64,000 nucleotides of DNA from Alphaproteobacteria bacterium (lineage in GTDB: Bacteria; Pseudomonadota; Alphaproteobacteria; Micropepsales; Micropepsaceae). Every line of letters begins with the position of its first letter. The stretch's first letter is position 1. The stretch is taken from assembly GCA_016792565.1 (NCBI GenBank), contig JAEUMK010000072.1:1-64000 (forward strand). Reading direction: 5' to 3'. The position numbers and the translations under genes are program-made. The notes under the pieces were generated by a model. It made no database searches, was not told the origin of the DNA, and worked only from the letters and a program-made list of their open reading frames with translations. This document shows positions 1 to 64,000 of the stretch, one piece after another.

Positions 1-1
1 C

Positions 2-46
2 CCCGACAAGTGGGAAACCACTGTCGCCATCAAGATCAGGGATTGA
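2..46 (+). CDS. C-terminal end of an upstream gene (partial)
   Basis: An open frame enters from the left edge and ends with TGA at 44-46, three bases before the next start codon. It encodes PDKWETTVAIKIRD. The tight spacing to the SDR gene looks like an operon junction. Only 14 residues are visible, so no function can be given, and the frame could be open by chance. Confidence 0.4.
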   Translation, partial: PDKWETTVAIKIRD

Positions 47-49
47 GCC

Positions 50-835
50 ATGCTGCTCGAGGGGAGGACGGCGATCGTCTATGGCGGTTCCGGCGCAGTC
101 GGCGGCGCCGTTGCCAAAGCCTATGCCCGGGAGGGCGCCCGCGTGTTCCTCGCCGCCCGCAACCGCGAGCGGCTTGCGGCGGTCGCGTCGGAAATCACGG
201 CGGCTGGCGGCAGGGCGGAGGTGGCGCCGGTCGATGCCACCGATCATGAGGCGGTCGAGGCGCATCTTCAGGCGATCGTCGCCAGGGCCGGGCCGGTGAA
301 GGTGATGTTCAATGCCGTGGCAGTCGACGACACCCAGGGCCAGAAGCTCATCGATATGCCGCGCGAGAGGTTCATTGCGCCGGTGGTGACCGGGCTCAGG
401 ACATGGTTCTCGACCGGCACGGCCAATGCCCGCCACATGGCACAGAATGGCGGCGGCGTGATTGTCGGCATCTCCGCCAATGCAGCGCGCGAAGCCTATG
501 ACATCATGGGCGGGTTCGGCGTGTCCCAGGCGGCGATCGAACACTTCCTCCGGCACCTGGCGGTCGAGAATGGCCCCCATGGCGTGCGCTGTGTCTGCGT
601 GCGATCCCCGGGCTCGCCCGACGCGCCGGGCGTGCGCGAAGCCTTCCTGCTGCACGCCAGGGAGGAGGGCATCACGCTCGAGGAAGCCGAACGCCGCGCC
701 GGCGAGCGCACCCCCTTGCGCCGCCTGACGCCGCTGGCGCAGATCGCCGATGTCGCAGTGCTGCTCTCGTCCGACCTCGCGGCCTCGATGACGGCAACGG
801 TTGCCAACGCCACGGGTGGCGCTCAGGTGGATTGA
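50..835 (+). CDS. SDR-fold oxidoreductase-like protein with altered active site
   Basis: This 261-residue protein has the Rossmann nucleotide-binding glycine motif GGSGAVGG (residues 12-19) and the overall length of classical short-chain dehydrogenases. The catalytic Ser is present (S142, in GISANA). The YxxxK pair is replaced by FGVSQ (F156 and Q160), and the usual NNAG reads FNAVA. It probably binds NAD(P), but it may not work as a normal dehydrogenase. The ATG at 50 is preceded by CAGGGA and lies just after the stop of a partial upstream gene, so both were probably cotranscribed. The substrate is unknown. Confidence 0.85.
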   Translation: MLLEGRTAIVYGGSGAVGGAVAKAYAREGARVFLAARNRERLAAVASEITAAGGRAEVAPVDATDHEAVEAHLQAIVARAGPVKVMFNAVAVDDTQGQKLIDMPRERFIAPVVTGLRTWFSTGTANARHMAQNGGGVIVGISANAAREAYDIMGGFGVSQAAIEHFLRHLAVENGPHGVRCVCVRSPGSPDAPGVREAFLLHAREEGITLEEAERRAGERTPLRRLTPLAQIADVAVLLSSDLAASMTATVANATGGAQVD

Positions 836-846
836 GGGGCGCGCTG

Positions 847-997
847 CCCCCTCTCCCCTGAGGGGAGAGGGTAGTGAAGCTAGGACCGTCAGGTCCGTAG
901 CGGAACTTGGGTGGGGTTCAGCTTCTCAGCGAGCGCACTCTGCGCCGCTTCACCCCTCAACCGACCTTCGGCCACCTTCTCCCCTGAGGGGAGAAGG
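847..997. repeat. Intergenic palindromic repeat element
   Basis: Two near-identical perfect hairpins bound a spacer of about 100 bases. The left hairpin (849-871) has a 10-bp stem and a TGA loop. The right one (975-997) has a 10-bp stem of almost the same sequence and also a TGA loop. A smaller dyad (GGACC-GTCA-GGTCC) sits between them. The pattern fits a dispersed REP or MITE-like intergenic repeat. It lies between the convergent 3' ends of the SDR and kinase genes, where it could also slow or end transcription. Confidence 0.7.
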
Positions 998-1037
998 GAA
1001 GAAGCTGCGAGCGCCAGGGGGGCAAGCGGTGAATCGC

Positions 1038-1781
1038 TCAGAAAAACTCATCCAGCAGCGTGTACCAGTCGAGCTTCCTCCGGTCCGGTTCCGTCACCCC
1101 ATAAGCCGCAAGAAACGCCGGGATCGAGTCCGCGCCGTAATTGTGTTCGAGGCTGCGGCAGGCCAGCGCCAGGTCCTGGTAGCGATCGGCGACGCCAAGT
1201 CGCCCGCAGTCGATGAAGCCGGTGAACCGGCCATGCTCCGCCATGAAGTTGGGAAAGCAGGCATCGCCATGGGTGACGACGAGGTCTTCCGATGTCGGCA
1301 CTTCGGCGAGGAGCCGGGCATGGTCTGCCGGCCCCTGGCTCGGATCCTCCCCGTCATAAAGCCCGGCGTGGTAGCGCGCCGAGGCCGTGGCGACCCGGAT
1401 CCGGGCGCGGTGATCGAACGGACAGCGGGCCGGATCGAGCGCGTGCAGTTGGCGCAGCGCCTCGGCCATCAGCCGGGTAGCGTCCGCTGCCGTCGCCCGC
1501 GTAGTGGACGCAAGGTCGTGCCCCGGCAGCGCCGTCATCAGCAGCCAGTGCCGGCCGCCGTGATCGGCTGCGTCGATGACTGCGGGGCAGGGCAGCCCGG
1601 TCCCATGCAACCAGCGCAGCCGCGCGATCTCGCCCGGCAGCTCGGCCAGCGGCGAGATGGGTTCGGATTTGATGAAATGCGCGGGCCCGGCCCGATACAC
1701 CCAGGCGCCGGACTTACCGATGGTCTGCTCTTCGAGGTCGAAGCCGCTGGCCCAGCCGGGCGGCAGGTCTAGTGGCCGCAT
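1038..1781 (-). CDS. APH(3')-type aminoglycoside phosphotransferase-like kinase
   Basis: This 247-residue protein belongs to the APH/choline kinase fold. The catalytic motif VVTHGDACFPNFM (Brenner HGDxxxxN type) is followed by the metal-binding segment GFIDCGRLGVADRYQDLA, and both key Asp residues are present. It starts with ATG at 1781, and its first 13 bases overlap the end of aat, so the two are probably translated together. Known APH(3') enzymes phosphorylate kanamycin-type drugs. Chromosomal homologues often have other or unknown substrates, so resistance cannot be inferred. A longer upstream frame exists but only repeats the shadow of aat. Confidence 0.88.
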   Translation of the reverse strand: MRPLDLPPGWASGFDLEEQTIGKSGAWVYRAGPAHFIKSEPISPLAELPGEIARLRWLHGTGLPCPAVIDAADHGGRHWLLMTALPGHDLASTTRATAADATRLMAEALRQLHALDPARCPFDHRARIRVATASARYHAGLYDGEDPSQGPADHARLLAEVPTSEDLVVTHGDACFPNFMAEHGRFTGFIDCGRLGVADRYQDLALACRSLEHNYGADSIPAFLAAYGVTEPDRRKLDWYTLLDEFF

Positions 1782-2398
1782 GCGAAGAAATCTGCCTGGT
1801 GCCGCAGCGCCTCGGCAAGGCGCGCCTCGTAATCCTCCCGCGGAATCTCGATGCCGCCAAAGGTGCGCAGATGGTCCGTGACGAACTGCGTATCGAGAAG
1901 GTGGTAGCCGCCGGCCACCAGCCGCTCGAGCAGATGCGCCATGGCGATCTTCGAGCAATCGGTCTTGCGATGGAACATCGATTCGCCGAAGAACGCCGCG
2001 CCCAGCGAAACGCCATAGAGCCCGCCGACCAGCGCCGGCCCATCCCACACCTCGACCGTGTGAACGATGCCGCGCGCGAACAGCGCGCCGTAGAGCCGGC
2101 GGATCTCGGGATTGATCCAGGTCGACTCGCGATCGACCCCAGCGGTGGCGCAACCCTCGATCACCCCGGCGAAATCGGTATCCACCTTCACCTGGTACGG
2201 GTGGGTGCGGAGCGTCTTCCTGAGACTGCGCGAGAGATGGAACCGATCGAGCGGGATGATGCCGCGCTTCTGCGGGCTGACCCAGAACAGGTCGGGTGAC
2301 CCTGCATCCTCCGCCATCGGAAAAATGCCCGCCTGATAGGCCCGGACGATCAGTTCGGGCGTCAGGTCGATGGCGAACGGATCGGGCTTCTTGCTCAT
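1769..2398 (-). CDS. aat: Leucyl/phenylalanyl-tRNA--protein transferase
   Basis: Aat moves Leu or Phe from charged tRNA onto the N-terminal Arg or Lys of proteins, marking them for ClpS/ClpAP degradation in the N-end rule pathway. The 209-residue product has the family hallmarks: YQAGIFPM near the N-terminus, FWVSPQKRGIIPL, STWINPEI, and the core GAAFFGESMF with HRKTDCSK. The start is placed at ATG 2398 (MSKKPDPF); about 20 upstream codons in frame look non-native. Aat and the kinase gene overlap by 13 bases. Confidence 0.95.
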   Translation of the reverse strand: MSKKPDPFAIDLTPELIVRAYQAGIFPMAEDAGSPDLFWVSPQKRGIIPLDRFHLSRSLRKTLRTHPYQVKVDTDFAGVIEGCATAGVDRESTWINPEIRRLYGALFARGIVHTVEVWDGPALVGGLYGVSLGAAFFGESMFHRKTDCSKIAMAHLLERLVAGGYHLLDTQFVTDHLRTFGGIEIPREDYEARLAEALRHQADFFACGH

Positions 2399-2497
2399 GG
2401 CTTGAATATGGGCCCGCGGGGGCGGCGAAACAACGGCAAAGCGGGCTTGCCACGGCAACGTTCGGACGCGATGGTGCCGCCGACTGGGGGCGTTTCA

Positions 2498-3451
2498 ATG
2501 AACAAGTGGGTGCGGCGGATCATCGTCGGGATCGTCATTGTCGTCGTGCTGTTCATCGCCGTGGGCGGTGTGGGCACCTCCATGCTGATGAACCACCTGC
2601 TGAGCCCGGGCGGCATCGACTGGAGCGGCGCCAATAATGCCGATCCGCCGACCGATCCGTTCGAGCTCGGTTATCGCGGCGACCCGCAGGCAGCGCTCGG
2701 CCTCCCGTTCGAGACGGTGCACTACACGACCGAGCTGGGCGACGCGGAGGCGTGGTTCGTGCCCGCGGCGAACATGGATGGACCGTGGGCGGTCTACGTG
2801 CACGGCATTGGCGGCATCCGCGAGAACGGCTACCGGCAGCTGTCGATCCTCCACGAGGCCGGCATCCCGACGCTGCTGATCACCTACCGCAACGACAAGG
2901 GCGCGCCGGCCGAACAGGACCCACTCTACAGCTTTGGCGTGAACGAATGGCGTGATCTCGATGCGGCGGTGAGCTGGCTGCTGGGCCGTGGCGCGCCAAA
3001 GGTCATCCTCGTCGGCGAGTCGATGGGAGGCGCCATCGTCGGGCAGTTCCTGATGCACTCGACTGCGACGGACAAGGTGGTAGCGCTGGCGCTCGATGCG
3101 CCGGCACTGGATTTCACCGAAGTGGTGGCCGACAAGATCGGCGCCCGGATGATCCCGCTGGCCCGCACTCTGGCCAATGCCGGGATCTTCGTGTTCGACC
3201 TCTACCGGCGGGCTGATCTCAACAAGGCGGTGAGCATGGAAGCGGTGGCGAAGTTCCCGGGGCCGCTGTTCCTCGCGCATGGCGCCAGCGATGGCCTGGT
3301 GCCGGTCACCATCAGCGAGCGGCTGGTGGCGGCGCGCACGGCGCCGACGAGCTATCTGCAGACAGGCGCCAACCACCTGCTGTCGTTCAAGGAAAACCCC
3401 GAGCGCTATCGCGCCGAGATGGGCGGGTTCCTCAGGAGCCTGGGCAACTAG
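2498..3451 (+). CDS. Membrane-anchored alpha/beta hydrolase
   Basis: This is a 317-residue serine hydrolase. An N-terminal hydrophobic helix (about residues 6-24, RRIIVGIVIVVVLFIAVGG) probably anchors it in the inner membrane with the catalytic domain outside. The nucleophile elbow is GESMGG, with a downstream Asp in HGASDGLVP and a His in GANHL completing a likely triad. The ATG at 2498 follows a GGGGG ribosome site; the frame is open further upstream, but that part lacks a signal. It is divergent from aat. The substrate is not predictable. Confidence 0.85.
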   Translation: MNKWVRRIIVGIVIVVVLFIAVGGVGTSMLMNHLLSPGGIDWSGANNADPPTDPFELGYRGDPQAALGLPFETVHYTTELGDAEAWFVPAANMDGPWAVYVHGIGGIRENGYRQLSILHEAGIPTLLITYRNDKGAPAEQDPLYSFGVNEWRDLDAAVSWLLGRGAPKVILVGESMGGAIVGQFLMHSTATDKVVALALDAPALDFTEVVADKIGARMIPLARTLANAGIFVFDLYRRADLNKAVSMEAVAKFPGPLFLAHGASDGLVPVTISERLVAARTAPTSYLQTGANHLLSFKENPERYRAEMGGFLRSLGN

Positions 3452-3452
3452 C

Positions 3453-3469
3453 GCGTTTCGTTGAAACGC
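3453..3469. terminator. Short hairpin between convergent genes
   Basis: The perfect dyad GCGTTTC-GTT-GAAACGC begins two bases after the stop of the hydrolase gene and lies just beyond the stop of a small minus-strand ORF. It has a 7-bp stem but no clear U-tract, so it is at best a weak bidirectional terminator or an mRNA end-protecting hairpin. Confidence 0.35.
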
Positions 3470-3476
3470 TACGGGC

Positions 3477-3578
3477 TCAGCGGATCACCAGCCGCACCAG
3501 CAGCGGCAGGCTGATAGCGGCGAGCACGACGGGCAGCATCAGGACGAGGGCGTCGAGGTAATCGATCATGTGCGGCAT
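3477..3578 (-). CDS. Small single-helix membrane protein, 33 residues
   Basis: A short minus-strand ORF runs from ATG 3578 to TGA 3477-3479. It encodes a short N-terminus (MPHMIDYLDA) and then one long hydrophobic helix (LVLMLPVVLAAISLPLLVRL) ending in VIR. A clear GGAG ribosome site lies 8 bases upstream of the ATG. Size and shape resemble small membrane peptides such as KdpF or CydX, but no matching partner operon lies nearby. It could be an independent small membrane protein. The ribosome site and uniform hydrophobicity argue against chance. Confidence 0.5.
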   Translation of the reverse strand: MPHMIDYLDALVLMLPVVLAAISLPLLVRLVIR

Positions 3579-3711
3579 GGCACGATCTCCTTGCGATGGT
3601 GCGTCATGCCACGCTGCGGCTGAACCGGCGCTGGAGTGCTCGTTCAGATTTCGTTAACGAGTCGAGCCGTCCCCCGGACCGCTGTCTTGGCCGGCGCCGG
3701 GCAGCCACAAA

Positions 3712-3739
3712 CAAAAAAATCCCCGCTTTCGCGGGGATC
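3712..3739 (-). terminator. Intrinsic terminator of the aroQ-accB-accC operon
   Basis: On the minus strand an 8-bp stem (ATCCCCGC with GCGGGGAT, 3719-3738) and a four-base loop are followed by seven T residues. It lies about 35 bases past the accC stop and is a textbook rho-independent terminator. Confidence 0.88.
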
Positions 3740-3772
3740 TCTTCGAGGCTGAGACTGCAAGCCGCCTCGGCC

Positions 3773-5113
3773 TCAGTGCTTCATACCCAGGTACTTTTCC
3801 AGCCAGTGGATGTCGTAGTTGCCGGCGAGGATATCCGGCTCCTTGATCAGCCGCTGGAACAGCGGCAGCGTGGTCTTGATCCCATCCACCACGAACTCGT
3901 CGACCGCGCGGCGCAGCCGCTGCAGGCACTCCTCGCGGGTCCGGCCGTAGACGATCAGCTTGCCGATCAGGCTGTCGTAATAGGGCGGGATCGAGTAGCC
4001 GGCATAGACAGCCGAGTCGACGCGCACGCCGACGCCGCCGGCCGGATGGTAGAACTTGATGGTGCCCGGGGACGGCGTGAAGGTCTGCGGGTCTTCGGCG
4101 TTGATGCGAAGTTCGATGGCGTGGCCGTTGAACTGGATGTCCTTCTGCACGAGGCTCAGCTTTTCGCCCGAGGCGACGCGGATCTGCTCGTAAACGAGGT
4201 CGACGCCGGTGATGCGCTCGGTGACCGGGTGCTCCACTTGGAGACGGGTGTTCATCTCGATGAAGTAGAACTCGCCGTTCTCGTAGAGGAACTCGACCGT
4301 TCCCACGCCGACATAGCCGAGCTTGCGCATGGCGTCGGCGACGATCGTGCCGATCTCGCTGCGCTGGTTCTGGTTCAGGGCGGGCGAGGTCGCCTCTTCC
4401 AGCACTTTCTGGTGGCGGCGCTGGAGCGAGCAGTCGCGCTCGCCGAGGTGCAGCGCATTGCCGTGCATGTCGCACAGGACCTGCACCTCGATATGGCGGG
4501 GCGTGGAGAGATACTTCTCCATGTAGACGGTGTCGTCGCCGAACGCCGACTTGGCTTCGTTCTTGGCGAGGTTCAGCTGCGAGAGCAGTTCGCCCTCGTG
4601 CGTCACCACCTTCATGCCGCGCCCGCCGCCGCCGGAGGCCGCCTTGATGAGGACGGGGTAGCCGATCCCGGCGGCGATCGAGAGCGCTTCCGATTCCAGC
4701 ACCGCGCCGTCCGAGCCGGGTACCACCGGGATGCCCAGCATCTTGGCGGTCCGCTTGGCCTCGACCTTGTCGCCCATGATGCGGATGTGTTCCGCCGTCG
4801 GGCCGATGAAGGTGATGTTGTGGGCGGTGACGATTTCGGCGAAGCGCGCGTTCTCGCTGAGGAAGCCGTAGCCGGGATGGATCGCGTTGGCGTGGGTGAT
4901 CTCGCAGGCGGCGATCAGGGCCGGGATGTTGAGATAGGAATCCTTCGCCGCCGGTGGGCCGATGCAGACGCTTTCGTCGGCCATGCGGACATGCATGGCG
5001 TTGGCGTCGGCGGTCGAATGCACCGCCACCGTCTTGATGCCCATCTCGCGGCAGGCGCGCACGACGCGCATGGCGATCTCGCCGCGATTGGCGATCAGTA
5101 CCTTGTCGAACAT
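3773..5113 (-). CDS. accC: Acetyl-CoA carboxylase, biotin carboxylase subunit
   Basis: AccC carboxylates biotin on BCCP using ATP and bicarbonate, the first half-reaction of malonyl-CoA synthesis for fatty acids. The 446-residue length is typical. The biotin carboxylase N-domain begins MFDKVLIANRGEIAMR. The ATP-grasp glycine loop is KAASGGGGRGMK, and catalytic segments include EMNTRLQVEHPVTE and the ATP-binding RDCSLQRRHQK. It is the last gene of aroQ-accB-accC, 15 bases after accB, and is followed by a strong terminator. Confidence 0.98.
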   Translation of the reverse strand: MFDKVLIANRGEIAMRVVRACREMGIKTVAVHSTADANAMHVRMADESVCIGPPAAKDSYLNIPALIAACEITHANAIHPGYGFLSENARFAEIVTAHNITFIGPTAEHIRIMGDKVEAKRTAKMLGIPVVPGSDGAVLESEALSIAAGIGYPVLIKAASGGGGRGMKVVTHEGELLSQLNLAKNEAKSAFGDDTVYMEKYLSTPRHIEVQVLCDMHGNALHLGERDCSLQRRHQKVLEEATSPALNQNQRSEIGTIVADAMRKLGYVGVGTVEFLYENGEFYFIEMNTRLQVEHPVTERITGVDLVYEQIRVASGEKLSLVQKDIQFNGHAIELRINAEDPQTFTPSPGTIKFYHPAGGVGVRVDSAVYAGYSIPPYYDSLIGKLIVYGRTREECLQRLRRAVDEFVVDGIKTTLPLFQRLIKEPDILAGNYDIHWLEKYLGMKH

Positions 5114-5128
5114 GCGGGGACTTTCCCC

Positions 5129-5677
5129 CTACTCGATGATCATGAGGACTTCGCCGTACTCGACGGGCCGTGCGTCGACCACGAAGATCTGGACGATACG
5201 GCCGGCCTTGGGCGCCGGGATCGGATTCATGGTCTTCATCGCCTCGACGATCAGCAGCGTCTGGTCTTCCTTGACCGTGTCGCCGACCTGGACGAAGGCG
5301 GGCGCTCCGGGCTGGGGCGAAAGATAGGCGGTGCCGACCATCGGCGAGAGCACGGCGCCGGGGTGCTTGGACCAGTCGGTCTCGGCGGCCGGGGCGAGCG
5401 CCGACGGCTTCGCGGCGGGTGCAGGGGCGGGAGCGGGGGCCGGCGCGGCAGCCGGCGCCTGGGCGTAGACGACGCTCGCCGCCGCCGAGGCGCGCGAGAC
5501 GCGGACCTTGAGGCCGGCCCGCTCGACTTCGATCTCGGTGACGTTGGCCTGCTCAAGCAGGTGGGCGAGGGTGGTGACGAAGGCGATGTCGCCTTCCGGG
5601 CTGGCGGGGATCGAGGTCTTTTCGGGCATCTTCACCTTGGGGGGCAGGGCGATCGACGTCTTTTTCGGGGTCGTCAT
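5129..5677 (-). CDS. accB: Biotin carboxyl carrier protein of acetyl-CoA carboxylase
   Basis: BCCP carries the biotin that AccC carboxylates and the carboxyltransferase unloads. The 182-residue protein has an N-terminal interaction segment, a flexible Ala/Pro linker (about residues 73-95) and a C-terminal biotinyl domain. The biotinylated lysine is K148 in EAMKTMN, with Thr where E. coli has Met. It lies between aroQ (6 bases away) and accC (15 bases away), the usual alphaproteobacterial order. Confidence 0.97.
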   Translation of the reverse strand: MTTPKKTSIALPPKVKMPEKTSIPASPEGDIAFVTTLAHLLEQANVTEIEVERAGLKVRVSRASAAASVVYAQAPAAAPAPAPAPAPAAKPSALAPAAETDWSKHPGAVLSPMVGTAYLSPQPGAPAFVQVGDTVKEDQTLLIVEAMKTMNPIPAPKAGRIVQIFVVDARPVEYGEVLMIIE

Positions 5678-5683
5678 GCGGCG

Positions 5684-6142
5684 TCAGGGGGCTTTCGCTG
5701 CCCGGCTCTGCACCAGGGCGACGGCGGCATCGACGGCGAGCTCGTAGCCCTGCGCGCCCAGACCGACAATCACCCCGTCCGCAGCGGCCGAGACGTAGGA
5801 ATGGTGGCGGAAGGTCTCCCGCCGGTGGATGTTGGACAGATGAACCTCGACGACCGGCAGGTCAACCGCCAGCAGGGCGTCCAGGATGGCGATCGAGGTA
5901 TGGCTGTAGGCCGCCGCGTTGACGATGACGGCGCTCGCCCGCTCGCGCGCTTCCTGGATCCAGTCGACCAGTTCGCCCTCCCGGTTGGTCTGGCGGAACA
6001 CGGTCGCAAAGCCCGCGCCCTTCGCCCGGGCAGACGTCCGGGCGTCCAGATCGGCCAGCGTTGCGGCCCCGTAGATAGGGGTCTGGCGCGTGCCAAGGAG
6101 GTTGAGATTGGGCCCGTTCAGAATGTAGATCGGTTTCGTCAT
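5684..6142 (-). CDS. aroQ: 3-Dehydroquinate dehydratase, type II
   Basis: AroQ converts 3-dehydroquinate to 3-dehydroshikimate in the shikimate pathway. The 152-residue product has the type II signature [14 protein letters not shown], the flexible active-site loop with its tyrosine (TPIYG), the NAAAYSHTS segment, and the [11 protein letters not shown] substrate-binding motif. It is the first gene of aroQ-accB-accC. Its start faces thiS across a 90-base divergent promoter region. Confidence 0.97.
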
Positions 6143-6232
6143 GGGCTCCGGGCGCCGGTTCGGCGTGTCGATTGGGTCAGGGGTTATACTCTCCGCCCGC
6201 CGGGGGCGGAAGCGTGCTGAAGGACTGACGAA

Positions 6233-6439
6233 TTGTCGATTGAAGTCACCATAAACGGCGAGCCGCGGGGTCTTGAGGGGCCGCTGACGGTCGCCGGCCT
6301 GCTGGACCTGCTCGGCCTCGCCGGCGGCAAGGTGGCGGTGGAGCGCAATCTGGAAATCGTCCCCCGATCGACCTATGGCGAGGTGGCGGTGGCGGACGGC
6401 GACCGGTACGAGATCGTGCGGTTTATCGGCGGCGGATGA
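6233..6439 (+). CDS. thiS: Sulfur carrier protein ThiS
   Basis: This 68-residue ubiquitin-fold protein carries sulfur as a C-terminal thiocarboxylate for building the thiazole ring of thiamine. It ends in the required Gly-Gly (VRFIGGG). Translation starts with TTG at 6233, supported by AAGGA eight bases upstream. Its stop overlaps the first possible thiG ATG. No TPP riboswitch is visible in the short leader. Confidence 0.92.
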
Positions 6440-6480
6440 CGGTCGGCGCCCCCGAGGGCCGGCCCATGGAAGGATGCGCA

Positions 6481-7260
6481 GTGACGGCTTCTGACGATAC
6501 CTGGAGCGTGGCGGGACGGACCTTCCGGTCGCGCCTCATCATCGGCACCGGCAAGTACAAGGACTATCAGCAGAACGCCGACGCCCTGAAGGCGAGCGGG
6601 GCCGAGATCGTCACCGTCGCGGTGCGGCGGGTCAATCTCTCCAACCCCAACGAGCCGATGCTGGTCGACTTCATCGATCCGAAGAAGGTGACCTACCTGC
6701 CCAACACGGCGGGCTGCTACACCGGCGAGGAGGCGATGCGCACGCTGCGCCTGGCGCGCGAGGCGGGAGGCTGGAACCTCGTCAAGCTCGAGGTGCTGGG
6801 CGACCGCAAGACTCTCTATCCCGACATGATCGAAACCCTGCGCGCGACCGAGATCCTCAGCCGGGACGGCTTCGACGTCATGGTCTATTGCAGCGACGAT
6901 CCGCTGATGGCGATGCGCTGCGAGAACGCCGGCGCCGTGGCCATCATGCCGCTCGCCGCACCGATCGGCTCGGGGCTGGGAATCCAGAACCCGGTCAATA
7001 TCCGGCTGATCATCGAGCAGTCGAAGGTGCCGGTCCTGGTCGATGCCGGCGTCGGCACGGCCTCGGACGCCTCGATCGCGATGGAACTGGGCTGCGCCGG
7101 CGTTCTGATGAATACCGCCATCGCCGAGGCCAAGGACCCGGTCCTCATGGCGAGCGCGATGAAGCACGCCGTGATCGCGGGCCGCGAGGCCTATCGCGCG
7201 GGCCGCATGGCGAAGAAGCTGTACGCCGACCCGTCGAGCCCGCTTGCCGGCCTGATCTGA
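6481..7260 (+). CDS. thiG: Thiazole synthase
   Basis: ThiG forms the thiazole phosphate from deoxyxylulose 5-phosphate, dehydroglycine or iminoglycine, and ThiS thiocarboxylate. The TIM-barrel sequence is well conserved: [10 protein letters not shown] near the N-terminus, the Schiff-base lysine in [10 protein letters not shown], and the C-terminal phosphate-binding segments [12 protein letters not shown] and GVLMNTAIA. The GTG at 6481 has AAGGA upstream and gives 259 residues. An ATG at 6436 overlapping the thiS stop would give 274 and cannot be excluded. thiC and thiE are not nearby. Confidence 0.93.
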
Positions 7261-7279
7261 AGCGCCTCGCGCGCTCCTT

Positions 7280-8020
7280 TCAGCCGCCGCTGCGCTGCGC
7301 CTCGACCAGCTCCTTCAGGCCATCCGCATCCAGCGCGCCGGGTACCAGCTTGTCGCCGATGATGAAGGCGGGCGTTCCGTCGACGCCGATCTTGCTCGCC
7401 AGGTCGTGCGTCTGCTCGATCTTCTTCTCGACGGCCGGATCTTCCATGTCCGTCTTCAGCCGCGCCACGTCCAGCCCGACACCGGCGGCGATATCGTAGA
7501 TCGCCGCGCTGTCGAGACCGTCGGCTTCCAGCATCGCCTGATGGAATTTCCAGTAGAGATCGCCGCCCTGGTTCTGCGCGGCGATCGCCGCCTTGGCCGC
7601 CTCGTGCGAGGCTTCGCTGAGGATCGGCAGTTCCTTCAGGATCAGCCGCACCCCGCTGTCCTGCTCCATCAGCGTCACCAGGTCCGCGCGCACCTTGCGG
7701 CAATAGCCGCAGCGATAGTCGAAGAACTCGATCAGCGTGACATCGCCGTTGGGATTGCCCGCGACATGGGAAAACCCGTCATTGTAGAGGGCCTCCTTGT
7801 TCTGGGCGATTCCGGTCTTGGCTTTCTCGGCCGCCGACATCTGCTCGCGTTCCTGCAGTTCGGCGATCATCTCGTTGAGGATTTCGGGGTTCGCGAGCAG
7901 ATACTCGCGCACGATCTTCTCCACCTCGGCGCGGTCCATCTCCGCTGCGGCAGGAAGCGCGCCGACAGGCGTCAGGATCAGGGCCGTGCCCGCGGCACGG
8001 AGGAAGGCGTTGAGGCGCAT
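7280..8020 (-). CDS. Periplasmic DsbA-family thioredoxin-like oxidoreductase
   Basis: The 246-residue protein begins with a signal peptide (MRLNAFLRAAGTALILTPVG, cleavage near PAAAE). A short helical N-domain (VREYLLANPEILNEMIAEL) is followed by a DsbA-like thioredoxin domain with the redox site CGYC in FFDYRCGYCRKV. The cis-Pro segment reads VDGTPAF. It resembles Com1/ScsC-type proteins that make or shuffle disulfides. It lies directly downstream of the M48 protease gene with 2 bases between, suggesting joint envelope protein quality control. Confidence 0.9.
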   Translation of the reverse strand: MRLNAFLRAAGTALILTPVGALPAAAEMDRAEVEKIVREYLLANPEILNEMIAELQEREQMSAAEKAKTGIAQNKEALYNDGFSHVAGNPNGDVTLIEFFDYRCGYCRKVRADLVTLMEQDSGVRLILKELPILSEASHEAAKAAIAAQNQGGDLYWKFHQAMLEADGLDSAAIYDIAAGVGLDVARLKTDMEDPAVEKKIEQTHDLASKIGVDGTPAFIIGDKLVPGALDADGLKELVEAQRSGG

Positions 8021-8022
8021 GG

Positions 8023-9420
8023 CTATCTCGCTGTGAATGTGGATGGCGTGTCGAGGCGGCTGCGGCCGCTGCGGCGCTCTTCGGGCTCCTGCGCCTCGGC
8101 GATCACGATGATGTCGTCCGCCCGGTTGGCTTCGCGCGAGCCCGCCGGCAGGAGCTTCTTGGCGCGCGCTGCAAAACGGATCGCCTCGCCGAAATCGCCC
8201 ATATTGAAGCGCTGCTCGGCCATCGCGAGCGCGGCCATGCCTTCATTGCCGAGATGGGCATAGGCGAAGGACAATTGCAGCCAGGCGAAAGCGTTGGTCG
8301 GATCGCGGCGCAGGGCATCCTCCAGCGTATCGCGCGCCTTGGGCAGCAGCTTGGGGTCTTCCAGTGCAACCAGGGTAGCGCCGAGATTGACCTGCAGCAG
8401 CGCGGCCTTGGGCTTCAGCGCCACGGACTGCTCGAAAGCCTGCACGGCGCCCCGGAAGTCGCGGGCTTCAGCCAGAATCTGGCCCTTGAGCTCCCAATAG
8501 TAGGGGTTGCCGCGATCGCCGGCGATCAGACCGTCGATCTCGCGATTGGCTGATCCGAAATCCGCGCTGCGGTAGTAGGCGACGGAGCGGGCATAGCGGG
8601 CTTCCTCGCTGGCGTCGCTGGCCGGGTAGCGGCGCAAGGTCTCCTGAGGGTCGTCCATGAAGCCGCGGACCTTGCCCTGGATGAGCTTGAACCTGGCGAT
8701 GTCCTCAGGCGAGTCGCGATTGTCGCGATAGGGTGACTTGGCGACCCGTTCTTCCAGCGAAGCGATTCGGTCGCGCGACATCGGATGCGACCGCGCATAG
8801 GGATCCTGCATGCGAGCTGTCAGCAATTCCTGCTGCCCGAGCAGTTCGAAGGTCTCGAGCATTCCCTGGCCGCTGCGCTTGATCGTGTCGAGATAGGTGA
8901 TCGCGGCTTGGTCGGCGGAGGCCTCCTGGACCCGCGAATAGCCCAGGATCGCGCGCTGCATGGCGTGCTGCGCTCCCATGATGATGCCCATGCCCGCCTG
9001 GCCGGCGCCGGCCAGCATTGCGGCGAGGCCCGCCAGCATGGTGATGAGAAAGGGCGCGGCCTCGGCGGTCATGTCGTCGCTGGAGCGCGACAGGTGGCCG
9101 CCCGCCATGTGGCCGGTCTCGTGGGCGATGACGCCGAGCAGCTGGTCGGGGGTCTCCACCTGGTCGATGAGGCCGGTGAAGATGAACATGTTCTGCCCCC
9201 CGCTGACGAACGCGTTGAAGGAGGGGTCGCTGACCAGGTAGATCGTGACGGCATTGGGATCGAGGCCGGCCGCGACGAAGACCGGGCGCGCCTGTTGCCA
9301 GAGGAACTCCTCGATTTCGGTGTCGCGGGCCACGGAGATGGCGAGCGCCGGTCCGGTCCAGACGATGGCGAGTGCCGCGGCAAGGAAGACTCTGAGGGTG
9401 CGGGGCAGGAAGCGGGTCAA
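8023..9420 (-). CDS. M48-family periplasmic metalloprotease with TPR repeats (BepA-like)
   Basis: This 465-residue zinc protease carries HETGH (GVIAHETGHMAGGH), the HExxH motif of peptidase family M48, and a downstream Glu in EASADQAA as third zinc ligand. TPR-like repeats fill the C-terminal half. This layout matches BepA/YfgC, which helps assemble or degrade outer-membrane proteins. The TTG at 9420 is preferred: it has GGAG six bases upstream and begins a clean signal peptide (TRFLPRTLRVFLAAALAI). A longer frame to 9498 also starts with TTG but lacks a ribosome site. Confidence 0.9.
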   Translation of the reverse strand: MTRFLPRTLRVFLAAALAIVWTGPALAISVARDTEIEEFLWQQARPVFVAAGLDPNAVTIYLVSDPSFNAFVSGGQNMFIFTGLIDQVETPDQLLGVIAHETGHMAGGHLSRSSDDMTAEAAPFLITMLAGLAAMLAGAGQAGMGIIMGAQHAMQRAILGYSRVQEASADQAAITYLDTIKRSGQGMLETFELLGQQELLTARMQDPYARSHPMSRDRIASLEERVAKSPYRDNRDSPEDIARFKLIQGKVRGFMDDPQETLRRYPASDASEEARYARSVAYYRSADFGSANREIDGLIAGDRGNPYYWELKGQILAEARDFRGAVQAFEQSVALKPKAALLQVNLGATLVALEDPKLLPKARDTLEDALRRDPTNAFAWLQLSFAYAHLGNEGMAALAMAEQRFNMGDFGEAIRFAARAKKLLPAGSREANRADDIIVIAEAQEPEERRSGRSRLDTPSTFTAR

Positions 9421-9593
9421 GAGCAACTCCGGATTGTCGCCGTACGAACGCCTCGGCAGCGCGGCCCCTCGCCCCCGACGCGCCGAGTTTCCCTTCAAAG
9501 GGCTCGGGTAGCTAGGAGCCTCGGCCGCGCCAAGTCAATCGGCGCGGCCTGTGGCGGCATCAAGGCGTTGTGAGGGCCGGGTTCTGGCGGCCG

Positions 9594-12593
9594 TCAGCCC
9601 TCGCGCTTCTTCCACCAGCCTGCCTTTGCAGGTCCGGCAGGCGCTTCGCCGACGACCACAATCTCGACCTTCTCGGGCAGGGCGGGCACGATCGGCGGGG
9701 AGGGTGCTGCAGGCTCCGGCGCCTCTACCGGCGTGTCTGCGTCCGGCACGGCCGCTTGCAGAGCCGGCTCGACCGCATCCGAAGCGGCATCTGCAACCGG
9801 AGCGGGCTCCGGCGCGGGCGGTACCACGGCAACGGCCGGCTCGGGCGCGGCCTCCGGCGGCGGCTCAAGGGCGGCGAGGGGGGCCGGCTCCGGCGCTGCG
9901 GCAGCCGCCACGGGCTGAGTCGCGATCTCTGCTTCCTGCTCGCTCTTCGGTGCCAGATTTTCCGGCTCGCTCACGGAGACTGCCGCGGCCGCTTCAGGTG
10001 CCGTGTTGGCGCGTGACTCCGTCCGGCTCTCCGGTCTCGGGCCGAACCCGAAGAAACGAGCGATGGCCGCAGCCGGCGACTTGCGCTCGGGGCGAGGCGC
10101 AGCCGGCTCGCCCGCGACGGGCGGCGCGACAGGCTCGAGATCCTGCCGCCCGGGCTCTGCTTCGCCGTCGTCCTCGACACCGTCGAAGCTCTCCGTCGCG
10201 CTGAGATCGCCCGGCTGGCCGCCCTCGGGGCGGCCGTTCCGACGGCCGCCGCGACGACCGCGCCGCCGCCGGCGACGCTCGCCGCCATCCCGCGCGCCTT
10301 CCGGCCCTGCATTGTGTTCGATGAGCGCGCTGCCTTCTTCCGCCGGCTCGGACTGGGAGGCGTCGCCTTCCTGATCAACCATCGGGATCGGGTCGCCGGC
10401 TCCGCCCAGGCTGACCTCGGCACGTTCGCGCGGTCGCTCGTCGCGATCGCGCCCGCGCCCGCGCCGCCGCCGCCCGCGCCCGCCGCGCTCGCCCTCGCGG
10501 GGCAGGCGCTCTCCGTCGCGCGGCGGGCGTTCGCCGCGAGGCGCCTCGCCGCCGTCCTCCTCGTCGCCGCTCTCGGCGCTGTCGGGCATCTCCTCATCGG
10601 CCGAGAAGTCCGGCTCCGGCATCTGCGACAATGCGGTTTCCGCCGAAACGGCGGTGCTTGAGACCGGGCGCCGGGTCCGCACGCCGCCGGGGGCACCCAG
10701 TTCGACCTCGCAATCCGCACCGAACATGTCCGGCTTGGCTTCCAGGTAGATCGAGATGCCGAGGCGCTCTTCCATCGCCTGGATGTCGGACCGCTTGTGA
10801 TTGAATATATAGACCGCGACCTCGGTGGGCAGCCGTACCGTCACGCCCTCGACGCGAGCGTTGTGCGTCTCTTCCTCAACCTGGCGCAGAGCGCGAAGGG
10901 CGAGGCTCTCGACCGAGCGGATGAGCCCCGTGCCGTTGCAGTGCGGGCAGGTGACAGTGGAGCCTTCCACCATGCCGGGACGAAGGCGCTGGCGCGACAT
11001 CTCAAGCAGGCCGAACGGCGAAATCCGGCCCACCTGGATGCGGGCGCGATCGTGCTTGAGGCACTCCTTCAGCTTGCGCTCGACGGACCGGTCGTTGCGA
11101 CCCTCCTCCATATCGATGAAGTCGATCACGATCAGGCCGGCCAGATCGCGCAACCGCAGCTGGCGAGCCACTTCCTCGGCCGCCTCAAGGTTGGTCTTGT
11201 AGGCGGTGTCCTCGATGTTGTGCTCGCGGGTCGAGCGGCCCGAGTTCACGTCGATGGCTACCAGCGCTTCTGTCTGGTTGATGACGATGTAGCCGCCGGA
11301 CTTCAGCTGAACCCGCGGGTTGAACATCGAATCGAGCTGGCTCTCGACCTTGTATTTCTGGAAGAGCGGTGGCCGGCCATCGTGCTGGCGCACGGAATCG
11401 ACCTGCTGCGGCATGATCATCTTCGTGAAGGCCTGGGCTTCCGCGAAGCCTTCCTCGCCCTCCACCACGATCTCCTCGATATCGCGCGAGAACTGGTCGC
11501 GAATGGCGCGCTTGATGAGGTTGCCCTCTTCATAAACCAGCGCCGGAGCCGTCGAACGCAGTGTCAATTCGCGGATCGAGTCCCAGAGACGCAACAGGTA
11601 CTCGTAGTCGCGCTGAATTTCCTGTTTGGTCCGGCTGGCCCCCGCCGTGCGGACGATCAGGCCCATTCCTTCAGGTACATCAAGGCTTTCCGCGGCATCC
11701 TTGAGACGGCGCCTATCGGCCGAGTTGGTGATCTTGCGGGAAATCCCGCCGCCTCGGCCGCTGTTGGGCATCAGCACGCAATAGCGCCCGGCGAGCGACA
11801 GATAGGTGGTCAGCGCCGCCCCTTTGTTACCGCGCTCCTCCTTGACGACCTGGATGAGCAGGATCTGCCGCTTCTTGATGACTTCTTGGATCTTGTACTG
11901 GCGCATCGATCGTCCGCTCGGGCGGCGCGGTTCGACTTCGTCCATGGCGTCATCGTCGCCGGAACTGACCACCTCCGCCTCGACTCGCTCAACGACGACT
12001 TCCTCGACATGCGACTCGCGCCCGTCGTCTTCGCCTTCCTCCGTGGCCCCCTCGCTGGTCGCAGAGAGCGAGCTTTCGGGCTCGGGTTCGCCAACCGCCT
12101 CCGTGGGCGCGACGTAGATCGGTTCGACCGGCGGCGTGTCGGCGAGCGTTTCGGGCGCGATGGTCGACTCTTCAAACGCGGCCGCGACGGCTGCTGCGTC
12201 ATTGGCCTCAATGTCGATGACGGGCAGCGGATCGATATCGGCGGGGGCCTCCGCTGCCTTGGGCGTCGGCTCGGCCCGATCGTCATCGTAGCGCTGCGAC
12301 CGCTCTTCCGCGCGCTGGGCCTCGATCAGTGCCTGACGATCGGCGACCGGGATCTGGTAGTAGTCCGGATGAATCTCGCTGAACGCGAGGAAGCCGTGGC
12401 GGTTGCCGCCATACTCGATGAACGCGGCCTGGAGCGAAGGCTCGACGCGCGTCACTTTCGCAAGGAAAATGTTGCCCTTGAGAGGTTTTCTTGAAGCGGA
12501 TTCGAAGTCGAATTCTTCGACCCGGTTACCCGAGACGATGACGACGCGCGTCTCCTCCGGGTGGGAGGCGTCGATCAGCATACGCTTTGACAT
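9594..12593 (-). CDS. rne: Ribonuclease E
   Basis: RNase E is the main endonuclease for mRNA decay and rRNA/tRNA processing and scaffolds the degradosome. The 999-residue protein starts MSKRMLIDASHPEE at ATG 12593, with AGGAG six bases upstream. It has the S1 domain, split by an acidic low-complexity insertion of about 150 residues (roughly residues 100-245). The catalytic aspartates lie in AIDVNSG and IDFIDME, and the zinc-link is CPHCNGTG. The C-terminal third is disordered, first Arg/Gly/Glu-rich, then Ala/Pro/Glu-rich, ending AGWWKKREG. The insertion is typical of alphaproteobacterial RNase E. Confidence 0.97.
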   Translation of the reverse strand: MSKRMLIDASHPEETRVVIVSGNRVEEFDFESASRKPLKGNIFLAKVTRVEPSLQAAFIEYGGNRHGFLAFSEIHPDYYQIPVADRQALIEAQRAEERSQRYDDDRAEPTPKAAEAPADIDPLPVIDIEANDAAAVAAAFEESTIAPETLADTPPVEPIYVAPTEAVGEPEPESSLSATSEGATEEGEDDGRESHVEEVVVERVEAEVVSSGDDDAMDEVEPRRPSGRSMRQYKIQEVIKKRQILLIQVVKEERGNKGAALTTYLSLAGRYCVLMPNSGRGGGISRKITNSADRRRLKDAAESLDVPEGMGLIVRTAGASRTKQEIQRDYEYLLRLWDSIRELTLRSTAPALVYEEGNLIKRAIRDQFSRDIEEIVVEGEEGFAEAQAFTKMIMPQQVDSVRQHDGRPPLFQKYKVESQLDSMFNPRVQLKSGGYIVINQTEALVAIDVNSGRSTREHNIEDTAYKTNLEAAEEVARQLRLRDLAGLIVIDFIDMEEGRNDRSVERKLKECLKHDRARIQVGRISPFGLLEMSRQRLRPGMVEGSTVTCPHCNGTGLIRSVESLALRALRQVEEETHNARVEGVTVRLPTEVAVYIFNHKRSDIQAMEERLGISIYLEAKPDMFGADCEVELGAPGGVRTRRPVSSTAVSAETALSQMPEPDFSADEEMPDSAESGDEEDGGEAPRGERPPRDGERLPREGERGGRGRRRRGRGRDRDERPRERAEVSLGGAGDPIPMVDQEGDASQSEPAEEGSALIEHNAGPEGARDGGERRRRRRGRRGGRRNGRPEGGQPGDLSATESFDGVEDDGEAEPGRQDLEPVAPPVAGEPAAPRPERKSPAAAIARFFGFGPRPESRTESRANTAPEAAAAVSVSEPENLAPKSEQEAEIATQPVAAAAAPEPAPLAALEPPPEAAPEPAVAVVPPAPEPAPVADAASDAVEPALQAAVPDADTPVEAPEPAAPSPPIVPALPEKVEIVVVGEAPAGPAKAGWWKKREG

Positions 12594-13088
12594 GGCAAGC
12601 TCCTGGGAGCGGCCGCGATCCGCGCGCCTGCGGCGCTGCGGGTCCAATAGGGCGGCCCAGCTCGATTCGGGTTGAGGACGGGACGGCAACGCGGGCCGGA
12701 CGGAAGCCGAAGCTCCTTGCGTCTATGTTCAGCCGCGCTGCGCGCATAAAGATCAGGCTCCGCGCCTTCTCGGGGCGCTCGGGCAGTGGGTAGGGCCAGG
12801 CATCGCCGTTGGGGACATCCCTCTGGCACGAGCCTGTTCGTCCGCGACGAAGCCGCCGGCATCAGGAGGGGAAAATGGGTCAGTCGCCTGGGCCCGGGCT
12901 TCCCGCCTGGGGGCGACCCCGAAGGATCGATGAGACTATGTAGCGGCAGCAGGACGGTTTCCGCAACACGTTCCTTTGCCGGCGGGCTGGAACCGGCCGG
13001 ACCCTCTCGACTGCCGGTAACGGTAAGGCAAGACAACCATGCTAGATTTAACGATAAACATCGCATTGGGCGAATGGTGGAGCGATCG
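12594..13088. other. Divergent leader region between rne and the amidase gene
   Basis: These 495 bases have no convincing gene. They must hold the rne leader on the minus strand and the amidase promoter on the plus strand. An AT-richer patch (about 13040-13062, TAGATTTAACGATAAACA) is the best place for the amidase promoter -10. A 22-codon ORF at 12875 has a strong AGGAGGGG ahead of it, but its Gly/Pro-rich product is not convincing. A long rne leader would suit RNase E autoregulation, but no specific structure could be assigned by eye. Confidence 0.5.
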
Positions 13089-14330
13089 GTGACGACAGAA
13101 GGTCGGCCGGCATACTCGGTCTGGCGAGCGTGGTGCGCGCTGCTGGTCACGCTCTTGGCTGGCGTCGCCGCCATCGGCGGTGCGCATGCGGCCATCGTCG
13201 CGACCAATGCCCGTTTGGGCGAGCATGCCGAGCACACCCGGTTCGTCCTCGAACTGACCGACGCGGTCGACTACCGGCTGTTTTTCCTGTCTGAACCCAA
13301 TCGGATCGTCCTTGAACTTCCTGAAATCGAGTGGCGGCTGCCGCCAAAGGCTGGAATCAAGGGGTCAGGTCTTGTGACCGGCTATCGTTACGGGACCTTT
13401 CGTAAGGGAAAGTCGCGCATCGTTTTGGACCTGGCCACACCGGCTATGGTCGCTGTCGACTTCGTAATGCCGCCCGAAAGCGGCAAGCCTGCGCGTCTCG
13501 TCCTCGATATTGTGCCCGCTGACGAGGCGGACTTTCTGGCGGCGGCCGGTTGGCCTGACGATGAGTCGGGAGCGCCACCTGAACCTCCTGTCGATGCGGC
13601 GGCCGAAGCCGAGCCGATCGACAGTCAGGACGGCCAGTTCATCATCGCTATCGATGCCGGCCATGGCGGTGTCGACCCGGGCGCATCTGGTCCATCGGGG
13701 ACGCTGGAGAAGGACGTCGTTCTCCAGACGGCCGAAGCGCTCAAGGCCGAGCTTGAAACGCGCGGCCATTTCCAGGTTGTGCTGGTGCGCGACGACGACA
13801 CCTTCATCACGCTCAAGGATCGTGTCCGGGCCGGCCGCGCCGCGAAGGCCGACCTCTTCATCTCGCTGCATGCCGACTCGGTGAGCGACGCGACGGTCCA
13901 CGGAGCCTCCGTCTATACGCTGTCCGAAACGGCGTCCGACAGCGTTGCCGCCGAATTGGAACGCTCCGAGAACGCAGCAGACGTTATTTCGGGCGTCGAC
14001 CTCTCGGGCAATGACGAGGTCAGCACCATTCTGATCGATCTCGCCCAGCGTGAGACCAAGAACCGTTCGTCGATCTTCGCCCAGATGCTGCTGCCCGAAC
14101 TCGATCGTCAGACCGGCCTGATCTCGAAGCCGCACCGTTTCGCCGGCTTTCGGGTCTTGAAAGCCCCCGATGTCCCCAGCGTTCTGATCGAACTTGGCTT
14201 CCTCTCCAATGCGACGGACGAGGCCCGCCTGACCTCGCCGAAGTGGCGTGCATCGACGGCCGCGGCCATCGCTCGGGCAATCGACGGCTATTACGACCGC
14301 ATGGCCAGCGTCGCCGAAACGCGGCACTAG
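13089..14330 (+). CDS. N-acetylmuramoyl-L-alanine amidase (AmiC type, AMIN + Amidase_3)
   Basis: This periplasmic zinc amidase cuts the stem peptide from peptidoglycan during cell separation. The 413-residue product has a signal/anchor helix (WRAWCALLVTLLAGVAAIGG), an AMIN domain (about 40-140) and a C-terminal Amidase_3 domain. Zinc-site motifs are AIDAGHGGVDPGA, the downstream Glu in LEKDV, and LFISLHADS; the catalytic Glu lies in VLIELGFLSN. GTG at 13089 is preferred because GGTGGAG lies just upstream. The next gene is PBP1A, and rne is divergent, a conserved alphaproteobacterial arrangement. Confidence 0.94.
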   Translation: MTTEGRPAYSVWRAWCALLVTLLAGVAAIGGAHAAIVATNARLGEHAEHTRFVLELTDAVDYRLFFLSEPNRIVLELPEIEWRLPPKAGIKGSGLVTGYRYGTFRKGKSRIVLDLATPAMVAVDFVMPPESGKPARLVLDIVPADEADFLAAAGWPDDESGAPPEPPVDAAAEAEPIDSQDGQFIIAIDAGHGGVDPGASGPSGTLEKDVVLQTAEALKAELETRGHFQVVLVRDDDTFITLKDRVRAGRAAKADLFISLHADSVSDATVHGASVYTLSETASDSVAAELERSENAADVISGVDLSGNDEVSTILIDLAQRETKNRSSIFAQMLLPELDRQTGLISKPHRFAGFRVLKAPDVPSVLIELGFLSNATDEARLTSPKWRASTAAAIARAIDGYYDRMASVAETRH

Positions 14331-14425
14331 CCTGTCCGCCTCGACCCCAAAACCGCCATAGTTATCGCCGCTCTTCCCATGTAGAATCGCGCCTAAGGCG
14401 ATTTGCGGGTGCGCTAGGTTCCTCG

Positions 14426-16801
<2,376 letters not shown>

Positions 16802-16930
16802 GCCCGCCGGCATCCTGCCGGAGCGTTGCCCCTGCCCAGGGACGGATGGTCGCGCGCCCAGCCAATTGTCACGGATGCTGTCCCGGGGCAGTTTGCACTC
16901 GGTGTGATTGCGGCTTGCTTGGGGGGCAGG

Positions 16931-17911
16931 GTGGCGGGACAGACACTCGACTACAAGGCAAGGCTTGAGGAGTTCATCAAGCCCATTCCCGAGAAGGGCT
17001 CTGTGTCGGCCGGCAGTCCGACCTATACGCGCAAAAAGATCAACGACACGCTGAAGGCGGCCGGCGTCGTGCCGCCAAAGCTCCCTGCGATGCCAAAGGG
17101 CATGGCGAAGGACGAGCGGACGCGGCTCGCGACCGAACACGACAAGGCGCTTGTCGCGCTTCAGAAGCAGCATTTCCCGGCAACGAACAACGACGACTTC
17201 AAGACGCTGACGGGTCTGACCCATACGGGCTTGCTGGCGAACTGGATAGGCGGCGGGCAACAGACCAGCTGCAACTCATTTGCCGGAAACTGCGGCGTTC
17301 AGATGGGCGCGAAGATCTTCCTGGGCACGTTCAATCTTGAAGCCCACCTCGCCAAGAACGGCCTGTCGCGTCTCTGGATCCCGGCGACCAGCGGCCGGAG
17401 GCCGGCTTACGGTGATATCTTCGAGCACTCGGACAGGCTCCATCAGGGCGTCTCGCTGGGCTTCAGGGGCGACAAGTGGCTGACCGCCGAAGGCGGCGCA
17501 GGCGGCCCGACCCATGATGGCGTCGACAAGGTCGCCCGCAAGGAAAAGGACTTCGATCCGTCCATCCTGAAGGGTTGGGTATCGATGGCCCGCTATCTTG
17601 GCGCCCAGGTCCCGGACTGGCTGCAGGGCTGGTGGGTGATCTATTGCGGCGACACGCTCTACAACTACCATTTCAGCGAGGACTTCGAGGTATCCTAGGT
17701 CCTCTACAATCCGGGCAAGGCGGGTGCCGACCCGGTCAAGCCGATCGACACCGGCACGTTCACGGTCAGCTTCGACGACGTGACGGTGAACTGGAAGAGG
17801 GAAGGCGGAACGGAACGGTTCACCTATGACCGTATGGAGAGCTTTCCGGCCCTCATGGAGAAGATGTCAGGCGTCTCTGCTCGCGGCGAGAAGCTGAAGG
17901 GCATCAAGTAG
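16931..17911 (+). pseudogene. Cysteine amidase-like gene interrupted by one in-frame TAG
   Basis: A single reading frame runs from about GTG 16931 (after GGGGGG) to TAG 17909-17911. It is broken only by TAG at 17696-17698. The 5' part encodes about 255 residues and the 3' part 70 residues that continue smoothly (VLYNPGKAGADPVKPIDTGT). The segment TSCNSFAGNCGVQMG, followed by YGDIFEH, LHQGVSLGF and WLTAEGGAGG, resembles the Cys-His arrangement of NlpC/P60 or CHAP amidases. This is an inference from pattern, not a firm family match. A recent nonsense mutation, a sequencing error or stop-codon readthrough are all possible. It lies upstream of phaC. Confidence 0.6.
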
Positions 17912-18060
17912 CTCTCGGGCTGGGTCTCACCGGCACGGCGCGGCGAGGCGAGGGGGGCACCAGCCCCGTCCGCTCGACAAGCGGCCAGCCTTGCGCCACG
18001 CTCTGCTCACAACGAAGCGGCGGCGCGGCTTGCGCCGACACGCGTTCGACGGGAGGAACG

Positions 18061-19743
18061 ATGAAGATCGACGAGACCAAGCTCGGCGACAAAGGGCCGG
18101 ATTCCAACATGGCCCTGAACCCCATAGTGGGGATCAATCCTGAGGAGCTTTGGCGCGCCGCGGGGCTCGTAGTCACCGAGATTATCCGCCAGCCGACCTT
18201 GTTCGCGAAACATGGAGGCTCGTTCGCCAAGGACTTGGCGGACGTTCTGGTCGGCAAGTCGAAGCTCGCGGCGGAAGCCCGCGACAAGCGATTCCAGCAC
18301 GAAGTCTGGAACAAGAGCCCGGTCTACAAGCGGGGCATGCAGGGCTGGCTGGCCTTCCGCAAGAACCTTAAGGACTGGTTGGCCGATCTGGATCTGGGCG
18401 ATCAGGATCGCACGCGAGCCGGTTTCATCCTCGACATCTTCGCCGACGCCGTTGCGCCGACCAATACGCTGATTGGCAACCCGTTGGCGCTGAAGACGGC
18501 GTGGGACACGAAAGGCCAGTCGCTCCTGCGGGGCATGAAAAACCTCTACGGCGATCTGCGCGACAATGGAGGCCTGCCGAGCCAGGTCGACAAGCGCCCC
18601 TTCAAGGTCGGCGAGAACCTCGCCGTCACGGAAGGCAGCGTGGTCCTGCGCACCGAGATGATGGAGCTGATTCAGTACAAGCCGCTTGCCGATCACGTGC
18701 ATGAGAAGCCGCTGCTGATCGTGCCGCCGCAGATCAACAAGTTCTATGCGTCGGATCTGACGCCGGATCGCTCGATGTTCCGCTACCTGCTCTCGCAGGG
18801 CTACCAGCTCTTCGCGATCTCGTGGCGCAATCCGGGCAAGGAGCACGCCGGCTGGGGCCTTGAGGCCTATGTCCGGGAAATCATCAAGGCGATCGACGCG
18901 ACGCTGGCGATCACCAAGCAGAAAAGCCTGAACCTGTCGGGCGCCTGCTCGGGCGGCATTACCCAGGCGATGCTGCTGTCCTATCTGGCGGCGAAAAAGG
19001 ACAAGCGCGTCAACGCGGCGACCTTCATGGTCTGTGTGCTCGATGCCCGGCCGGAGGACAGCGATGTGGGCGCCTTCATCAGCCCGCGATCTATCAAGCT
19101 CGCCAAGGCAAGGTCCAAGCAGAAGGGCATTCTGACAGGGCAGGATCTCAGCCGCACCTTCGCCTGGTTGCGACCGAACGATCTGATCTGGAACTACGTC
19201 GTCAACAACTACCTGCTCGGCAACGACCCGCCGCCTTTCGACATCCTCTATTGGAACAACGATTCCACGAACCTGCCGATGCAGCTGCATCACGACTATC
19301 TCGACATGTACGAGAGCGAGCCGATGCGCAAACCCGGCACCGTTCCGTTCATGGGTCACAAGATCGACCTCGGCAAAATCCACCAGGACGTCTTCTTCCT
19401 CGCCGGCGTCACCGACCACATCACGCCGTGGAAGGCGGTCTATCGCTCGATGAAGCTGCTGGGGTCGAAGGACAAGACGTTCATTCTCTCCTCCAGCGGC
19501 CACATCCAGTCGCTCATCAATCCGCCCGGCAACCCCAAGGCGCGATTCTTTACCAACGCGTCCCTGCCGGATGACGTCGAACAGTTCCCGAACGGCGCCG
19601 AGCAGCACATCGGTTCGTGGTGGGAGACCTGGGCGAAATGGCTGGCCGAACGATCCGGCGCCATGAAGCCGGCGCCCAGGAAGCTGGGCGACGCCAAGCA
19701 CAAGCCGGTCGGCAAGGCGCCGGGCAAGTACGTGCATGGCTGA
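18061..19743 (+). CDS. phaC: Poly(3-hydroxyalkanoate) synthase, class II type
   Basis: PhaC polymerises (R)-3-hydroxyacyl-CoA into polyester storage granules. The 560-residue protein has the lipase-like box GACSGG with catalytic Cys296, the same number as in Pseudomonas PhaC. It also has the Asp in GVTDHITPW and His in SSSGHIQS. Other segments matching the pseudomonad enzymes are LRPNDLIWNYVVNNYLLG and DILYWNNDSTNLP. Start ATG 18061 follows GGGAGG. Its last 8 bases overlap phaZ. The sequence suggests preference for medium-chain monomers, but that needs testing. Confidence 0.95.
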   Translation: MKIDETKLGDKGPDSNMALNPIVGINPEELWRAAGLVVTEIIRQPTLFAKHGGSFAKDLADVLVGKSKLAAEARDKRFQHEVWNKSPVYKRGMQGWLAFRKNLKDWLADLDLGDQDRTRAGFILDIFADAVAPTNTLIGNPLALKTAWDTKGQSLLRGMKNLYGDLRDNGGLPSQVDKRPFKVGENLAVTEGSVVLRTEMMELIQYKPLADHVHEKPLLIVPPQINKFYASDLTPDRSMFRYLLSQGYQLFAISWRNPGKEHAGWGLEAYVREIIKAIDATLAITKQKSLNLSGACSGGITQAMLLSYLAAKKDKRVNAATFMVCVLDARPEDSDVGAFISPRSIKLAKARSKQKGILTGQDLSRTFAWLRPNDLIWNYVVNNYLLGNDPPPFDILYWNNDSTNLPMQLHHDYLDMYESEPMRKPGTVPFMGHKIDLGKIHQDVFFLAGVTDHITPWKAVYRSMKLLGSKDKTFILSSSGHIQSLINPPGNPKARFFTNASLPDDVEQFPNGAEQHIGSWWETWAKWLAERSGAMKPAPRKLGDAKHKPVGKAPGKYVHG

Positions 19744-20689
19744 GGCGAAACGCCAGACTCAGTCTAAGAAGCCAGTATCGGAAACGCGCGGCCGGACGGG
19801 TCAGGCGCGAAGGGGAGTTCGGTCCATGGAGCCCAGCGACGTTCGCACGCCTGAGCTGTCGATGCAGAAGGTGGGTTGGCAGACCTACCGCACCGCCATC
19901 TGGCGCGCGACGAAGCGTTCCGCTGAACGGCCGTTGCTGTTTTTCAACGGCATCGGCGCCAATCTCGAACTGGCCCAGCCGCTCGCCGAGATGATGCCCG
20001 AGCGCGATATCGTCACCTTCGACATGCCCGGCATCGGCGGATCGCCTGCGCCGCTCGTTCCCTATCGCCCCTGGATGGTCAGCCGCGCGGCGGCGACGAT
20101 CCTCGACCGCTTCGGCTTCGGCGATGTGGATGTGATCGGTGTCTCGTGGGGCGGCGGCGCGGCGCAGCAGTTCGCGCTGCAGTACCGCCGGCGCACGAAG
20201 AAGCTGATCCTGTGCGCCACGTCCACCGGCATGACCATGGTGCCGGGCAAGTTCGAGGCCCTGTCGAAGATGGCGACGCCGCAGCGCTACCTCGACAAAG
20301 ACTATCTGATGAAGAACTTCGAGAAGCTCTATGGCGACGAGGGCGGCGATTTCGCCAGCCATCACCACATCCGCCTCAAGCCGCCGACGCTGCGCGGCTA
20401 CATGTTCCAGATGCTGGCGATGGTCGGCTGGACCAGTCTGCCCTTCATTCCCTTCCTCAACGTACCCACGCTGATCATGGGCGGCGACCGCGACAAGATC
20501 GTGCCGCTGATCAACATGAAGATCATCCACCGCGCCATGCCCAATGCGCGTCTTCATGTGGTGCCGGGAGGCGGACACCTTTTCATCATCTCGCGGTTGC
20601 CGGAGATCATGCCGATCGTTCGGGGTTTCCTGGAGGAGCCGCTGGTGGCCCATCGCAAGTGGCGCGCCCCCAGGCCTGCCGTCGCTTAG
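19736..20689 (+). CDS. phaZ: Intracellular medium-chain-length PHA depolymerase
   Basis: This 317-residue alpha/beta hydrolase releases monomers from PHA granules. The nucleophile elbow is GVSWGG, followed by AAQQFALQY; the acid lies in GGDRDKIVPLINM and the His in GGGHLFIISR. These match the PhaZ of pseudomonad phaC1-phaZ-phaC2 operons. It starts at ATG 19736 inside the end of phaC, so translation is coupled. The first 40 residues are basic, Gln/Arg-rich and probably disordered. Confidence 0.92.
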   Translation: MAEAKRQTQSKKPVSETRGRTGQARRGVRSMEPSDVRTPELSMQKVGWQTYRTAIWRATKRSAERPLLFFNGIGANLELAQPLAEMMPERDIVTFDMPGIGGSPAPLVPYRPWMVSRAAATILDRFGFGDVDVIGVSWGGGAAQQFALQYRRRTKKLILCATSTGMTMVPGKFEALSKMATPQRYLDKDYLMKNFEKLYGDEGGDFASHHHIRLKPPTLRGYMFQMLAMVGWTSLPFIPFLNVPTLIMGGDRDKIVPLINMKIIHRAMPNARLHVVPGGGHLFIISRLPEIMPIVRGFLEEPLVAHRKWRAPRPAVA

Positions 20690-20690
20690 G

Positions 20691-21119
20691 TCAGTCGCAG
20701 ATCAACTGGCCGTACTCGTTCCGGAGATTCCTCGCCCGGCAGTCGTCTGTCGGTCCCACCCACTGGCCGTCGTTCGACCAGCTGGCGGCTCCCCGGTCGA
20801 TGTCGGCCTGTACCTTCTCCTCGCAGCGCTCCGGGCGGGCGGCGGCGACCGATGGACTGTCGAAGCCCAGATAGTGGCAGAGAACGATTGGCCAGCGCCG
20901 CTCTTTGGGCGTCGCCAGGATGCGCTGCTTCAGGTCTTCCGGGGCGCCGCGCCAGAAGCCGAGTGCGGCATTGATGTTGCGTTCGGTAGGCGTGCCGATG
21001 ATCAGCGTTTCGATCACCTGCCGTTCTTCGGCGGACAGCGACGCGCCGTCGGCACCGGCCGCAGGCCAGGCCGCCGCCAGCAGCAAGCCGAGCGTCAGGG
21101 GGAGCCGCATTCGCTTCAT
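20691..21119 (-). CDS. Small secreted protein of unknown function
   Basis: A 142-residue protein with a typical signal peptide (MKRMRLPLTLGLLLAAAWPA, cleavage near AAGADG). The mature part has four Cys (in IVLCHYL, ERCEEK, DDCRARN and the terminal LICD), which could form two disulfides. AAGGAC lies just upstream of ATG 21119. It is convergent with phaZ, with one base between stops. No family was recognised. Confidence 0.75.
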   Translation of the reverse strand: MKRMRLPLTLGLLLAAAWPAAGADGASLSAEERQVIETLIIGTPTERNINAALGFWRGAPEDLKQRILATPKERRWPIVLCHYLGFDSPSVAAARPERCEEKVQADIDRGAASWSNDGQWVGPTDDCRARNLRNEYGQLICD

Positions 21120-21224
21120 GCCTTGTCCTTTCCGCGGCGTCAGGGCGGACGCTACGTGAACTTGTGACCGCGGCGCAGGTTCGTCAGACTATGGGCAAGA
21201 AATCAAGAACCGGAGGACTCGTCC

Positions 21225-22202
21225 ATGACCATCCGCACCCCGATCTGCGACATGCTCGGAATCGACTATCCCATTCTGCTCGCCGGCATGGGTGGCGTGT
21301 CGTACGGAGAACTGGCCGCGGCAGTCTCGGAGGCCGGCGGCTTCGGTACGCTCGGCATGGCCGGCGTAGCGCCCAAGCAGGTGCGCGAGCAGATGCGGAT
21401 CGTCCGCTCACTGACGAAAAAGCCCTTCGGCGTCGATCTTCTGGCCGCCGTTCCGGAATCGCTGGAGCAGACCGTTGACATCATCATCGAGGAAGGCGCG
21501 GCGGCGTTCATCTCGGGCCTCGGCGTTCCGCCGCCGCACCTGGTGAAGAAATTTCACGACGCTGGCCTCAAGGTGATGAACGTCGCCGGCACGGTGAAGC
21601 ATGCGCGCCATGCCGAACATGGCGGCCTCGACGCCGTCGTCGCGCAGGGCACTGAGGCCGGCGGTCACACCGGCCGCGTCGCCGGCATGGCGCTGATCCC
21701 CCAGGTCGTCGATGCCGTGAAGATTCCCGTCATTGCCGCCGGTTCCATCGTCGATGGCCGGGGAATCGCGGCAGCCTTCGCGCTCGGGGCGCAGGGCGTC
21801 TGGATGGGCACCCGCTTCATCGCTTCGGCCGAAGCTCATGCCGGACAGATGTACAAGGATGTCATCGTCGAGGCCTCGGACGAGGACACGATCGTGACCC
21901 GCTGCTACTCGGGCAAGACCATGCGCGTCTTCCGCAATCCCTATGTGATGGACTGGGAGAAGCGGCCGCAGGATCTTCAGCCCTTCCCCGCGCAGGCCGC
22001 GCACAGCCACAAGGCCGGCGTGATGGGCGGCATCGGCGGACAGATCGAGGGCCTCGACAAGTCACGCTCGTGCTTCGCCATGGGGCAGGGGGCGGGGGCC
22101 ATCAAGGACGCGCCGCCGGCAGGAGAAATCGTCCGCCGCATCATGGCGGAGACCGAAGAGGTCCTCGGCCGGATCGGCCGGCTGGCGAAGGAAATGCGCT
22201 AG
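21225..22202 (+). CDS. Nitronate monooxygenase / 2-nitropropane dioxygenase-family flavoprotein
   Basis: This 325-residue FMN-dependent TIM barrel begins with the family signature MLGIDYPILLAGMGGVS and has EAGGFGTLGM. The nitronate-site region reads QGTEAGGHTGR, and phosphate-binding segments are IPVIAAGSIVDGRG and GVWMGTRFIAS. Members oxidise alkyl nitronates or act as FabK-like enoyl reductases, so the actual substrate is unsure. A strong GGAGGA precedes ATG 21225. It is convergent with the DUF2807 gene. Confidence 0.88.
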   Translation: MTIRTPICDMLGIDYPILLAGMGGVSYGELAAAVSEAGGFGTLGMAGVAPKQVREQMRIVRSLTKKPFGVDLLAAVPESLEQTVDIIIEEGAAAFISGLGVPPPHLVKKFHDAGLKVMNVAGTVKHARHAEHGGLDAVVAQGTEAGGHTGRVAGMALIPQVVDAVKIPVIAAGSIVDGRGIAAAFALGAQGVWMGTRFIASAEAHAGQMYKDVIVEASDEDTIVTRCYSGKTMRVFRNPYVMDWEKRPQDLQPFPAQAAHSHKAGVMGGIGGQIEGLDKSRSCFAMGQGAGAIKDAPPAGEIVRRIMAETEEVLGRIGRLAKEMR

Positions 22203-22203
22203 G

Positions 22204-23076
22204 CTAGCTGCAGGCACCCTTGCCGGTCCGGACATCCGCGCCCGAGCTTTCGAGTGCCCCCTCGACGGTGTCGATGCAGACATCGCCCGAGCCGGCGGTC
22301 GAGATCTGAGGATTGACCGCCGTGCCGGCGAACCGCACCTCGCCCGAACCGGCCGTCGACACGTCGAACGACGTGGCGCGACCGCTCTTGATCGCCACGC
22401 TGCCCGAGCCGGCGATGTCGATCTGGGTCGGCGCATCGATCGAGCCGATCGAGACATCGCCCGAGCCGCTGATCTCGATGTCGAGCCCGCCGACGACCGA
22501 GGCGATCTCGGCGGAGCCCGAACCGTCGATGGATATGGCGGTCACGCCCACCGCACCGGCTTTCAGCGAACCGGAGCCCGAGGCCGAGAAGGCCAGCGCA
22601 CCTTCGACGGAGGAGATCTCCACATCCATCGATCCGCTCGATTCAAGGCTTGCGGTGGTCAGGCGGCCGGTCCGGATTTCGCCGGCCGTCGCTTCAAGAG
22701 CCAGCGGGCCATCGAGATCTCCGATGACGGCGCGTCCGACGAAGCCATCGATCGCCAGCGGCGTGCCTGGCGCCACGGTGACGGTCAGCCGGATATCGTA
22801 GCCCGTAGAGTCGACATAGGTGCTGCGCGGCGTCATGCGCACGACCGCGTTGTCGCCATCGGTTGTCAAAGCCGTGCGGGCGACCGCCTCGTCCTTGCCG
22901 TCGAGCGTCACCTGAATGCCCTGCGCGCCGGGCACCACGTTCACTGTGACGTCGGCGGACGACAGATCCTCAAGGCGCAGCGCCGCGCCTTGCAGGGTCT
23001 GGGTCTGCGGCGCGGCCGAGGCCGAAAGGACCGCCGAAGCAGCGACGGCGGCGGTGAGAGCGAGACGGAGCGGCAT
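22204..23076 (-). CDS. Secreted DUF2807 (GIN domain) beta-helix protein
   Basis: A 290-residue protein with a signal peptide (MPLRLALTAAVAASAVLSAS). The mature part repeats short units rich in Gly-Ser-Gly, such as ESSGSMDVEI, SASGSGSLKA, SIDGSGSAEI, EISGSGDVSI, DIAGSGSVAI and STAGSGEVRF. That is the pattern of the putative auto-transporter adhesin head GIN domain, expected to fold as a right-handed beta-helix. It ends in Cys-Ser. Its role is unknown; surface adhesion or envelope sensing is possible. Confidence 0.85.
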   Translation of the reverse strand: MPLRLALTAAVAASAVLSASAAPQTQTLQGAALRLEDLSSADVTVNVVPGAQGIQVTLDGKDEAVARTALTTDGDNAVVRMTPRSTYVDSTGYDIRLTVTVAPGTPLAIDGFVGRAVIGDLDGPLALEATAGEIRTGRLTTASLESSGSMDVEISSVEGALAFSASGSGSLKAGAVGVTAISIDGSGSAEIASVVGGLDIEISGSGDVSIGSIDAPTQIDIAGSGSVAIKSGRATSFDVSTAGSGEVRFAGTAVNPQISTAGSGDVCIDTVEGALESSGADVRTGKGACS

Positions 23077-23170
23077 GGCAATTCCCTGCTGGATGACGCA
23101 GGCGAGGCTAGGCGCCGCCGCCGTCCCCGCCTGTAACGGCCGTCACCCGAGGGCCGTCTGTGATCGGGCC

Positions 23171-23695
23171 TCAGTCCGCCTTGGGGCGGTAGAAGATATG
23201 GCGGCCGATCTGCACCGTCATCTCGAAGCCCTCTGCCTCCCAGTCCGGCGAGACATAGTCGGCATGAAATCGCAGAGCACCCATCGTCGTATCGGCGGCG
23301 AGCACCGCCTCGCGATCGGCCAGCAGTTCACCTGCAAGCTTCCATGTCGCCTTCCACAATGCCCGGCTGCGCGGCCGCACGCGCGAGCCGTCGCAGGCGA
23401 ACGAGAACTGGCAGCCATAGGCCGGCGCGCCGTTGTAGACGACGGTGCAGATCGTCTTGGGATAGCCGGGCGTCGCGGCCCGGCGGAAGATGACCTCTGC
23501 GACCGCCGTCATGCCTTCCTTGCCCTCACTCCCGGCTTCGAAATAGAGCCCCTCGGTCAGGCACTTGCGGTCGGCATAGGCCTGCGCCTCGGCGCTGACC
23601 TTCGACTTGGCGGCGGCCGGCCCGGCGCCGACGGCCAGGACCAGCAGCAGGACGATCTGGACGCGAGCCGCCGCATTGCCGATTGTGGAGCGCAT
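23171..23695 (-). CDS. SleB-type cell wall hydrolase, copy 1
   Basis: A 174-residue secreted protein of the Hydrolase_2 (SleB/CwlJ) family. It has a signal peptide (VQIVLLLVLAVGAGPAAA), CLTEGLYFEAGSEGKEGM with the conserved acidic residues, AVAEVIFRRA, and the family block CQFSFACDG. The start is placed at ATG 23695 next to the signal peptide; a longer frame exists but runs into the divergent SDR gene. Family members are lytic transglycosylases acting on peptidoglycan. A paralogue lies 1.6 kb away. Confidence 0.88.
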   Translation of the reverse strand: MRSTIGNAAARVQIVLLLVLAVGAGPAAAKSKVSAEAQAYADRKCLTEGLYFEAGSEGKEGMTAVAEVIFRRAATPGYPKTICTVVYNGAPAYGCQFSFACDGSRVRPRSRALWKATWKLAGELLADREAVLAADTTMGALRFHADYVSPDWEAEGFEMTVQIGRHIFYRPKAD

Positions 23696-23723
23696 AAGCC
23701 ATTTCACCACGGGAGGACCGCTC

Positions 23724-24566
23724 ATGTCAGCGGCGACGAAAGCGATCTTTATCACCGGCGCGGGCAGCGGCATGGGCCGAGAGGGCGTCAAGCTGTTCCA
23801 TGCCAAGGGCTGGCGGGTCGGGGCCATCGATCGCAACCAGGGCGGTCTCGACACGCTGGAGCAGGAACTCGGCCGTGAGCGGCTGTGGACCCGGTCGGTG
23901 GACGTGACGGACAAGACGGCGCTGGAGCAGGCGCTGGCCGATTTCTGCGCCGGCAATGCGAATGGCGGTCTCGACATGCTCTGGAACAATGCCGGCATCG
24001 GCGAGTCCGGCTGGTTCGAGGACGTGCCCTACGAGGCGGCGATGCGGGTCGTCGATATCAACTTCAAGGCGGTTCTGACCGGCGCTTATGCTGGGCTGCC
24101 CTATCTGAAGAAAGCGAAGAACAGTCTGATGTTCTCGACCTCGTCTTCGTCAGCGACCTACGGCATGCCGCGGATCGCCGTCTATGCAGCCACCAAGCAT
24201 GCGGTGAAGGGCCTGACCGAGGCGCTTAGCGTCGAGTGGCAGCGTCACGGCGTGCGCGTTGCCGACGTGCTGCCGGGGCTGATCGACACGGCGATCCTGC
24301 TGGAAACGCCGAATCGCTCCGGCGACCGTCCACCGCCGCCCTCCCGCGAGGCGCTGGCGGCCGGTGCGCCCAAGAAGGGGATGTTCCGCCTGCTGCCCGC
24401 CTCGAGCATCGCCGAGACGGCATTCGCTGCCTATGGCTCGACCAGGCTGCACTGGTATGTGCCCAACAGCCTGCGCTGGATCGACCGCATCAAGGCCTGG
24501 AGCCCCGAAATGATGCGCAAGCGCATCCAGAAGGCGGCGCCCATCGGGCCGTCGGAGAGCAACTGA
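23724..24566 (+). CDS. Short-chain dehydrogenase/reductase
   Basis: This classical SDR of 280 residues has the cofactor motif TGAGSGMG, the NNAG motif (WNNAGIGES), the catalytic Ser region FSTSSSS and the intact YAATK active site. Start ATG 23724 follows a strong GGGAGG ribosome site. It is divergent from SleB copy 1 with only 28 bases between, so promoters overlap. The substrate is unknown. Unlike the SDR at 50-835, it keeps all catalytic residues. Confidence 0.9.
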   Translation: MSAATKAIFITGAGSGMGREGVKLFHAKGWRVGAIDRNQGGLDTLEQELGRERLWTRSVDVTDKTALEQALADFCAGNANGGLDMLWNNAGIGESGWFEDVPYEAAMRVVDINFKAVLTGAYAGLPYLKKAKNSLMFSTSSSSATYGMPRIAVYAATKHAVKGLTEALSVEWQRHGVRVADVLPGLIDTAILLETPNRSGDRPPPPSREALAAGAPKKGMFRLLPASSIAETAFAAYGSTRLHWYVPNSLRWIDRIKAWSPEMMRKRIQKAAPIGPSESN

Positions 24567-24700
24567 GGCCCCCAGGACGATAGGCCTTGCCGAGCTTGCG
24601 TCCGAATTCGCATCGGATGCGGGTCCGGCAAAGGATGAGATTGCGATCCGGCGCTGGCAGCAGCGTCAGCCATTTCCCGGTTGGGGGGCGGGGTCCTCGG

Positions 24701-25108
24701 TCAGTTCTGCGCGAAGTCGCAGTCGCAGTTGCCTTCCGAATCGGGGCCGGTGCAGTTGACCGGAACGACCGTGGTACCGCCGGGCGTCTGAACCTCGACC
24801 GCTTCGGGGCAGCGCAGGCTGGCCAAGCTTTCGAAACAGCGCAGACCTTCGGGATTCAGCTTGCAGATAATCTGGGTTGTGGCGAGGGCGGGAACTTTGA
24901 AGCCGTAGGGCACCGGCGTCGAATTCGACGATTCGCGGTCCTTCAGCCAGTCGGCGATATTCTTGACGGCGGTCTTGTCCAGCTTCGTCACGATGGGATC
25001 GCGCAGACATGCTTTTGGCTTCTCGGCCGCGTCTGCCGTCAGCGGCATCGTCACGCTGGCGACAGTCAGAGCCATCATCAGCCAACGGCCAGAATTCCAG
25101 AGTCTCAT
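24701..25108 (-). CDS. Small secreted Cys-rich protein of unknown function
   Basis: A 135-residue protein starting at ATG 25108 (GGAGG seven bases upstream) with a signal peptide (SGRWLMMALTVASVTMPLTA, cleavage near ADAAE). The mature part has several Cys (KACLRD, IICKLN, LRCFES, LRCPEA, VNCTGP, GNCDCDF), suggesting disulfides and export. A short segment (AVKNIADWLKDRESS) is helical. No family was recognised. It sits upstream of the SDR stop in convergent orientation. Confidence 0.72.
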   Translation of the reverse strand: MRLWNSGRWLMMALTVASVTMPLTADAAEKPKACLRDPIVTKLDKTAVKNIADWLKDRESSNSTPVPYGFKVPALATTQIICKLNPEGLRCFESLASLRCPEAVEVQTPGGTTVVPVNCTGPDSEGNCDCDFAQN

Positions 25109-25298
25109 GTCGGATCCTCCCTGCAGCCAAAGGCTCAAGTGTGGGGGAACCAGTGTCAACCGCAGGTATCCGGGCGAGGGCGGGGCGATTGGTCGCGGGC
25201 GGAGGTGCGTTCGCCCCTTTGGTCCCTCCCGGTTCGCGTGCCCAAACCATCTCTCCTCATTGCCGGAACGATGGCGTGGGCAATGGCACGCCGCGCCC

Positions 25299-25994
25299 CT
25301 ACGACGCGGCGGCGTTGCGCAGGTCGTGCGCCTCGTAGCCCCGGCCCGGCTGGCGATAGAAGATGTGGTTGCCGATCTGCACGGTCCGCACGAAGCGGCG
25401 CGACCAGGACGGCCGAACCTTGGTCGTGTGGAAGTGGGTTGCGCCGCGAGAGGTATCGACCAGCCGGCCGGGCCCGGTCAGCTCGTCGGCCGCGATGTTC
25501 ACCGCCTCCGACCAGGCGGCGCGGTCTCGCCGGGCGCTGCGCTTCTTGCCGTCGCAGGCGAACGAGAACTGGCAGCCATTGCGCCGGTGTGCGTCCTGGT
25601 AGACCACACCGCAGATCGAATTGGGGTAGCGCGGGTCGGTCGATCGGCGGGCCACGACTTCGGCGACGGCGCGTTGTCCCTCGGGGCTCTCGCCGCGCGC
25701 CTCGTAGTAGACGGCCTCGGCCAGGCAGACCATTTCCGAGTCGGCGACCGGCACGGCGGGTCCGATGGCGGCAGCCAGGGCCGCGGCGGGCTTAGGCAGC
25801 GGCGTGACGGCGGGCAGGGGGGCCTCGGCCAGCATCGGGATGGCGCGCAGAGCGCCGGCCGACAGCGCCGCGAAATTGGGTGCCGCCGGGGCGGGAAGCG
25901 ACAGCGCGACCGCGCCGCCGTAAACGGCGAGCCCGGCGAGCACGGCGGCAACGACCCGGTGGCAGCGCCTGACGGCTGCTTGGGCGGTAGACAT
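25299..25994 (-). CDS. SleB-type cell wall hydrolase, copy 2
   Basis: A 231-residue Hydrolase_2 protein. It has an N-terminal signal anchor (VVAAVLAGLAVYGGAVALSL), an Ala/Pro-rich linker (about residues 35-80), then the domain with CLAEAVYYEARGES, AVAEVVARR, SICGVVYQ and CQFSFACDG. The C-terminal WSRRFVRTVQIGNHIFYR matches FEMTVQIGRHIFYR of copy 1. It is longer than copy 1 because of the anchor and linker, so it may stay membrane-bound. Both probably act on peptidoglycan. Confidence 0.88.
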   Translation of the reverse strand: MSTAQAAVRRCHRVVAAVLAGLAVYGGAVALSLPAPAAPNFAALSAGALRAIPMLAEAPLPAVTPLPKPAAALAAAIGPAVPVADSEMVCLAEAVYYEARGESPEGQRAVAEVVARRSTDPRYPNSICGVVYQDAHRRNGCQFSFACDGKKRSARRDRAAWSEAVNIAADELTGPGRLVDTSRGATHFHTTKVRPSWSRRFVRTVQIGNHIFYRQPGRGYEAHDLRNAAAS

Positions 25995-26386
25995 GACTCA
26001 GTATCGCTCCTCGGCTTCGCCGCGCCGGTCGGCGCGGCGGGTGGGCGCCCCTGCCCGGGATCTGCGCCTCGCATTGAGGCAGCACCGCGGCGGGACCGTT
26101 CTGCTTCCGGTCAGCCCAACCCCCGGCCGAAAGCGCGCGGAACCTAAGAGGGGGCTCCGATCACTACAAGACTAGACAAATGAGAATAATGACGATCCGT
26201 CATCATTTTCAGACGGTTAATAGCGGCGAAAAGCAGCCGCTCCGCCGGCACAGTGAAACGCGCTAGAAGGCTCTCTTCACTCATATGGCAACAGAGTTGA
26301 GTCCAACGGCTGGGGGCCGAGCCTGTCGCGGATCGGCACCTCCGCAATGGCCTCCCAACTCCATTCAATCTGCTTTGCGAGGGCCG
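25995..26386. other. Non-coding gap with an AT-rich patch
   Basis: These 392 bases lie upstream of SleB copy 2 and downstream of ppdK. The left half is GC-rich without clear signals. The part from about 26158 to 26225 is clearly more AT-rich and holds the dyad ATGACG-ATC-CGTCAT (26188-26202). It is the likeliest site for the SleB copy 2 promoter or a regulator site. A 46-codon minus-strand frame (26284 to 26144) covers the patch but has no ribosome site, so I do not call it a gene. Confidence 0.45.
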
Positions 26387-29065
26387 CTACTTGTCCTCGC
26401 GGCTGTCCTTGCCCGGCTTGAGCGCCGCCTGGGCGGCGGCGAGCCGGGCGATCGGCACGCGGTAGGGCGAGCACGAGACGTAGTCGAGGCCGATCTCGGC
26501 ACAGAACCGGATCGAGGCGGGATCGCCGCCATGCTCGCCGCAGATTCCCAGCTTCAGGCCCGGTCGCGTCTTGCGTCCCCGGGTCGCGGCGATCTCGACC
26601 AGTTCGCCGACGCCCGCGGTATCCAGGCTAACGAATGGATCCTGATCCAGCAGGCCGAGGCGCTGGTACTCCGTCAGGAACCGGGCGGCATCGTCGCGGC
26701 TGATGCCGAACGTCGTCTGGGTCAGGTCGTTGGTTCCGAACGAGAAGAACTCGGCCGATTCGGCAATCTCCCCGGCGCGCAGGGCGGCCCGGGGCAGCTC
26801 GATCATGGTGCCGATGAGGTAGGGCACCTTGACCCCCGTTTCGGCCTCGACGGCGGCATGGACCGTCGCCACCTTGTCCTTCAGCATGTCCAGTTCGCGC
26901 TTCAGGGCGACGAGCGGGATCATGACTTCCGGGGTCACCGTATCGCCGGTCTCTTTGGCGACCGCCGCCGCCGCCTCGAAAATGGCGCGGGCCTGCATTT
27001 CGTAGATCTCGGGAAAGGTGATCCCCAGTCGGCAGCCGCGATGCCCGAGCATCGGGTTGAACTCGTAGAGCTCATTGACCCGCGCCTTCAGCTTGGCGGG
27101 CGTCACGCCGGCAGCCTCGGCGACTTCGGCGATCTCGTCGTCCGACTTGGGCAGGAACTCGTGCAGCGGCGGGTCGAGCAGGCGGATCGTCACCGGCAGT
27201 CCGCGCATGATCGTGAACAGCGCGACGAAGTCCGCGCGCTGCATGGGCAGCAGCTTGGCGAGCGCCGCCTGGCGTCCCTCCAGCGTGTCGGCGCAGATCA
27301 TCTGGCGCACCGCGAGGATGCGGTCGGCGTCGAAGAACATGTGCTCGGTCCGGCACAGCCCGATCCCTTCCGCACCGAAGCCGCGCGCCGTCTGGGCGTC
27401 GAGCGGCGTCTCGGCATTGGCGCGCACCCTGAGCGTGCGCTTGGCGTCGGCCCATTCCATCAGAGTCGCGAAGTCGCCCGACAATTCGGGCTCGACCATG
27501 GCGACCCGGCCTTTGAAGACCTGGCCGCTCGACCCGTCGATGGTGATCCACTCGCCCCGGGCGATGGTGACGCCTCCGGCGGTCAGCTTCTCGGCCGCCA
27601 TGTCGATCTTCAGGCCCCCGGCGCCCGAGACGCACGGCCTGCCCATGCCGCGCGCCACGACGGCGGCGTGGCTGGTCATGCCGCCGCGCGCCGTCAGGAT
27701 GCCCTTCGCGGCGTGCATGCCGTGGATGTCCTCCGGGCTGGTCTCGACGCGCACCAGGATGACGGGCCGGCCCTCGTGGGCGATCCGTTCGGCCTCGTCG
27801 GCGGTGAAGACGGCCTCGCCCGAGGCCGCGCCGGGCGAGGCGGGCAGGCCGGTGGCGATCGCATTGGTCTTCGCGCTCGGGTCGATGGTCGGGTGCAGCA
27901 GCTGGTCGAGCGACAGCGGATCGACCCGGCCGATCGCTTCCTCGCGCGTGATCAGTCCCTCGCTCGCCATGTCGACGGCGATCTTCAGGGCTGCCTTGGC
28001 GGTCCGCTTGCCGGTTCGCGTCTGCAGCATGTACAGCCGCCCGCGCTCGATCGTGAACTCGATGTCCTGCATGTCGCGGTAGTGCTGCTCGAGCCGCCGC
28101 GTCGTCGCCAGGAACTCGGCGAAGGCCTCGGGCATCGCCTCTTCCATCGACAGCTTGGTCCCGGGTTTGCGCCCGGCGGCGGTCAGCGGCTGCGGCGTGC
28201 GGATGCCGGCGACGACGTCCTCGCCCTGCGCGTTGATCAGGAATTCGCCGTAGAGCAGGTTTTCGCCCGTCGACGGGTTGCGCGAGAAGGCGACGCCGGT
28301 GGCCGAGCTGTCGCCCATATTGCCGAACACCATCGACTGGACGTTGACGGCGGTGCCCCATTCGGCGGGGATGCCGTTGAGCCGGCGATAGGTGATCGCC
28401 CGCTGGTTCATCCACGAGGCGAAGACCGCGCCGATGGCGCCCCACAGCTGGGCTTCGGGATCCTGCGGGAACGGCTTGCCGGTCCGCGTCCGCACCGTGT
28501 CCTTGAACTGGCCGACCAGTTCCCGCAGGTCGGCGGTCTCGAGGTCGGCGTCGGTATCGGCGCCCTTCTCGTCCTTCATGGTGTCGAGCAGGTCCTCGAA
28601 GTGCTCGTGCCCGACCTCCAGTACCACGTCGGAGTACATCGCGATGAAGCGGCGATAGCTGTCCCAGGCGAAGCGCTCGTTGCCGCTGAGCTTGGCGAGG
28701 CCGGCGACGGTATCGTCGTTGAGGCCGAGATTGAGGACCGTGTCCATCATCCCCGGCATCGAGGCCCGGGCGCCCGAGCGCACCGAGACGAGCAGGGGAT
28801 CGCCCGCGTCGCCGAACCGCTTGCCGGTTCCGGCCGACAGATGGGCGAGGGCCGCGTCGACCTGGGCCTTCAGGTCGGCCGGATAGGTTCGCTCATTGGC
28901 GTAGTAGTAGGTGCAGACCTCGGTCGTGATCGTGAAGCCGGGCGGAACGGGCAGGCCGAGATTGCACATCTCGGCCAGATTCGCGCCCTTGCCGCCCAGC
29001 AGCTCGCGCATCTCCGACCGGCCTTCAGCGCCGCCGGGACCGAAATTCAGAACCCATTTGGCCAT
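26387..29065 (-). CDS. ppdK: Pyruvate, phosphate dikinase
   Basis: PPDK interconverts pyruvate + ATP + phosphate and PEP + AMP + pyrophosphate, linking glycolysis and gluconeogenesis. The 892-residue length is normal. The N-terminal ATP-binding domain starts MAKWVLNFGPG with LLGGKGANLAEM. The phosphohistidine domain has GGMTSHAAVVARGMGRPCVSG. The C-terminal PEP barrel has RTEHMFF, the region LGHRGCRLG, FGTNDLTQTT and the catalytic Cys in GICGEHGGDP. ATG 29065 begins at the conserved N-terminus. It follows ycjX-ycjF on the same strand by 68 bases. Confidence 0.97.
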   Translation of the reverse strand: MAKWVLNFGPGGAEGRSEMRELLGGKGANLAEMCNLGLPVPPGFTITTEVCTYYYANERTYPADLKAQVDAALAHLSAGTGKRFGDAGDPLLVSVRSGARASMPGMMDTVLNLGLNDDTVAGLAKLSGNERFAWDSYRRFIAMYSDVVLEVGHEHFEDLLDTMKDEKGADTDADLETADLRELVGQFKDTVRTRTGKPFPQDPEAQLWGAIGAVFASWMNQRAITYRRLNGIPAEWGTAVNVQSMVFGNMGDSSATGVAFSRNPSTGENLLYGEFLINAQGEDVVAGIRTPQPLTAAGRKPGTKLSMEEAMPEAFAEFLATTRRLEQHYRDMQDIEFTIERGRLYMLQTRTGKRTAKAALKIAVDMASEGLITREEAIGRVDPLSLDQLLHPTIDPSAKTNAIATGLPASPGAASGEAVFTADEAERIAHEGRPVILVRVETSPEDIHGMHAAKGILTARGGMTSHAAVVARGMGRPCVSGAGGLKIDMAAEKLTAGGVTIARGEWITIDGSSGQVFKGRVAMVEPELSGDFATLMEWADAKRTLRVRANAETPLDAQTARGFGAEGIGLCRTEHMFFDADRILAVRQMICADTLEGRQAALAKLLPMQRADFVALFTIMRGLPVTIRLLDPPLHEFLPKSDDEIAEVAEAAGVTPAKLKARVNELYEFNPMLGHRGCRLGITFPEIYEMQARAIFEAAAAVAKETGDTVTPEVMIPLVALKRELDMLKDKVATVHAAVEAETGVKVPYLIGTMIELPRAALRAGEIAESAEFFSFGTNDLTQTTFGISRDDAARFLTEYQRLGLLDQDPFVSLDTAGVGELVEIAATRGRKTRPGLKLGICGEHGGDPASIRFCAEIGLDYVSCSPYRVPIARLAAAQAALKPGKDSREDK

Positions 29066-29133
29066 GCCGCCATCACCCTCGGCTTTGTGCAACGCAATAT
29101 CGGAGTTCGCATTAGCCCCCGGAAGGGCCGCAC

Positions 29134-30030
29134 TCAATCCTCTTTTCCGCTCCGCCGCGGAAAGAGGCGGCAGGCGGCGGAGGCGACGCGGCCGAGCCTG
29201 TACATGCGTTGCGAGGCGACCGTCGCCCCGGCGACCTCGCCGGCGATCTTGGCCGCGAACGGATTGGTCAGGATCGCATGGCTCAGCATGCCCCCGGCGA
29301 TGTCGGCGGCCGCGACCAGCGAGGCGCTCGACATCGTCCGCCGCAGCAATTCCCAGGTGGCGAGGCCGTGGGGGCGCAGGCCATAGGCGCGGGCGACCTG
29401 GCGCACCAGCCGCACCCCGCGCACCGAGAACAGCAAGGCATCGATCGAGGCTGTCGGGCTGACCGCGGTCAGGCCGAAGGCCTGTGCGGCGGCGGCCCGG
29501 ACCGCCTGGTTGGCGCGGGCGTCCAGTGTCGGGAACACGGTCGTCTCCAGCGCGTTGCGCACCTGTTCGACCGAGTTCGCGCCGCGGATCGCCTCGCGCG
29601 CGTCGCCGGTCGGGAGGCCCGCCCCGCGCAGCAGATCGACATAGCCGCGGGCCGCGCTGCGTGCGGCTTCCATGTCCTCGGCGTCCTCGGCGAGCGCCGC
29701 CTGCCAGTCCTCCATGCGGCGCACCGCGAAGAGGGCGCGCAGTTCGCGCATGATCGCCCACAGAAGCAGCAGCAGACCCAGCGCCAGAATCCCCGCCGCC
29801 GCCCAGCCGAGCCAGGGCCGCTCATCGACCATGGCGGCGATCCAGCCGACCGATTCGACCACGAAGAATCCGATCAGCAGCACGAACAGGCCGGCCGCGA
29901 CCAGCGTTCCGGTGCCGAACAGCGGCTCGCGCGCTTCCGGACGCTTCACGAAGGCCTCCCATTCGTGATCGATCCGCTCGGCCGGAGCGTCGATCTCCAG
30001 CAGCTGCGGACGGCGCGGCGCGTCGCTCAT
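29134..30030 (-). CDS. YcjF-family membrane protein (TIGR01620 / DUF697)
   Basis: A 298-residue inner-membrane protein. Two close transmembrane helices lie near residues 41-62 (LVAAGLFVLLIGFFVVESVG) and 74-95 (AAGILALGLLLLLWAIMREL). A long cytoplasmic part follows with the DUF697-type region (AQAFGLTAVSPTASIDALL, LVRQVARAYGLRP). It overlaps ycjX by 4 bases (ATGA). The pair is widely conserved and in some species phage-shock or heat-shock linked; the exact role is unknown. Confidence 0.9.
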   Translation of the reverse strand: MSDAPRRPQLLEIDAPAERIDHEWEAFVKRPEAREPLFGTGTLVAAGLFVLLIGFFVVESVGWIAAMVDERPWLGWAAAGILALGLLLLLWAIMRELRALFAVRRMEDWQAALAEDAEDMEAARSAARGYVDLLRGAGLPTGDAREAIRGANSVEQVRNALETTVFPTLDARANQAVRAAAAQAFGLTAVSPTASIDALLFSVRGVRLVRQVARAYGLRPHGLATWELLRRTMSSASLVAAADIAGGMLSHAILTNPFAAKIAGEVAGATVASQRMYRLGRVASAACRLFPRRSGKED

Positions 30031-31484
30031 AGGCGATCTCCGATCAGGTAGAAGAGGGCGTCGTCGAGGCCGAGGTGAGGCACCCCGGACTCGCCCGACG
30101 CATCGAGCTTGGGCGGCTGGAAGACCGGCAGCTCGAAGAACGAGCCCTGCCAGAACTCCGGCCCCGGAGGCTTCAGCGGGACCTCGCCGGGATAGAACCT
30201 GACCAGCTTGTCGCGCCCCATCGGCAGGCCGCGCACCACCGCAACGTCGCGCCCGTCGATCGAGGCGCGGTCGTCCAGCGTGCAGCGCACGGCGGCCAGC
30301 GCCGCCGTCCTCACCGCGGCGCGGGCATCGCGCATCTCGTCGATGTCGGCCCCCGCCATCCGGCCGAGCAGGATCTGCAAGGCGTCGCGCTGGCGCTCGG
30401 GCACATGGTCGGCTTTGGTCGCGGCGAACATGACCTTCGAGATCCCGCGCGCGAACGGGTTGGTCAGCTTGCGCCCGCCATAGGAGAAGCACTCGGCGAG
30501 GCGCGACACGGCGAGGCGCGTGTCCTCGAAGACGTCCGGCCCGCCATGCAGCGCGCCCAGCACGTCGACCAGAACGACCTGCCGGTCGAAGCGGCGGAAA
30601 TGCTTGTCGAAGAACCGCCCGCCCATCTCGGCGCGATAGAGATCGAAGCGCCTGCGGAACAATTCTCCATACGAGCCGGGCTTCGCCGCGCGTCCTGGCG
30701 TCACCGGCAGCGGCGCGAAGATCATCGCTTCGGTCTTCGGCCAGGGCGGGGCGCACAGGAACCCGCCAGGCTGGAGATAGCGCAGCCCCAGTCGGTCGCG
30801 CGCATCGAAGAGATAGGCAAGATAGAGATCGTAGGCCCGGCGCGCCGCATCGGCGTCTGCCGGCGCATCGGGATCGATGGTCTTCAGGAAGTCGAGAAAC
30901 GGCTTTGCCGCCGCGGCGCGTGGCCCGGTGTCCATCCGGGCCAGCGTCTCGGCCGACCAGGCGGCGAACTCCTGGCTCAGCATCGGCAGGTCGAGCAGCC
31001 ATTCGCCGGGATAGTCGAGGATCTCGACGGTGACCTCGCGCGTCTTGAGGAAGTCGAGCCCCGCGGTGCGGCGGCGGCGGACGACGAACTTGAGCGCCAC
31101 TTCGGCGAGGCTTGCGGTGCGCGGCGGCCAGTGCGGCTCGGCATCGGCCAGCGCCGCGAAATTGCGCTCGAAGGGAAAGCGCGGCGCATCCTCGGTGGCG
31201 GCCAGCAGCCCCAGCTTCTTCAGCCGCGCCGAGATGCCGTGGTCGTCGAACTTGGGCAGCGCGCCCTTGCCGTCCGCCATGGCGAGCAGGTTCTGCACCG
31301 CCGAGGTGATGAAGACCGTCTTGCCCGCCCGGCTGAGGCCGGTGACGGCGAGGCGGATGGTCTCGGTATTGACGGCGCTGTGCAGGGCGGCGGCGGCCTG
31401 GCGGCGGGCCTCGCGCCAGCCGCGCCGGACCTGCGTCCAGAAATCGTCGTCCGGGTTGTCCAGGCGGGGCGGATCGAGGCTCAT
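30027..31484 (-). CDS. YcjX-family P-loop GTPase-like protein
   Basis: A 485-residue member of the YcjX family (DUF463). The Walker A is GLSRAGKTVF (about residues 49-58) and the Walker B/G3-like motif is DYPGEW. A late KADHVPE segment matches the base-recognition region (KxD). The next gene encodes its usual partner YcjF, overlapping by 4 bases. YcjX is thought to act with YcjF at the membrane under stress. The start faces prfB across an 82-base divergent promoter region. Confidence 0.92.
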   Translation of the reverse strand: MSLDPPRLDNPDDDFWTQVRRGWREARRQAAAALHSAVNTETIRLAVTGLSRAGKTVFITSAVQNLLAMADGKGALPKFDDHGISARLKKLGLLAATEDAPRFPFERNFAALADAEPHWPPRTASLAEVALKFVVRRRRTAGLDFLKTREVTVEILDYPGEWLLDLPMLSQEFAAWSAETLARMDTGPRAAAAKPFLDFLKTIDPDAPADADAARRAYDLYLAYLFDARDRLGLRYLQPGGFLCAPPWPKTEAMIFAPLPVTPGRAAKPGSYGELFRRRFDLYRAEMGGRFFDKHFRRFDRQVVLVDVLGALHGGPDVFEDTRLAVSRLAECFSYGGRKLTNPFARGISKVMFAATKADHVPERQRDALQILLGRMAGADIDEMRDARAAVRTAALAAVRCTLDDRASIDGRDVAVVRGLPMGRDKLVRFYPGEVPLKPPGPEFWQGSFFELPVFQPPKLDASGESGVPHLGLDDALFYLIGDRL

Positions 31485-31566
31485 CGAACGGCTATTTTAG
31501 ACGGCTTTACGGCCCGGCGCACCGTCCCTATACCTCGCCGCCGATCCAGATGTGAGGAATGAACCG

Positions 31567-32698
31567 ATGCGCGCGGAAATGCAGGCGGTCTCGAGCGACA
31601 TTCGCAAGTCGCTTGAGCTGCTGAGGAGGTCTCTTTGACTGGGATACTGCCCAGAGACGCCTCGACGAACTGAACGCCAGGGCCGAGGACCCGGCCCTCT
31701 GGAACGACTCGCGCGCCGCGCAGGTCGTCATGCGCGAGCGCAACCGGCTTGACGCGTCGGTCAGTGGCTATCTGGCGCTTGAGAAGGACTTCAACGACTC
31801 CGTCGAACTGCTCGAACTCGCCGAGGCCGAGAACGACGAGGCGATGGTCGCCGACGCGGAGGCCTCGCTGAAGGCGCTGAAGAAGCGGGCCGGGGACGAG
31901 GAGCTGAAATCGCTCCTCTCGGGCGAAGCCGACGCCAACGACACCTATCTGGAAATCAATGCCGGCGCTGGCGGCACCGAGAGCCAGGACTGGGCGCAGA
32001 TGCTGCTGCGCATGTACACGCGCTGGGCGGCCCGGCGCGGCTTCAAGACCGAACTCGTCGCCGAGAGCGAAGGCGAGCAGGCCGGCATCAAGTCGGCGAC
32101 TCTGCTGATCAAGGGCGAATACGCCTATGGCTGGGCGAAGACCGAAAGCGGCGTCCACCGTCTGGTGCGCATCAGCCCCTACGACTCCAACGCACGTCGG
32201 CACACCAGCTTCTCCAGCGTCTGGGTCTATCCGGTGATCGACGACAATATCGAGATCGATGTCAGCGAGAAGGACGTGCGCATCGACGTCTATCGCGCCA
32301 GCGGCGCCGGCGGCCAGCACGTCAACAAGACGGAATCGGCCGTCCGCATCGTTCACCTGGCGACCGGCATCACGGTCGCCTGCCAGAGTGAGCGCTCGCA
32401 GCACAAGAACAAGGACCAGGCCTGGAAGATGCTGCGGGCCCGCCTCTACGAGGCCGAGCTGAAGAAACGCGAGGCGCTGGCCGACGCCCAGAACGCCACC
32501 AAGACCGATATCGGTTGGGGCCACCAGATCCGCTCCTACGTGCTGCAGCCCTATCAGCTGGTGAAGGACCTGCGCACCGGCGTCGAAAGCTATTCGCCCT
32601 CCGATGTGCTCGACGGCGATCTCGACCCGTTCATGGCGGCGGCGCTGGCCCAGAAGATCAAGGGCACCGACGCGATCGAGATCAAGGACCTCGACTGA
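31567..32698 (+). CDS. prfB: Peptide chain release factor 2 with programmed +1 frameshift
   Basis: RF2 ends translation at UAA and UGA. The first 23 codons (31567-31635, [20 protein letters not shown] and RSL) are followed by TGA. A +1 shift at CTT-TGA-C joins them to the frame starting at 31637 ([12 protein letters not shown]), giving 376 residues. The peptidyl-tRNA hydrolysis motif is [18 protein letters not shown] lies 7 bases before the ATG. The frameshift is the well-known autoregulation: scarce RF2 slows reading of UGA and favours the shift. Confidence 0.97.
31624..31639 (+). promoter_or_regulatory. prfB +1 programmed frameshift site
   Basis: The site reads AGGAGG-TCT-CTT-TGA-C. The internal Shine-Dalgarno-like AGGAGG is three bases before the slippery CTT, the same spacing as in E. 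coli prfB. The in-frame TGA is at 31636-31638, and the +1 frame resumes with GAC at 31637. Confidence 0.95.
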
Positions 32699-32757
32699 CG
32701 GATCGGGCCGGGGCTCCGAGGAGACGCCGGTCTCGGCACGCCGGGCGGTCAGCAGAA

Positions 32758-32780
32758 AGGGGCGCCCGCCGGGCGCCCCT
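32758..32780. terminator. GC-rich hairpin between prfB and the bactofilin gene
   Basis: A perfect 10-bp stem (AGGGGCGCCC with GGGCGCCCCT) encloses a GCC loop. It lies between the convergent ends of prfB and the bactofilin gene. On the minus strand it is followed by TTTC, on the plus strand by a weak pyrimidine tail, so it may end both transcripts. Confidence 0.55.
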
Positions 32781-32807
32781 CGGTCTTCCTGCGAACCTGC
32801 CGCCTGC

Positions 32808-33302
32808 TCAGGCCGTCTTGGCGTCGGTCTCGACCAGCGTCGGCTGAGCCGGTTTCGACAGCGTGATCTGCGGTGCGACCGGCTGCACGTTGAGCGGGTC
32901 GCTCGACTTGCGGCAGGTACCCTCGAAGGTCGCGCCGGCTGCGACGGTCAGCTGTTCCTGCAGGATGTCGCCGATCACCACGGCCGAGGCGTCGAGCTGG
33001 ACGCGGCGCGCCCGGATGCGGCCCTCGATGCGGCCGCGCACGACCACTTCCTCGGCGATGATCTCGCCCTTGATGATCGCGCTGTTGCCGATCATCAGCG
33101 TCACGGAGCGGATGTCGCCTTCGACGGTTCCGTCGACCTGCATGTCGCCCTGGCTGACCAGCGTTCCCTGGACCAGAAGATCGGCCGAGATGATCGAGGG
33201 CGCCGAGCGGCCGCCCGGCTTCTTCACCGGTCCCGGGGAGGGAAGGGGTGCGGAGGGAGTCGCCATGGAGGGCGTCTCAGGAGCCTTGCCTTTCGAGAAC
33301 AT
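32808..33302 (-). CDS. Bactofilin
   Basis: A 164-residue polymer-forming cytoskeletal protein. The central bactofilin domain (about residues 38-135) has the repetitive beta-helix pattern SADLLVQGTLVSQGD, GTVEGDIRSVTLMIG and IKGEIIAEEVVVRGRIEG. The N-terminus is Pro-rich, as usual. It starts inside the end of the M23 peptidase gene (26-base overlap). The pairing suggests a scaffold that places the hydrolase at a cell site, as known for bactofilin-LmdC type pairs. Confidence 0.94.
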   Translation of the reverse strand: MFSKGKAPETPSMATPSAPLPSPGPVKKPGGRSAPSIISADLLVQGTLVSQGDMQVDGTVEGDIRSVTLMIGNSAIIKGEIIAEEVVVRGRIEGRIRARRVQLDASAVVIGDILQEQLTVAAGATFEGTCRKSSDPLNVQPVAPQITLSKPAQPTLVETDAKTA

Positions 33303-34689
33303 TCGCGCCTGCTTTCAAATAGTTCCAGGGGTTGCGGGCCTGGCCGTCATACCAGACCTCGTAGTGCAGATGCGGACCCGTGCTGCGCCCCGTGCTGCCC
33401 AGTTCGCCCACTTTGTCTCCGAAGGCCACCTGCTGGCCCTCGACGACGTCGATCGCGCTCAGATGAGCGTAGCGCGTCTTCAGGCCATAGCCATGGTCGA
33501 TCTCGACCATCTTGCCATAGCCGCCATGCCAGTCGGCGCTGACCACCTTGCCCGGCGCGGTCGCGATGATCGCGGTGCCGCTCGGGCCCTTGAAGTCGAG
33601 GCCGCTGTGGAAGGCGCGGCCGCCGTTGAAAGGATCGCTGCGGCCGCCGAAACCCGAGGAGATGCGGGTCACGGCCGGCACCGGGTTGGCGAAGGGGACG
33701 GACAGCATCGCGGTCTGCAGCGTCGCCACACGCTCCAGCGTCGCGTCGGCGTATTCCAGGTTGGGGTCCCGGGCGTCCAGCGCAGACCCCTGGGCCTCGA
33801 GCGGAATATACGGGCCGCCCTGGGCCTCGGGACGCGGCGCGATCGCCTCCGGGTTCATCCCGGCGATCTCGATGATCTCCCGCAGGGAGTCTTCCTTCTC
33901 GACGGCCGCCTCGGCAAGGCCGGCCGCGATCGTCTGCTGACGGATCACTACCGTGTCCAGCCGTCCGGCGAGGGCGGCGAAGGCTTCGCCAGCGACTATG
34001 TTGCGTCCGCTCGCCAGGAATTCGGCCGCCGCGCCGTCGAGGGCGGCCTTTTTCATGTCGGGCTCGACGGAGGCAGGCTGGCCGCCAGCCGCTTCCGGCT
34101 TCGCGGCGGGCAGCGGCGCATCGACGGTGGGCGCCGGCGCGGCCGCGGCGGCCGGTTCGTCCTGCGCGTGGTCTCGCTGCTCGACGCCGCCGGCCGCGCT
34201 GGGGTCTTCTTCCATTTCGAGTTCGCTGGGGTCCGGGCCGAGGCCGAGCGCGCGCACCGTGTCGGCGCGCCGCATCACTTCGGCCAGCGCGTCGCCGGCC
34301 GATTCCTGCTCGACCATGGCGGTCTGCAGGTCGCTCTGGCGCTGCTCGATGGCCACGACGGTGCCGGTGAAGCGCTCCTCGGCGAGCGCGAGCTTGGTGG
34401 AAAGGTCGTCATAGTCCAGACGCATGCGGGCGATCTGGTTCTCGTAGCGGCCCTGGAGATCGCGGACGCGCTCTTCCTGGGCGGCGATGATCTCGTTCTT
34501 GAAGGCGGTCATCACGCTGGCATAGGCGATCCAGCCGAGACAGGAGAGGCCGATCGCGGCGCCCACGATCTGGAACCTTGTGGACAGCACGACGAACTGA
34601 ACGTGTCCGTTGCTGCGATGGTAAATCTGCCGCTCGGGGAACCATTGCAGCACGCGAGCCGCAACGCGGGCCGTAAAGCCTGCTGTCAT
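33277..34689 (-). CDS. M23-family (LytM) peptidoglycan endopeptidase, membrane-anchored
   Basis: A 470-residue protein with a short cytoplasmic N-terminus, one membrane helix (about residues 39-60, FQIVGAAIGLSCLGWIAYAS), a periplasmic coiled coil (about 65-120), an Ala/Pro-rich linker and a C-terminal M23 domain. The zinc motif is HSGLDFKG with HLHYEVW downstream, so all ligands are present and it should be active. It shares an operon and a 26-base overlap with the bactofilin gene. Confidence 0.92.
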   Translation of the reverse strand: MTAGFTARVAARVLQWFPERQIYHRSNGHVQFVVLSTRFQIVGAAIGLSCLGWIAYASVMTAFKNEIIAAQEERVRDLQGRYENQIARMRLDYDDLSTKLALAEERFTGTVVAIEQRQSDLQTAMVEQESAGDALAEVMRRADTVRALGLGPDPSELEMEEDPSAAGGVEQRDHAQDEPAAAAAPAPTVDAPLPAAKPEAAGGQPASVEPDMKKAALDGAAAEFLASGRNIVAGEAFAALAGRLDTVVIRQQTIAAGLAEAAVEKEDSLREIIEIAGMNPEAIAPRPEAQGGPYIPLEAQGSALDARDPNLEYADATLERVATLQTAMLSVPFANPVPAVTRISSGFGGRSDPFNGGRAFHSGLDFKGPSGTAIIATAPGKVVSADWHGGYGKMVEIDHGYGLKTRYAHLSAIDVVEGQQVAFGDKVGELGSTGRSTGPHLHYEVWYDGQARNPWNYLKAGANVLERQGS

Positions 34690-34813
34690 ACCCCAGTCCC
34701 CACACTCGATCCGCTGTCGCGGGTTACGTTTTGGTCAAGCGCCCTGGCGCGCCGGACACACCTTGATAGAATCGAACACAGGGGTGCCGCAACAGGCTCC
34801 TATTATCCCTTTT

Positions 34814-35653
34814 TTAACTTGACTCACCAAGAAAGCGCGGATTCGCAGGCATTTCGGCCGGTTCGACAACCTTCGCGTGCAAGAAATCTACGTCGAACGA
34901 GGGGGCAAGCCCCGCCGCGCGTCGCGCTGGCTCATTGAACGGCGGATGCGGGCGGGCGAGGGCGATGCGATCGAGCGCCGCGGCATAGGCCGGACCGGCC
35001 TCCAGTCCGCGCCGGGCGCAGACATGCGCGAACCAGCGCCGCCCGACCGCCACATGGCCGATCTCATCACGGTAAATGACCTCCAGCAGCCCGGCGCTCT
35101 CGCGATCCCCGGCGCCGTCCAGCCTGGCGATCATGCCGGGCGTGACGTCCAGCCCGCGCGCCTCATGGGTCAGCGGCGCGATCGCCAGGCGATCGAGCAG
35201 CGAGGCCCTGGTGCGCAGCGCCGTCTGCCACAGGCCGTCATGGGCCGGCAGCGCGCCATAGACCGACCCTAGCGCCTCCAGACGCGCCGCCAGCATGAGG
35301 AAGTGTTTGGCTTCCTCGGCTGCGACGCCGATCCAGTCGGCGGCAAAGTCGGCCTCGCTTCCGCCGAGGTCCTCGCAGCCGGCGAACCGGCCGACGATGT
35401 CGAGCGCCAGATCGATCGCGTTCAGCTCGATATGCGCCAGGGCGTGCAGCAGGGCGATACGCCCCTCGGGTCCGGCCGGCGACCGCTTCGGCACGTCGCG
35501 GGCCGCCACCAGGACCGGCCGGTCCGGACGTCCGGGGCGGTCGGGCCATTGGGCATCGGGATCCGGGACGAGGTCGCGGGGCAAAGCGAGCGCCGCTTCG
35601 GCCTTGGCCCTCGGGTCTTCCTTGGCGAAGGCGGCGCGAAGGGCGCCGATCAC
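34814..35653 (-). CDS. DUF455 ferritin-like domain protein
   Basis: A 279-residue protein of the DUF455 family. The helical core shows metal-site-like acidic and His residues: LHALAHIELNAIDL, AAEEAKHFLML, LTHEARGLD and IYRDEIGHVAVG. Their pattern is that of ferritin-like diiron proteins (E, ExxH, E, ExxH). The enzymatic function is unknown. The gene overlaps bcp by 4 bases, so the two are cotranslated; with a peroxidase partner a link to oxidative stress is plausible. Confidence 0.88.
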   Translation of the reverse strand: MIGALRAAFAKEDPRAKAEAALALPRDLVPDPDAQWPDRPGRPDRPVLVAARDVPKRSPAGPEGRIALLHALAHIELNAIDLALDIVGRFAGCEDLGGSEADFAADWIGVAAEEAKHFLMLAARLEALGSVYGALPAHDGLWQTALRTRASLLDRLAIAPLTHEARGLDVTPGMIARLDGAGDRESAGLLEVIYRDEIGHVAVGRRWFAHVCARRGLEAGPAYAAALDRIALARPHPPFNEPARRAAGLAPSFDVDFLHAKVVEPAEMPANPRFLGESS

Positions 35654-36123
35654 TTCAGCGCCTTGACCGCCGCCAGCACTTCCTCGACATGGCCCGGCAC
35701 CTTCACCTTGCGCCAGATGCGGCGGATGACGCCCTTGCCGTCGATGAGGAAGGTCGAGCGGTCGATGCCCATGTATTTGCGGCCATACATGCTCTTCTCG
35801 ACCCAGGCGCCATAGGCTTCGACCGTCTTGCCCTCGGGATCGGAGCCGAGCGCGACCTTCAGCTCGTATTTCGTCTTGAACTTGTCGTGGGCCGCGACGC
35901 TGTCTTTAGAAACCCCGACGACCGCCGCGCCGGCCTTGGCGAAGGCCGCCGCCTGTTCCGAGAACCCGATGGCCTCCTTGGTGCAGCCGCTGGTGTCGTC
36001 CTTGGGATAGAAATAAAGAACCAGCGTCCTTCCGGCGTACTCCTTCAGGGCGACCTTGCCGCCGCCGTCGGCGGCCAGCGCAAAGGCGGGCGCCTTGCTT
36101 CCCTCGGTCAGTTCCTTGGTCAT
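35650..36123 (-). CDS. bcp: Thioredoxin-dependent thiol peroxidase (BCP / PrxQ)
   Basis: This 157-residue peroxiredoxin reduces hydrogen peroxide and organic hydroperoxides. The peroxidatic Cys lies in the motif YFYPKDDTSGCTKEA. The nearby resolving Cys of E. coli type (five residues later) is absent here (CTKEAI), so this looks like a one-Cys-like variant or one using another partner thiol. Other family marks are VVGVSKDS, AYGAWVEK and RSTFLID. It is the first gene of bcp-DUF455. Confidence 0.94.
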   Translation of the reverse strand: MTKELTEGSKAPAFALAADGGGKVALKEYAGRTLVLYFYPKDDTSGCTKEAIGFSEQAAAFAKAGAAVVGVSKDSVAAHDKFKTKYELKVALGSDPEGKTVEAYGAWVEKSMYGRKYMGIDRSTFLIDGKGVIRRIWRKVKVPGHVEEVLAAVKALK

Positions 36124-36222
36124 GTCGCCGTTCCTTCACGCTTCGATTGCCGCGTCCGTCGAAATAGAACAGCCTGAGCCCGACCGCCAGAGTGGGGCGG
36201 TCCCCATTGGTTCGATCGCCGC

Positions 36223-39200
36223 GTGACCGCTCCCGATTCAACGCCGCCCCTGGCGCCGGCCCCCAAGCGCAAGGCGCGCAGGGCGACCGTGCTCGGCTGG
36301 CTGGGCCATCTCGCGGCGAGCCTGTCGGTCCTGGTTGTCGGCGCTCTGGGAGCGCTCGGCATCGGCCTGGCGCTCGGTCCGGTTTCGCTGGGCCCGCTCG
36401 GCCCGCTGCTGATCCGCGCGGTCTCCGATACCGTGGCGGGCTACCGGCTCTCCGCCAGCGATGCCTTGCTGATCTGGTCGTCGGCGGAAACTCGTCTGGT
36501 GGTCCGCTTCGTCGATCCGCGGCTGGTCGATGACAACGGCGTGGAGATCGCGGCGGCCAACGACATCGCGGTCGCCTTCTCCATCGACGCCCTTCTCGCC
36601 GGCGACATCGCGCCGCGCAGCCTGACCATCGTCGGTCCGACCGCCACCTTCATGCGCCTTGCCGACGGCACCTACGACGTCGGCATCCGCACCGAGGTCC
36701 GCCGCGCCCGACAGGTTCAGGCGACCGAGGCGGACGCCACCCCCTTCATCGAGGAACTGCTCAAGCCGCCCGTCGCCGGCCAGGAAGAGACCTATCTCTC
36801 CGAGATCACCCTCAGCGACGCCACCATGACCTTCATCGACGAGGCGACCGACTCCATCGTGAAGGCGCCGCGCGGAACGCTGGTCGTCCGCCGCACCGCC
36901 GATGGCCTCTCGGCCTCGCTCGACGGCCAGGTCTCGCTGCCCAAGGGCAATTGGCGTTTCTACGGCAGCGCGACCTATGTCCGCGGCGCGCCGGACATTC
37001 TGGTGGATGCCGGGATCGTCGATGCCAATCTCGACTCGCTGGCCGATGCCGGCCCTCTGTTCGAGGAATTCCAGGGCGCCGCGCTGCCGATGAGCGGCAC
37101 CTTCAAGCTGGTCGTCGGCGTCGGCGGCACGCTGAAAGCGGGCGAGGGTACGGTCTCGGCGGGAGCCGGATTGCTCCAGATCCGCGCCCTGTCCAACATC
37201 CCGTTCCAGGTGCGCAGCGCGCTCGTCACTGCCGCCTATGATCGCGCGAAGGATCTCTTCGAACTGCGGCGCCTGATGATCGACGCCGACTCGGTTTCCG
37301 GCGAGGTGGCGGGCAGCTTCCGCCTGCGCCGCGGCGCCGACGGGTTCCTCACGGGCTGGCGCGCCGAGCTCGGCATTGCAGACGGACGGCTCGCGATCCC
37401 CGACCTGTTCGACGGCGAGACCCCGGTCGACCGCCTCGCGATGGCGGCCGACAACGATCTGGTGGCCGACATTCTCACCTTGGAGGAACTGAACCTCACC
37501 AGCGGACCGTCGCGCATCAGCGTCCATGGCCAGGTTGCGGGCCTCATCGCCGGCGCGCCGTCGATCCGCATGGACGGCACCATCTCTGAACTGCCCGTCA
37601 TGCGGCTCGGTACGCTCTGGCCCAAGGGCGTGGCGACCGGGGCGCGCGACTGGATCATGGAGAACGTCCATGGCGGCATGATTACCGGCGGCACGCTGAT
37701 GGCCGACCTCACGGCGCGGCAGCTGGAGGACGGCGACGTGCCGGACAGCGCCGCCCGCTTCGAGTTGAACTTCACCGGCGTCGACATGGCCTATATCGAT
37801 GGCCTGCCGCATCTGACCGACGTCAAGGGGTCGGCCGTCGTGCTCGGCAACCGCTTCCGCAGCAGCATCGAGAGCGGCCGGGTCGGCGCGCTGCGCCTCA
37901 CCAAAGGTGAGGTCGCGATCAACGATCTGGAGCGAAGGGGCGAGCCGGCGGTGATCTCCGGCCTGGTCACCGGCAAGGCGGCGGACGTACTGAAGCTGAT
38001 CGACATGAAGCCGCTCGGCTATCCCAGCCGCTACGGCCTCGACCCCGCCAGTGTCGGCGGCGATGCGGCGATCACGCTGGGCCTCGTCGTGCCCACGCTC
38101 AAGGCATTGAAGGTCGAGGACATCGGCTTCGACATCAAGGCGGCGCTCAGGAACGTCGCCATGCCGATCGCGAGCGACATCAGCCTCACCGACGGAGCGG
38201 CCGAATTCGTCGTGACCGGCACGGGGCTGACGGCCGAAGGGCAGGGCGAGATCGCCGGCGTCACGGCCAGCTTCGCTTGGGCGGAGAATTTCAGCCCCGG
38301 CCCCGGCCAGACGTCGACGGCCTTCAGCGCCGCGGCGGTGATCGACGAGGCGTTGCGCCAGAGGCTGGGCGTGGATCCGGGTGCCTATCTCGACGGCGCC
38401 GCCGCCGTCGAAGTGTCGATGACCGGCAACGGCTTCGATCCGGTCACCGCCAGCGCCAGGGTGGATCTGGCGGGTGCGGCGCTCAACGTGCCCGAACTCG
38501 GCTATGTGAAGCCGGCGGGCGAACCGGCCCTCATGATCGCCGAACTCGAGCGCGTCGCCGACGGCTATCGCGCCAATCCGGTGCGCCTCACCGGAACGGG
38601 CATCGACGCCGATCTCGACATTCTTCTGGGCTTCGACGGTTCGCTCCGCAGCATTCGGGCGAACCGCCTCGCGGCCGGGCGCAACGACGTCGCCTTCACG
38701 GTCGATCTCGCCGGCGACAAGCCGCGCGTGACGGCGGACGTCAAGTCCCTGGACCTTGAAACCCTCATCGATGCGCTGCTCACGCCCGCGGACTCGGAAC
38801 TGGTCGAAACCGCCCAGGCGGCCGCAGCGGACTCCCCGTCCGAGCCGCCTCACGTGGCGATGCAGATCAAGGCCGAGAAGGTTCTGATGCGCGGCGGCGC
38901 CGAGGCGACCGATCTCGTCTTCGACATCGACCTCGACCACGGCAATCTCGTCGGCCTGCTTCTGCAGGGCCGCATCGGGACGGGCGCGATGCTGGCGAGG
39001 CTTTGGCCGCAGGCGGATGGCCGCCGCCGGGTCATTCTGGAATCGGACGACATGGGCCGGTTCGTGCACGGCCTCAGCGGCTATCCCGGTATCGCCGGGG
39101 GCTACGGCAAGTTCGCCGTCCTGCTCCCCAAGCCGGGCAGCGACGCGCCTGCACCGGGCACGGCGTCGATGCGCGACTTCCGCCTGATGGACCAGTCCTT

Positions 39201-39615
39201 CCTGGTGCGCGTGCTGGGGGCGGGATCGTTCACCGGCATGGGCGACCTCATCGACGGCAACGGCCTTCTGTTCGACAATCTGACGGCCGACCTGTCGCTC
39301 ACCGAACACCGCATCGGCGTCACCCGCCTGCGGGTCACCGGACCGTCGGCCGGGATCACCGCCGAGGCCTTCATCGACCGCGACGCCAACACCGTGAACG
39401 CGGTCGGCGTCTTCACGCCGGTCTATTCGCTGAACACGCTGCTGCGCTGCATTCCCCTCGTCGGCGAGGCGCTCGGCGGCGACGAGGGCCTGCTCGCCGT
39501 CGCCTTCGCGGTCAGGGGCGACATCGAGGACCCGGAGATTTCCGTCAACGCCTTCTCGGCCCTCGCCCCGGGCATCCTGCGCCGCCTCTTCGAATACGAC
39601 CTCCCGGGCGGCTGA
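36223..39615 (+). CDS. Large AsmA-like / DUF3971 envelope protein (YhdP-type)
   Basis: A 1130-residue protein with an N-terminal membrane helix (LGWLGHLAASLSVLVVGALG, about residues 24-45) and a very long periplasmic region of alternating beta strands. The pattern matches AsmA-like proteins such as YhdP and TamB, which bridge inner and outer membrane and move phospholipids. The C-terminal part (MRDFRLMDQSFLVRVLGAGS, DGNGLLFDNLTADL) is typical of the AsmA_2/DUF3971 end. Translation starts with GTG at 36223. An antisense frame of similar length is a codon-bias shadow. Confidence 0.87.
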   Translation: MTAPDSTPPLAPAPKRKARRATVLGWLGHLAASLSVLVVGALGALGIGLALGPVSLGPLGPLLIRAVSDTVAGYRLSASDALLIWSSAETRLVVRFVDPRLVDDNGVEIAAANDIAVAFSIDALLAGDIAPRSLTIVGPTATFMRLADGTYDVGIRTEVRRARQVQATEADATPFIEELLKPPVAGQEETYLSEITLSDATMTFIDEATDSIVKAPRGTLVVRRTADGLSASLDGQVSLPKGNWRFYGSATYVRGAPDILVDAGIVDANLDSLADAGPLFEEFQGAALPMSGTFKLVVGVGGTLKAGEGTVSAGAGLLQIRALSNIPFQVRSALVTAAYDRAKDLFELRRLMIDADSVSGEVAGSFRLRRGADGFLTGWRAELGIADGRLAIPDLFDGETPVDRLAMAADNDLVADILTLEELNLTSGPSRISVHGQVAGLIAGAPSIRMDGTISELPVMRLGTLWPKGVATGARDWIMENVHGGMITGGTLMADLTARQLEDGDVPDSAARFELNFTGVDMAYIDGLPHLTDVKGSAVVLGNRFRSSIESGRVGALRLTKGEVAINDLERRGEPAVISGLVTGKAADVLKLIDMKPLGYPSRYGLDPASVGGDAAITLGLVVPTLKALKVEDIGFDIKAALRNVAMPIASDISLTDGAAEFVVTGTGLTAEGQGEIAGVTASFAWAENFSPGPGQTSTAFSAAAVIDEALRQRLGVDPGAYLDGAAAVEVSMTGNGFDPVTASARVDLAGAALNVPELGYVKPAGEPALMIAELERVADGYRANPVRLTGTGIDADLDILLGFDGSLRSIRANRLAAGRNDVAFTVDLAGDKPRVTADVKSLDLETLIDALLTPADSELVETAQAAAADSPSEPPHVAMQIKAEKVLMRGGAEATDLVFDIDLDHGNLVGLLLQGRIGTGAMLARLWPQADGRRRVILESDDMGRFVHGLSGYPGIAGGYGKFAVLLPKPGSDAPAPGTASMRDFRLMDQSFLVRVLGAGSFTGMGDLIDGNGLLFDNLTADLSLTEHRIGVTRLRVTGPSAGITAEAFIDRDANTVNAVGVFTPVYSLNTLLRCIPLVGEALGGDEGLLAVAFAVRGDIEDPEISVNAFSALAPGILRRLFEYDLPGG

Positions 39616-39634
39616 CGCCAGGATCACCCCCAAA

Positions 39635-40013
39635 GCTCCTCATCCTGAGGAGGCCGCGAAGCGGCCGTCTCGAAGGACGCACGGCCGATAATCCCCAAGC
39701 GCTCCTCATCCTGAGGAGCGGCCGCAGGCCGCGTCTCGAAGGACGCACGGCCGACAATCCCCAAACGCTCCTCATCCTGAGGAACGGCCGGGGGCCGCGT
39801 CTCGATGAACGCACGGTCGATAATCCCCAAACGCTCCTCATCCGGAGGAGCGGCCGGAGGCCGCGTCTCGATGGACGCACGGTCGATAATCCCCAACCGC
39901 TCCTCCTCCTGAGGAGCGGCCGCAGGCCGCGTCTCGAAGGACGCACGGCCGATAGTCCCCGAACGCTCCTCATCCTGAGGAGCGGCCGCAGGCCGCGTCT
40001 CGAAGGACGCACC
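39635..40013. repeat. Six tandem 66-bp palindromic repeats (REP-like array)
   Basis: Units starting GCTCCTCATCCTGAGG begin at 39635, 39701, 39767, 39833, 39899 and 39965, an exact 66-bp period. Each unit holds the hairpin CTCCTCATCCTGAGGAG, a second GC dyad (GCGGCCGCAGGCCGC), then GTCTCGAAGGACGCACGG and a short spacer ending ATCCCCAA. Units differ by a few bases. They fill the gap between the convergent ends of the AsmA-like gene and tyrS. Related copies lie at 56219-56309. No spacers differ enough to be CRISPR. Confidence 0.92.
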
Positions 40014-40016
40014 GCC

Positions 40017-41261
40017 TCAGACGGGCTTCACCAGCACGTGCCGCTTCTTGCCGAGCGACAACTTTACTCTCCCGTCAATGACGTGGATAAGTGAAACTGC
40101 GCCGCGCTCGTCCGTCCAGACTACGTCGTTCACACTTACGCCTGCGGACTTGATCAGACGCCGTGCTTCCGATGTGCTCTTGGCAAGTCCGGCATGTGTC
40201 ATGAGATTGGCGACTAATACGCCTTCTTTGATCGACTCAGCCATGTATTCAACGCTCGGCAGATCGCCGGCCGCCCCGCCCTCGAACTGGCCCTTCGCCG
40301 CCGCCGCCGCGCGCTCCGCCGCGTCGCGGCCGCGCACCAGCGCCGTGATCTCGGTCGCCAGCAGCTTCTTCGCTTCGTTGATCTGCGAACCCTGCAACGC
40401 CTCCAGGCGGACGATCTCGTCCTCGGCCATGTCGGTGAAGATGCGCAGGAAGCGGCCGACGTCGCCGTCCTCGGTGTTGCGCCAGTACTGCCAGAAGTCG
40501 AAATCGGGCAGCTGCTCGGCGTTCAGCCACACCGCGCCCGAGGCGGTCTTGCCCATCTTCGCGCCCGACGAGGTGGTGAGCAGCGGACAGGTCGCGGCGT
40601 AGAGCTGCACGCCCAGCATCTTGTGGCCGAGTTCGATGCCGTTGACGATGTTGCCCCACTGGTCGCTGCCGCCCATCTGCAGGATGCAGCCATAGCGGCG
40701 GTTCAGCTCCACGAAATCGTAGGCCTGCAGGATCATGTAGTTGAATTCGAGGAACGACAGCGACTGCTCGCGCTCCATGCGCGTCTTGACGCTCTCGAAC
40801 GACAGCATCCGGTTGACCGAGAAGTGCCGCCCAACGTCGCGCAGGAACGGGATGTATTCCAGCCGGTCCAGCCACGCGGCGTTGTCGATCATCACCGCGT
40901 CGGTCGGGCCATCGCCGAAGCGCATCACCTTGTCGAACGCGGTCTTGATCGAGGCCATGTTGGCGTTGATCGTCGCGGCGTCCGTCATCTTGCGCTGGTC
41001 GTCGCGGAACGAGGGGTCGCCGATCTTGGTCGTGCCGCCGCCCATGATGACCAGCGGCCGGCCGCCGACCTGCTGCAGCCGGCGCAGCATCATCATGTTG
41101 GCGAGATGGCCGACATGCAGGCTCGGCGCGGTGCAGTCGTAGCCGATATAGCCCGTCACGATGCCTTCGGCGAAGCGGGCGTTGAGGCCCGCCTCGTCGG
41201 AGCACTGGTGGAGCTGACGCCGCTCTTGCAGCAGGCGGATGAAATCGGTTGAGGTCGACAT
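40017..41261 (-). CDS. tyrS: Tyrosyl-tRNA synthetase
   Basis: TyrS charges tRNA-Tyr. The 414-residue protein has the class I HIGH-like motif LHVGHLANM, tyrosine-site segments such as YMILQAYDF and GGSDQWGNI, the KMSKS-like loop AKMGKTASGA, and a C-terminal S4 RNA-binding domain (LVANLMTHAGLAKSTSEARR, LSLGKKRHV). The start is ATG 41261 (MSTSTDFIRLL); the frame stays open upstream into the divergent anmK gene. Its 3' end abuts the 66-bp repeat array. Confidence 0.97.
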   Translation of the reverse strand: MSTSTDFIRLLQERRQLHQCSDEAGLNARFAEGIVTGYIGYDCTAPSLHVGHLANMMMLRRLQQVGGRPLVIMGGGTTKIGDPSFRDDQRKMTDAATINANMASIKTAFDKVMRFGDGPTDAVMIDNAAWLDRLEYIPFLRDVGRHFSVNRMLSFESVKTRMEREQSLSFLEFNYMILQAYDFVELNRRYGCILQMGGSDQWGNIVNGIELGHKMLGVQLYAATCPLLTTSSGAKMGKTASGAVWLNAEQLPDFDFWQYWRNTEDGDVGRFLRIFTDMAEDEIVRLEALQGSQINEAKKLLATEITALVRGRDAAERAAAAAKGQFEGGAAGDLPSVEYMAESIKEGVLVANLMTHAGLAKSTSEARRLIKSAGVSVNDVVWTDERGAVSLIHVIDGRVKLSLGKKRHVLVKPV

Positions 41262-41313
41262 GGGACTGACGTTCGCGCACAAAAGGGCGCGAGCGATAGC
41301 ACGGGGACGCGGC

Positions 41314-42429
41314 GTGGCGGAAGCAGGGCCTTGGCGGATCATCGGCCTGATGAGCGGCACCTCGATGGACGGGGTCGATGCCGCCCTGATCGAGACCGAC
41401 GGCGAGCGCGTCCTCGCCTTCGGTCCGGCCCTGACGCTGCCCTATGACGAGGCCCAGCGCGCCGCGCTGCGCGAGGCGATCGCGATCGCGGGCGGCGCCG
41501 GGGGCGCGACGGCGAACGACGAGGTGATGCGCCGGGCCGAGGCGCTTCTGACCCACACCCATGCCGAAGCGATCGCCCGCGTGCTCGCCGCCGCCTCGGC
41601 GAGCGCCGCCGACATCCACTATGCCGGCTTCCACGGCCAGACCGTGCTGCACCGGCCGCACCAGAAGCTCACCTGGCAGATCGGCGACGGCGCGGGCCTC
41701 GCCGCCGTCTCGGGGATCGATGTGGTCTTCGACTTCCGCACCGCCGACGTCGCGGCGGGCGGGCAGGGGGCGCCGCTGGTCCCCCTCTATCATCGCGCGC
41801 TGGTCGAGGGCCTCAAGACCGAGCTTCCCGTCGCCGTCCTCAATATCGGCGGCGTCGCCAACGTCACCTGGGTGGGCGAGGATGGCGCGCTCCTCGCCTT
41901 CGACACCGGCCCCGGCAATGCCGCCATCGACGACTGGGCCTTCCGCCACACCGGCCGCGCGATGGACGAGGACGGCATGCTCGCGCTCGCCGGGCGCGTC
42001 GATGCGGAGGTGCTGGGCTCGATGCTCGACAATCCCTGGTTCGACGCGGCCCCGCCCAAATCGCTCGACCGGATGGATTTTTCGACCGCCCCGGTCCATG
42101 GCCTCGCCGCGGAAGACGGCGCCGCGACGCTCACCGCCTTCACGGCGCAGACCATCGGCCTCGCCGCCCGGCACTTCCCCGAACCGGCAAGGCGCTGGCT
42201 GGTCTGCGGCGGCGGACGGCGCAATCCGGTACTGATGGCGGCCTTGCAGCAGGTGCTCCGGGCCCCGGTCGAACGCGTCGAGGCGGTCGGCTGGCGCGGC
42301 GACTTCCTGGAGGCCGAAGCCTTCGCCTTCCTCGCCGCCCGCCATTTGCGCGGCCTGCCGCTCAGCCTGCCCGGCACGACGGGCGTGCCGGCGCCGCAGA
42401 CTGGCGGCCGCCTCGCCCTGAAGCCCTAG
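41314..42429 (+). CDS. anmK: Anhydro-N-acetylmuramic acid kinase
   Basis: AnmK phosphorylates and opens 1,6-anhydroMurNAc, recycling cell wall sugar. The 371-residue product has the ATP motif GLMSGTSMDGVDAAL, then HGQTVLHRP, DFRTADVAAGGQGAPL, NIGGVANVTW, DTGPGNAAID and CGGGRRNP near the end. The GTG at 41314 with GGGGA upstream gives the usual length; longer starts back to 41239 overlap the divergent tyrS start. Confidence 0.94.
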   Translation: MAEAGPWRIIGLMSGTSMDGVDAALIETDGERVLAFGPALTLPYDEAQRAALREAIAIAGGAGGATANDEVMRRAEALLTHTHAEAIARVLAAASASAADIHYAGFHGQTVLHRPHQKLTWQIGDGAGLAAVSGIDVVFDFRTADVAAGGQGAPLVPLYHRALVEGLKTELPVAVLNIGGVANVTWVGEDGALLAFDTGPGNAAIDDWAFRHTGRAMDEDGMLALAGRVDAEVLGSMLDNPWFDAAPPKSLDRMDFSTAPVHGLAAEDGAATLTAFTAQTIGLAARHFPEPARRWLVCGGGRRNPVLMAALQQVLRAPVERVEAVGWRGDFLEAEAFAFLAARHLRGLPLSLPGTTGVPAPQTGGRLALKP

Positions 42430-42434
42430 GCGCG

Positions 42435-43238
42435 ATGGCCGACGCCTTTGCCAAATGGCGGAACAGGCGGGCGGCGCGCCCCGCTGCGCCGCAGGCCGCC
42501 GCACCCGTCGCTGAGTACAAGACGATCTACCTCAATCGCGGCTGGTCGGGCATCATGCTCCTGCTCTGGACGCCCATCGTCGTGGCGCTGATCCTCGTCA
42601 TGGTCCTGCACGAGGCCGAGCTGAACGCGATCCCCTACAGCACCGGCCTGCGCGTCCTTGCGATGCTGCTCGCGTTCGCCTCGCTCGCCGTGGTGCCGCT
42701 GGTCCTCCCGACCTCGCGCCGCGGCTGGACTCTCTGGCGCGACGCCGTCGAGATCCGCGAGCGCCCCTACGTCCCGTTGCTCGGCCGCTATCGCCATGCG
42801 CGCCTGCCGTTCGCGGAGATCGCCATCGCCCGCAAGGGCGAGCTCCTCAGCGGCATGGAGATGTTCGAGCTCGAGGACCGCAACGGCCGCCGCTACCGCC
42901 TGCTGCCGGCCTCCGTCGGAAGCGGCAAGGCGGCCACGATCGATCATCAGGGGTTCGCCGGCTTCATCGACGTCATTCGCGAGACGATCCGCGCCTCGGG
43001 CGTGGCCGTTCCGCCGGGCGAGGAACTGCGCACCGCGACCAGCGGGCTTGCCGGCGTGGTGATCCTGTCGCTGGTGACGGCGCTGTTCGGCCTGCTCTGC
43101 GCCTTTGGCGCCTACCTCCTTCTTGCGGAGGGCGAGCCGGTCGGCATGCAGGCGCTGGGCTTCGGGCTGCCGTTCCTGCTGCTGTTCGGCGGACTGGCGT
43201 TGAACCGCTGGCGCAAATGGCGCGCGGGCGGCGCCTAG
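42435..43238 (+). CDS. Membrane protein of unknown function
   Basis: A 267-residue protein with four predicted membrane helices in two pairs: SGIMLLLWTPIVVALILVMV and LRVLAMLLAFASLAVVPLVL near residues 38-95, then GVVILSLVTALFGLLCAFGA and GLPFLLLFGGLAL near the end. A soluble middle part (RRGWTLWRDAVEIRERPYVP, FELEDRNGRRYRLLP) looks like a small beta, PH-like domain. It is 5 bases after anmK, so probably cotranscribed. No family was recognised. Confidence 0.8.
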   Translation: MADAFAKWRNRRAARPAAPQAAAPVAEYKTIYLNRGWSGIMLLLWTPIVVALILVMVLHEAELNAIPYSTGLRVLAMLLAFASLAVVPLVLPTSRRGWTLWRDAVEIRERPYVPLLGRYRHARLPFAEIAIARKGELLSGMEMFELEDRNGRRYRLLPASVGSGKAATIDHQGFAGFIDVIRETIRASGVAVPPGEELRTATSGLAGVVILSLVTALFGLLCAFGAYLLLAEGEPVGMQALGFGLPFLLLFGGLALNRWRKWRAGGA

Positions 43239-43891
43239 CCGCTTTCGACGATGCGCGGGATGCGCTTGTCGAGATAGCTCTCGATCGTCTCGAACAGTTC
43301 GCCCATGCCCTCGGTGTAGAAGTGGTTGGCGCCCTCGATCTTGGCGTAGTCGATGGTGATGCCCTTCTGGGTCTTCAGCCGGTCGACCAGCTTGTCGACG
43401 TCCGGGGTCGGCACCACGGTGTCCTTCAGGCCGGTCGTGATGAGGCCGGAGGACGGGCACGGGGCGAGGAAGGTGAAGTCGTAGATGTTGGCCGGCGGCG
43501 ACACCGAGATGAAGCCGGCGATCTCGGGACGGCGCATCAGCAGCTGCATGCCGATCCAGGCGCCGAACGAGTAGCCGGCGATCCAGCAGGTCTGGGCGTT
43601 CGGGTTGAAGCTCTGCATCCAGTCGAGCGCCGAGGCGGCGTCCGACAATTCCCCGATGCCGCCGTCATAGACGCCCTGGCTGCGGCCGACGCCGCGGAAA
43701 TTGAACCGCAGGACCGAGAAGCCGCGGCGCTCGAAGGTGTGGAAAAGGTCGTAGACGATCCGGTTGTTCATGTTCCCGCCGCCATTGGGATGCGGGTGCA
43801 GGATGATCGCGATCGGCGAGCCCGACTTCTTCTGGTGCTGATAGCGCCCTTCGAGGCGGCCGGCGGGTCCGGTGAAGACGACTTCGGGCAT
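43235..43891 (-). CDS. Alpha/beta hydrolase (COG2945-like)
   Basis: A 218-residue small serine hydrolase. Features are the oxyanion segment LHPHPNGGGNMNN, RFNFRGVGRSQG, the nucleophile elbow GYSFGA, a likely Asp region near GLKDTVVPTPDVD, and the His in EGANHFY. The protein is probably a cytosolic esterase or dienelactone hydrolase-like enzyme. Its stop overlaps the end of the convergent membrane protein gene by 4 bases. Confidence 0.9.
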   Translation of the reverse strand: MPEVVFTGPAGRLEGRYQHQKKSGSPIAIILHPHPNGGGNMNNRIVYDLFHTFERRGFSVLRFNFRGVGRSQGVYDGGIGELSDAASALDWMQSFNPNAQTCWIAGYSFGAWIGMQLLMRRPEIAGFISVSPPANIYDFTFLAPCPSSGLITTGLKDTVVPTPDVDKLVDRLKTQKGITIDYAKIEGANHFYTEGMGELFETIESYLDKRIPRIVESG

Positions 43892-43956
43892 AAGGGCTTT
43901 GACCTAGCGGCAGGATCAACAATTGGTCGTGCGCTTCAGGAACCCGCCCGATATTC

Positions 43957-43985
43957 TTGACCCCGCAAGTGGGACAATCTATATC
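43957..43985 (+). promoter_or_regulatory. Promoter of the iscR-suf operon with an overlapping dyad
   Basis: TTGACC (43957-43962) and TATATC (43980-43985) are separated by 17 bases, a good sigma-70 type promoter. A near-perfect dyad TTGACCC-N7-GGGACAA (43957-43977, 6 of 7 pairs) covers the -35 and spacer. It would be a natural operator for the IscR-type regulator encoded 90 bases downstream. It does not match the E. coli IscR type 1 spacing exactly, so binding is an inference. Confidence 0.55.
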
Positions 43986-44073
43986 GAGCCGGCCGGGGGC
44001 GCGCGCGAGCGCGCTCTATACGCGGTCAAGGCGCGGAAAAACAAGGTTTTTCGCGAGGAATGGCGGGTACACC

Positions 44074-44583
44074 GTGAAGCTGAATACCAAAGGCCGCTAT
44101 GCGGTCATGGCGATCGCCGATCTGGCCAGGCATGGCAACGCGCGGCCGGTGTCGCTGGCCGACATCGCCGCCCGCCAGGAAATCTCGCTCTCCTATCTGG
44201 AACAGCTCTTCGCCAAGCTGCGCCGGGCCGGCCTGGTGCGCAGCGTGCGCGGCCCGGGGGGCGGCTATCGCCTCGCCCGGACGGCGGCCGAAACCCGTGT
44301 CGCCGAGGTCATCCTCGCCGTCGACGAGCCGATCAAGGCGACCCGCTGCCAGATCGGCGGCACCAAGGGCTGCACCGGCAATGGCGGGCGCTGCATCACC
44401 CACGATCTGTGGGAAGAACTCAGCCGCCAGATCCACATCTTCCTTTCGTCCGTGACCCTGGCCGACGTGCTCGAGAACCGCGTCCTGGGCCGCAGCGCGC
44501 CGCTGCGCCCGGCCGGCGAGGCGCCGTTCGACATCGATCTCCTGATCGAACCGGACAAAGAGCCGGAGTCGATGGTCGCCTGA
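44074..44583 (+). CDS. iscR: IscR-type Rrf2 family iron-sulfur regulator
   Basis: A 169-residue Rrf2 family winged-helix regulator of Fe-S assembly genes. It starts KLNTKGRYAVMAI, close to IscR, at GTG 44074. The winged helix carries SLSYLEQLFAKLRRAGLV and SVRGPGGGYRLA. The [2Fe-2S] ligands are all present: three Cys and one His in CQIGGTKGC, GGRC and ITHDLW. It heads the suf operon, one base before the cysteine desulfurase gene, so it probably senses cluster status and controls the whole operon. Confidence 0.93.
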   Translation: MKLNTKGRYAVMAIADLARHGNARPVSLADIAARQEISLSYLEQLFAKLRRAGLVRSVRGPGGGYRLARTAAETRVAEVILAVDEPIKATRCQIGGTKGCTGNGGRCITHDLWEELSRQIHIFLSSVTLADVLENRVLGRSAPLRPAGEAPFDIDLLIEPDKEPESMVA

Positions 44584-44584
44584 C

Positions 44585-45733
44585 GTGACGGACACCCGCA
44601 CCTATCTCGATCACAACGCCACGACGCCGCTGCTCCCGGCGGCGCGCGACGCGCTGGCGGAGGCGCTGGCGGCGGGCGGCAATCCCTCCTCGGTCCATGC
44701 CGAGGGCCGCGCCGCGCGCAGCCGCGTCGAGAAGGCGAGGGCGCAGGTCGCCGGGCTGGCGGGCGTCAAGCCGGCGGAGGTGATCTTCACGAGCGGCGGC
44801 AGCGAGGCGAATGCGCTCGCCCTGCGCGGCCTTGCGCCGTCGCGCCCGGTCCTCGTCGTCGGCGCGACCGAGCACGACTCGGTGCGCGCCAACGCCGCCG
44901 ATCTCGGCGCTGTCCTCCGGGTTGAGACTCTGCCCGTTGACGGCGCGGGCCTCCCCGATCTGGAAGCGCTCGACCGCCTCCTTGAGGATGCGGGGCAGGG
45001 GCGCGCGCTCGTCTCGGTCATGGCCGCCAACAACGAAACCGGCGTCCTCGCGCCGCTCGCCGAGATCGCCCGCATCGCCCGCGCCCACGGCGCGCTGCTG
45101 CACACCGACGCCGTTCAGGCCGCCGGCCGCATCGCGCTCGACACGGCGGCGCACGGCGCCGACCTGCTCTCGCTCTCCGCGCATAAGATCGGCGGAGCGC
45201 CGGGGGCCGGAGCGCTGATCGTGCGCGAGGGCGTCGTCCTCGCCCGCCAGATCGCGGGCGGCGGACAGGAACTCGGGCGCCGCGCCGGCACCGAGAACGT
45301 TCCCGCCATCGCCGCCTTTGCCGCCGCCGCCGCCCATGCGGCGGCGCATTTGGACGACTGGACCGCCATCGCCGCCCTCCGCGACAATCTCGAACGCCGT
45401 CTCCTCGCCGCCGTGCCGCTGGCTGTCGTCCACGGCGCCTGCGCGCCGCGCCTGCCCAACACCTCGATGATCGGCCTTGCCGGCGTTGCCGGCGAGACCC
45501 AGGTCATGGCGATGGATCTCGCCGGGTTCGCGGTCAGTTCGGGCGCCGCCTGCTCCAGCGGCAAGGTCAAGGCCAGCCACGTCCTCGCCGCGATGGGCGT
45601 CGCTGCGGCGGGCGACGCCATCCGCATCTCGCTCGGCCGCGACACGTCGCAGGCGGACATCGACGTCTTCGCCGCGGCATGGACCGCCTTCGCCGCCCGC
45701 GCCCTTTCGCGCCGCGTCGGCCTGGCGGCATAG
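44585..45733 (+). CDS. Cysteine desulfurase (NifS/IscS-like)
   Basis: This PLP enzyme takes sulfur from cysteine for Fe-S cluster building. The 382-residue product has YLDHNATTPLLP, FTSGGSEANALAL, the PLP-binding His region TEHDS, the PLP lysine in SLSAHKIGG, and the persulfide Cys in VSSGAACSSGK. It is the class I (IscS/NifS) type, distinct from the SufS later in the same operon. Translation starts with GTG at 44585, one base after the iscR stop. sufB follows 9 bases later. Confidence 0.95.
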   Translation: MTDTRTYLDHNATTPLLPAARDALAEALAAGGNPSSVHAEGRAARSRVEKARAQVAGLAGVKPAEVIFTSGGSEANALALRGLAPSRPVLVVGATEHDSVRANAADLGAVLRVETLPVDGAGLPDLEALDRLLEDAGQGRALVSVMAANNETGVLAPLAEIARIARAHGALLHTDAVQAAGRIALDTAAHGADLLSLSAHKIGGAPGAGALIVREGVVLARQIAGGGQELGRRAGTENVPAIAAFAAAAAHAAAHLDDWTAIAALRDNLERRLLAAVPLAVVHGACAPRLPNTSMIGLAGVAGETQVMAMDLAGFAVSSGAACSSGKVKASHVLAAMGVAAAGDAIRISLGRDTSQADIDVFAAAWTAFAARALSRRVGLAA

Positions 45734-45742
45734 GAGCACGCA

Positions 45743-47193
<1,451 letters not shown>

Positions 47194-47197
<4 letters not shown>

Positions 47198-47673
47198 GCG
47201 AGCGGCGCGTTATCAACATCGCCGATGTCCCCATGAACCTCATCCTGGGCGGGCGCCGCTTCGCGGCGCAGGCGGGGCTCGCCGGACCGGAAATCGGTTC
47301 GACAGGCATCGGTTGCTCGGTGTTCGACGTTCCGCCGGGCATGAGCGCCTGTCCCTTTCATCGCCACCACGCGACGCACGAGCTGTTTTTCGTGCTGGAA
47401 GGCGAGGGCGAAACCCGGCTCGACGAGGCCCGCCTCCCGATCCGGCCGGGCGATCTCATCGCCGCGCCGGCCGGCAAGGAAGCCCACCAGATCGTCAATA
47501 CCGGGACGACGAACCTGCGCTATCTTGCATTTTCCGCAGAAGGCCCAGCGGACATCGTCGAATACCCTGATTCCGGCAAGCTGATGATCGAGGCCGGGAC
47601 GTGGCCCAACCGCAGCATCGAGCTGCTCGGCCGGCTGGCGCCCGCCGAATACTACGATGGCGAGGAGGCCTAG
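47194..47673 (+). CDS. Cupin-domain protein inside the suf operon
   Basis: A 159-residue protein with one cupin beta-barrel. Metal-binding motif 1 reads [20 protein letters not shown], with His and Glu ligands, and motif 2 lies in [18 protein letters not shown]. It sits between sufB (4-base overlap) and a 36-residue ORF. Cupins are very diverse and its substrate is unknown. The position inside the suf transcript suggests a role in, or regulation with, Fe-S assembly or sulfur metabolism. Confidence 0.85.
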
Positions 47674-47784
47674 ATGGCGGCGTTGTCGGACGAAACCCGG
47701 TTCGCCTCGCGCACCCTCTCCACGCGCGCCCGCTGCCTGGCGGCGCTTGACACCAACCGCGCGCGGCAGGCGCAAAACGGATGA
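47674..47784 (+). CDS. 36-residue ORF in the suf operon
   Basis: A short ORF starts at ATG 47674, directly after the cupin stop, with GAGGAGG just upstream. Its TGA (47782-47784) overlaps the ATG of the next gene. The product is MAALSDETRFASRTLSTRAR plus CLAALDTNRARQAQNG, basic and polar with one Cys. Ribosome site and coupling on both sides support translation. It could instead serve mainly to couple translation to the next gene. No family was recognised. Confidence 0.5.
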   Translation: MAALSDETRFASRTLSTRARCLAALDTNRARQAQNG

Positions 47785-48074
47785 ACTTCAACGACGGACG
47801 CTTCTGGTTCGTGCGCTCCAACGGCGGCAATGGCTCCTACCCCGTGACCCTGGAGGGCTGGGCAGTCGTGCTCGCCTTCGTTCTGGGCGTCATGGCGACG
47901 GCCGTCACGGCCTACGCGGTTCAGGTCGTCGTGCCTGAAATCCCCTGGCTCGGCTTCGCCGTCTTCGGCGTCGGCATGGCCGCCGATGCCACAGCCTTCA
48001 TCCTGATCGCCCGGTCCAAGACCGACTGGTCGATCACCGCATCGGACTATTTTTCCGGCAAGGGGACGCGTTGA
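47781..48074 (+). CDS. Two-helix membrane protein in the suf operon
   Basis: A 97-residue protein with a short N-terminus (MNFNDGRFWFVRSNGGNG), two membrane helices (GWAVVLAFVLGVMATAVTAY and LGFAVFGVGMAADATAFILI) and a polar tail. It is coupled by overlap to the 36-residue ORF upstream and its TGA shares a base with the sufC ATG. Function unknown. Similar small proteins beside Fe-S genes are not something I can name with confidence. Confidence 0.75.
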   Translation: MNFNDGRFWFVRSNGGNGSYPVTLEGWAVVLAFVLGVMATAVTAYAVQVVVPEIPWLGFAVFGVGMAADATAFILIARSKTDWSITASDYFSGKGTR

Positions 48075-48832
48075 TGTCCACGCTCATCGAAATCCGAGAT
48101 CTTCACGTCGCCGTCGGCGGCAAGGAAATCCTCAAGGGCCTCAGCCTCTCGATTCCGGCCGGCGAGGTTCACGCCGTCATGGGGCCGAACGGTTCGGGCA
48201 AGTCGACGCTCTCCTACACCATCGCCGGCCGCGAGGGGTATGAGGTCACGTCCGGCGACATTCTCTACAAGGGCGAAACCATTCTTGGCCTCGCGCCGGA
48301 AGAGCGCGCCGCGAAGGGCATCTTCCTCGCCCTCCAATACCCCATCGAAATTCCCGGCGTGAGCACCATGACCTTCCTGCGCACGGCGGTGAACGCCCAG
48401 CGCAAGGCCCGCGGACAGCAGCCGATGGATGCGGCCCAGTTCCTGCGTGCCGTCCGCGCCAGGGGCAAGGCGCTGAACGTCGGCGACGACATGCTGAAGC
48501 GCCCGCTCAACGCCGGCTTCTCGGGCGGCGAGAAGAAGCGCGCCGAGATCCTCCAGATGGCCCTCTTCGAACCGGGCTTCGCCGTGCTCGACGAGACCGA
48601 TTCCGGCCTCGACATCGACGCGCTGAAGCTGGTGGCCGAAGGCGTCAACGCCCTGCGCGCGCCGGACCGCGCGATGCTGCTCATCACCCACTACCAGCGC
48701 CTGCTCGACTACATCGTGCCCGACCGCGTGCACGTTCTGGCGGGCGGCCGCATCGTCAAGTCGGGCGGCCGCGAACTGGCGCTGGAGCTGGAGAAGTCCG
48801 GCTACGACGATATCGTCCGGGCGGCGGCATGA
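48074..48832 (+). CDS. sufC: Fe-S cluster assembly ATPase SufC
   Basis: SufC is the ABC-type ATPase that drives cluster building on SufBC2D. The 252-residue protein has Walker A GPNGSGKST, signature FSGGEKKRAEI, Walker B with AVLDETDSGLD and the H-loop ITHYQR. ATG 48074 is preferred; the TTG at 48071 belongs to the preceding gene end. It overlaps sufD by 4 bases. Confidence 0.98.
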   Translation: MSTLIEIRDLHVAVGGKEILKGLSLSIPAGEVHAVMGPNGSGKSTLSYTIAGREGYEVTSGDILYKGETILGLAPEERAAKGIFLALQYPIEIPGVSTMTFLRTAVNAQRKARGQQPMDAAQFLRAVRARGKALNVGDDMLKRPLNAGFSGGEKKRAEILQMALFEPGFAVLDETDSGLDIDALKLVAEGVNALRAPDRAMLLITHYQRLLDYIVPDRVHVLAGGRIVKSGGRELALELEKSGYDDIVRAAA

Positions 48833-50133
48833 GCGCAGCCGCGACCATCGCGGCGCGGCGGCGCGAGGCGGAAACCCGCTTCGCCGCCGAAGGCCTGCCG
48901 CATCGCCGGATCGAGGCGTGGCACTACACCGACCTGCGCCGTGCGCTGCCGGACGATCTCCACCCGCCCGCGCCGTTCGCCGGCGCCGTCATGCGGGACG
49001 GTGGGCTGACCGATCCCTTCGCGGGCGTCGAAGCCGATACGCTGGTCTTCGCCAACGGCTTCTACCGCGCTGACATCTCGCGCCTGCCCGAAACGCCGGC
49101 CATCCAGATCGCGGACCTTTCCGGCCCGCTGCCCGACTGGGCCGAGCGCGCGCTCGGCGCGTCGCGCGGCCCCGAAGCCGCGCCGATGGCCGACCTCGCA
49201 CTGGCGCGCCAGACGAGCGGGATCGCCATCCGCGTGTCGCATAACTTCCACGCCGAACGCCCGCTGCACCTCGCCTTCGTCAACCGCTCGGCGTCGGGCG
49301 AAGCGCGCCACATCCGCATCCTCCTCGTCCTCGGCACAGACGCGCATCTGACCCTGCTTGAAAGCCACGCCGGCATCCCCTTGCTCCCCCCGCAAGCGGG
49401 GGGAGACGGCGACCGCAGGTCGCCAGAGGGGGGCCAGAACGGCGGGCTCACCAATCTCGCCGTCGAACTCCACGCCGAAGCCAATGCCCGCCTCACCCAT
49501 CTGAAGATCGCTAACGACGCCGCCGACGACATCCACGTCGCCACCCTGCTCGGCACGCTCCACGCCAATGCCACCTATGACGCCGCCATCGTCGCAGGGC
49601 AGGGCGCGCTCGCCCGCCACGAGACTCAATTGAAGCTGGCGCAGCGCATGGGCCATGCCCGCATGACCGGCTTCGCCATCCTCGGCGGTCGCCAGCACGC
49701 CGACATCACCGCCGTCATCGACCACGCCGTGCGCGAAGGCCGCTCCGACCTCGTCTTCAAGAACGTCCTCGCCGGCCGCGCCCGCGGCGTCGCGCAGGGG
49801 CGCATCATCGTCCGCGAAGGCGCGATCGGCACCGACAGCCGCCAGCAGACCCGCGCGCTGCTCCTGTCGCGCACCGCCGAGGCCGACGCCAAGCCCGAAC
49901 TCGAAATCCACGCCGACGATGTCGTGTGCAGCCACGGCGCCGCGATCGGCGATCTCGACGCCGATGCGCTGTTCTATCTGCGCTCGCGCGGCATTCCGCT
50001 TGCGCAAGCCCGCGCTCTGCTCACCGAGGCCTTCCTTGAGGAGGCGCTGGACCGCTTGCCGGCCGGCCCCGGCGCCGATGCCATGCGCGCCTTCGTCCTC
50101 GCCCGCCTGCACGCGCTGGAGGCGGCGTCATGA
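48829..50133 (+). CDS. sufD: Fe-S cluster assembly protein SufD with inserted repeat
   Basis: SufD is the second large subunit of SufBC2D. The 434-residue protein has an N-terminal helical part (EAWHYTDLRRAL), the beta-helix core (LTLLESHAG, NLAVELHAEANARLTHLK) and the conserved C-terminal SHGAAIGDLDADALFYLRSR with GIPLAQARALL. About residues 186-207 (starting LLPPQAGGDGDRRSPEGGQN) are translated from an in-frame palindromic repeat and are absent from usual SufD. The insertion lies in a surface turn between strands, so function is likely kept. Confidence 0.95.
   Translation: MSAAATIAARRREAETRFAAEGLPHRRIEAWHYTDLRRALPDDLHPPAPFAGAVMRDGGLTDPFAGVEADTLVFANGFYRADISRLPETPAIQIADLSGPLPDWAERALGASRGPEAAPMADLALARQTSGIAIRVSHNFHAERPLHLAFVNRSASGEARHIRILLVLGTDAHLTLLESHAGIPLLPPQAGGDGDRRSPEGGQNGGLTNLAVELHAEANARLTHLKIANDAADDIHVATLLGTLHANATYDAAIVAGQGALARHETQLKLAQRMGHARMTGFAILGGRQHADITAVIDHAVREGRSDLVFKNVLAGRARGVAQGRIIVREGAIGTDSRQQTRALLLSRTAEADAKPELEIHADDVVCSHGAAIGDLDADALFYLRSRGIPLAQARALLTEAFLEEALDRLPAGPGADAMRAFVLARLHALEAAS
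49384..49433 (+). repeat. Palindromic repeat inserted in frame within sufD
   Basis: The element starts with the hairpin CTCCCCCC-GCAA-GGGGGGAG type (CTCCCCCCGCAAGCGGGGGG), continues with GGCGACC-GCA-GGTCGCC, and ends AGAGGGGGG. Such units are usually intergenic in this group of bacteria. Here it adds about 20 codons without breaking the frame. Confidence 0.8.
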
Positions 50134-51374
50134 ATGCGATCCTCAGGAGCGCGCCGGCCTTCGACGTCGCCAGGGTCCGCGCCGATTTTCCGATCCTTGG
50201 GCGTCAGGTCTATGGCCGCCCGCTGGTCTATCTCGACAACGCCGCCTCGGCGCAGAAGCCGCAAGCTGTCATCGACGCGATGGCCGGCTTCATGGAGAGC
50301 GGCTACGCCAACGTCCATCGCGGCGTGCACTACCTCTCGGGCACGGCGACCGACGCCTTTGAGGCCGCCCGCGACGCCGCGCAGGCCTATGTGAACGCCG
50401 GCCGCCGCGAGGAGATCGTCCTCACCCATGGCGGCACCGAGGCCTTCAACCTCGTCGCCGAGAGCTTCCTCGCGCCGCTCGTCAGGCCGGGCGACGAGAT
50501 CGTGCTCTCCGAGATGGAGCACCACGCCAACATCGTGCCGTGGCACTTCCTGCGCGAGCGCCAGGGCGCGGTGCTGAAATGGGCGCGCATCGGCGACGAC
50601 GGCGCGCTCGACATCGACCACCTTGCCGGTCTCATCGGCCCGCGTACCCGGCTCGTCGCCGTCACCCATATGTCGAACGTGCTGGGCACCGTCACGCCCG
50701 CCGCCGAGATCGTCCGCCTCGCCCACGCCAGGGGCGTGCCGGTGCTGCTCGACGGCTGCCAGGCGGCGGTTCACGCGCATGTCGACGTGCGTGCCCTCGA
50801 CTGCGACTTCTACGTCTTCTGCGCCCACAAGCTCTACGGCCCCTCCGGCATCGGCGCGCTCTACGCGAAGGCGGAGCACCTCGCCGCCATGCGCCCCTGG
50901 CAGGGCGGCGGCGACATGATCCGCGAGGTCGGCTTCGATGCCGTCACCTATGCCGACCCGCCGCACCGCTTCGAGGCGGGCACCCCGCCCATCGTCGAGG
51001 GCGTCGGCTGGAAGGCGGCGTTCGACTATCTCGCCGCCCTCGACCGCGACGGCGCCCACGCGCACGAGCAGGCGCTGCTCGCCTACGCGACGGCGGAACT
51101 GGAGAAGCTGAACTGGGTGCGCATCTTCGGCCGCGCGCCGGGCAAGGGGGCGATCGTCGCCTTCGACGTCGAGGGCGTCCACGCTCACGACCTGGCGACC
51201 ATCGTCGACCGGCGCGGCGTCGCGGTCAGGGCAGGGCACCACTGCGCCCATCCGTTGATGCAGCGCCTCGGCGTCGTCTCCACGGCGCGGGCCAGCTTCG
51301 CCTTCTACAACACCTTTGAAGAAGTGGACGCGCTGGTCGATGCGGTGCGCGCCGCGCGGGAGATGCTGACATGA
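50130..51374 (+). CDS. sufS: Cysteine desulfurase SufS
   Basis: SufS is the class II cysteine desulfurase that supplies persulfide sulfur to the SUF scaffold. The 414-residue product has YLDNAASAQKP, the NVHRGVH segment, THGGTEAFNLVA, EMEHHANIVPW, the PLP lysine in FCAHKLYGPSG, and the catalytic Cys in RAGHHCAHP. It overlaps sufD and sufT by 4 bases each. No sufE or sufU acceptor gene is visible in the operon. Confidence 0.97.
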   Translation: MNAILRSAPAFDVARVRADFPILGRQVYGRPLVYLDNAASAQKPQAVIDAMAGFMESGYANVHRGVHYLSGTATDAFEAARDAAQAYVNAGRREEIVLTHGGTEAFNLVAESFLAPLVRPGDEIVLSEMEHHANIVPWHFLRERQGAVLKWARIGDDGALDIDHLAGLIGPRTRLVAVTHMSNVLGTVTPAAEIVRLAHARGVPVLLDGCQAAVHAHVDVRALDCDFYVFCAHKLYGPSGIGALYAKAEHLAAMRPWQGGGDMIREVGFDAVTYADPPHRFEAGTPPIVEGVGWKAAFDYLAALDRDGAHAHEQALLAYATAELEKLNWVRIFGRAPGKGAIVAFDVEGVHAHDLATIVDRRGVAVRAGHHCAHPLMQRLGVVSTARASFAFYNTFEEVDALVDAVRAAREMLT

Positions 51375-51715
51375 GCGAGGCCGGAACCCATCCGCTCGGT
51401 CAGGCGAAGCTGAACGAGCTGACCGACGCCATCATCGCCGAGCTGAAGACCGTGTTCGACCCCGAGATCCCGGTCGACATCTTCGAACTCGGCCTCATCT
51501 ACAAGATCGACGTCGACGACGACATGAAGGTCGACATCGACATGACCCTCACCGCGCCCGGCTGTCCGGTCGCCGGCGAGATGCCGGGCTGGGTGCAGGA
51601 CGCGGTGAAGCGCGTGCCGGGCCTCGCCGACGTCAAGGTCAACCTTGTCTTCGATCCGCCCTGGGACCCCTCGCGCATGTCCGACGAGGCCCGCCTCGAA
51701 CTGAACATGTTTTGA
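51371..51715 (+). CDS. sufT: SUF system assembly protein SufT (MIP18/DUF59)
   Basis: A 114-residue MIP18 family protein involved in maturing Fe-S proteins. It shows DPEIPVDIFELGLIYKIDVD, the conserved Cys motif APGCPVAGEMPGW and DPPWDPSRMSDEARLEL. It overlaps sufS by 4 bases and is followed by sufA 13 bases later. Confidence 0.95.
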   Translation: MSEAGTHPLGQAKLNELTDAIIAELKTVFDPEIPVDIFELGLIYKIDVDDDMKVDIDMTLTAPGCPVAGEMPGWVQDAVKRVPGLADVKVNLVFDPPWDPSRMSDEARLELNMF

Positions 51716-51728
51716 CGCGGAGAACCCG

Positions 51729-52133
51729 ATGACCGAACCCGCCCCCCAGACAGCCGGTCCCCGCCGTCCCCGGCGCGAACGCCCCAAGGTCGTGACGCTG
51801 ACCGAGGCCGCCGCAGCGCGGGTCAGGGCGATCATGGAGGCCTCGGGCGGGCGCTACGTCGCCTTGCGCGTCGGCGTGAAGAACGGCGGCTGCGCGGGCA
51901 TGGAATACACGATGGAATACGCCGAAAGCCGCTCGGCCCTCGACGAGGCGGTCGAGGACAAGGGCGTCACCATCCTGGTCGATCCCAGGGCCGTCCTCTT
52001 CCTGCTGGGGACCGAGATGGACTACGTCACCGACAAGCTCTCGGCCCGCTTCGTCTTCAACAACCCGAATCAGACCGACGCCTGCGGCTGCGGCGAGTCG
52101 GTCACCATCGTCCCCGTAAACGGGGATGCCTGA
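51729..52133 (+). CDS. sufA: A-type Fe-S carrier protein SufA
   Basis: A 134-residue HesB/IscA-type carrier that passes clusters to target proteins. The three conserved cluster Cys are in KNGGCAGMEY and DACGCGES. An N-terminal Pro/Arg-rich tail of about 20 residues precedes the domain. It is the last gene of the suf operon. Confidence 0.96.
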   Translation: MTEPAPQTAGPRRPRRERPKVVTLTEAAAARVRAIMEASGGRYVALRVGVKNGGCAGMEYTMEYAESRSALDEAVEDKGVTILVDPRAVLFLLGTEMDYVTDKLSARFVFNNPNQTDACGCGESVTIVPVNGDA

Positions 52134-52141
52134 GGTCTGAA

Positions 52142-52160
52142 GCGCGGCTTTTCGCCGCGC
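52142..52160 (+). terminator. Hairpin after sufA
   Basis: GCGCGGC-TTTTC-GCCGCGC, a perfect 7-bp GC stem, starts 9 bases after the sufA stop. It lacks a U-tract, so termination may be partial. It marks the likely end of the suf transcript before the 806-residue protein gene. Confidence 0.45.
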
Positions 52161-52234
52161 GCACCGGCCTGCGCCGTATTTGCGCCATGGCGCTCGCGTT
52201 CCGCTAAACTGCCGGTACAGTTGAGGGGATTCCC

Positions 52235-54655
52235 ATGGTTCGTCTGTCGGACGTGCTGCCGCTGGTGCAGCCGGCGCTCGTCAAATTTGCTTCGTTCCTC
52301 GCCGGCCAACCGGTCGACGCCGCCGAGACGCTGGATGCGCTCGCCAAGCGCTATGCCGACGCCAAGGGCAAGATGGGCCGCGATGCGGTCGCGGCGAAGC
52401 TCGGCATGAACGAGGCCGAGCTGACCATGTTCGACGCGACGCTGCGCGAGGGCGTCCGCCGGGCCGGACGCCTCGCCCCCGACGCGCCCAGCTACGAACA
52501 GCGCAACGCCGTCATCGCCTCGCTGCGGCTGCTCTCGTGGCTGGAGACCATCGCCGACCGCGCCCCCGACTTCGCCTTCGCCGTCACGCTGCCCGGCGCC
52601 GACGACGAGATCGGCCGCAAGCAGATCCGCGCCCTCGAACTCATCGTCCGCAGCCTCATCACCGAGCGCTACGAGGACCAGCCCAAGCTCATCGCCCGCC
52701 TGAAGGAGCTGCTCAGCGAAAAGGTCGTCCAGCAATGGCTGACCTCGGCCGACCGCGGCGACGTGCTCTCGGGCACCACCTTCTCCGAACTCTCCAGCCT
52801 CTTCGTCTCGACCCAGGAATTCCCGAACTACGACCCGATCTACAAGGACACGCCGCTTCTCAGCCTGCTGAAGGAAAAGCGCGTCACCATCCGCAACTAC
52901 CTCGACGACATCCGCCGCATCCGCAACGTCCTCGCGCACAACAAGCGGGTGACGCCGGCGCAGATGGCGCTGCTCAACATGTACTACGACGAGCTGGTCG
53001 AGCCGCTCCAGGAGGCGCACGACCAGGGCCGCACCAAGGTCAATCCCGACCTCTATCTCGACGTCAGCCAGGAAGAGCTGAACGGCTATTTCAGCAAGCT
53101 GCACGACGACGTGAAAGCGGTGAAGGACGACATCGCCGAACTGCGCGTCGAACTCGGCGGCAAGATCGACGACGTGAAGAAGGACACGGCCGCGATCCGC
53201 GAGACCACCACGCGGATCGAGGGCGGCACGAAGTCCGCCAACCGCAAGCTCTGGGTCACGCTCGGCGGCCTCGCCGCCGTCGCCGCCGTGGTGGCGGTCA
53301 TCCTCTATGTCGTGCTTGGCACCGACAAGAAGACGGATCAGATCGCCGACACCACCAAGCGCACCGAGGAATCCACCGGCCGCATCGAGGACTCCACCGG
53401 CCGGATCGAGGACACGACCGCCCGCATCGAGGACTCCCAGGCCCGCACCGAGGCGGCGATCGGCGAGATCGCCGAAGGCTTCAAGCGCATCGACAAGAAC
53501 GGCGGCGTCATCGAGAACCCGACCCGGCCCGAGGAGCACTACCACAACGCCATCGTCTACGAGGAGCGCGGCGACGCCGCGAACGCGCGCAAGGAATACA
53601 TGGCCTTCGCCCAGGCCGACGTCGACGCCATCGACGTCTACGAGCGTTTCGCCCGCCTGCTGCGGGTGCAGGACGGCCGCGCAGGCGCGCGCGAGGTGTT
53701 CGGCGATCTCGCCGGCCGCCTGACCGCGCCCGCCATCAAGCTCGTCTACGCGATGCAGTTCGAGGACGCCGAGCGCACCAAGCGCATGGACGAGTTCATG
53801 GCCGCCAATCCGGACTATGGCCCGGGCTACTACCTGCTGGCGCAGGAATATTCCGAGGAGCGCACCGGCGGCCAATCGGTCTCCGACAAGCAGCGCGAGC
53901 TCGACCTGCTCAAGAAGTTCCTTGAGGCCGACGCCGCCGGCACGCTCATCAAGCACTTCGTCGACCAGCAGGTGCTCGGCGAGTGGCTCGACAAGTCGCG
54001 CCAGCGCGTCAAGAACCTGGAGCCCCAGCTTCAGGGCACGCGCGCCGAGCCGACGATGGTGCAGACCCGCCACAATGGCGGCTGGACCGTCTCGATCCTG
54101 ATCCCCGAGGCGGCGCTGAAGATGTGGTACCGCATCGGCGAGGAGGGCGACTTCATCGACAACGGGCAGGGCGCCTACAACGACCCGCGCACCGGCCAGC
54201 CCGCGCCCAACACCAATATCTCGCTGCCCGCCGACCAGGGCCCGACGACGATCTACATCAAATACCTCAACGCCAATGGCGAGGAGATGGGTCCGTTCGG
54301 GCTCGCCTTCGTCACCTCCTCGGCGCTGATCGAGGAACAGAAGCGCACGCTGGAGATGATCTGGACCTCCTGGATCACCATCCAGAAGAACCCCGGCAAC
54401 GACGCCCAGACGCTCGCCTACTACACGATGCTCGCCTCCTATCGCTGCGGCATCGACAAGGCGATGTACTCGATCGACAGCACGGCGCTCGACCTGCAGT
54501 TCGCGCTGCCGCCCTGCGACGAGAAGGATCCGATGGCGCTGCCGTCCGACTTCCTGCCCTTCCTCGAAGTGCCGGCCACCATCAAGTCGATGGCGGTCCA
54601 GGTCACCTACAAGGACGGCACCCAGTCCCTCGTCCGCGAATTCAAGCCGCAATAG
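52235..54655 (+). CDS. Unfamiliar membrane protein with HEPN-type Rx4H motif, heptad repeats and repeat-rich C-terminus
   Basis: An 806-residue protein. The helical N-terminal part ends in a HEPN-like segment with R230-N-V-L-A-H235 (RIRNVLAHN), the Rx4-6H motif of HEPN ribonucleases. A charged coiled stretch (about 285-335) leads to one membrane helix (about 339-361, LGGLAAVAAVVAVILYVVLG). Five heptads follow (RTEESTG, RIEDSTG, RIEDTTA, RIEDSQA, RTEAAIG), then TPR-like helices (about 425-570) and a C-terminal beta region. ATG 52235 has GAGGGG upstream. No whole-protein family was recognised; RNase activity is an inference. Confidence 0.8.
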   Translation: MVRLSDVLPLVQPALVKFASFLAGQPVDAAETLDALAKRYADAKGKMGRDAVAAKLGMNEAELTMFDATLREGVRRAGRLAPDAPSYEQRNAVIASLRLLSWLETIADRAPDFAFAVTLPGADDEIGRKQIRALELIVRSLITERYEDQPKLIARLKELLSEKVVQQWLTSADRGDVLSGTTFSELSSLFVSTQEFPNYDPIYKDTPLLSLLKEKRVTIRNYLDDIRRIRNVLAHNKRVTPAQMALLNMYYDELVEPLQEAHDQGRTKVNPDLYLDVSQEELNGYFSKLHDDVKAVKDDIAELRVELGGKIDDVKKDTAAIRETTTRIEGGTKSANRKLWVTLGGLAAVAAVVAVILYVVLGTDKKTDQIADTTKRTEESTGRIEDSTGRIEDTTARIEDSQARTEAAIGEIAEGFKRIDKNGGVIENPTRPEEHYHNAIVYEERGDAANARKEYMAFAQADVDAIDVYERFARLLRVQDGRAGAREVFGDLAGRLTAPAIKLVYAMQFEDAERTKRMDEFMAANPDYGPGYYLLAQEYSEERTGGQSVSDKQRELDLLKKFLEADAAGTLIKHFVDQQVLGEWLDKSRQRVKNLEPQLQGTRAEPTMVQTRHNGGWTVSILIPEAALKMWYRIGEEGDFIDNGQGAYNDPRTGQPAPNTNISLPADQGPTTIYIKYLNANGEEMGPFGLAFVTSSALIEEQKRTLEMIWTSWITIQKNPGNDAQTLAYYTMLASYRCGIDKAMYSIDSTALDLQFALPPCDEKDPMALPSDFLPFLEVPATIKSMAVQVTYKDGTQSLVREFKPQ

Positions 54656-54677
54656 GCGAGGGCGTCCTCTCAGTGTC

Positions 54678-54699
54678 ATGGTCCGCGCAGGCGGACCAT
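54678..54699. terminator. Hairpin between the HEPN-like gene and the CGS-family gene
   Basis: ATGGTCCGC-GCAG-GCGGACCAT, a perfect 9-bp stem with a four-base loop, starts 22 bases after the stop of the 806-residue protein gene. There is no U-run. It may end that transcript or act in the leader of the next gene. No SAM riboswitch consensus was seen. Confidence 0.45.
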
Positions 54700-54790
54700 C
54701 CACGACTTCCCTTCGCCGCACCCCTGACGCTGCGTCAGCAAATCGGCTATGAGTCCCGCGCTCGCGCCTGACGCGAGTTCCAGGAGACCT

Positions 54791-56080
54791 ATGAGCCGCT
54801 ATCGCAAGACAGACATCGCCGGACAGGCGCTTCGCCCCCAGACCCAGATGATGAGCTTCGGCTACGACCCCGCCCTGTCGGAGGGGGCGATCAAGCCGCC
54901 GCTGTTCCAGACCTCGACCTTCGTCTTCAAGTCGGCCGAGGACGGCAAGCGCCAGTTCGCGCTGCGCAAGGGCCTCGCCCAGCGCGCCCCCGGCGAGGAG
55001 TTCGGCCTCGTCTATTCGCGCTTCAACAACCCCAATCTCGAAATCCTCGAAGACCGCCTGGCGATCTGGGAACAGGCCGAAAAGGCGCTGGTCTTCGCCT
55101 CCGGCATGGCGGCGATTTCGTCCACGCTGCTCGGCCTCTCGCGGCCCGGCGACATCGTCGCCAATTCCGAACCGCTCTATGGCGGCACCGAGGGCCTCCT
55201 GCTCAACGTTATGCCGCAATTCGGCATCACCCATGCCTCGCTGCCGGTCGGCACCAGCCTCGACGAACTGGAGGCGCTGCTGCGGGCCGCCGACGCCGAG
55301 GCGGCGGAACGCGGCGGACGGCTGTCGGCGATCATGCTGGAAACCCCGGCCAACCCGACCAACGAGCTGACCGACATCGCCGGCGTCGTCGCCATTGCCA
55401 AACGGCTGGAACGCAACGGCTACCGCCCGGCGGTCTGCGTCGACAACACCTTCCTCGGGCCGATCTGGCAGAAGCCGCTGACGCTCGGCGCCGACTACGC
55501 GCTCTATTCGCTCACCAAATATGTCGGCGGCCATTCCGACATCGTCGGCGGCGCGGTGCTCGGCTCGATGGACGCGATGAAGCCGATCGCCCCGATGCGC
55601 TCCTCGCTGGGCGCGACGCTCGATCCGCACACCGCCTGGATGCTCTGCCGCAGCCTCGAAACGCTCGAACTGCGCATCAGCCGGGCGACCGAGAACGCTC
55701 GCATGGTCTGCGCCTATCTGGAGCGCCACCCCAAGGTGAAGAAGGTGCTCTGGCTCGGCAATCTGCCGCCCGGCTCCGATCAGGCCCGCATCTTCGGCGC
55801 CCAGTGCACCGGCGTCGGCTCGACCTTCTCGATCCGCGTCCATGGCGGCGAGGCGGAGGCCTTCCGCTTCCTCGACGCGCTGAAGGTGGTGAAGCTGGCG
55901 GTCAGCCTCGGCGGCACCGAAAGCCTCGCCTCGCACCCGGCGACGACCACCCATCTCGACTATCCCCCGGCCGACAAGGAGCGCTACGGCATCACCGGCG
56001 ATCTGGTGCGCATCTCCATCGGCATCGAGGACAGCCGCGACCTCATCGCCGACATCGACCAGGCCCTCGCGGCGGTCTGA
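54791..56080 (+). CDS. Cystathionine gamma-synthase family PLP enzyme
   Basis: A 429-residue Cys/Met metabolism PLP enzyme. It shows IKPPLFQTSTFVF, VYSRFNNPNLEILEDRLA, FASGMAAIS, ETPANPTNEL, VDNTFLGP and the PLP lysine in YSLTKYVGGHSDIVGG, then SLGGTESLASHPATTTH. Members include cystathionine gamma-synthase, O-acetylhomoserine sulfhydrylase and methionine gamma-lyase, and sequence alone does not decide. ATG 54791 follows AGGAG; the frame is open 14 codons further upstream. Confidence 0.92.
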   Translation: MSRYRKTDIAGQALRPQTQMMSFGYDPALSEGAIKPPLFQTSTFVFKSAEDGKRQFALRKGLAQRAPGEEFGLVYSRFNNPNLEILEDRLAIWEQAEKALVFASGMAAISSTLLGLSRPGDIVANSEPLYGGTEGLLLNVMPQFGITHASLPVGTSLDELEALLRAADAEAAERGGRLSAIMLETPANPTNELTDIAGVVAIAKRLERNGYRPAVCVDNTFLGPIWQKPLTLGADYALYSLTKYVGGHSDIVGGAVLGSMDAMKPIAPMRSSLGATLDPHTAWMLCRSLETLELRISRATENARMVCAYLERHPKVKKVLWLGNLPPGSDQARIFGAQCTGVGSTFSIRVHGGEAEAFRFLDALKVVKLAVSLGGTESLASHPATTTHLDYPPADKERYGITGDLVRISIGIEDSRDLIADIDQALAAV

Positions 56081-56089
56081 CCGGCCAAG

Positions 56090-56147
56090 CCCTTCTCCCG
56101 GCCGCGCCGGGGGAAGGGCCATGCTCCCTTCCCCCATCGGGGGAAGG
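56090..56147. repeat. Two GC-rich hairpins after the CGS-family gene
   Basis: The first hairpin (56090-56118) pairs CCCTTCTCCCGGC with GCCGGGGGAAGGG around CGC, with one mismatch. The second (56127-56147) is a perfect 9-bp stem CCTTCCCCC-ATC-GGGGGAAGG. They resemble the intergenic hairpins at 849-997. They may help end the CGS-family transcript. Confidence 0.6.
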
Positions 56148-56218
56148 TGCCCGAAGGGCGGAAGGGGGCCTTAGGCGCGGAGCACCGACCCGCAACTGCC
56201 TCCACCGGCCCCAGCGGC

Positions 56219-56309
56219 TCTCATCCTGAGGAGGGCGCAAGGCGCCAACCAGTCCTCGGCGTTCCTCATCCTGAGGAGGGCGCGACGCGCCCGTCTCGAA
56301 GGACGCACC
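56219..56309. repeat. Two copies of the CTCATCCTGAGGAG repeat
   Basis: One partial copy (56219-56247) and one full copy (56264-56309) contain CTCATCCTGAGGAG, a GC dyad (GGCGCAAGGCGCC or GGGCGCGACGCGCCC) and, in the second, GTCTCGAAGGACGCACC. This is the same family as the 66-bp array at 39635-40013. The rest of the gap 56310-56508 has GC-rich low-complexity sequence with no gene seen. Confidence 0.8.
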
Positions 56310-56508
56310 ACCCTTGCGGTTGCGGATATTAATCCTATATTGGCTCCGGCAACCTCAAGGCGGCGCACGAGGGGCAGGGGAGGCCCCCCTCCCCAGGTAG
56401 GGGGCGAGGAACGAAGATGCTTTTCGCCGCCGGCACGAAACATCCTTTCGCGCAGGGAGATGGCCGGGAGCCGTCCAATCGCCGCTTCCCCCGGCCGGGC
56501 GGCCTTGC

Positions 56509-56514
56509 TATAGA
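56509..56514 (+). promoter_or_regulatory. Possible -10 box for tRNA-Leu
   Basis: TATAGA in the context CTTGCTATAGACCGCCGC lies 35 bases before the mature tRNA start. No good -35 (TTGACA-like) is seen 17 bases upstream, so the promoter call is tentative. Confidence 0.35.
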
Positions 56515-56548
56515 CCGCCGCTTCCGCCCGCAGGCGGCTGGGTCACGC

Positions 56549-56633
56549 GCGGGCGTGGCGGAATTGGTAGACGCACCGGTTTTAGGTACCGACGGCGCAA
56601 GCCGTGGGGGTTCAAGTCCCTCCGCCCGCACCA
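56549..56633 (+). tRNA. tRNA-Leu (anticodon UAG)
   Basis: A complete class II tRNA of 85 bases including the encoded CCA. The acceptor stem GCGGGCG pairs with CGCCCGC, then A and CCA. The D-loop reads AATTGGTAGACGC, the anticodon loop TTTAGGT gives anticodon TAG for CUN leucine codons, a long variable arm (CGGCGCAAGCCG) follows, and the T-loop is TTCAAGT. Length and layout match bacterial tRNA-Leu. Confidence 0.97.
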
Positions 56634-56700
56634 GCTCAGCCAGCGCCAGGGCACCGGTTTTCAGGCGGACAGGCGTTCCGCAACAGCAGGATCAAGTTCG

Positions 56701-58050
56701 ATGCAGGTCACCGAGATCACCACCGAAGGTCTGAAGCGCGAATTCGCCATTCTGGTGCCGCGCGCCGAACTGGACGCCAAGGTCGACGGCAAGCTCGCCG
56801 AGATCAAGGACAAGGTTCAGCTCAAGGGCTTCCGGCCGGGCAAGGTGCCGCTGGCCCACCTGAAGAAGACCTATGGCAAGGGCGTCATGGGCGAGGTCGT
56901 GGAAGAGGCGGTGAACGAGGCGACCCAGGCCGCCGTCGCCGAGCGCAAGCTGCGCACCGCCCAGCCGCCCCGCATCGAGCTGACCGCCAAGGCCGACGAC
57001 CTCGTCGCCGGCAAGACCGATCTCACCTTCAACGTCACCGTCGACGTGATGCCGGAGTTCACCCCGGTCGATCCCGCGACGCTGTCGCTGACCCGCCTCA
57101 CCGCCGAGGTTCCGGCCGACGACATCGAGCAGGCGCTCGGCCGCATGGCCGACCAGCAGCGCACCTTCACCGCGAAGGACGAGGGCGCGTCGGCCGAAAA
57201 GGGCGACCAGCTCAAGATCGACTTCGAGGGCAAGATCGACGGCGTGCCGTTCGACGGCGGCAAGGCCGAGGACTTCATGCTCGTCCTCGGCTCGGGCATG
57301 TTCATCCCCGGCTTCGAGGACCAGCTCGTCGGCGTCAAGGCGGGCGACGAGAAGGCCGTCGCTGTCAGCTTCCCCGAGGCCTACGGCTCGGTCGAGCTCG
57401 CCGGCAAGGCGGCGGTCTTCGACGTCAAGGTCAAGGAAGTGCGCGGCGCCGATGCGGTCGAGATCGACGACGCCTTCGCCGCCAAGATGGGCATCGAGAG
57501 CCTCGACAAGCTGAAGGAGCTGATCCGCACCCAGATGGGCGCCGACTACGCCCGCGCCAGCCGCTCCCACATCAAGCGCGCGCTGCTCGACGCGCTCGAC
57601 AAGGCCCACAGCTTCGAGCTGCCCGAAGGCATGGTCGAGGCCGAGTTCGACGCGATCTGGAAGGCCGTGCTCGGCGAGCTGGAGCGCGAGAAGAAGACCT
57701 TCGAGGACGAGGGCAAGACCGAGGACGAGCTGAAGGCCGAGTACCGCAAGATCGCCGAGCGCCGCGTCCGTCTCGGCCTGGTGCTGGCCGAGATCGGCCG
57801 CCTCAACAGCCTCGACCTGACCCAGGAGGAACTCGGCCGCGCCGTCGCCGCCGAGGCCCGCCGCTATCCCGGCCAGGAGCAGCAGGTCTTCGAGTTCTAC
57901 CAGAAGAACCCGCAGGCTCTCGCCCAGCTGCGCGCCCCGCTCTACGAGGACAAGGTCGTCGATTTCATCGTCGCCATGGCGAAGGTCGAGGACAAGACCG
58001 TCTCCCGCGAGGAGCTGTTCAAGGAGCCCGAGGGCGAAGATCCGGCGTGA
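56701..58050 (+). CDS. tig: Trigger factor
   Basis: Trigger factor is the ribosome-bound chaperone and peptidyl-prolyl isomerase for new chains. The 449-residue protein has the ribosome-binding N-domain with its signature loop GFRPGKVP, the FKBP-like PPIase domain (KGDQLKIDFEGKIDGVPFDG, FIPGFEDQLVG) and the long helical C-terminal chaperone domain. It heads the tig-clpP-clpX-lon quality-control cluster, just after tRNA-Leu. Confidence 0.98.
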   Translation: MQVTEITTEGLKREFAILVPRAELDAKVDGKLAEIKDKVQLKGFRPGKVPLAHLKKTYGKGVMGEVVEEAVNEATQAAVAERKLRTAQPPRIELTAKADDLVAGKTDLTFNVTVDVMPEFTPVDPATLSLTRLTAEVPADDIEQALGRMADQQRTFTAKDEGASAEKGDQLKIDFEGKIDGVPFDGGKAEDFMLVLGSGMFIPGFEDQLVGVKAGDEKAVAVSFPEAYGSVELAGKAAVFDVKVKEVRGADAVEIDDAFAAKMGIESLDKLKELIRTQMGADYARASRSHIKRALLDALDKAHSFELPEGMVEAEFDAIWKAVLGELEREKKTFEDEGKTEDELKAEYRKIAERRVRLGLVLAEIGRLNSLDLTQEELGRAVAAEARRYPGQEQQVFEFYQKNPQALAQLRAPLYEDKVVDFIVAMAKVEDKTVSREELFKEPEGEDPA

Positions 58051-58111
58051 ACGCGGCGGTGAGGCTTCCTATATAGTGCTGACGACTCAACAGATGGAAT
58101 AAGAGCGCCCG

Positions 58112-58747
58112 ATGGCCCTGTTCGACCGCGACCCGCGAGAAGTCGTCAACAACATGCTGGTGCCGATGGTGGTCGAATCGACCGCCCGCGGCGAACGCGC
58201 CTACGACATCTTCTCGCGCCTCCTGAAGGAGCGCGTGATCTTCGTCACCGGCGGCGTCGAGGACGGCATGGCGACGCTGATCGCCGCGCAGCTCCTCTTT
58301 CTTGAGGCCGAGAACCCCAAGAAGGAAATCTCGATGTACATCAACTCGCCGGGCGGCGTGGTGACGTCGGGCCTCGCGATCTACGACACCATGCAGTACA
58401 TCCGCTGCCCGATCACCACGGTCTGCATCGGCCAGGCGGCCAGCGCCGCCTCGTGGCTGCTGGCGGCGGGGCAGAAGGGCCAGCGTTTCGCGCTGCCCAA
58501 CGCCCGCGTCATGCTGCACCAGCCCTCCGGCGGTTATTCGGGCCAGGCCACCGACATGGCCCGTTATGCCGAGGAGATCGTCAAGATCAAGCGGCGGCTG
58601 AACGAGATCTATGCCCGCCATACCGGCCAGCCGCTCGAGGTCATCGAGAAGATGCTGGACCGCGACAAGTTCCTGACCCCGACCGAGGCCAAGGAACTTG
58701 GCCTGATCGACGAGGTCTTCGAGAAGCGTCCGGGCGCCGAGGCCTGA
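58112..58747 (+). CDS. clpP: ATP-dependent Clp protease proteolytic subunit
   Basis: ClpP forms the 14-subunit serine protease chamber that works with ClpX or ClpA. The 211-residue product has [18 protein letters not shown], the catalytic Ser in [12 protein letters not shown], His in [11 protein letters not shown] and the catalytic Asp in [16 protein letters not shown] box lies 42 bases before the start. tig is 61 bases upstream. Confidence 0.98.
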
Positions 58748-58782
58748 CGGCCACGCTGTCGCCGCAGTCTCGATCGAGAAAT

Positions 58783-58807
58783 CATGGCCGGGCACTGCCC
58801 GGCCATG
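58783..58807 (+). terminator. Hairpin after clpP
   Basis: A perfect 11-bp stem (CATGGCCGGGC with GCCCGGCCATG) encloses an ACT loop, 36 bases after the clpP stop, followed by GCATTT. The U-tract is short, so it is a likely but not certain terminator. Confidence 0.6.
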
Positions 58808-58821
58808 GCATTTGGGGACCG

Positions 58822-59994
58822 ATGTCGAATCCGTTCCGATCAGCGCTGTTCGCCTGCGCCGCCGCGCTCCTCGCCGGCGCCGCCTCGGCCGCCGTCGTCG
58901 CCTACGACTACGTCACGCTGGAGGTGCCGGACGGCTGGAGCCGCCTGGACGAGCGGGCCATGGCGGTCTTCGCCTCTCCCGACGGCGCCCTGACGGTGAC
59001 TGTGCTCACCCGTCTCGGCGACGACGATCCTGACGACGCCCTGGAGAGCTTCGTCGAGGCCGCCGAAGCCGGCGATCGGGCCGCCGCGCGTGGCGAGGCG
59101 GAAGAGGTGCACGAGGAGCCGTTCGAACTCTGGCGCCAGGAAACGGCGACCCGTCTGTCCGACGGCCGCATTGTCCGGCGGCTCTACGAGTCGGCCGACG
59201 CCGCCGGCACCGCGACCATCGTCGCCGTCTCGGGCGAGCAGGCGGCGTGGGACCGCGACGGCGCGGACGCGCGGGCCATGCTCGCCTCGCTCTTCGTGGC
59301 CGCGCCCGACGCCGCACCGCCGCCGGCTCTGGCCGTCGATGCCCTACCGGGCGACGGCGGCATCGAGGGCCTCTACATGGCGACCGGCCGCCGGTCCTTC
59401 CTTGCTGCGGCGACCAGGGCTTGGACCGAGGGCGAGCGCACCGAGGTCCTCCTGTTCGATCCTCTGGGCGAGGTCTATCGCGGCGCCCCCCGTCGGCTCG
59501 ATGCGACGGCCTTCGAGGCCTGCGCGGGCGCGCAGGCCTGGCGCTGCGGGCGCTACCGGATCGAGGGCGCCGAGATCAACCTGCGCTGGGCGGACGGAAC
59601 GACCGAGCGCCGGACGTTTGCCGAGGACGGCGTCGAGCTCCGTCTCGGCGGGCGCAGCTATCGACGCGCGCCGGCCCGGAGTGCGAACCCAGAAGGGCTC
59701 TACGAGGCGCGCGACGACTTCAATGCCGGACTGGCCGGCGCGGCCGGCGCGAAGGCGTCCGTCCGTTTTCAGGACGACGGCAGGATCCTGATCGAGGGCT
59801 TCGAATCGTTCCGCGCCGCCCACGCCGGCGGCTTCGCGTCCGGGGCTTCGGCCGGCGGTCGATTCAAGGTCGATGGCCGCTCGATGTCGCTGGTCTATGT
59901 CAGGGGCGCGTCGGAAGTACTTGGTTTCGCTGAATTTCCAGACAGCGACGGCGCTCTGATCCTGCTCGGCGGCATGGTCTTCGAACGGCGTTGA
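58822..59994 (+). CDS. Secreted protein of unknown function
   Basis: A 390-residue exported protein inserted between clpP and clpX. The signal peptide is NPFRSALFACAAALLAGAAS, with cleavage near SAAVVAY. The mature part is acidic and beta-rich. The second half looks repetitive, with two similar segments starting IEGLYMATGRR and PEGLYEARDDFN, each followed by strands rich in Arg and Gly. Two Cys (EACAGAQ, WRCGRYR) may pair. No family was recognised. Confidence 0.75.
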   Translation: MSNPFRSALFACAAALLAGAASAAVVAYDYVTLEVPDGWSRLDERAMAVFASPDGALTVTVLTRLGDDDPDDALESFVEAAEAGDRAAARGEAEEVHEEPFELWRQETATRLSDGRIVRRLYESADAAGTATIVAVSGEQAAWDRDGADARAMLASLFVAAPDAAPPPALAVDALPGDGGIEGLYMATGRRSFLAAATRAWTEGERTEVLLFDPLGEVYRGAPRRLDATAFEACAGAQAWRCGRYRIEGAEINLRWADGTTERRTFAEDGVELRLGGRSYRRAPARSANPEGLYEARDDFNAGLAGAAGAKASVRFQDDGRILIEGFESFRAAHAGGFASGASAGGRFKVDGRSMSLVYVRGASEVLGFAEFPDSDGALILLGGMVFERR

Positions 59995-60192
59995 GAGGGC
60001 TGGGGCAAGGCCATCGTTAAGGCTCTGTTGAAATTCCTTCGCCTAACCTCAATCTCTAGATCGACGAGCGAATAACGGGCGACGTTAGGTCAGCGGGGAC
60101 GTCCGTCAGCGATTCGGCATTGAAGGGGCCTCCCGCCACCCCCTAAGATGCCACCTTCGACGGGTGGAATCGCCCGTCCCAATGGAGACCCC

Positions 60193-61455
<1,263 letters not shown>

Positions 61456-61482
61456 GCGCCGAGTCTATGCCATAGGCTGTCC

Positions 61483-61510
61483 GAAGGCCCGCGCTGCGGG
61501 CCTTCGTTTT
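61483..61510 (+). terminator. Intrinsic terminator of clpX
   Basis: GAAGGCCCGC-GCT-GCGGGCCTTC, a perfect 10-bp stem, is followed by GTTTT, 27 bases after the clpX stop. This is a clear rho-independent terminator separating clpX from lon. Confidence 0.9.
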
Positions 61511-61549
61511 GCCACAAAGCGGCGGGATTCGGCTCCTTTGCGGGCCGCC

Positions 61550-61577
61550 CTTGAACCCCGGGCCCGGTTCGCCCACT
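61550..61577 (+). promoter_or_regulatory. Possible heat-shock (RpoH) promoter of lon
   Basis: CTTGAA (61550-61555) and CCCACT (61572-61577) are 16 bases apart, about 120 bases before the lon start. The pattern approaches the sigma-32 consensus (CTTGAA and CCCCAT). lon is a heat-shock gene in many bacteria. A second CTTGAA at 61590 lacks a partner. Confidence 0.35.
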
Positions 61578-61698
61578 TTCAATCGACGACTTGAATCGTC
61601 CGCACCGCCGGCCGGCGGGAACGGACACCAGGGGAGCCGACGCGTATCGCCTCATAGGGGTGCGCAGAGCTTCGCCACCACTCGGAAAGGACGAGGCT

Positions 61699-64000
61699 AT
61701 GACCAGCGACGCCTCCAAGACTGCAAAGACCGTCTACCCGGTGCTGCCGCTGCGCGACATCGTGGTGTTCCCGCACATGATCGTGCCGCTCTTCGTCGGC
61801 CGCGAGAAGTCCGTGCGCGCCCTCGAAGACGTGATGACCCACGACAAGCAGATCCTGCTCGTCACGCAGAGAAACGCGCAGGACGACGATCCGTCCGAGG
61901 ATGCGCTCTACGAAGTCGGCACCGTCGCGACCGTGCTCCAGCTCCTCAAGCTGCCCGACCAGACCGTGAAGGTCCTGGTCGAGGGCAAGTCGCGCGCCCG
62001 CGTCACCGGCTTCCGTTCGAACGCCGCCTTCTTCCAGGCCGAGGCCGAGCCGGTTGCCGATAGCATCGACAGCGACAAGGAACTCACGGCGCTTGCCCGC
62101 AGCGTGTCGACCCAGTTCGAGAGCTATGTGAAGCTGAACAAGAAGGTTCAGCCCGACGTGCTCGCCTCGGTCGCCCAGATCGAGGAGCCCTCCAAGCTCA
62201 GCGATGCCGTCGCGGCGCATCTTCAGGTGAAGATCACGGACAAGCAGGAAATCCTGGAACAGCCATCGGTCGCCGCGCGGCTGGAGAAGGTCTACGGCCT
62301 GATGGAGGCCGAGATCGGCGTGCTGCAGGTCGAGAAGAAGATCCGCAGCCGCGTCAAGCGCCAGATGGAGAAGACGCAGCGCGAGTACTATCTGAACGAG
62401 CAGCTCAAGGCGATCCAGAAGGAGCTGGGGGATGGCGAGGAAGGCAAGGACGAACTTGCCGAGCTCGAGCAGCGCATCAAGGACACCAAGTTCTCCAAGG
62501 AAGCCCGCGAGAAGGCGACGGCGGAATTGCGCAAGCTGCGCAACATGAGTCCGATGTCGGCCGAAGCGACGGTCGTGCGCAACTATCTCGACTGGATGCT
62601 CTCGCTGCCCTGGGGCAAGAAGTCGAAGGTCAAGCTCGACATCGACCATGCCGAGGCGGTCCTCAACGACGACCACTTCGCGCTGGAGAAGGTGAAGGAG
62701 CGCATCCTCGAATACCTGGCCGTCCAGGTGCGTGCGAAGAAGCTGAAAAGCCCGATCCTCTGCCTCGTCGGTCCGCCCGGCGTTGGCAAGACCTCGCTCG
62801 CCAAGTCGATCGCCAAGGCGACGGGGCGCGAATATGTCCGCATGTCGCTCGGCGGGGTACGGGACGAGTCCGAGATCCGCGGCCATCGCCGGACCTATAT
62901 CGGCTCGATGCCGGGCAAGATCATCCAGTCGCTGAAGAAGACCAAGACGTCGAACCCGCTGATGCTTCTCGACGAGATCGACAAGCTCGGCGCCGACTGG
63001 CGCGGCGACCCGTCGTCGGCGCTGCTCGAAGTGCTGGATCCCGAGCAGAACTCGACGTTCAACGACCACTATCTTGAAGTCGATTTCGACCTCTCCGACG
63101 TGCTCTTCATCACCACGGCGAACAGCCTGCGCATGCCGCAGCCGCTGCTCGACCGCATGGAGATCATCCGCATCCCCGGCTACACCGAGGACGAGAAGGT
63201 CGAGATCGCCAAGCGCCACCTGGTGCCCAAGCAGATCGAGGCGCACGGACTGAAGGCCGGCGAGTGGGCGATCACCGATGCGGGCCTGCTCGAGCTGATC
63301 CGCTACCACACCCGCGAGGCGGGCGTGCGCAACCTCGAGCGCGAGATCGCCAATCTCATCCGCAAGGCGACGCGCGAGATCGTCTCGAAGAAGCTGAAGA
63401 AGGTCGAGATCACGCCCGACAATCTCGACAAGTACGCGGGCGTGAAGAAGTACCGCTATGGCGAGGTTGACCTGGAGGACCAGGTCGGCGTCGTCACCGG
63501 GCTCGCCTGGACCGAGGTCGGCGGCGAGACGCTGCAGATCGAGGCGGTCATGCTGCCCGGCAAGGGCCGGATGCAGACCACCGGAAAGCTCGGCGACGTG
63601 ATGAAGGAATCGATCGACGCGGCGCGCTCCTATGTGCGCTCCAAGTCGCTCAGCTTCGGCATCATCCCGCCGGTGTTCGACAAGCGCGACATCCACGTCC
63701 ACGTGCCGGAAGGGGCGACGCCCAAGGACGGTCCGTCGGCCGGCGTCGGCATGGCGACCTCGATCATCTCCGTGCTGACCGGCATTCCGGTCCGCCGGGA
63801 CGTGGCGATGACCGGTGAAGTCACGCTGCGCGGCCGGGTGCTGCCGATCGGCGGCCTGAAGGAAAAGCTGCTGGCGGCGCTGAGGGCCGGCATCAAGACG
63901 GTGCTGATCCCGCAGGAGAACGAGAAGGACCTCGCCGAGATCCCGGACAACGTGAAGAAGGGGCTGACGATCGTCCCGGTCTCCACGATGGACGAGGTGG
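61699..64000 (+). CDS. lon: ATP-dependent protease Lon (3' end missing)
   Basis: Lon is a cytosolic AAA+ serine protease for damaged and regulatory proteins. The 767 visible codons cover the N-domain ([20 protein letters not shown]), the AAA+ module with Walker [10 protein letters not shown] and Walker [12 protein letters not shown], and the protease domain with catalytic Ser in [10 protein letters not shown] and Lys in [12 protein letters not shown] 61699 has AAAGGA upstream. The frame runs off the window, with only the last few dozen residues missing by family length. Confidence 0.98.

Follow-up and report, generated by a model that had tools for sequence, protein, structure and literature searches.

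A HEPN_STY4199 membrane protein encoded behind a suf operon: a candidate one-component receptor with a predicted RNase output

The gene analyzed here lies on the forward strand of the window, i.e., the whole stretch of 64,000 nucleotides of the alphaproteobacterial contig JAEUMK010000072.1 that was studied. It codes for a protein of 806 amino acids and is found between a suf operon and the gene for a PLP enzyme. The features of the locus are the following.

45743..52133, + strand: suf operon (sufB, cupin gene, ORF of 97 aa, sufC, sufD, sufS, sufT/DUF59, sufA), directly upstream
52142..52160, + strand: hairpin rich in G+C behind sufA, where the suf transcript may end (z -2.34)
52235..54655, + strand: gene of the HEPN - membrane helix - predicted envelope sensor protein (ORF, 806 aa)
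52358..53047, + strand: HEPN_STY4199 domain, residues 42-271, predicted cytosolic (PF18729, E 4.8e-49)
52922..52939, + strand: Rx4H motif R230-N231-V-L-A-H235, where helix 215-234 passes into the loop that precedes helix 241-263
53069..53239, + strand: long helix, residues ~279-335, predicted cytosolic and leading to the membrane (model helices 279-306 and 312-347)
53246..53317, + strand: single membrane helix, residues 338-361 (19-residue hydropathy maximum of 2.73 from residue 343)
53342..53488, + strand: seven 7-residue units, residues 370-418, predicted periplasmic heptads (spacing-7 periodicity)
53519..54040, + strand: TPR-like part of the putative sensor, residues ~429-602 (predicted model)
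54050..54652, + strand: strand-rich part of the putative sensor, residues 606-806, probably FnIII/Ig-like (model, low confidence after ~695)
54446..54448, + strand: Cys738, conserved jointly with Cys761
54515..54517, + strand: Cys761, conserved jointly with Cys738
54749..56080, + strand: PLP enzyme of Cys/Met metabolism, directly downstream

The gene starts 101 nt after sufA and ends about 90-135 nt before the PLP gene, depending on the start used for the latter. The hairpin at 52142..52160 was not reported by the terminator scan. The neighbours are housekeeping genes (suf, PLP, tig, clpP, clpX) and no clustering with defence or mobile genes is seen. The order suf - HEPN - PLP - tig is kept in L017 and L019, although L019 has additional genes behind sufA and ahead of tig; the short contig of L018 holds suf, the HEPN gene and part of the PLP gene. 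The protein is kept over its full length in three congeneric genomes with 74-78% identity. An ORF on the opposite strand (52070..56137, minus, 1355 aa) was taken as a by-product of the high G+C content, the + frame being the one conserved in three other genomes.

The earlier note on this DNA had recognized the stretch RIRNVLAHN as an RNase-type HEPN motif. The motif is present and it belongs to a HEPN domain, since the PF18729 model matches residues 42-271 with 167.6 bits against a curated Pfam cut-off of 25. R230-N231-x3-H235 is the sole Rx4H in the protein and has a polar residue after the R. Taken alone the motif would be weak evidence, since 258 of 5000 shuffled versions of the sequence contain the bare pattern R[NDH]x3H; a chance motif is ruled out by the match over the full domain. 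The protein is a real, unusual member of the known HEPN_STY4199 family. In Pfam the core alone (residues 166-275) matches HEPN_STY4199 with E 2.7e-28. The stretch with the motif is also hit by Abi_2 (E 5e-4) and, weakly, by DUF4145, RiboL-PSP-HEPN and Swt1-HEPN (E 0.08-0.12), each below its own cut-off. That several HEPN-related models match the core supports the HEPN reading. With the full protein Abi_2 gives E 3.8e-5, just under the Pfam cut-off. In PHROGs the sole match was to a tape-measure family, through the coiled coil, and no convincing solved relative was found by sequence search.

An AlphaFold model of 348 residues (mean pLDDT 83.4, 38 sequences in the alignment) is all-helical and confident for residues 1-290, with a pLDDT of 83-96 per ten-residue block, and falls under 50 from residue ~299 on. 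Around the motif it has a helix (215-234), a loop (235-240) and a second helix (241-263). The HEPN survey of Anantharaman et al. (PMC3710099) places the motif at the end of a helix and the start of a loop. The position found here agrees with this, R230 being near the helix end and H235 opening the loop. A second feature described in the survey is Ex3[KR] in an earlier helix (PMC3710099); it is found here as E135-R139 in helix 124-144, and an acid and a base are present at these places in 51 of 67 sequences. Compared to solved structures, the model has as its top two hits the HEPN RNases Csm6 (residues 121-265, rmsd 3.4-3.8 over 101-117 aligned residues), with a Z of 5.2 which helical bundles commonly reach by chance. 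Foldseek gave no match of the HEPN model in the PDB at E <= 0.001. On balance the structural comparison leans weakly towards a HEPN fold.

Full-length relatives are present in four of the five genomes of the genus, the own genome included. The HEPN family model finds the same four among 96 genomes of the order, the own genome alone among 385 of the class, and seven among 398 of the phylum, where the other six come from one family and have proteins of the enterobacterial type. The absence in the congener G001 is uninformative, as close sufA and PLP orthologs are likewise not found there (best 34% and 39%). A scan of named genomes gave 66 loci, three of them alphaproteobacterial and full-length (L017, L018 and L019, the last from strain SO-S41), which belong to the three congeners already counted, and 63 enterobacterial-type; the patterns used were derived from an alignment with enterobacterial members, and other branches may be missed. 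The 63 loci include near-copies and one fragment of 194 residues (L081). One locus (L055) is labelled Chryseobacterium in its record and is enterobacterial in type; the label is probably wrong.

The HEPN claim had been tied to the conservation of R230 and H235 among homologues. For R230 this holds, as it is R in 65 of the 66 loci (N231 is kept in 64 and R227 in all 66). H235 is a histidine in four: it is conserved in the genus, i.e., in all three other alphaproteobacterial proteins (4/4 with the present one), and outside it is found in one Cedecea (1/63). Among the 63 enterobacterial-type loci a motif histidine is present at R+5 in one, at R+6 in ten and is absent from 52; the Salmonella ortholog reads RNEVIAR. 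Judged from these alignments the alphaproteobacterial lineage has the complete Rx4H active-site form, whereas in the enterobacterial branch it is incomplete in most members, so that the wider family can do without it. The eleven enterobacterial-type loci with a histidine at R+5 or R+6 suggest on the other hand that the H form may be ancestral. Within the genus the two ends of the protein behave differently. For residues 166-275 the dN/dS is 0.056, 0.059 and 0.115 against L017, L018 and L019 (dS 0.38-0.52), and for residues 606-806 it is 0.56, 0.57 and 0.71 (dS 0.54-0.60). These are pairwise values obtained by simple counting in high-G+C genes, so that the contrast counts more than the values; it indicates that the HEPN core is strongly constrained while the putative beta sensor changes fast.

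It had been suggested that the protein could belong to a system not yet described. This does not hold for the family: membrane HEPN proteins, STY4199 among them, were covered in 2013 by Anantharaman et al. (PMC3710099, section 15), who also proposed that they might turn an outside stimulus into RNA degradation, and a table of that survey grades the STY4199 group as active. The passage on the STY4199-type Salmonella protein (PMC3710099) gives the order helical domain - membrane helix - HEPN. Pfam places the HEPN domain before the membrane helix, both in the present protein and in two enterobacterial ones, which is the reverse; we have filed the protein under PF18729 and not under the 2013 wording. 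The enterobacterial part after the helix holds an R-x6-H stretch, with the H in 41 of 63, which may be what the survey had in view and which has no counterpart here.

The STY4199-like enterobacterial proteins share with the present one an N-terminal HEPN_STY4199 domain (residues 1-281 in P0002 and 1-282 in the Salmonella ortholog), a membrane helix and a C-terminal part. The helix follows the PF18729 domain in 62 of the 63 loci, the exception being the fragment L081. The identity is 24-28% in the alignment and 28-39% in the best segments. The matches end by residue ~384, with no detected similarity to the outer part. After the helix the enterobacterial proteins have 166-209 residues (median 176) against ~445 here, where heptads, TPR and beta domains are found, and they mostly lack the motif histidine. 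No paper on a sensor-HEPN fusion was among the matches listed in the literature search, and none naming HEPN_STY4199 or PF18729 was found. STM3604 appears in the literature as one entry of a table.

The part of the protein beyond the HEPN domain had been described as a membrane helix, five heptads and a repeat-rich C-terminal half. The helix, the heptads, read here as seven units, and the TPR-like part stand; the last domains (607-806) are strand-rich and not repeats. The units IADTTKR, TEESTGR, IEDSTGR, IEDTTAR, IEDSQAR, TEAAIGE and IAEGFKR give 20 identities at spacing 7, a number reached by none of 5000 shuffles, and the congener L003 differs from the protein by a gap of exactly 7 residues in this region. 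The TPR-like part superimposes on a designed TPR protein with a VIA Z of 12.0 (rmsd 4.4, 142 aligned), although repeat proteins can share a mere common arrangement; Foldseek gives E ~1e-4 and the Pfam TPR models barely match the protein (E 5.1). FnIII/Ig-like chains are among the Foldseek matches of the strand-rich part. The model of the outer part was made with four sequences and has a pTM of 0.48; it is weakest after residue 695 and the last 100 residues are poorly modelled. Cys738 and Cys761 are the only cysteines of the 806 residues and both lie in the outer part. They are kept in 46 of 49 sequences, the present one included, where one of 50 rows (L093) was left out because it has no letters at those columns. 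L152 and L153 were counted as lacking the second Cys, yet have one shortly after that column; L092 lacks both. The pair probably forms a disulphide.

We regard the C-terminal ~390 residues as a predicted modular periplasmic sensor, which is new here. Its last 181 residues were searched against 289 genomes of the class, of which eight matched and two of these were dropped as weak; a profile of the outer part searched against 385 genomes of the class gave eight, the own genome included, and one was dropped as generic. One relative is L091, found with the last 181 residues alone at a genome-level E of 8.5e-30. It consists of a class III cyclase domain (PF00211, E 5.7e-12), a membrane helix and then the sensor, its outer part being 38% identical to ours over 392 residues. 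L114 has a leader, a caspase domain (PF00656, E 4.2e-31) and then the beta part. L093 has the TPR part after a leader-like stretch and is cut by the contig end; L094, L095 and L096 have the last 100 residues only, and L094 and L096 start with a hydrophobic stretch as seen by eye. Weak matches of the sensor profile in G284 (L097), G140 (L098, with one internal stop) and G056 (L107/L115) were judged to be chance or generic TPR, and those in G022 (L112) and G033 (L113) were dropped on the same grounds.

Two families carry the module in larger numbers, in 30 of 100 genomes (G393 family) and 21 of 99 (G223 family). In the former, 21 of the 30 matching genomes were examined for architecture (20 loci and L114) and all 21 loci are caspases. 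In the latter all 21 were examined, giving 18 cyclases and 3 caspases. The module follows the membrane helix in the 18 cyclase loci, 17 of which have it whole and one the TPR part alone. All 17 full-module cyclases keep the catalytic-site patterns and have a hydrophobic helix before the sensor; all 24 caspases keep GHG and DACR, the motifs of the H/C dyad, and a hydrophobic stretch before the caspase domain. Helices and leaders were assigned by hydropathy. Pfam identifies L091 as cyclase and L114 as caspase, and the other loci were assigned by motif, with NCBIfam matches below threshold as further evidence for L138 and L154; no NCBIfam model scored above its cut-off for the present protein, P0002, L138, L114, L154 or L096. 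In a tree of the beta part the HEPN, cyclase and caspase proteins each form one group, that of the caspases being weakly supported (79/67), so that each fusion may have arisen once in the sample.

Compared in plan, the class III cyclases (L091, L138-L153) have the same order of output domain, membrane helix and TPR + beta module as the 806-aa protein, and 15 of 17 show the Cys pair in the alignment. Their output is the synthesis of cyclic nucleotides and they have a proline-rich linker instead of heptads, so signal transmission need not be the same. The caspases (Peptidase_C14; L114, L118-L137, L154-L156) share the beta module with the Cys pair, but the whole protein looks exported, the TPR part is lacking, and the output is a protease and not an RNase.

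These relatives bear on topology, which the charges flanking the membrane helix, inspected by eye, do not settle. Homologues of the C-terminal part are either preceded by an N-terminal export leader or separated from a nucleotide cyclase by a membrane helix; the sensor is accordingly predicted to be periplasmic and the HEPN part cytosolic. The earlier suggestion of a cytosolic HEPN part with the rest outside is borne out in this indirect way, the leaders being judged by hydropathy and by eye. The sharing of the sensor with cyclases and caspases also favours signalling from the sensor to the output. An origin from phage or plasmid was considered and rejected: matches in such records, two from plasmids and four from phage collections, are limited to the HEPN part, no plasmid matched the outer part of either of two proteins searched, one caspase-type and the other cyclase-type, and no sensor relative was found in viral contigs.

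In the G393 family the caspase-type sensor genes share the strand of sufA and follow it at a distance of ~3-7 kb in 15 of 20 loci and in L114; one of the five exceptions is a short contig. None of the 18 cyclase-type loci is downstream of sufA, some of them being cut by contig ends. Like the gene of the 806-aa protein, the caspases of one family are thus mostly found behind sufA. Within that family the linkage may go back to one arrangement passed on by descent. That sensor genes occupy this place in two distant lineages suggests either that a sensor gene was there first and had its output swapped, or that sensing is linked to Fe-S or redox stress.

We propose that the protein is a one-component transmembrane receptor with a predicted RNase output, and give this a probability of about 0.6. 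The domain order, the sharing of the sensor and the constraint on the HEPN core are read directly from the sequences, and the topology from the homologues; dimer control, RNase activity, the nature of the signal and the way it acts, and the purpose of the system are what we infer. The periplasmic TPR + beta module would bind a signal, and the fast evolution of its beta part would suit a contact surface. From there the signal would pass through the periplasmic heptads and the membrane helix to the long cytosolic helix and there change the pairing of two cytosolic HEPN domains, which would switch RNA cleavage on or off. HEPN RNases act as dimers in which each chain contributes its motif to the interface, and it is for this reason that a switch by pairing is proposed. 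Class III cyclases also act as dimers, which would explain how one sensor can drive both outputs. The aim would most likely be a stress-triggered slow-down of the cell; defence is possible but unsupported.

A reading in which the HEPN part does not cleave but binds RNA or protein, the whole being a scaffold or receptor anchored at the membrane, would account for the enterobacterial branch, where 52 of 63 relatives lack a histidine anywhere from R+5 to R+7 and yet R230 and N231 are nearly always kept, and where the Salmonella ortholog reads RNEVIAR. It fits less well with the complete RN-x3-H in four of four alphaproteobacterial sequences, with a dN/dS of 0.06-0.12 in the HEPN core, and with the histidine at R+5/R+6 in 11 enterobacterial-type loci, which may reflect an ancestral H form; we consider it unlikely. 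The earlier note had also thought of a defence system, and the protein could act in abortive infection, detecting phage at the envelope and arresting growth through RNA cleavage. The 2013 survey (PMC3710099) counts HEPN RNases among the common effectors of defence, the outer part evolves fast, and there are weak matches to Abi_2 (E 3.8e-5) and AbiD, the latter being the best of the PADLOC-DB models on the protein (E 0.0028, 15.4 bits). The setting points elsewhere, with no defence gene seen among the housekeeping neighbours: PADLOC on ten neighbouring proteins left nine without a match and hit ClpX by its generic AAA domain, L017 and L019 carry the gene in the same setting of suf, PLP and tig genes, the enterobacterial homologues adjoin a trehalase gene in the two records examined, and viral contigs held no relative of the sensor. 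A role in abortive infection is therefore improbable.

HEPN toxins exist (PMC3710099), which might suggest the toxin of a toxin-antitoxin pair. The earlier remark that no antitoxin is visible is correct, as no partner gene fits into the 101 nt upstream or the ~90-135 nt downstream in the window (the gaps in the congeners are wider), and the size and the membrane sensor are unlike those of the small toxins of such pairs; this reading is hardly credible.

The receptor may be compared to IRE1, the stress receptor of the eukaryotic ER, which has the same plan of an outer sensor, one membrane helix and an inner RNase of the HEPN superfamily, the RNase being a prediction in our case. It is a likeness of plan only: Pfam finds no kinase in the 806-aa protein, and the sensors are unrelated. 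The order of the domains in the IRE1 chain is reversed relative to our protein. The KEN domain was placed in the HEPN superfamily, and the parallel to Ire1 drawn for membrane HEPN proteins, in the 2013 survey (PMC3710099). A wider and rather doubtful idea is that in some alphaproteobacterial lineages TPR + disulphide beta form a common periplasmic alarm sensor set on cyclase, caspase and HEPN outputs, with the present protein as the counterpart of IRE1 in plan. If so, the alarm would be turned into a cyclic nucleotide by the cyclases, into envelope proteolysis by the caspases and, in this genus alone so far, into cytosolic RNA cleavage by HEPN. The cell would then have an envelope-stress receptor which cuts RNA without a transcriptional step, possibly tied to iron-sulphur/redox stress because the gene sits behind the suf operon.

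The plan of such a receptor was predicted in 2013 (PMC3710099, section 15), and a recognisable sensor makes that prediction testable. New here are the sensor module, the swapping of outputs, the Cys pair, the contrast in selection and the pattern of the motif histidine. Since the outer part recurs on other enzymes, its ligand can be sought by a cyclic-nucleotide or protease read-out, and a sensor-cyclase chimera could report on the signal. The prediction can also be tested in the genus itself, as strain SO-S41 (L019), isolated from forest soil, is in culture and its genome is complete (PMC8297455, PMC9769597).

Histidine is absent from the HEPN motif window in 52 of the 63 enterobacterial-type STY4199 proteins and likewise in a Salmonella ortholog; the arginine and the asparagine are retained in both cases. 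An R-x6-H stretch located beyond the membrane helix is found in 41 of the 63 enterobacterial-type proteins. The domain order given for the STY4199 group in the 2013 paper (Anantharaman et al., 2013; PMC3710099) is the reverse of that in Pfam. One of the enterobacterial-type genes lies in a record labelled Chryseobacterium (L055), which probably reflects an error in the labelling or in the assembly.

In one family (L174-L193), the genes coding for a caspase joined to the beta part of the sensor are found downstream of sufA, on the same strand and at a distance of approximately 3-7 kb, at 15 of the 20 loci, and the caspase gene of L114, which also carries the beta part, is placed in the same way and within the same distance. 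In this placement they resemble the HEPN gene of the window's genus (window 45743-54655), whereas none of the 18 loci with a cyclase-type sensor protein has it. The suf operon of the window contains a cupin gene (47194-47673) flanked by sufB and a 97-aa ORF; no match to this gene was found in L017 and L019, two of the three loci of full-length relatives from the genus, at the cut-off applied.

Further along the window a protein with an apparent N-terminal signal peptide (MSNPFRSALFACAAALLAGAASA, judged by eye) is encoded between clpP and clpX (approximately 58800-59994), and the ORF at 58453 which encloses it had no Pfam match. On the minus strand, a 1355-aa open frame (52070-56137) overlaps the HEPN gene and the adjacent gene in antisense. 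It was considered as a gene and rejected; nothing indicates a gene, and such frames are typical of high-G+C DNA.

Three small proteins, all from one other family (L094, L095 and L096), consist of little beyond the last sensor domain, and a Cys/Met PLP gene is found no more than about 2 kb from two of them (L095 and L096). A cyclase-like protein with a membrane helix (L173) carries the TPR part of the sensor but lacks the beta part, and its third cyclase motif is changed.
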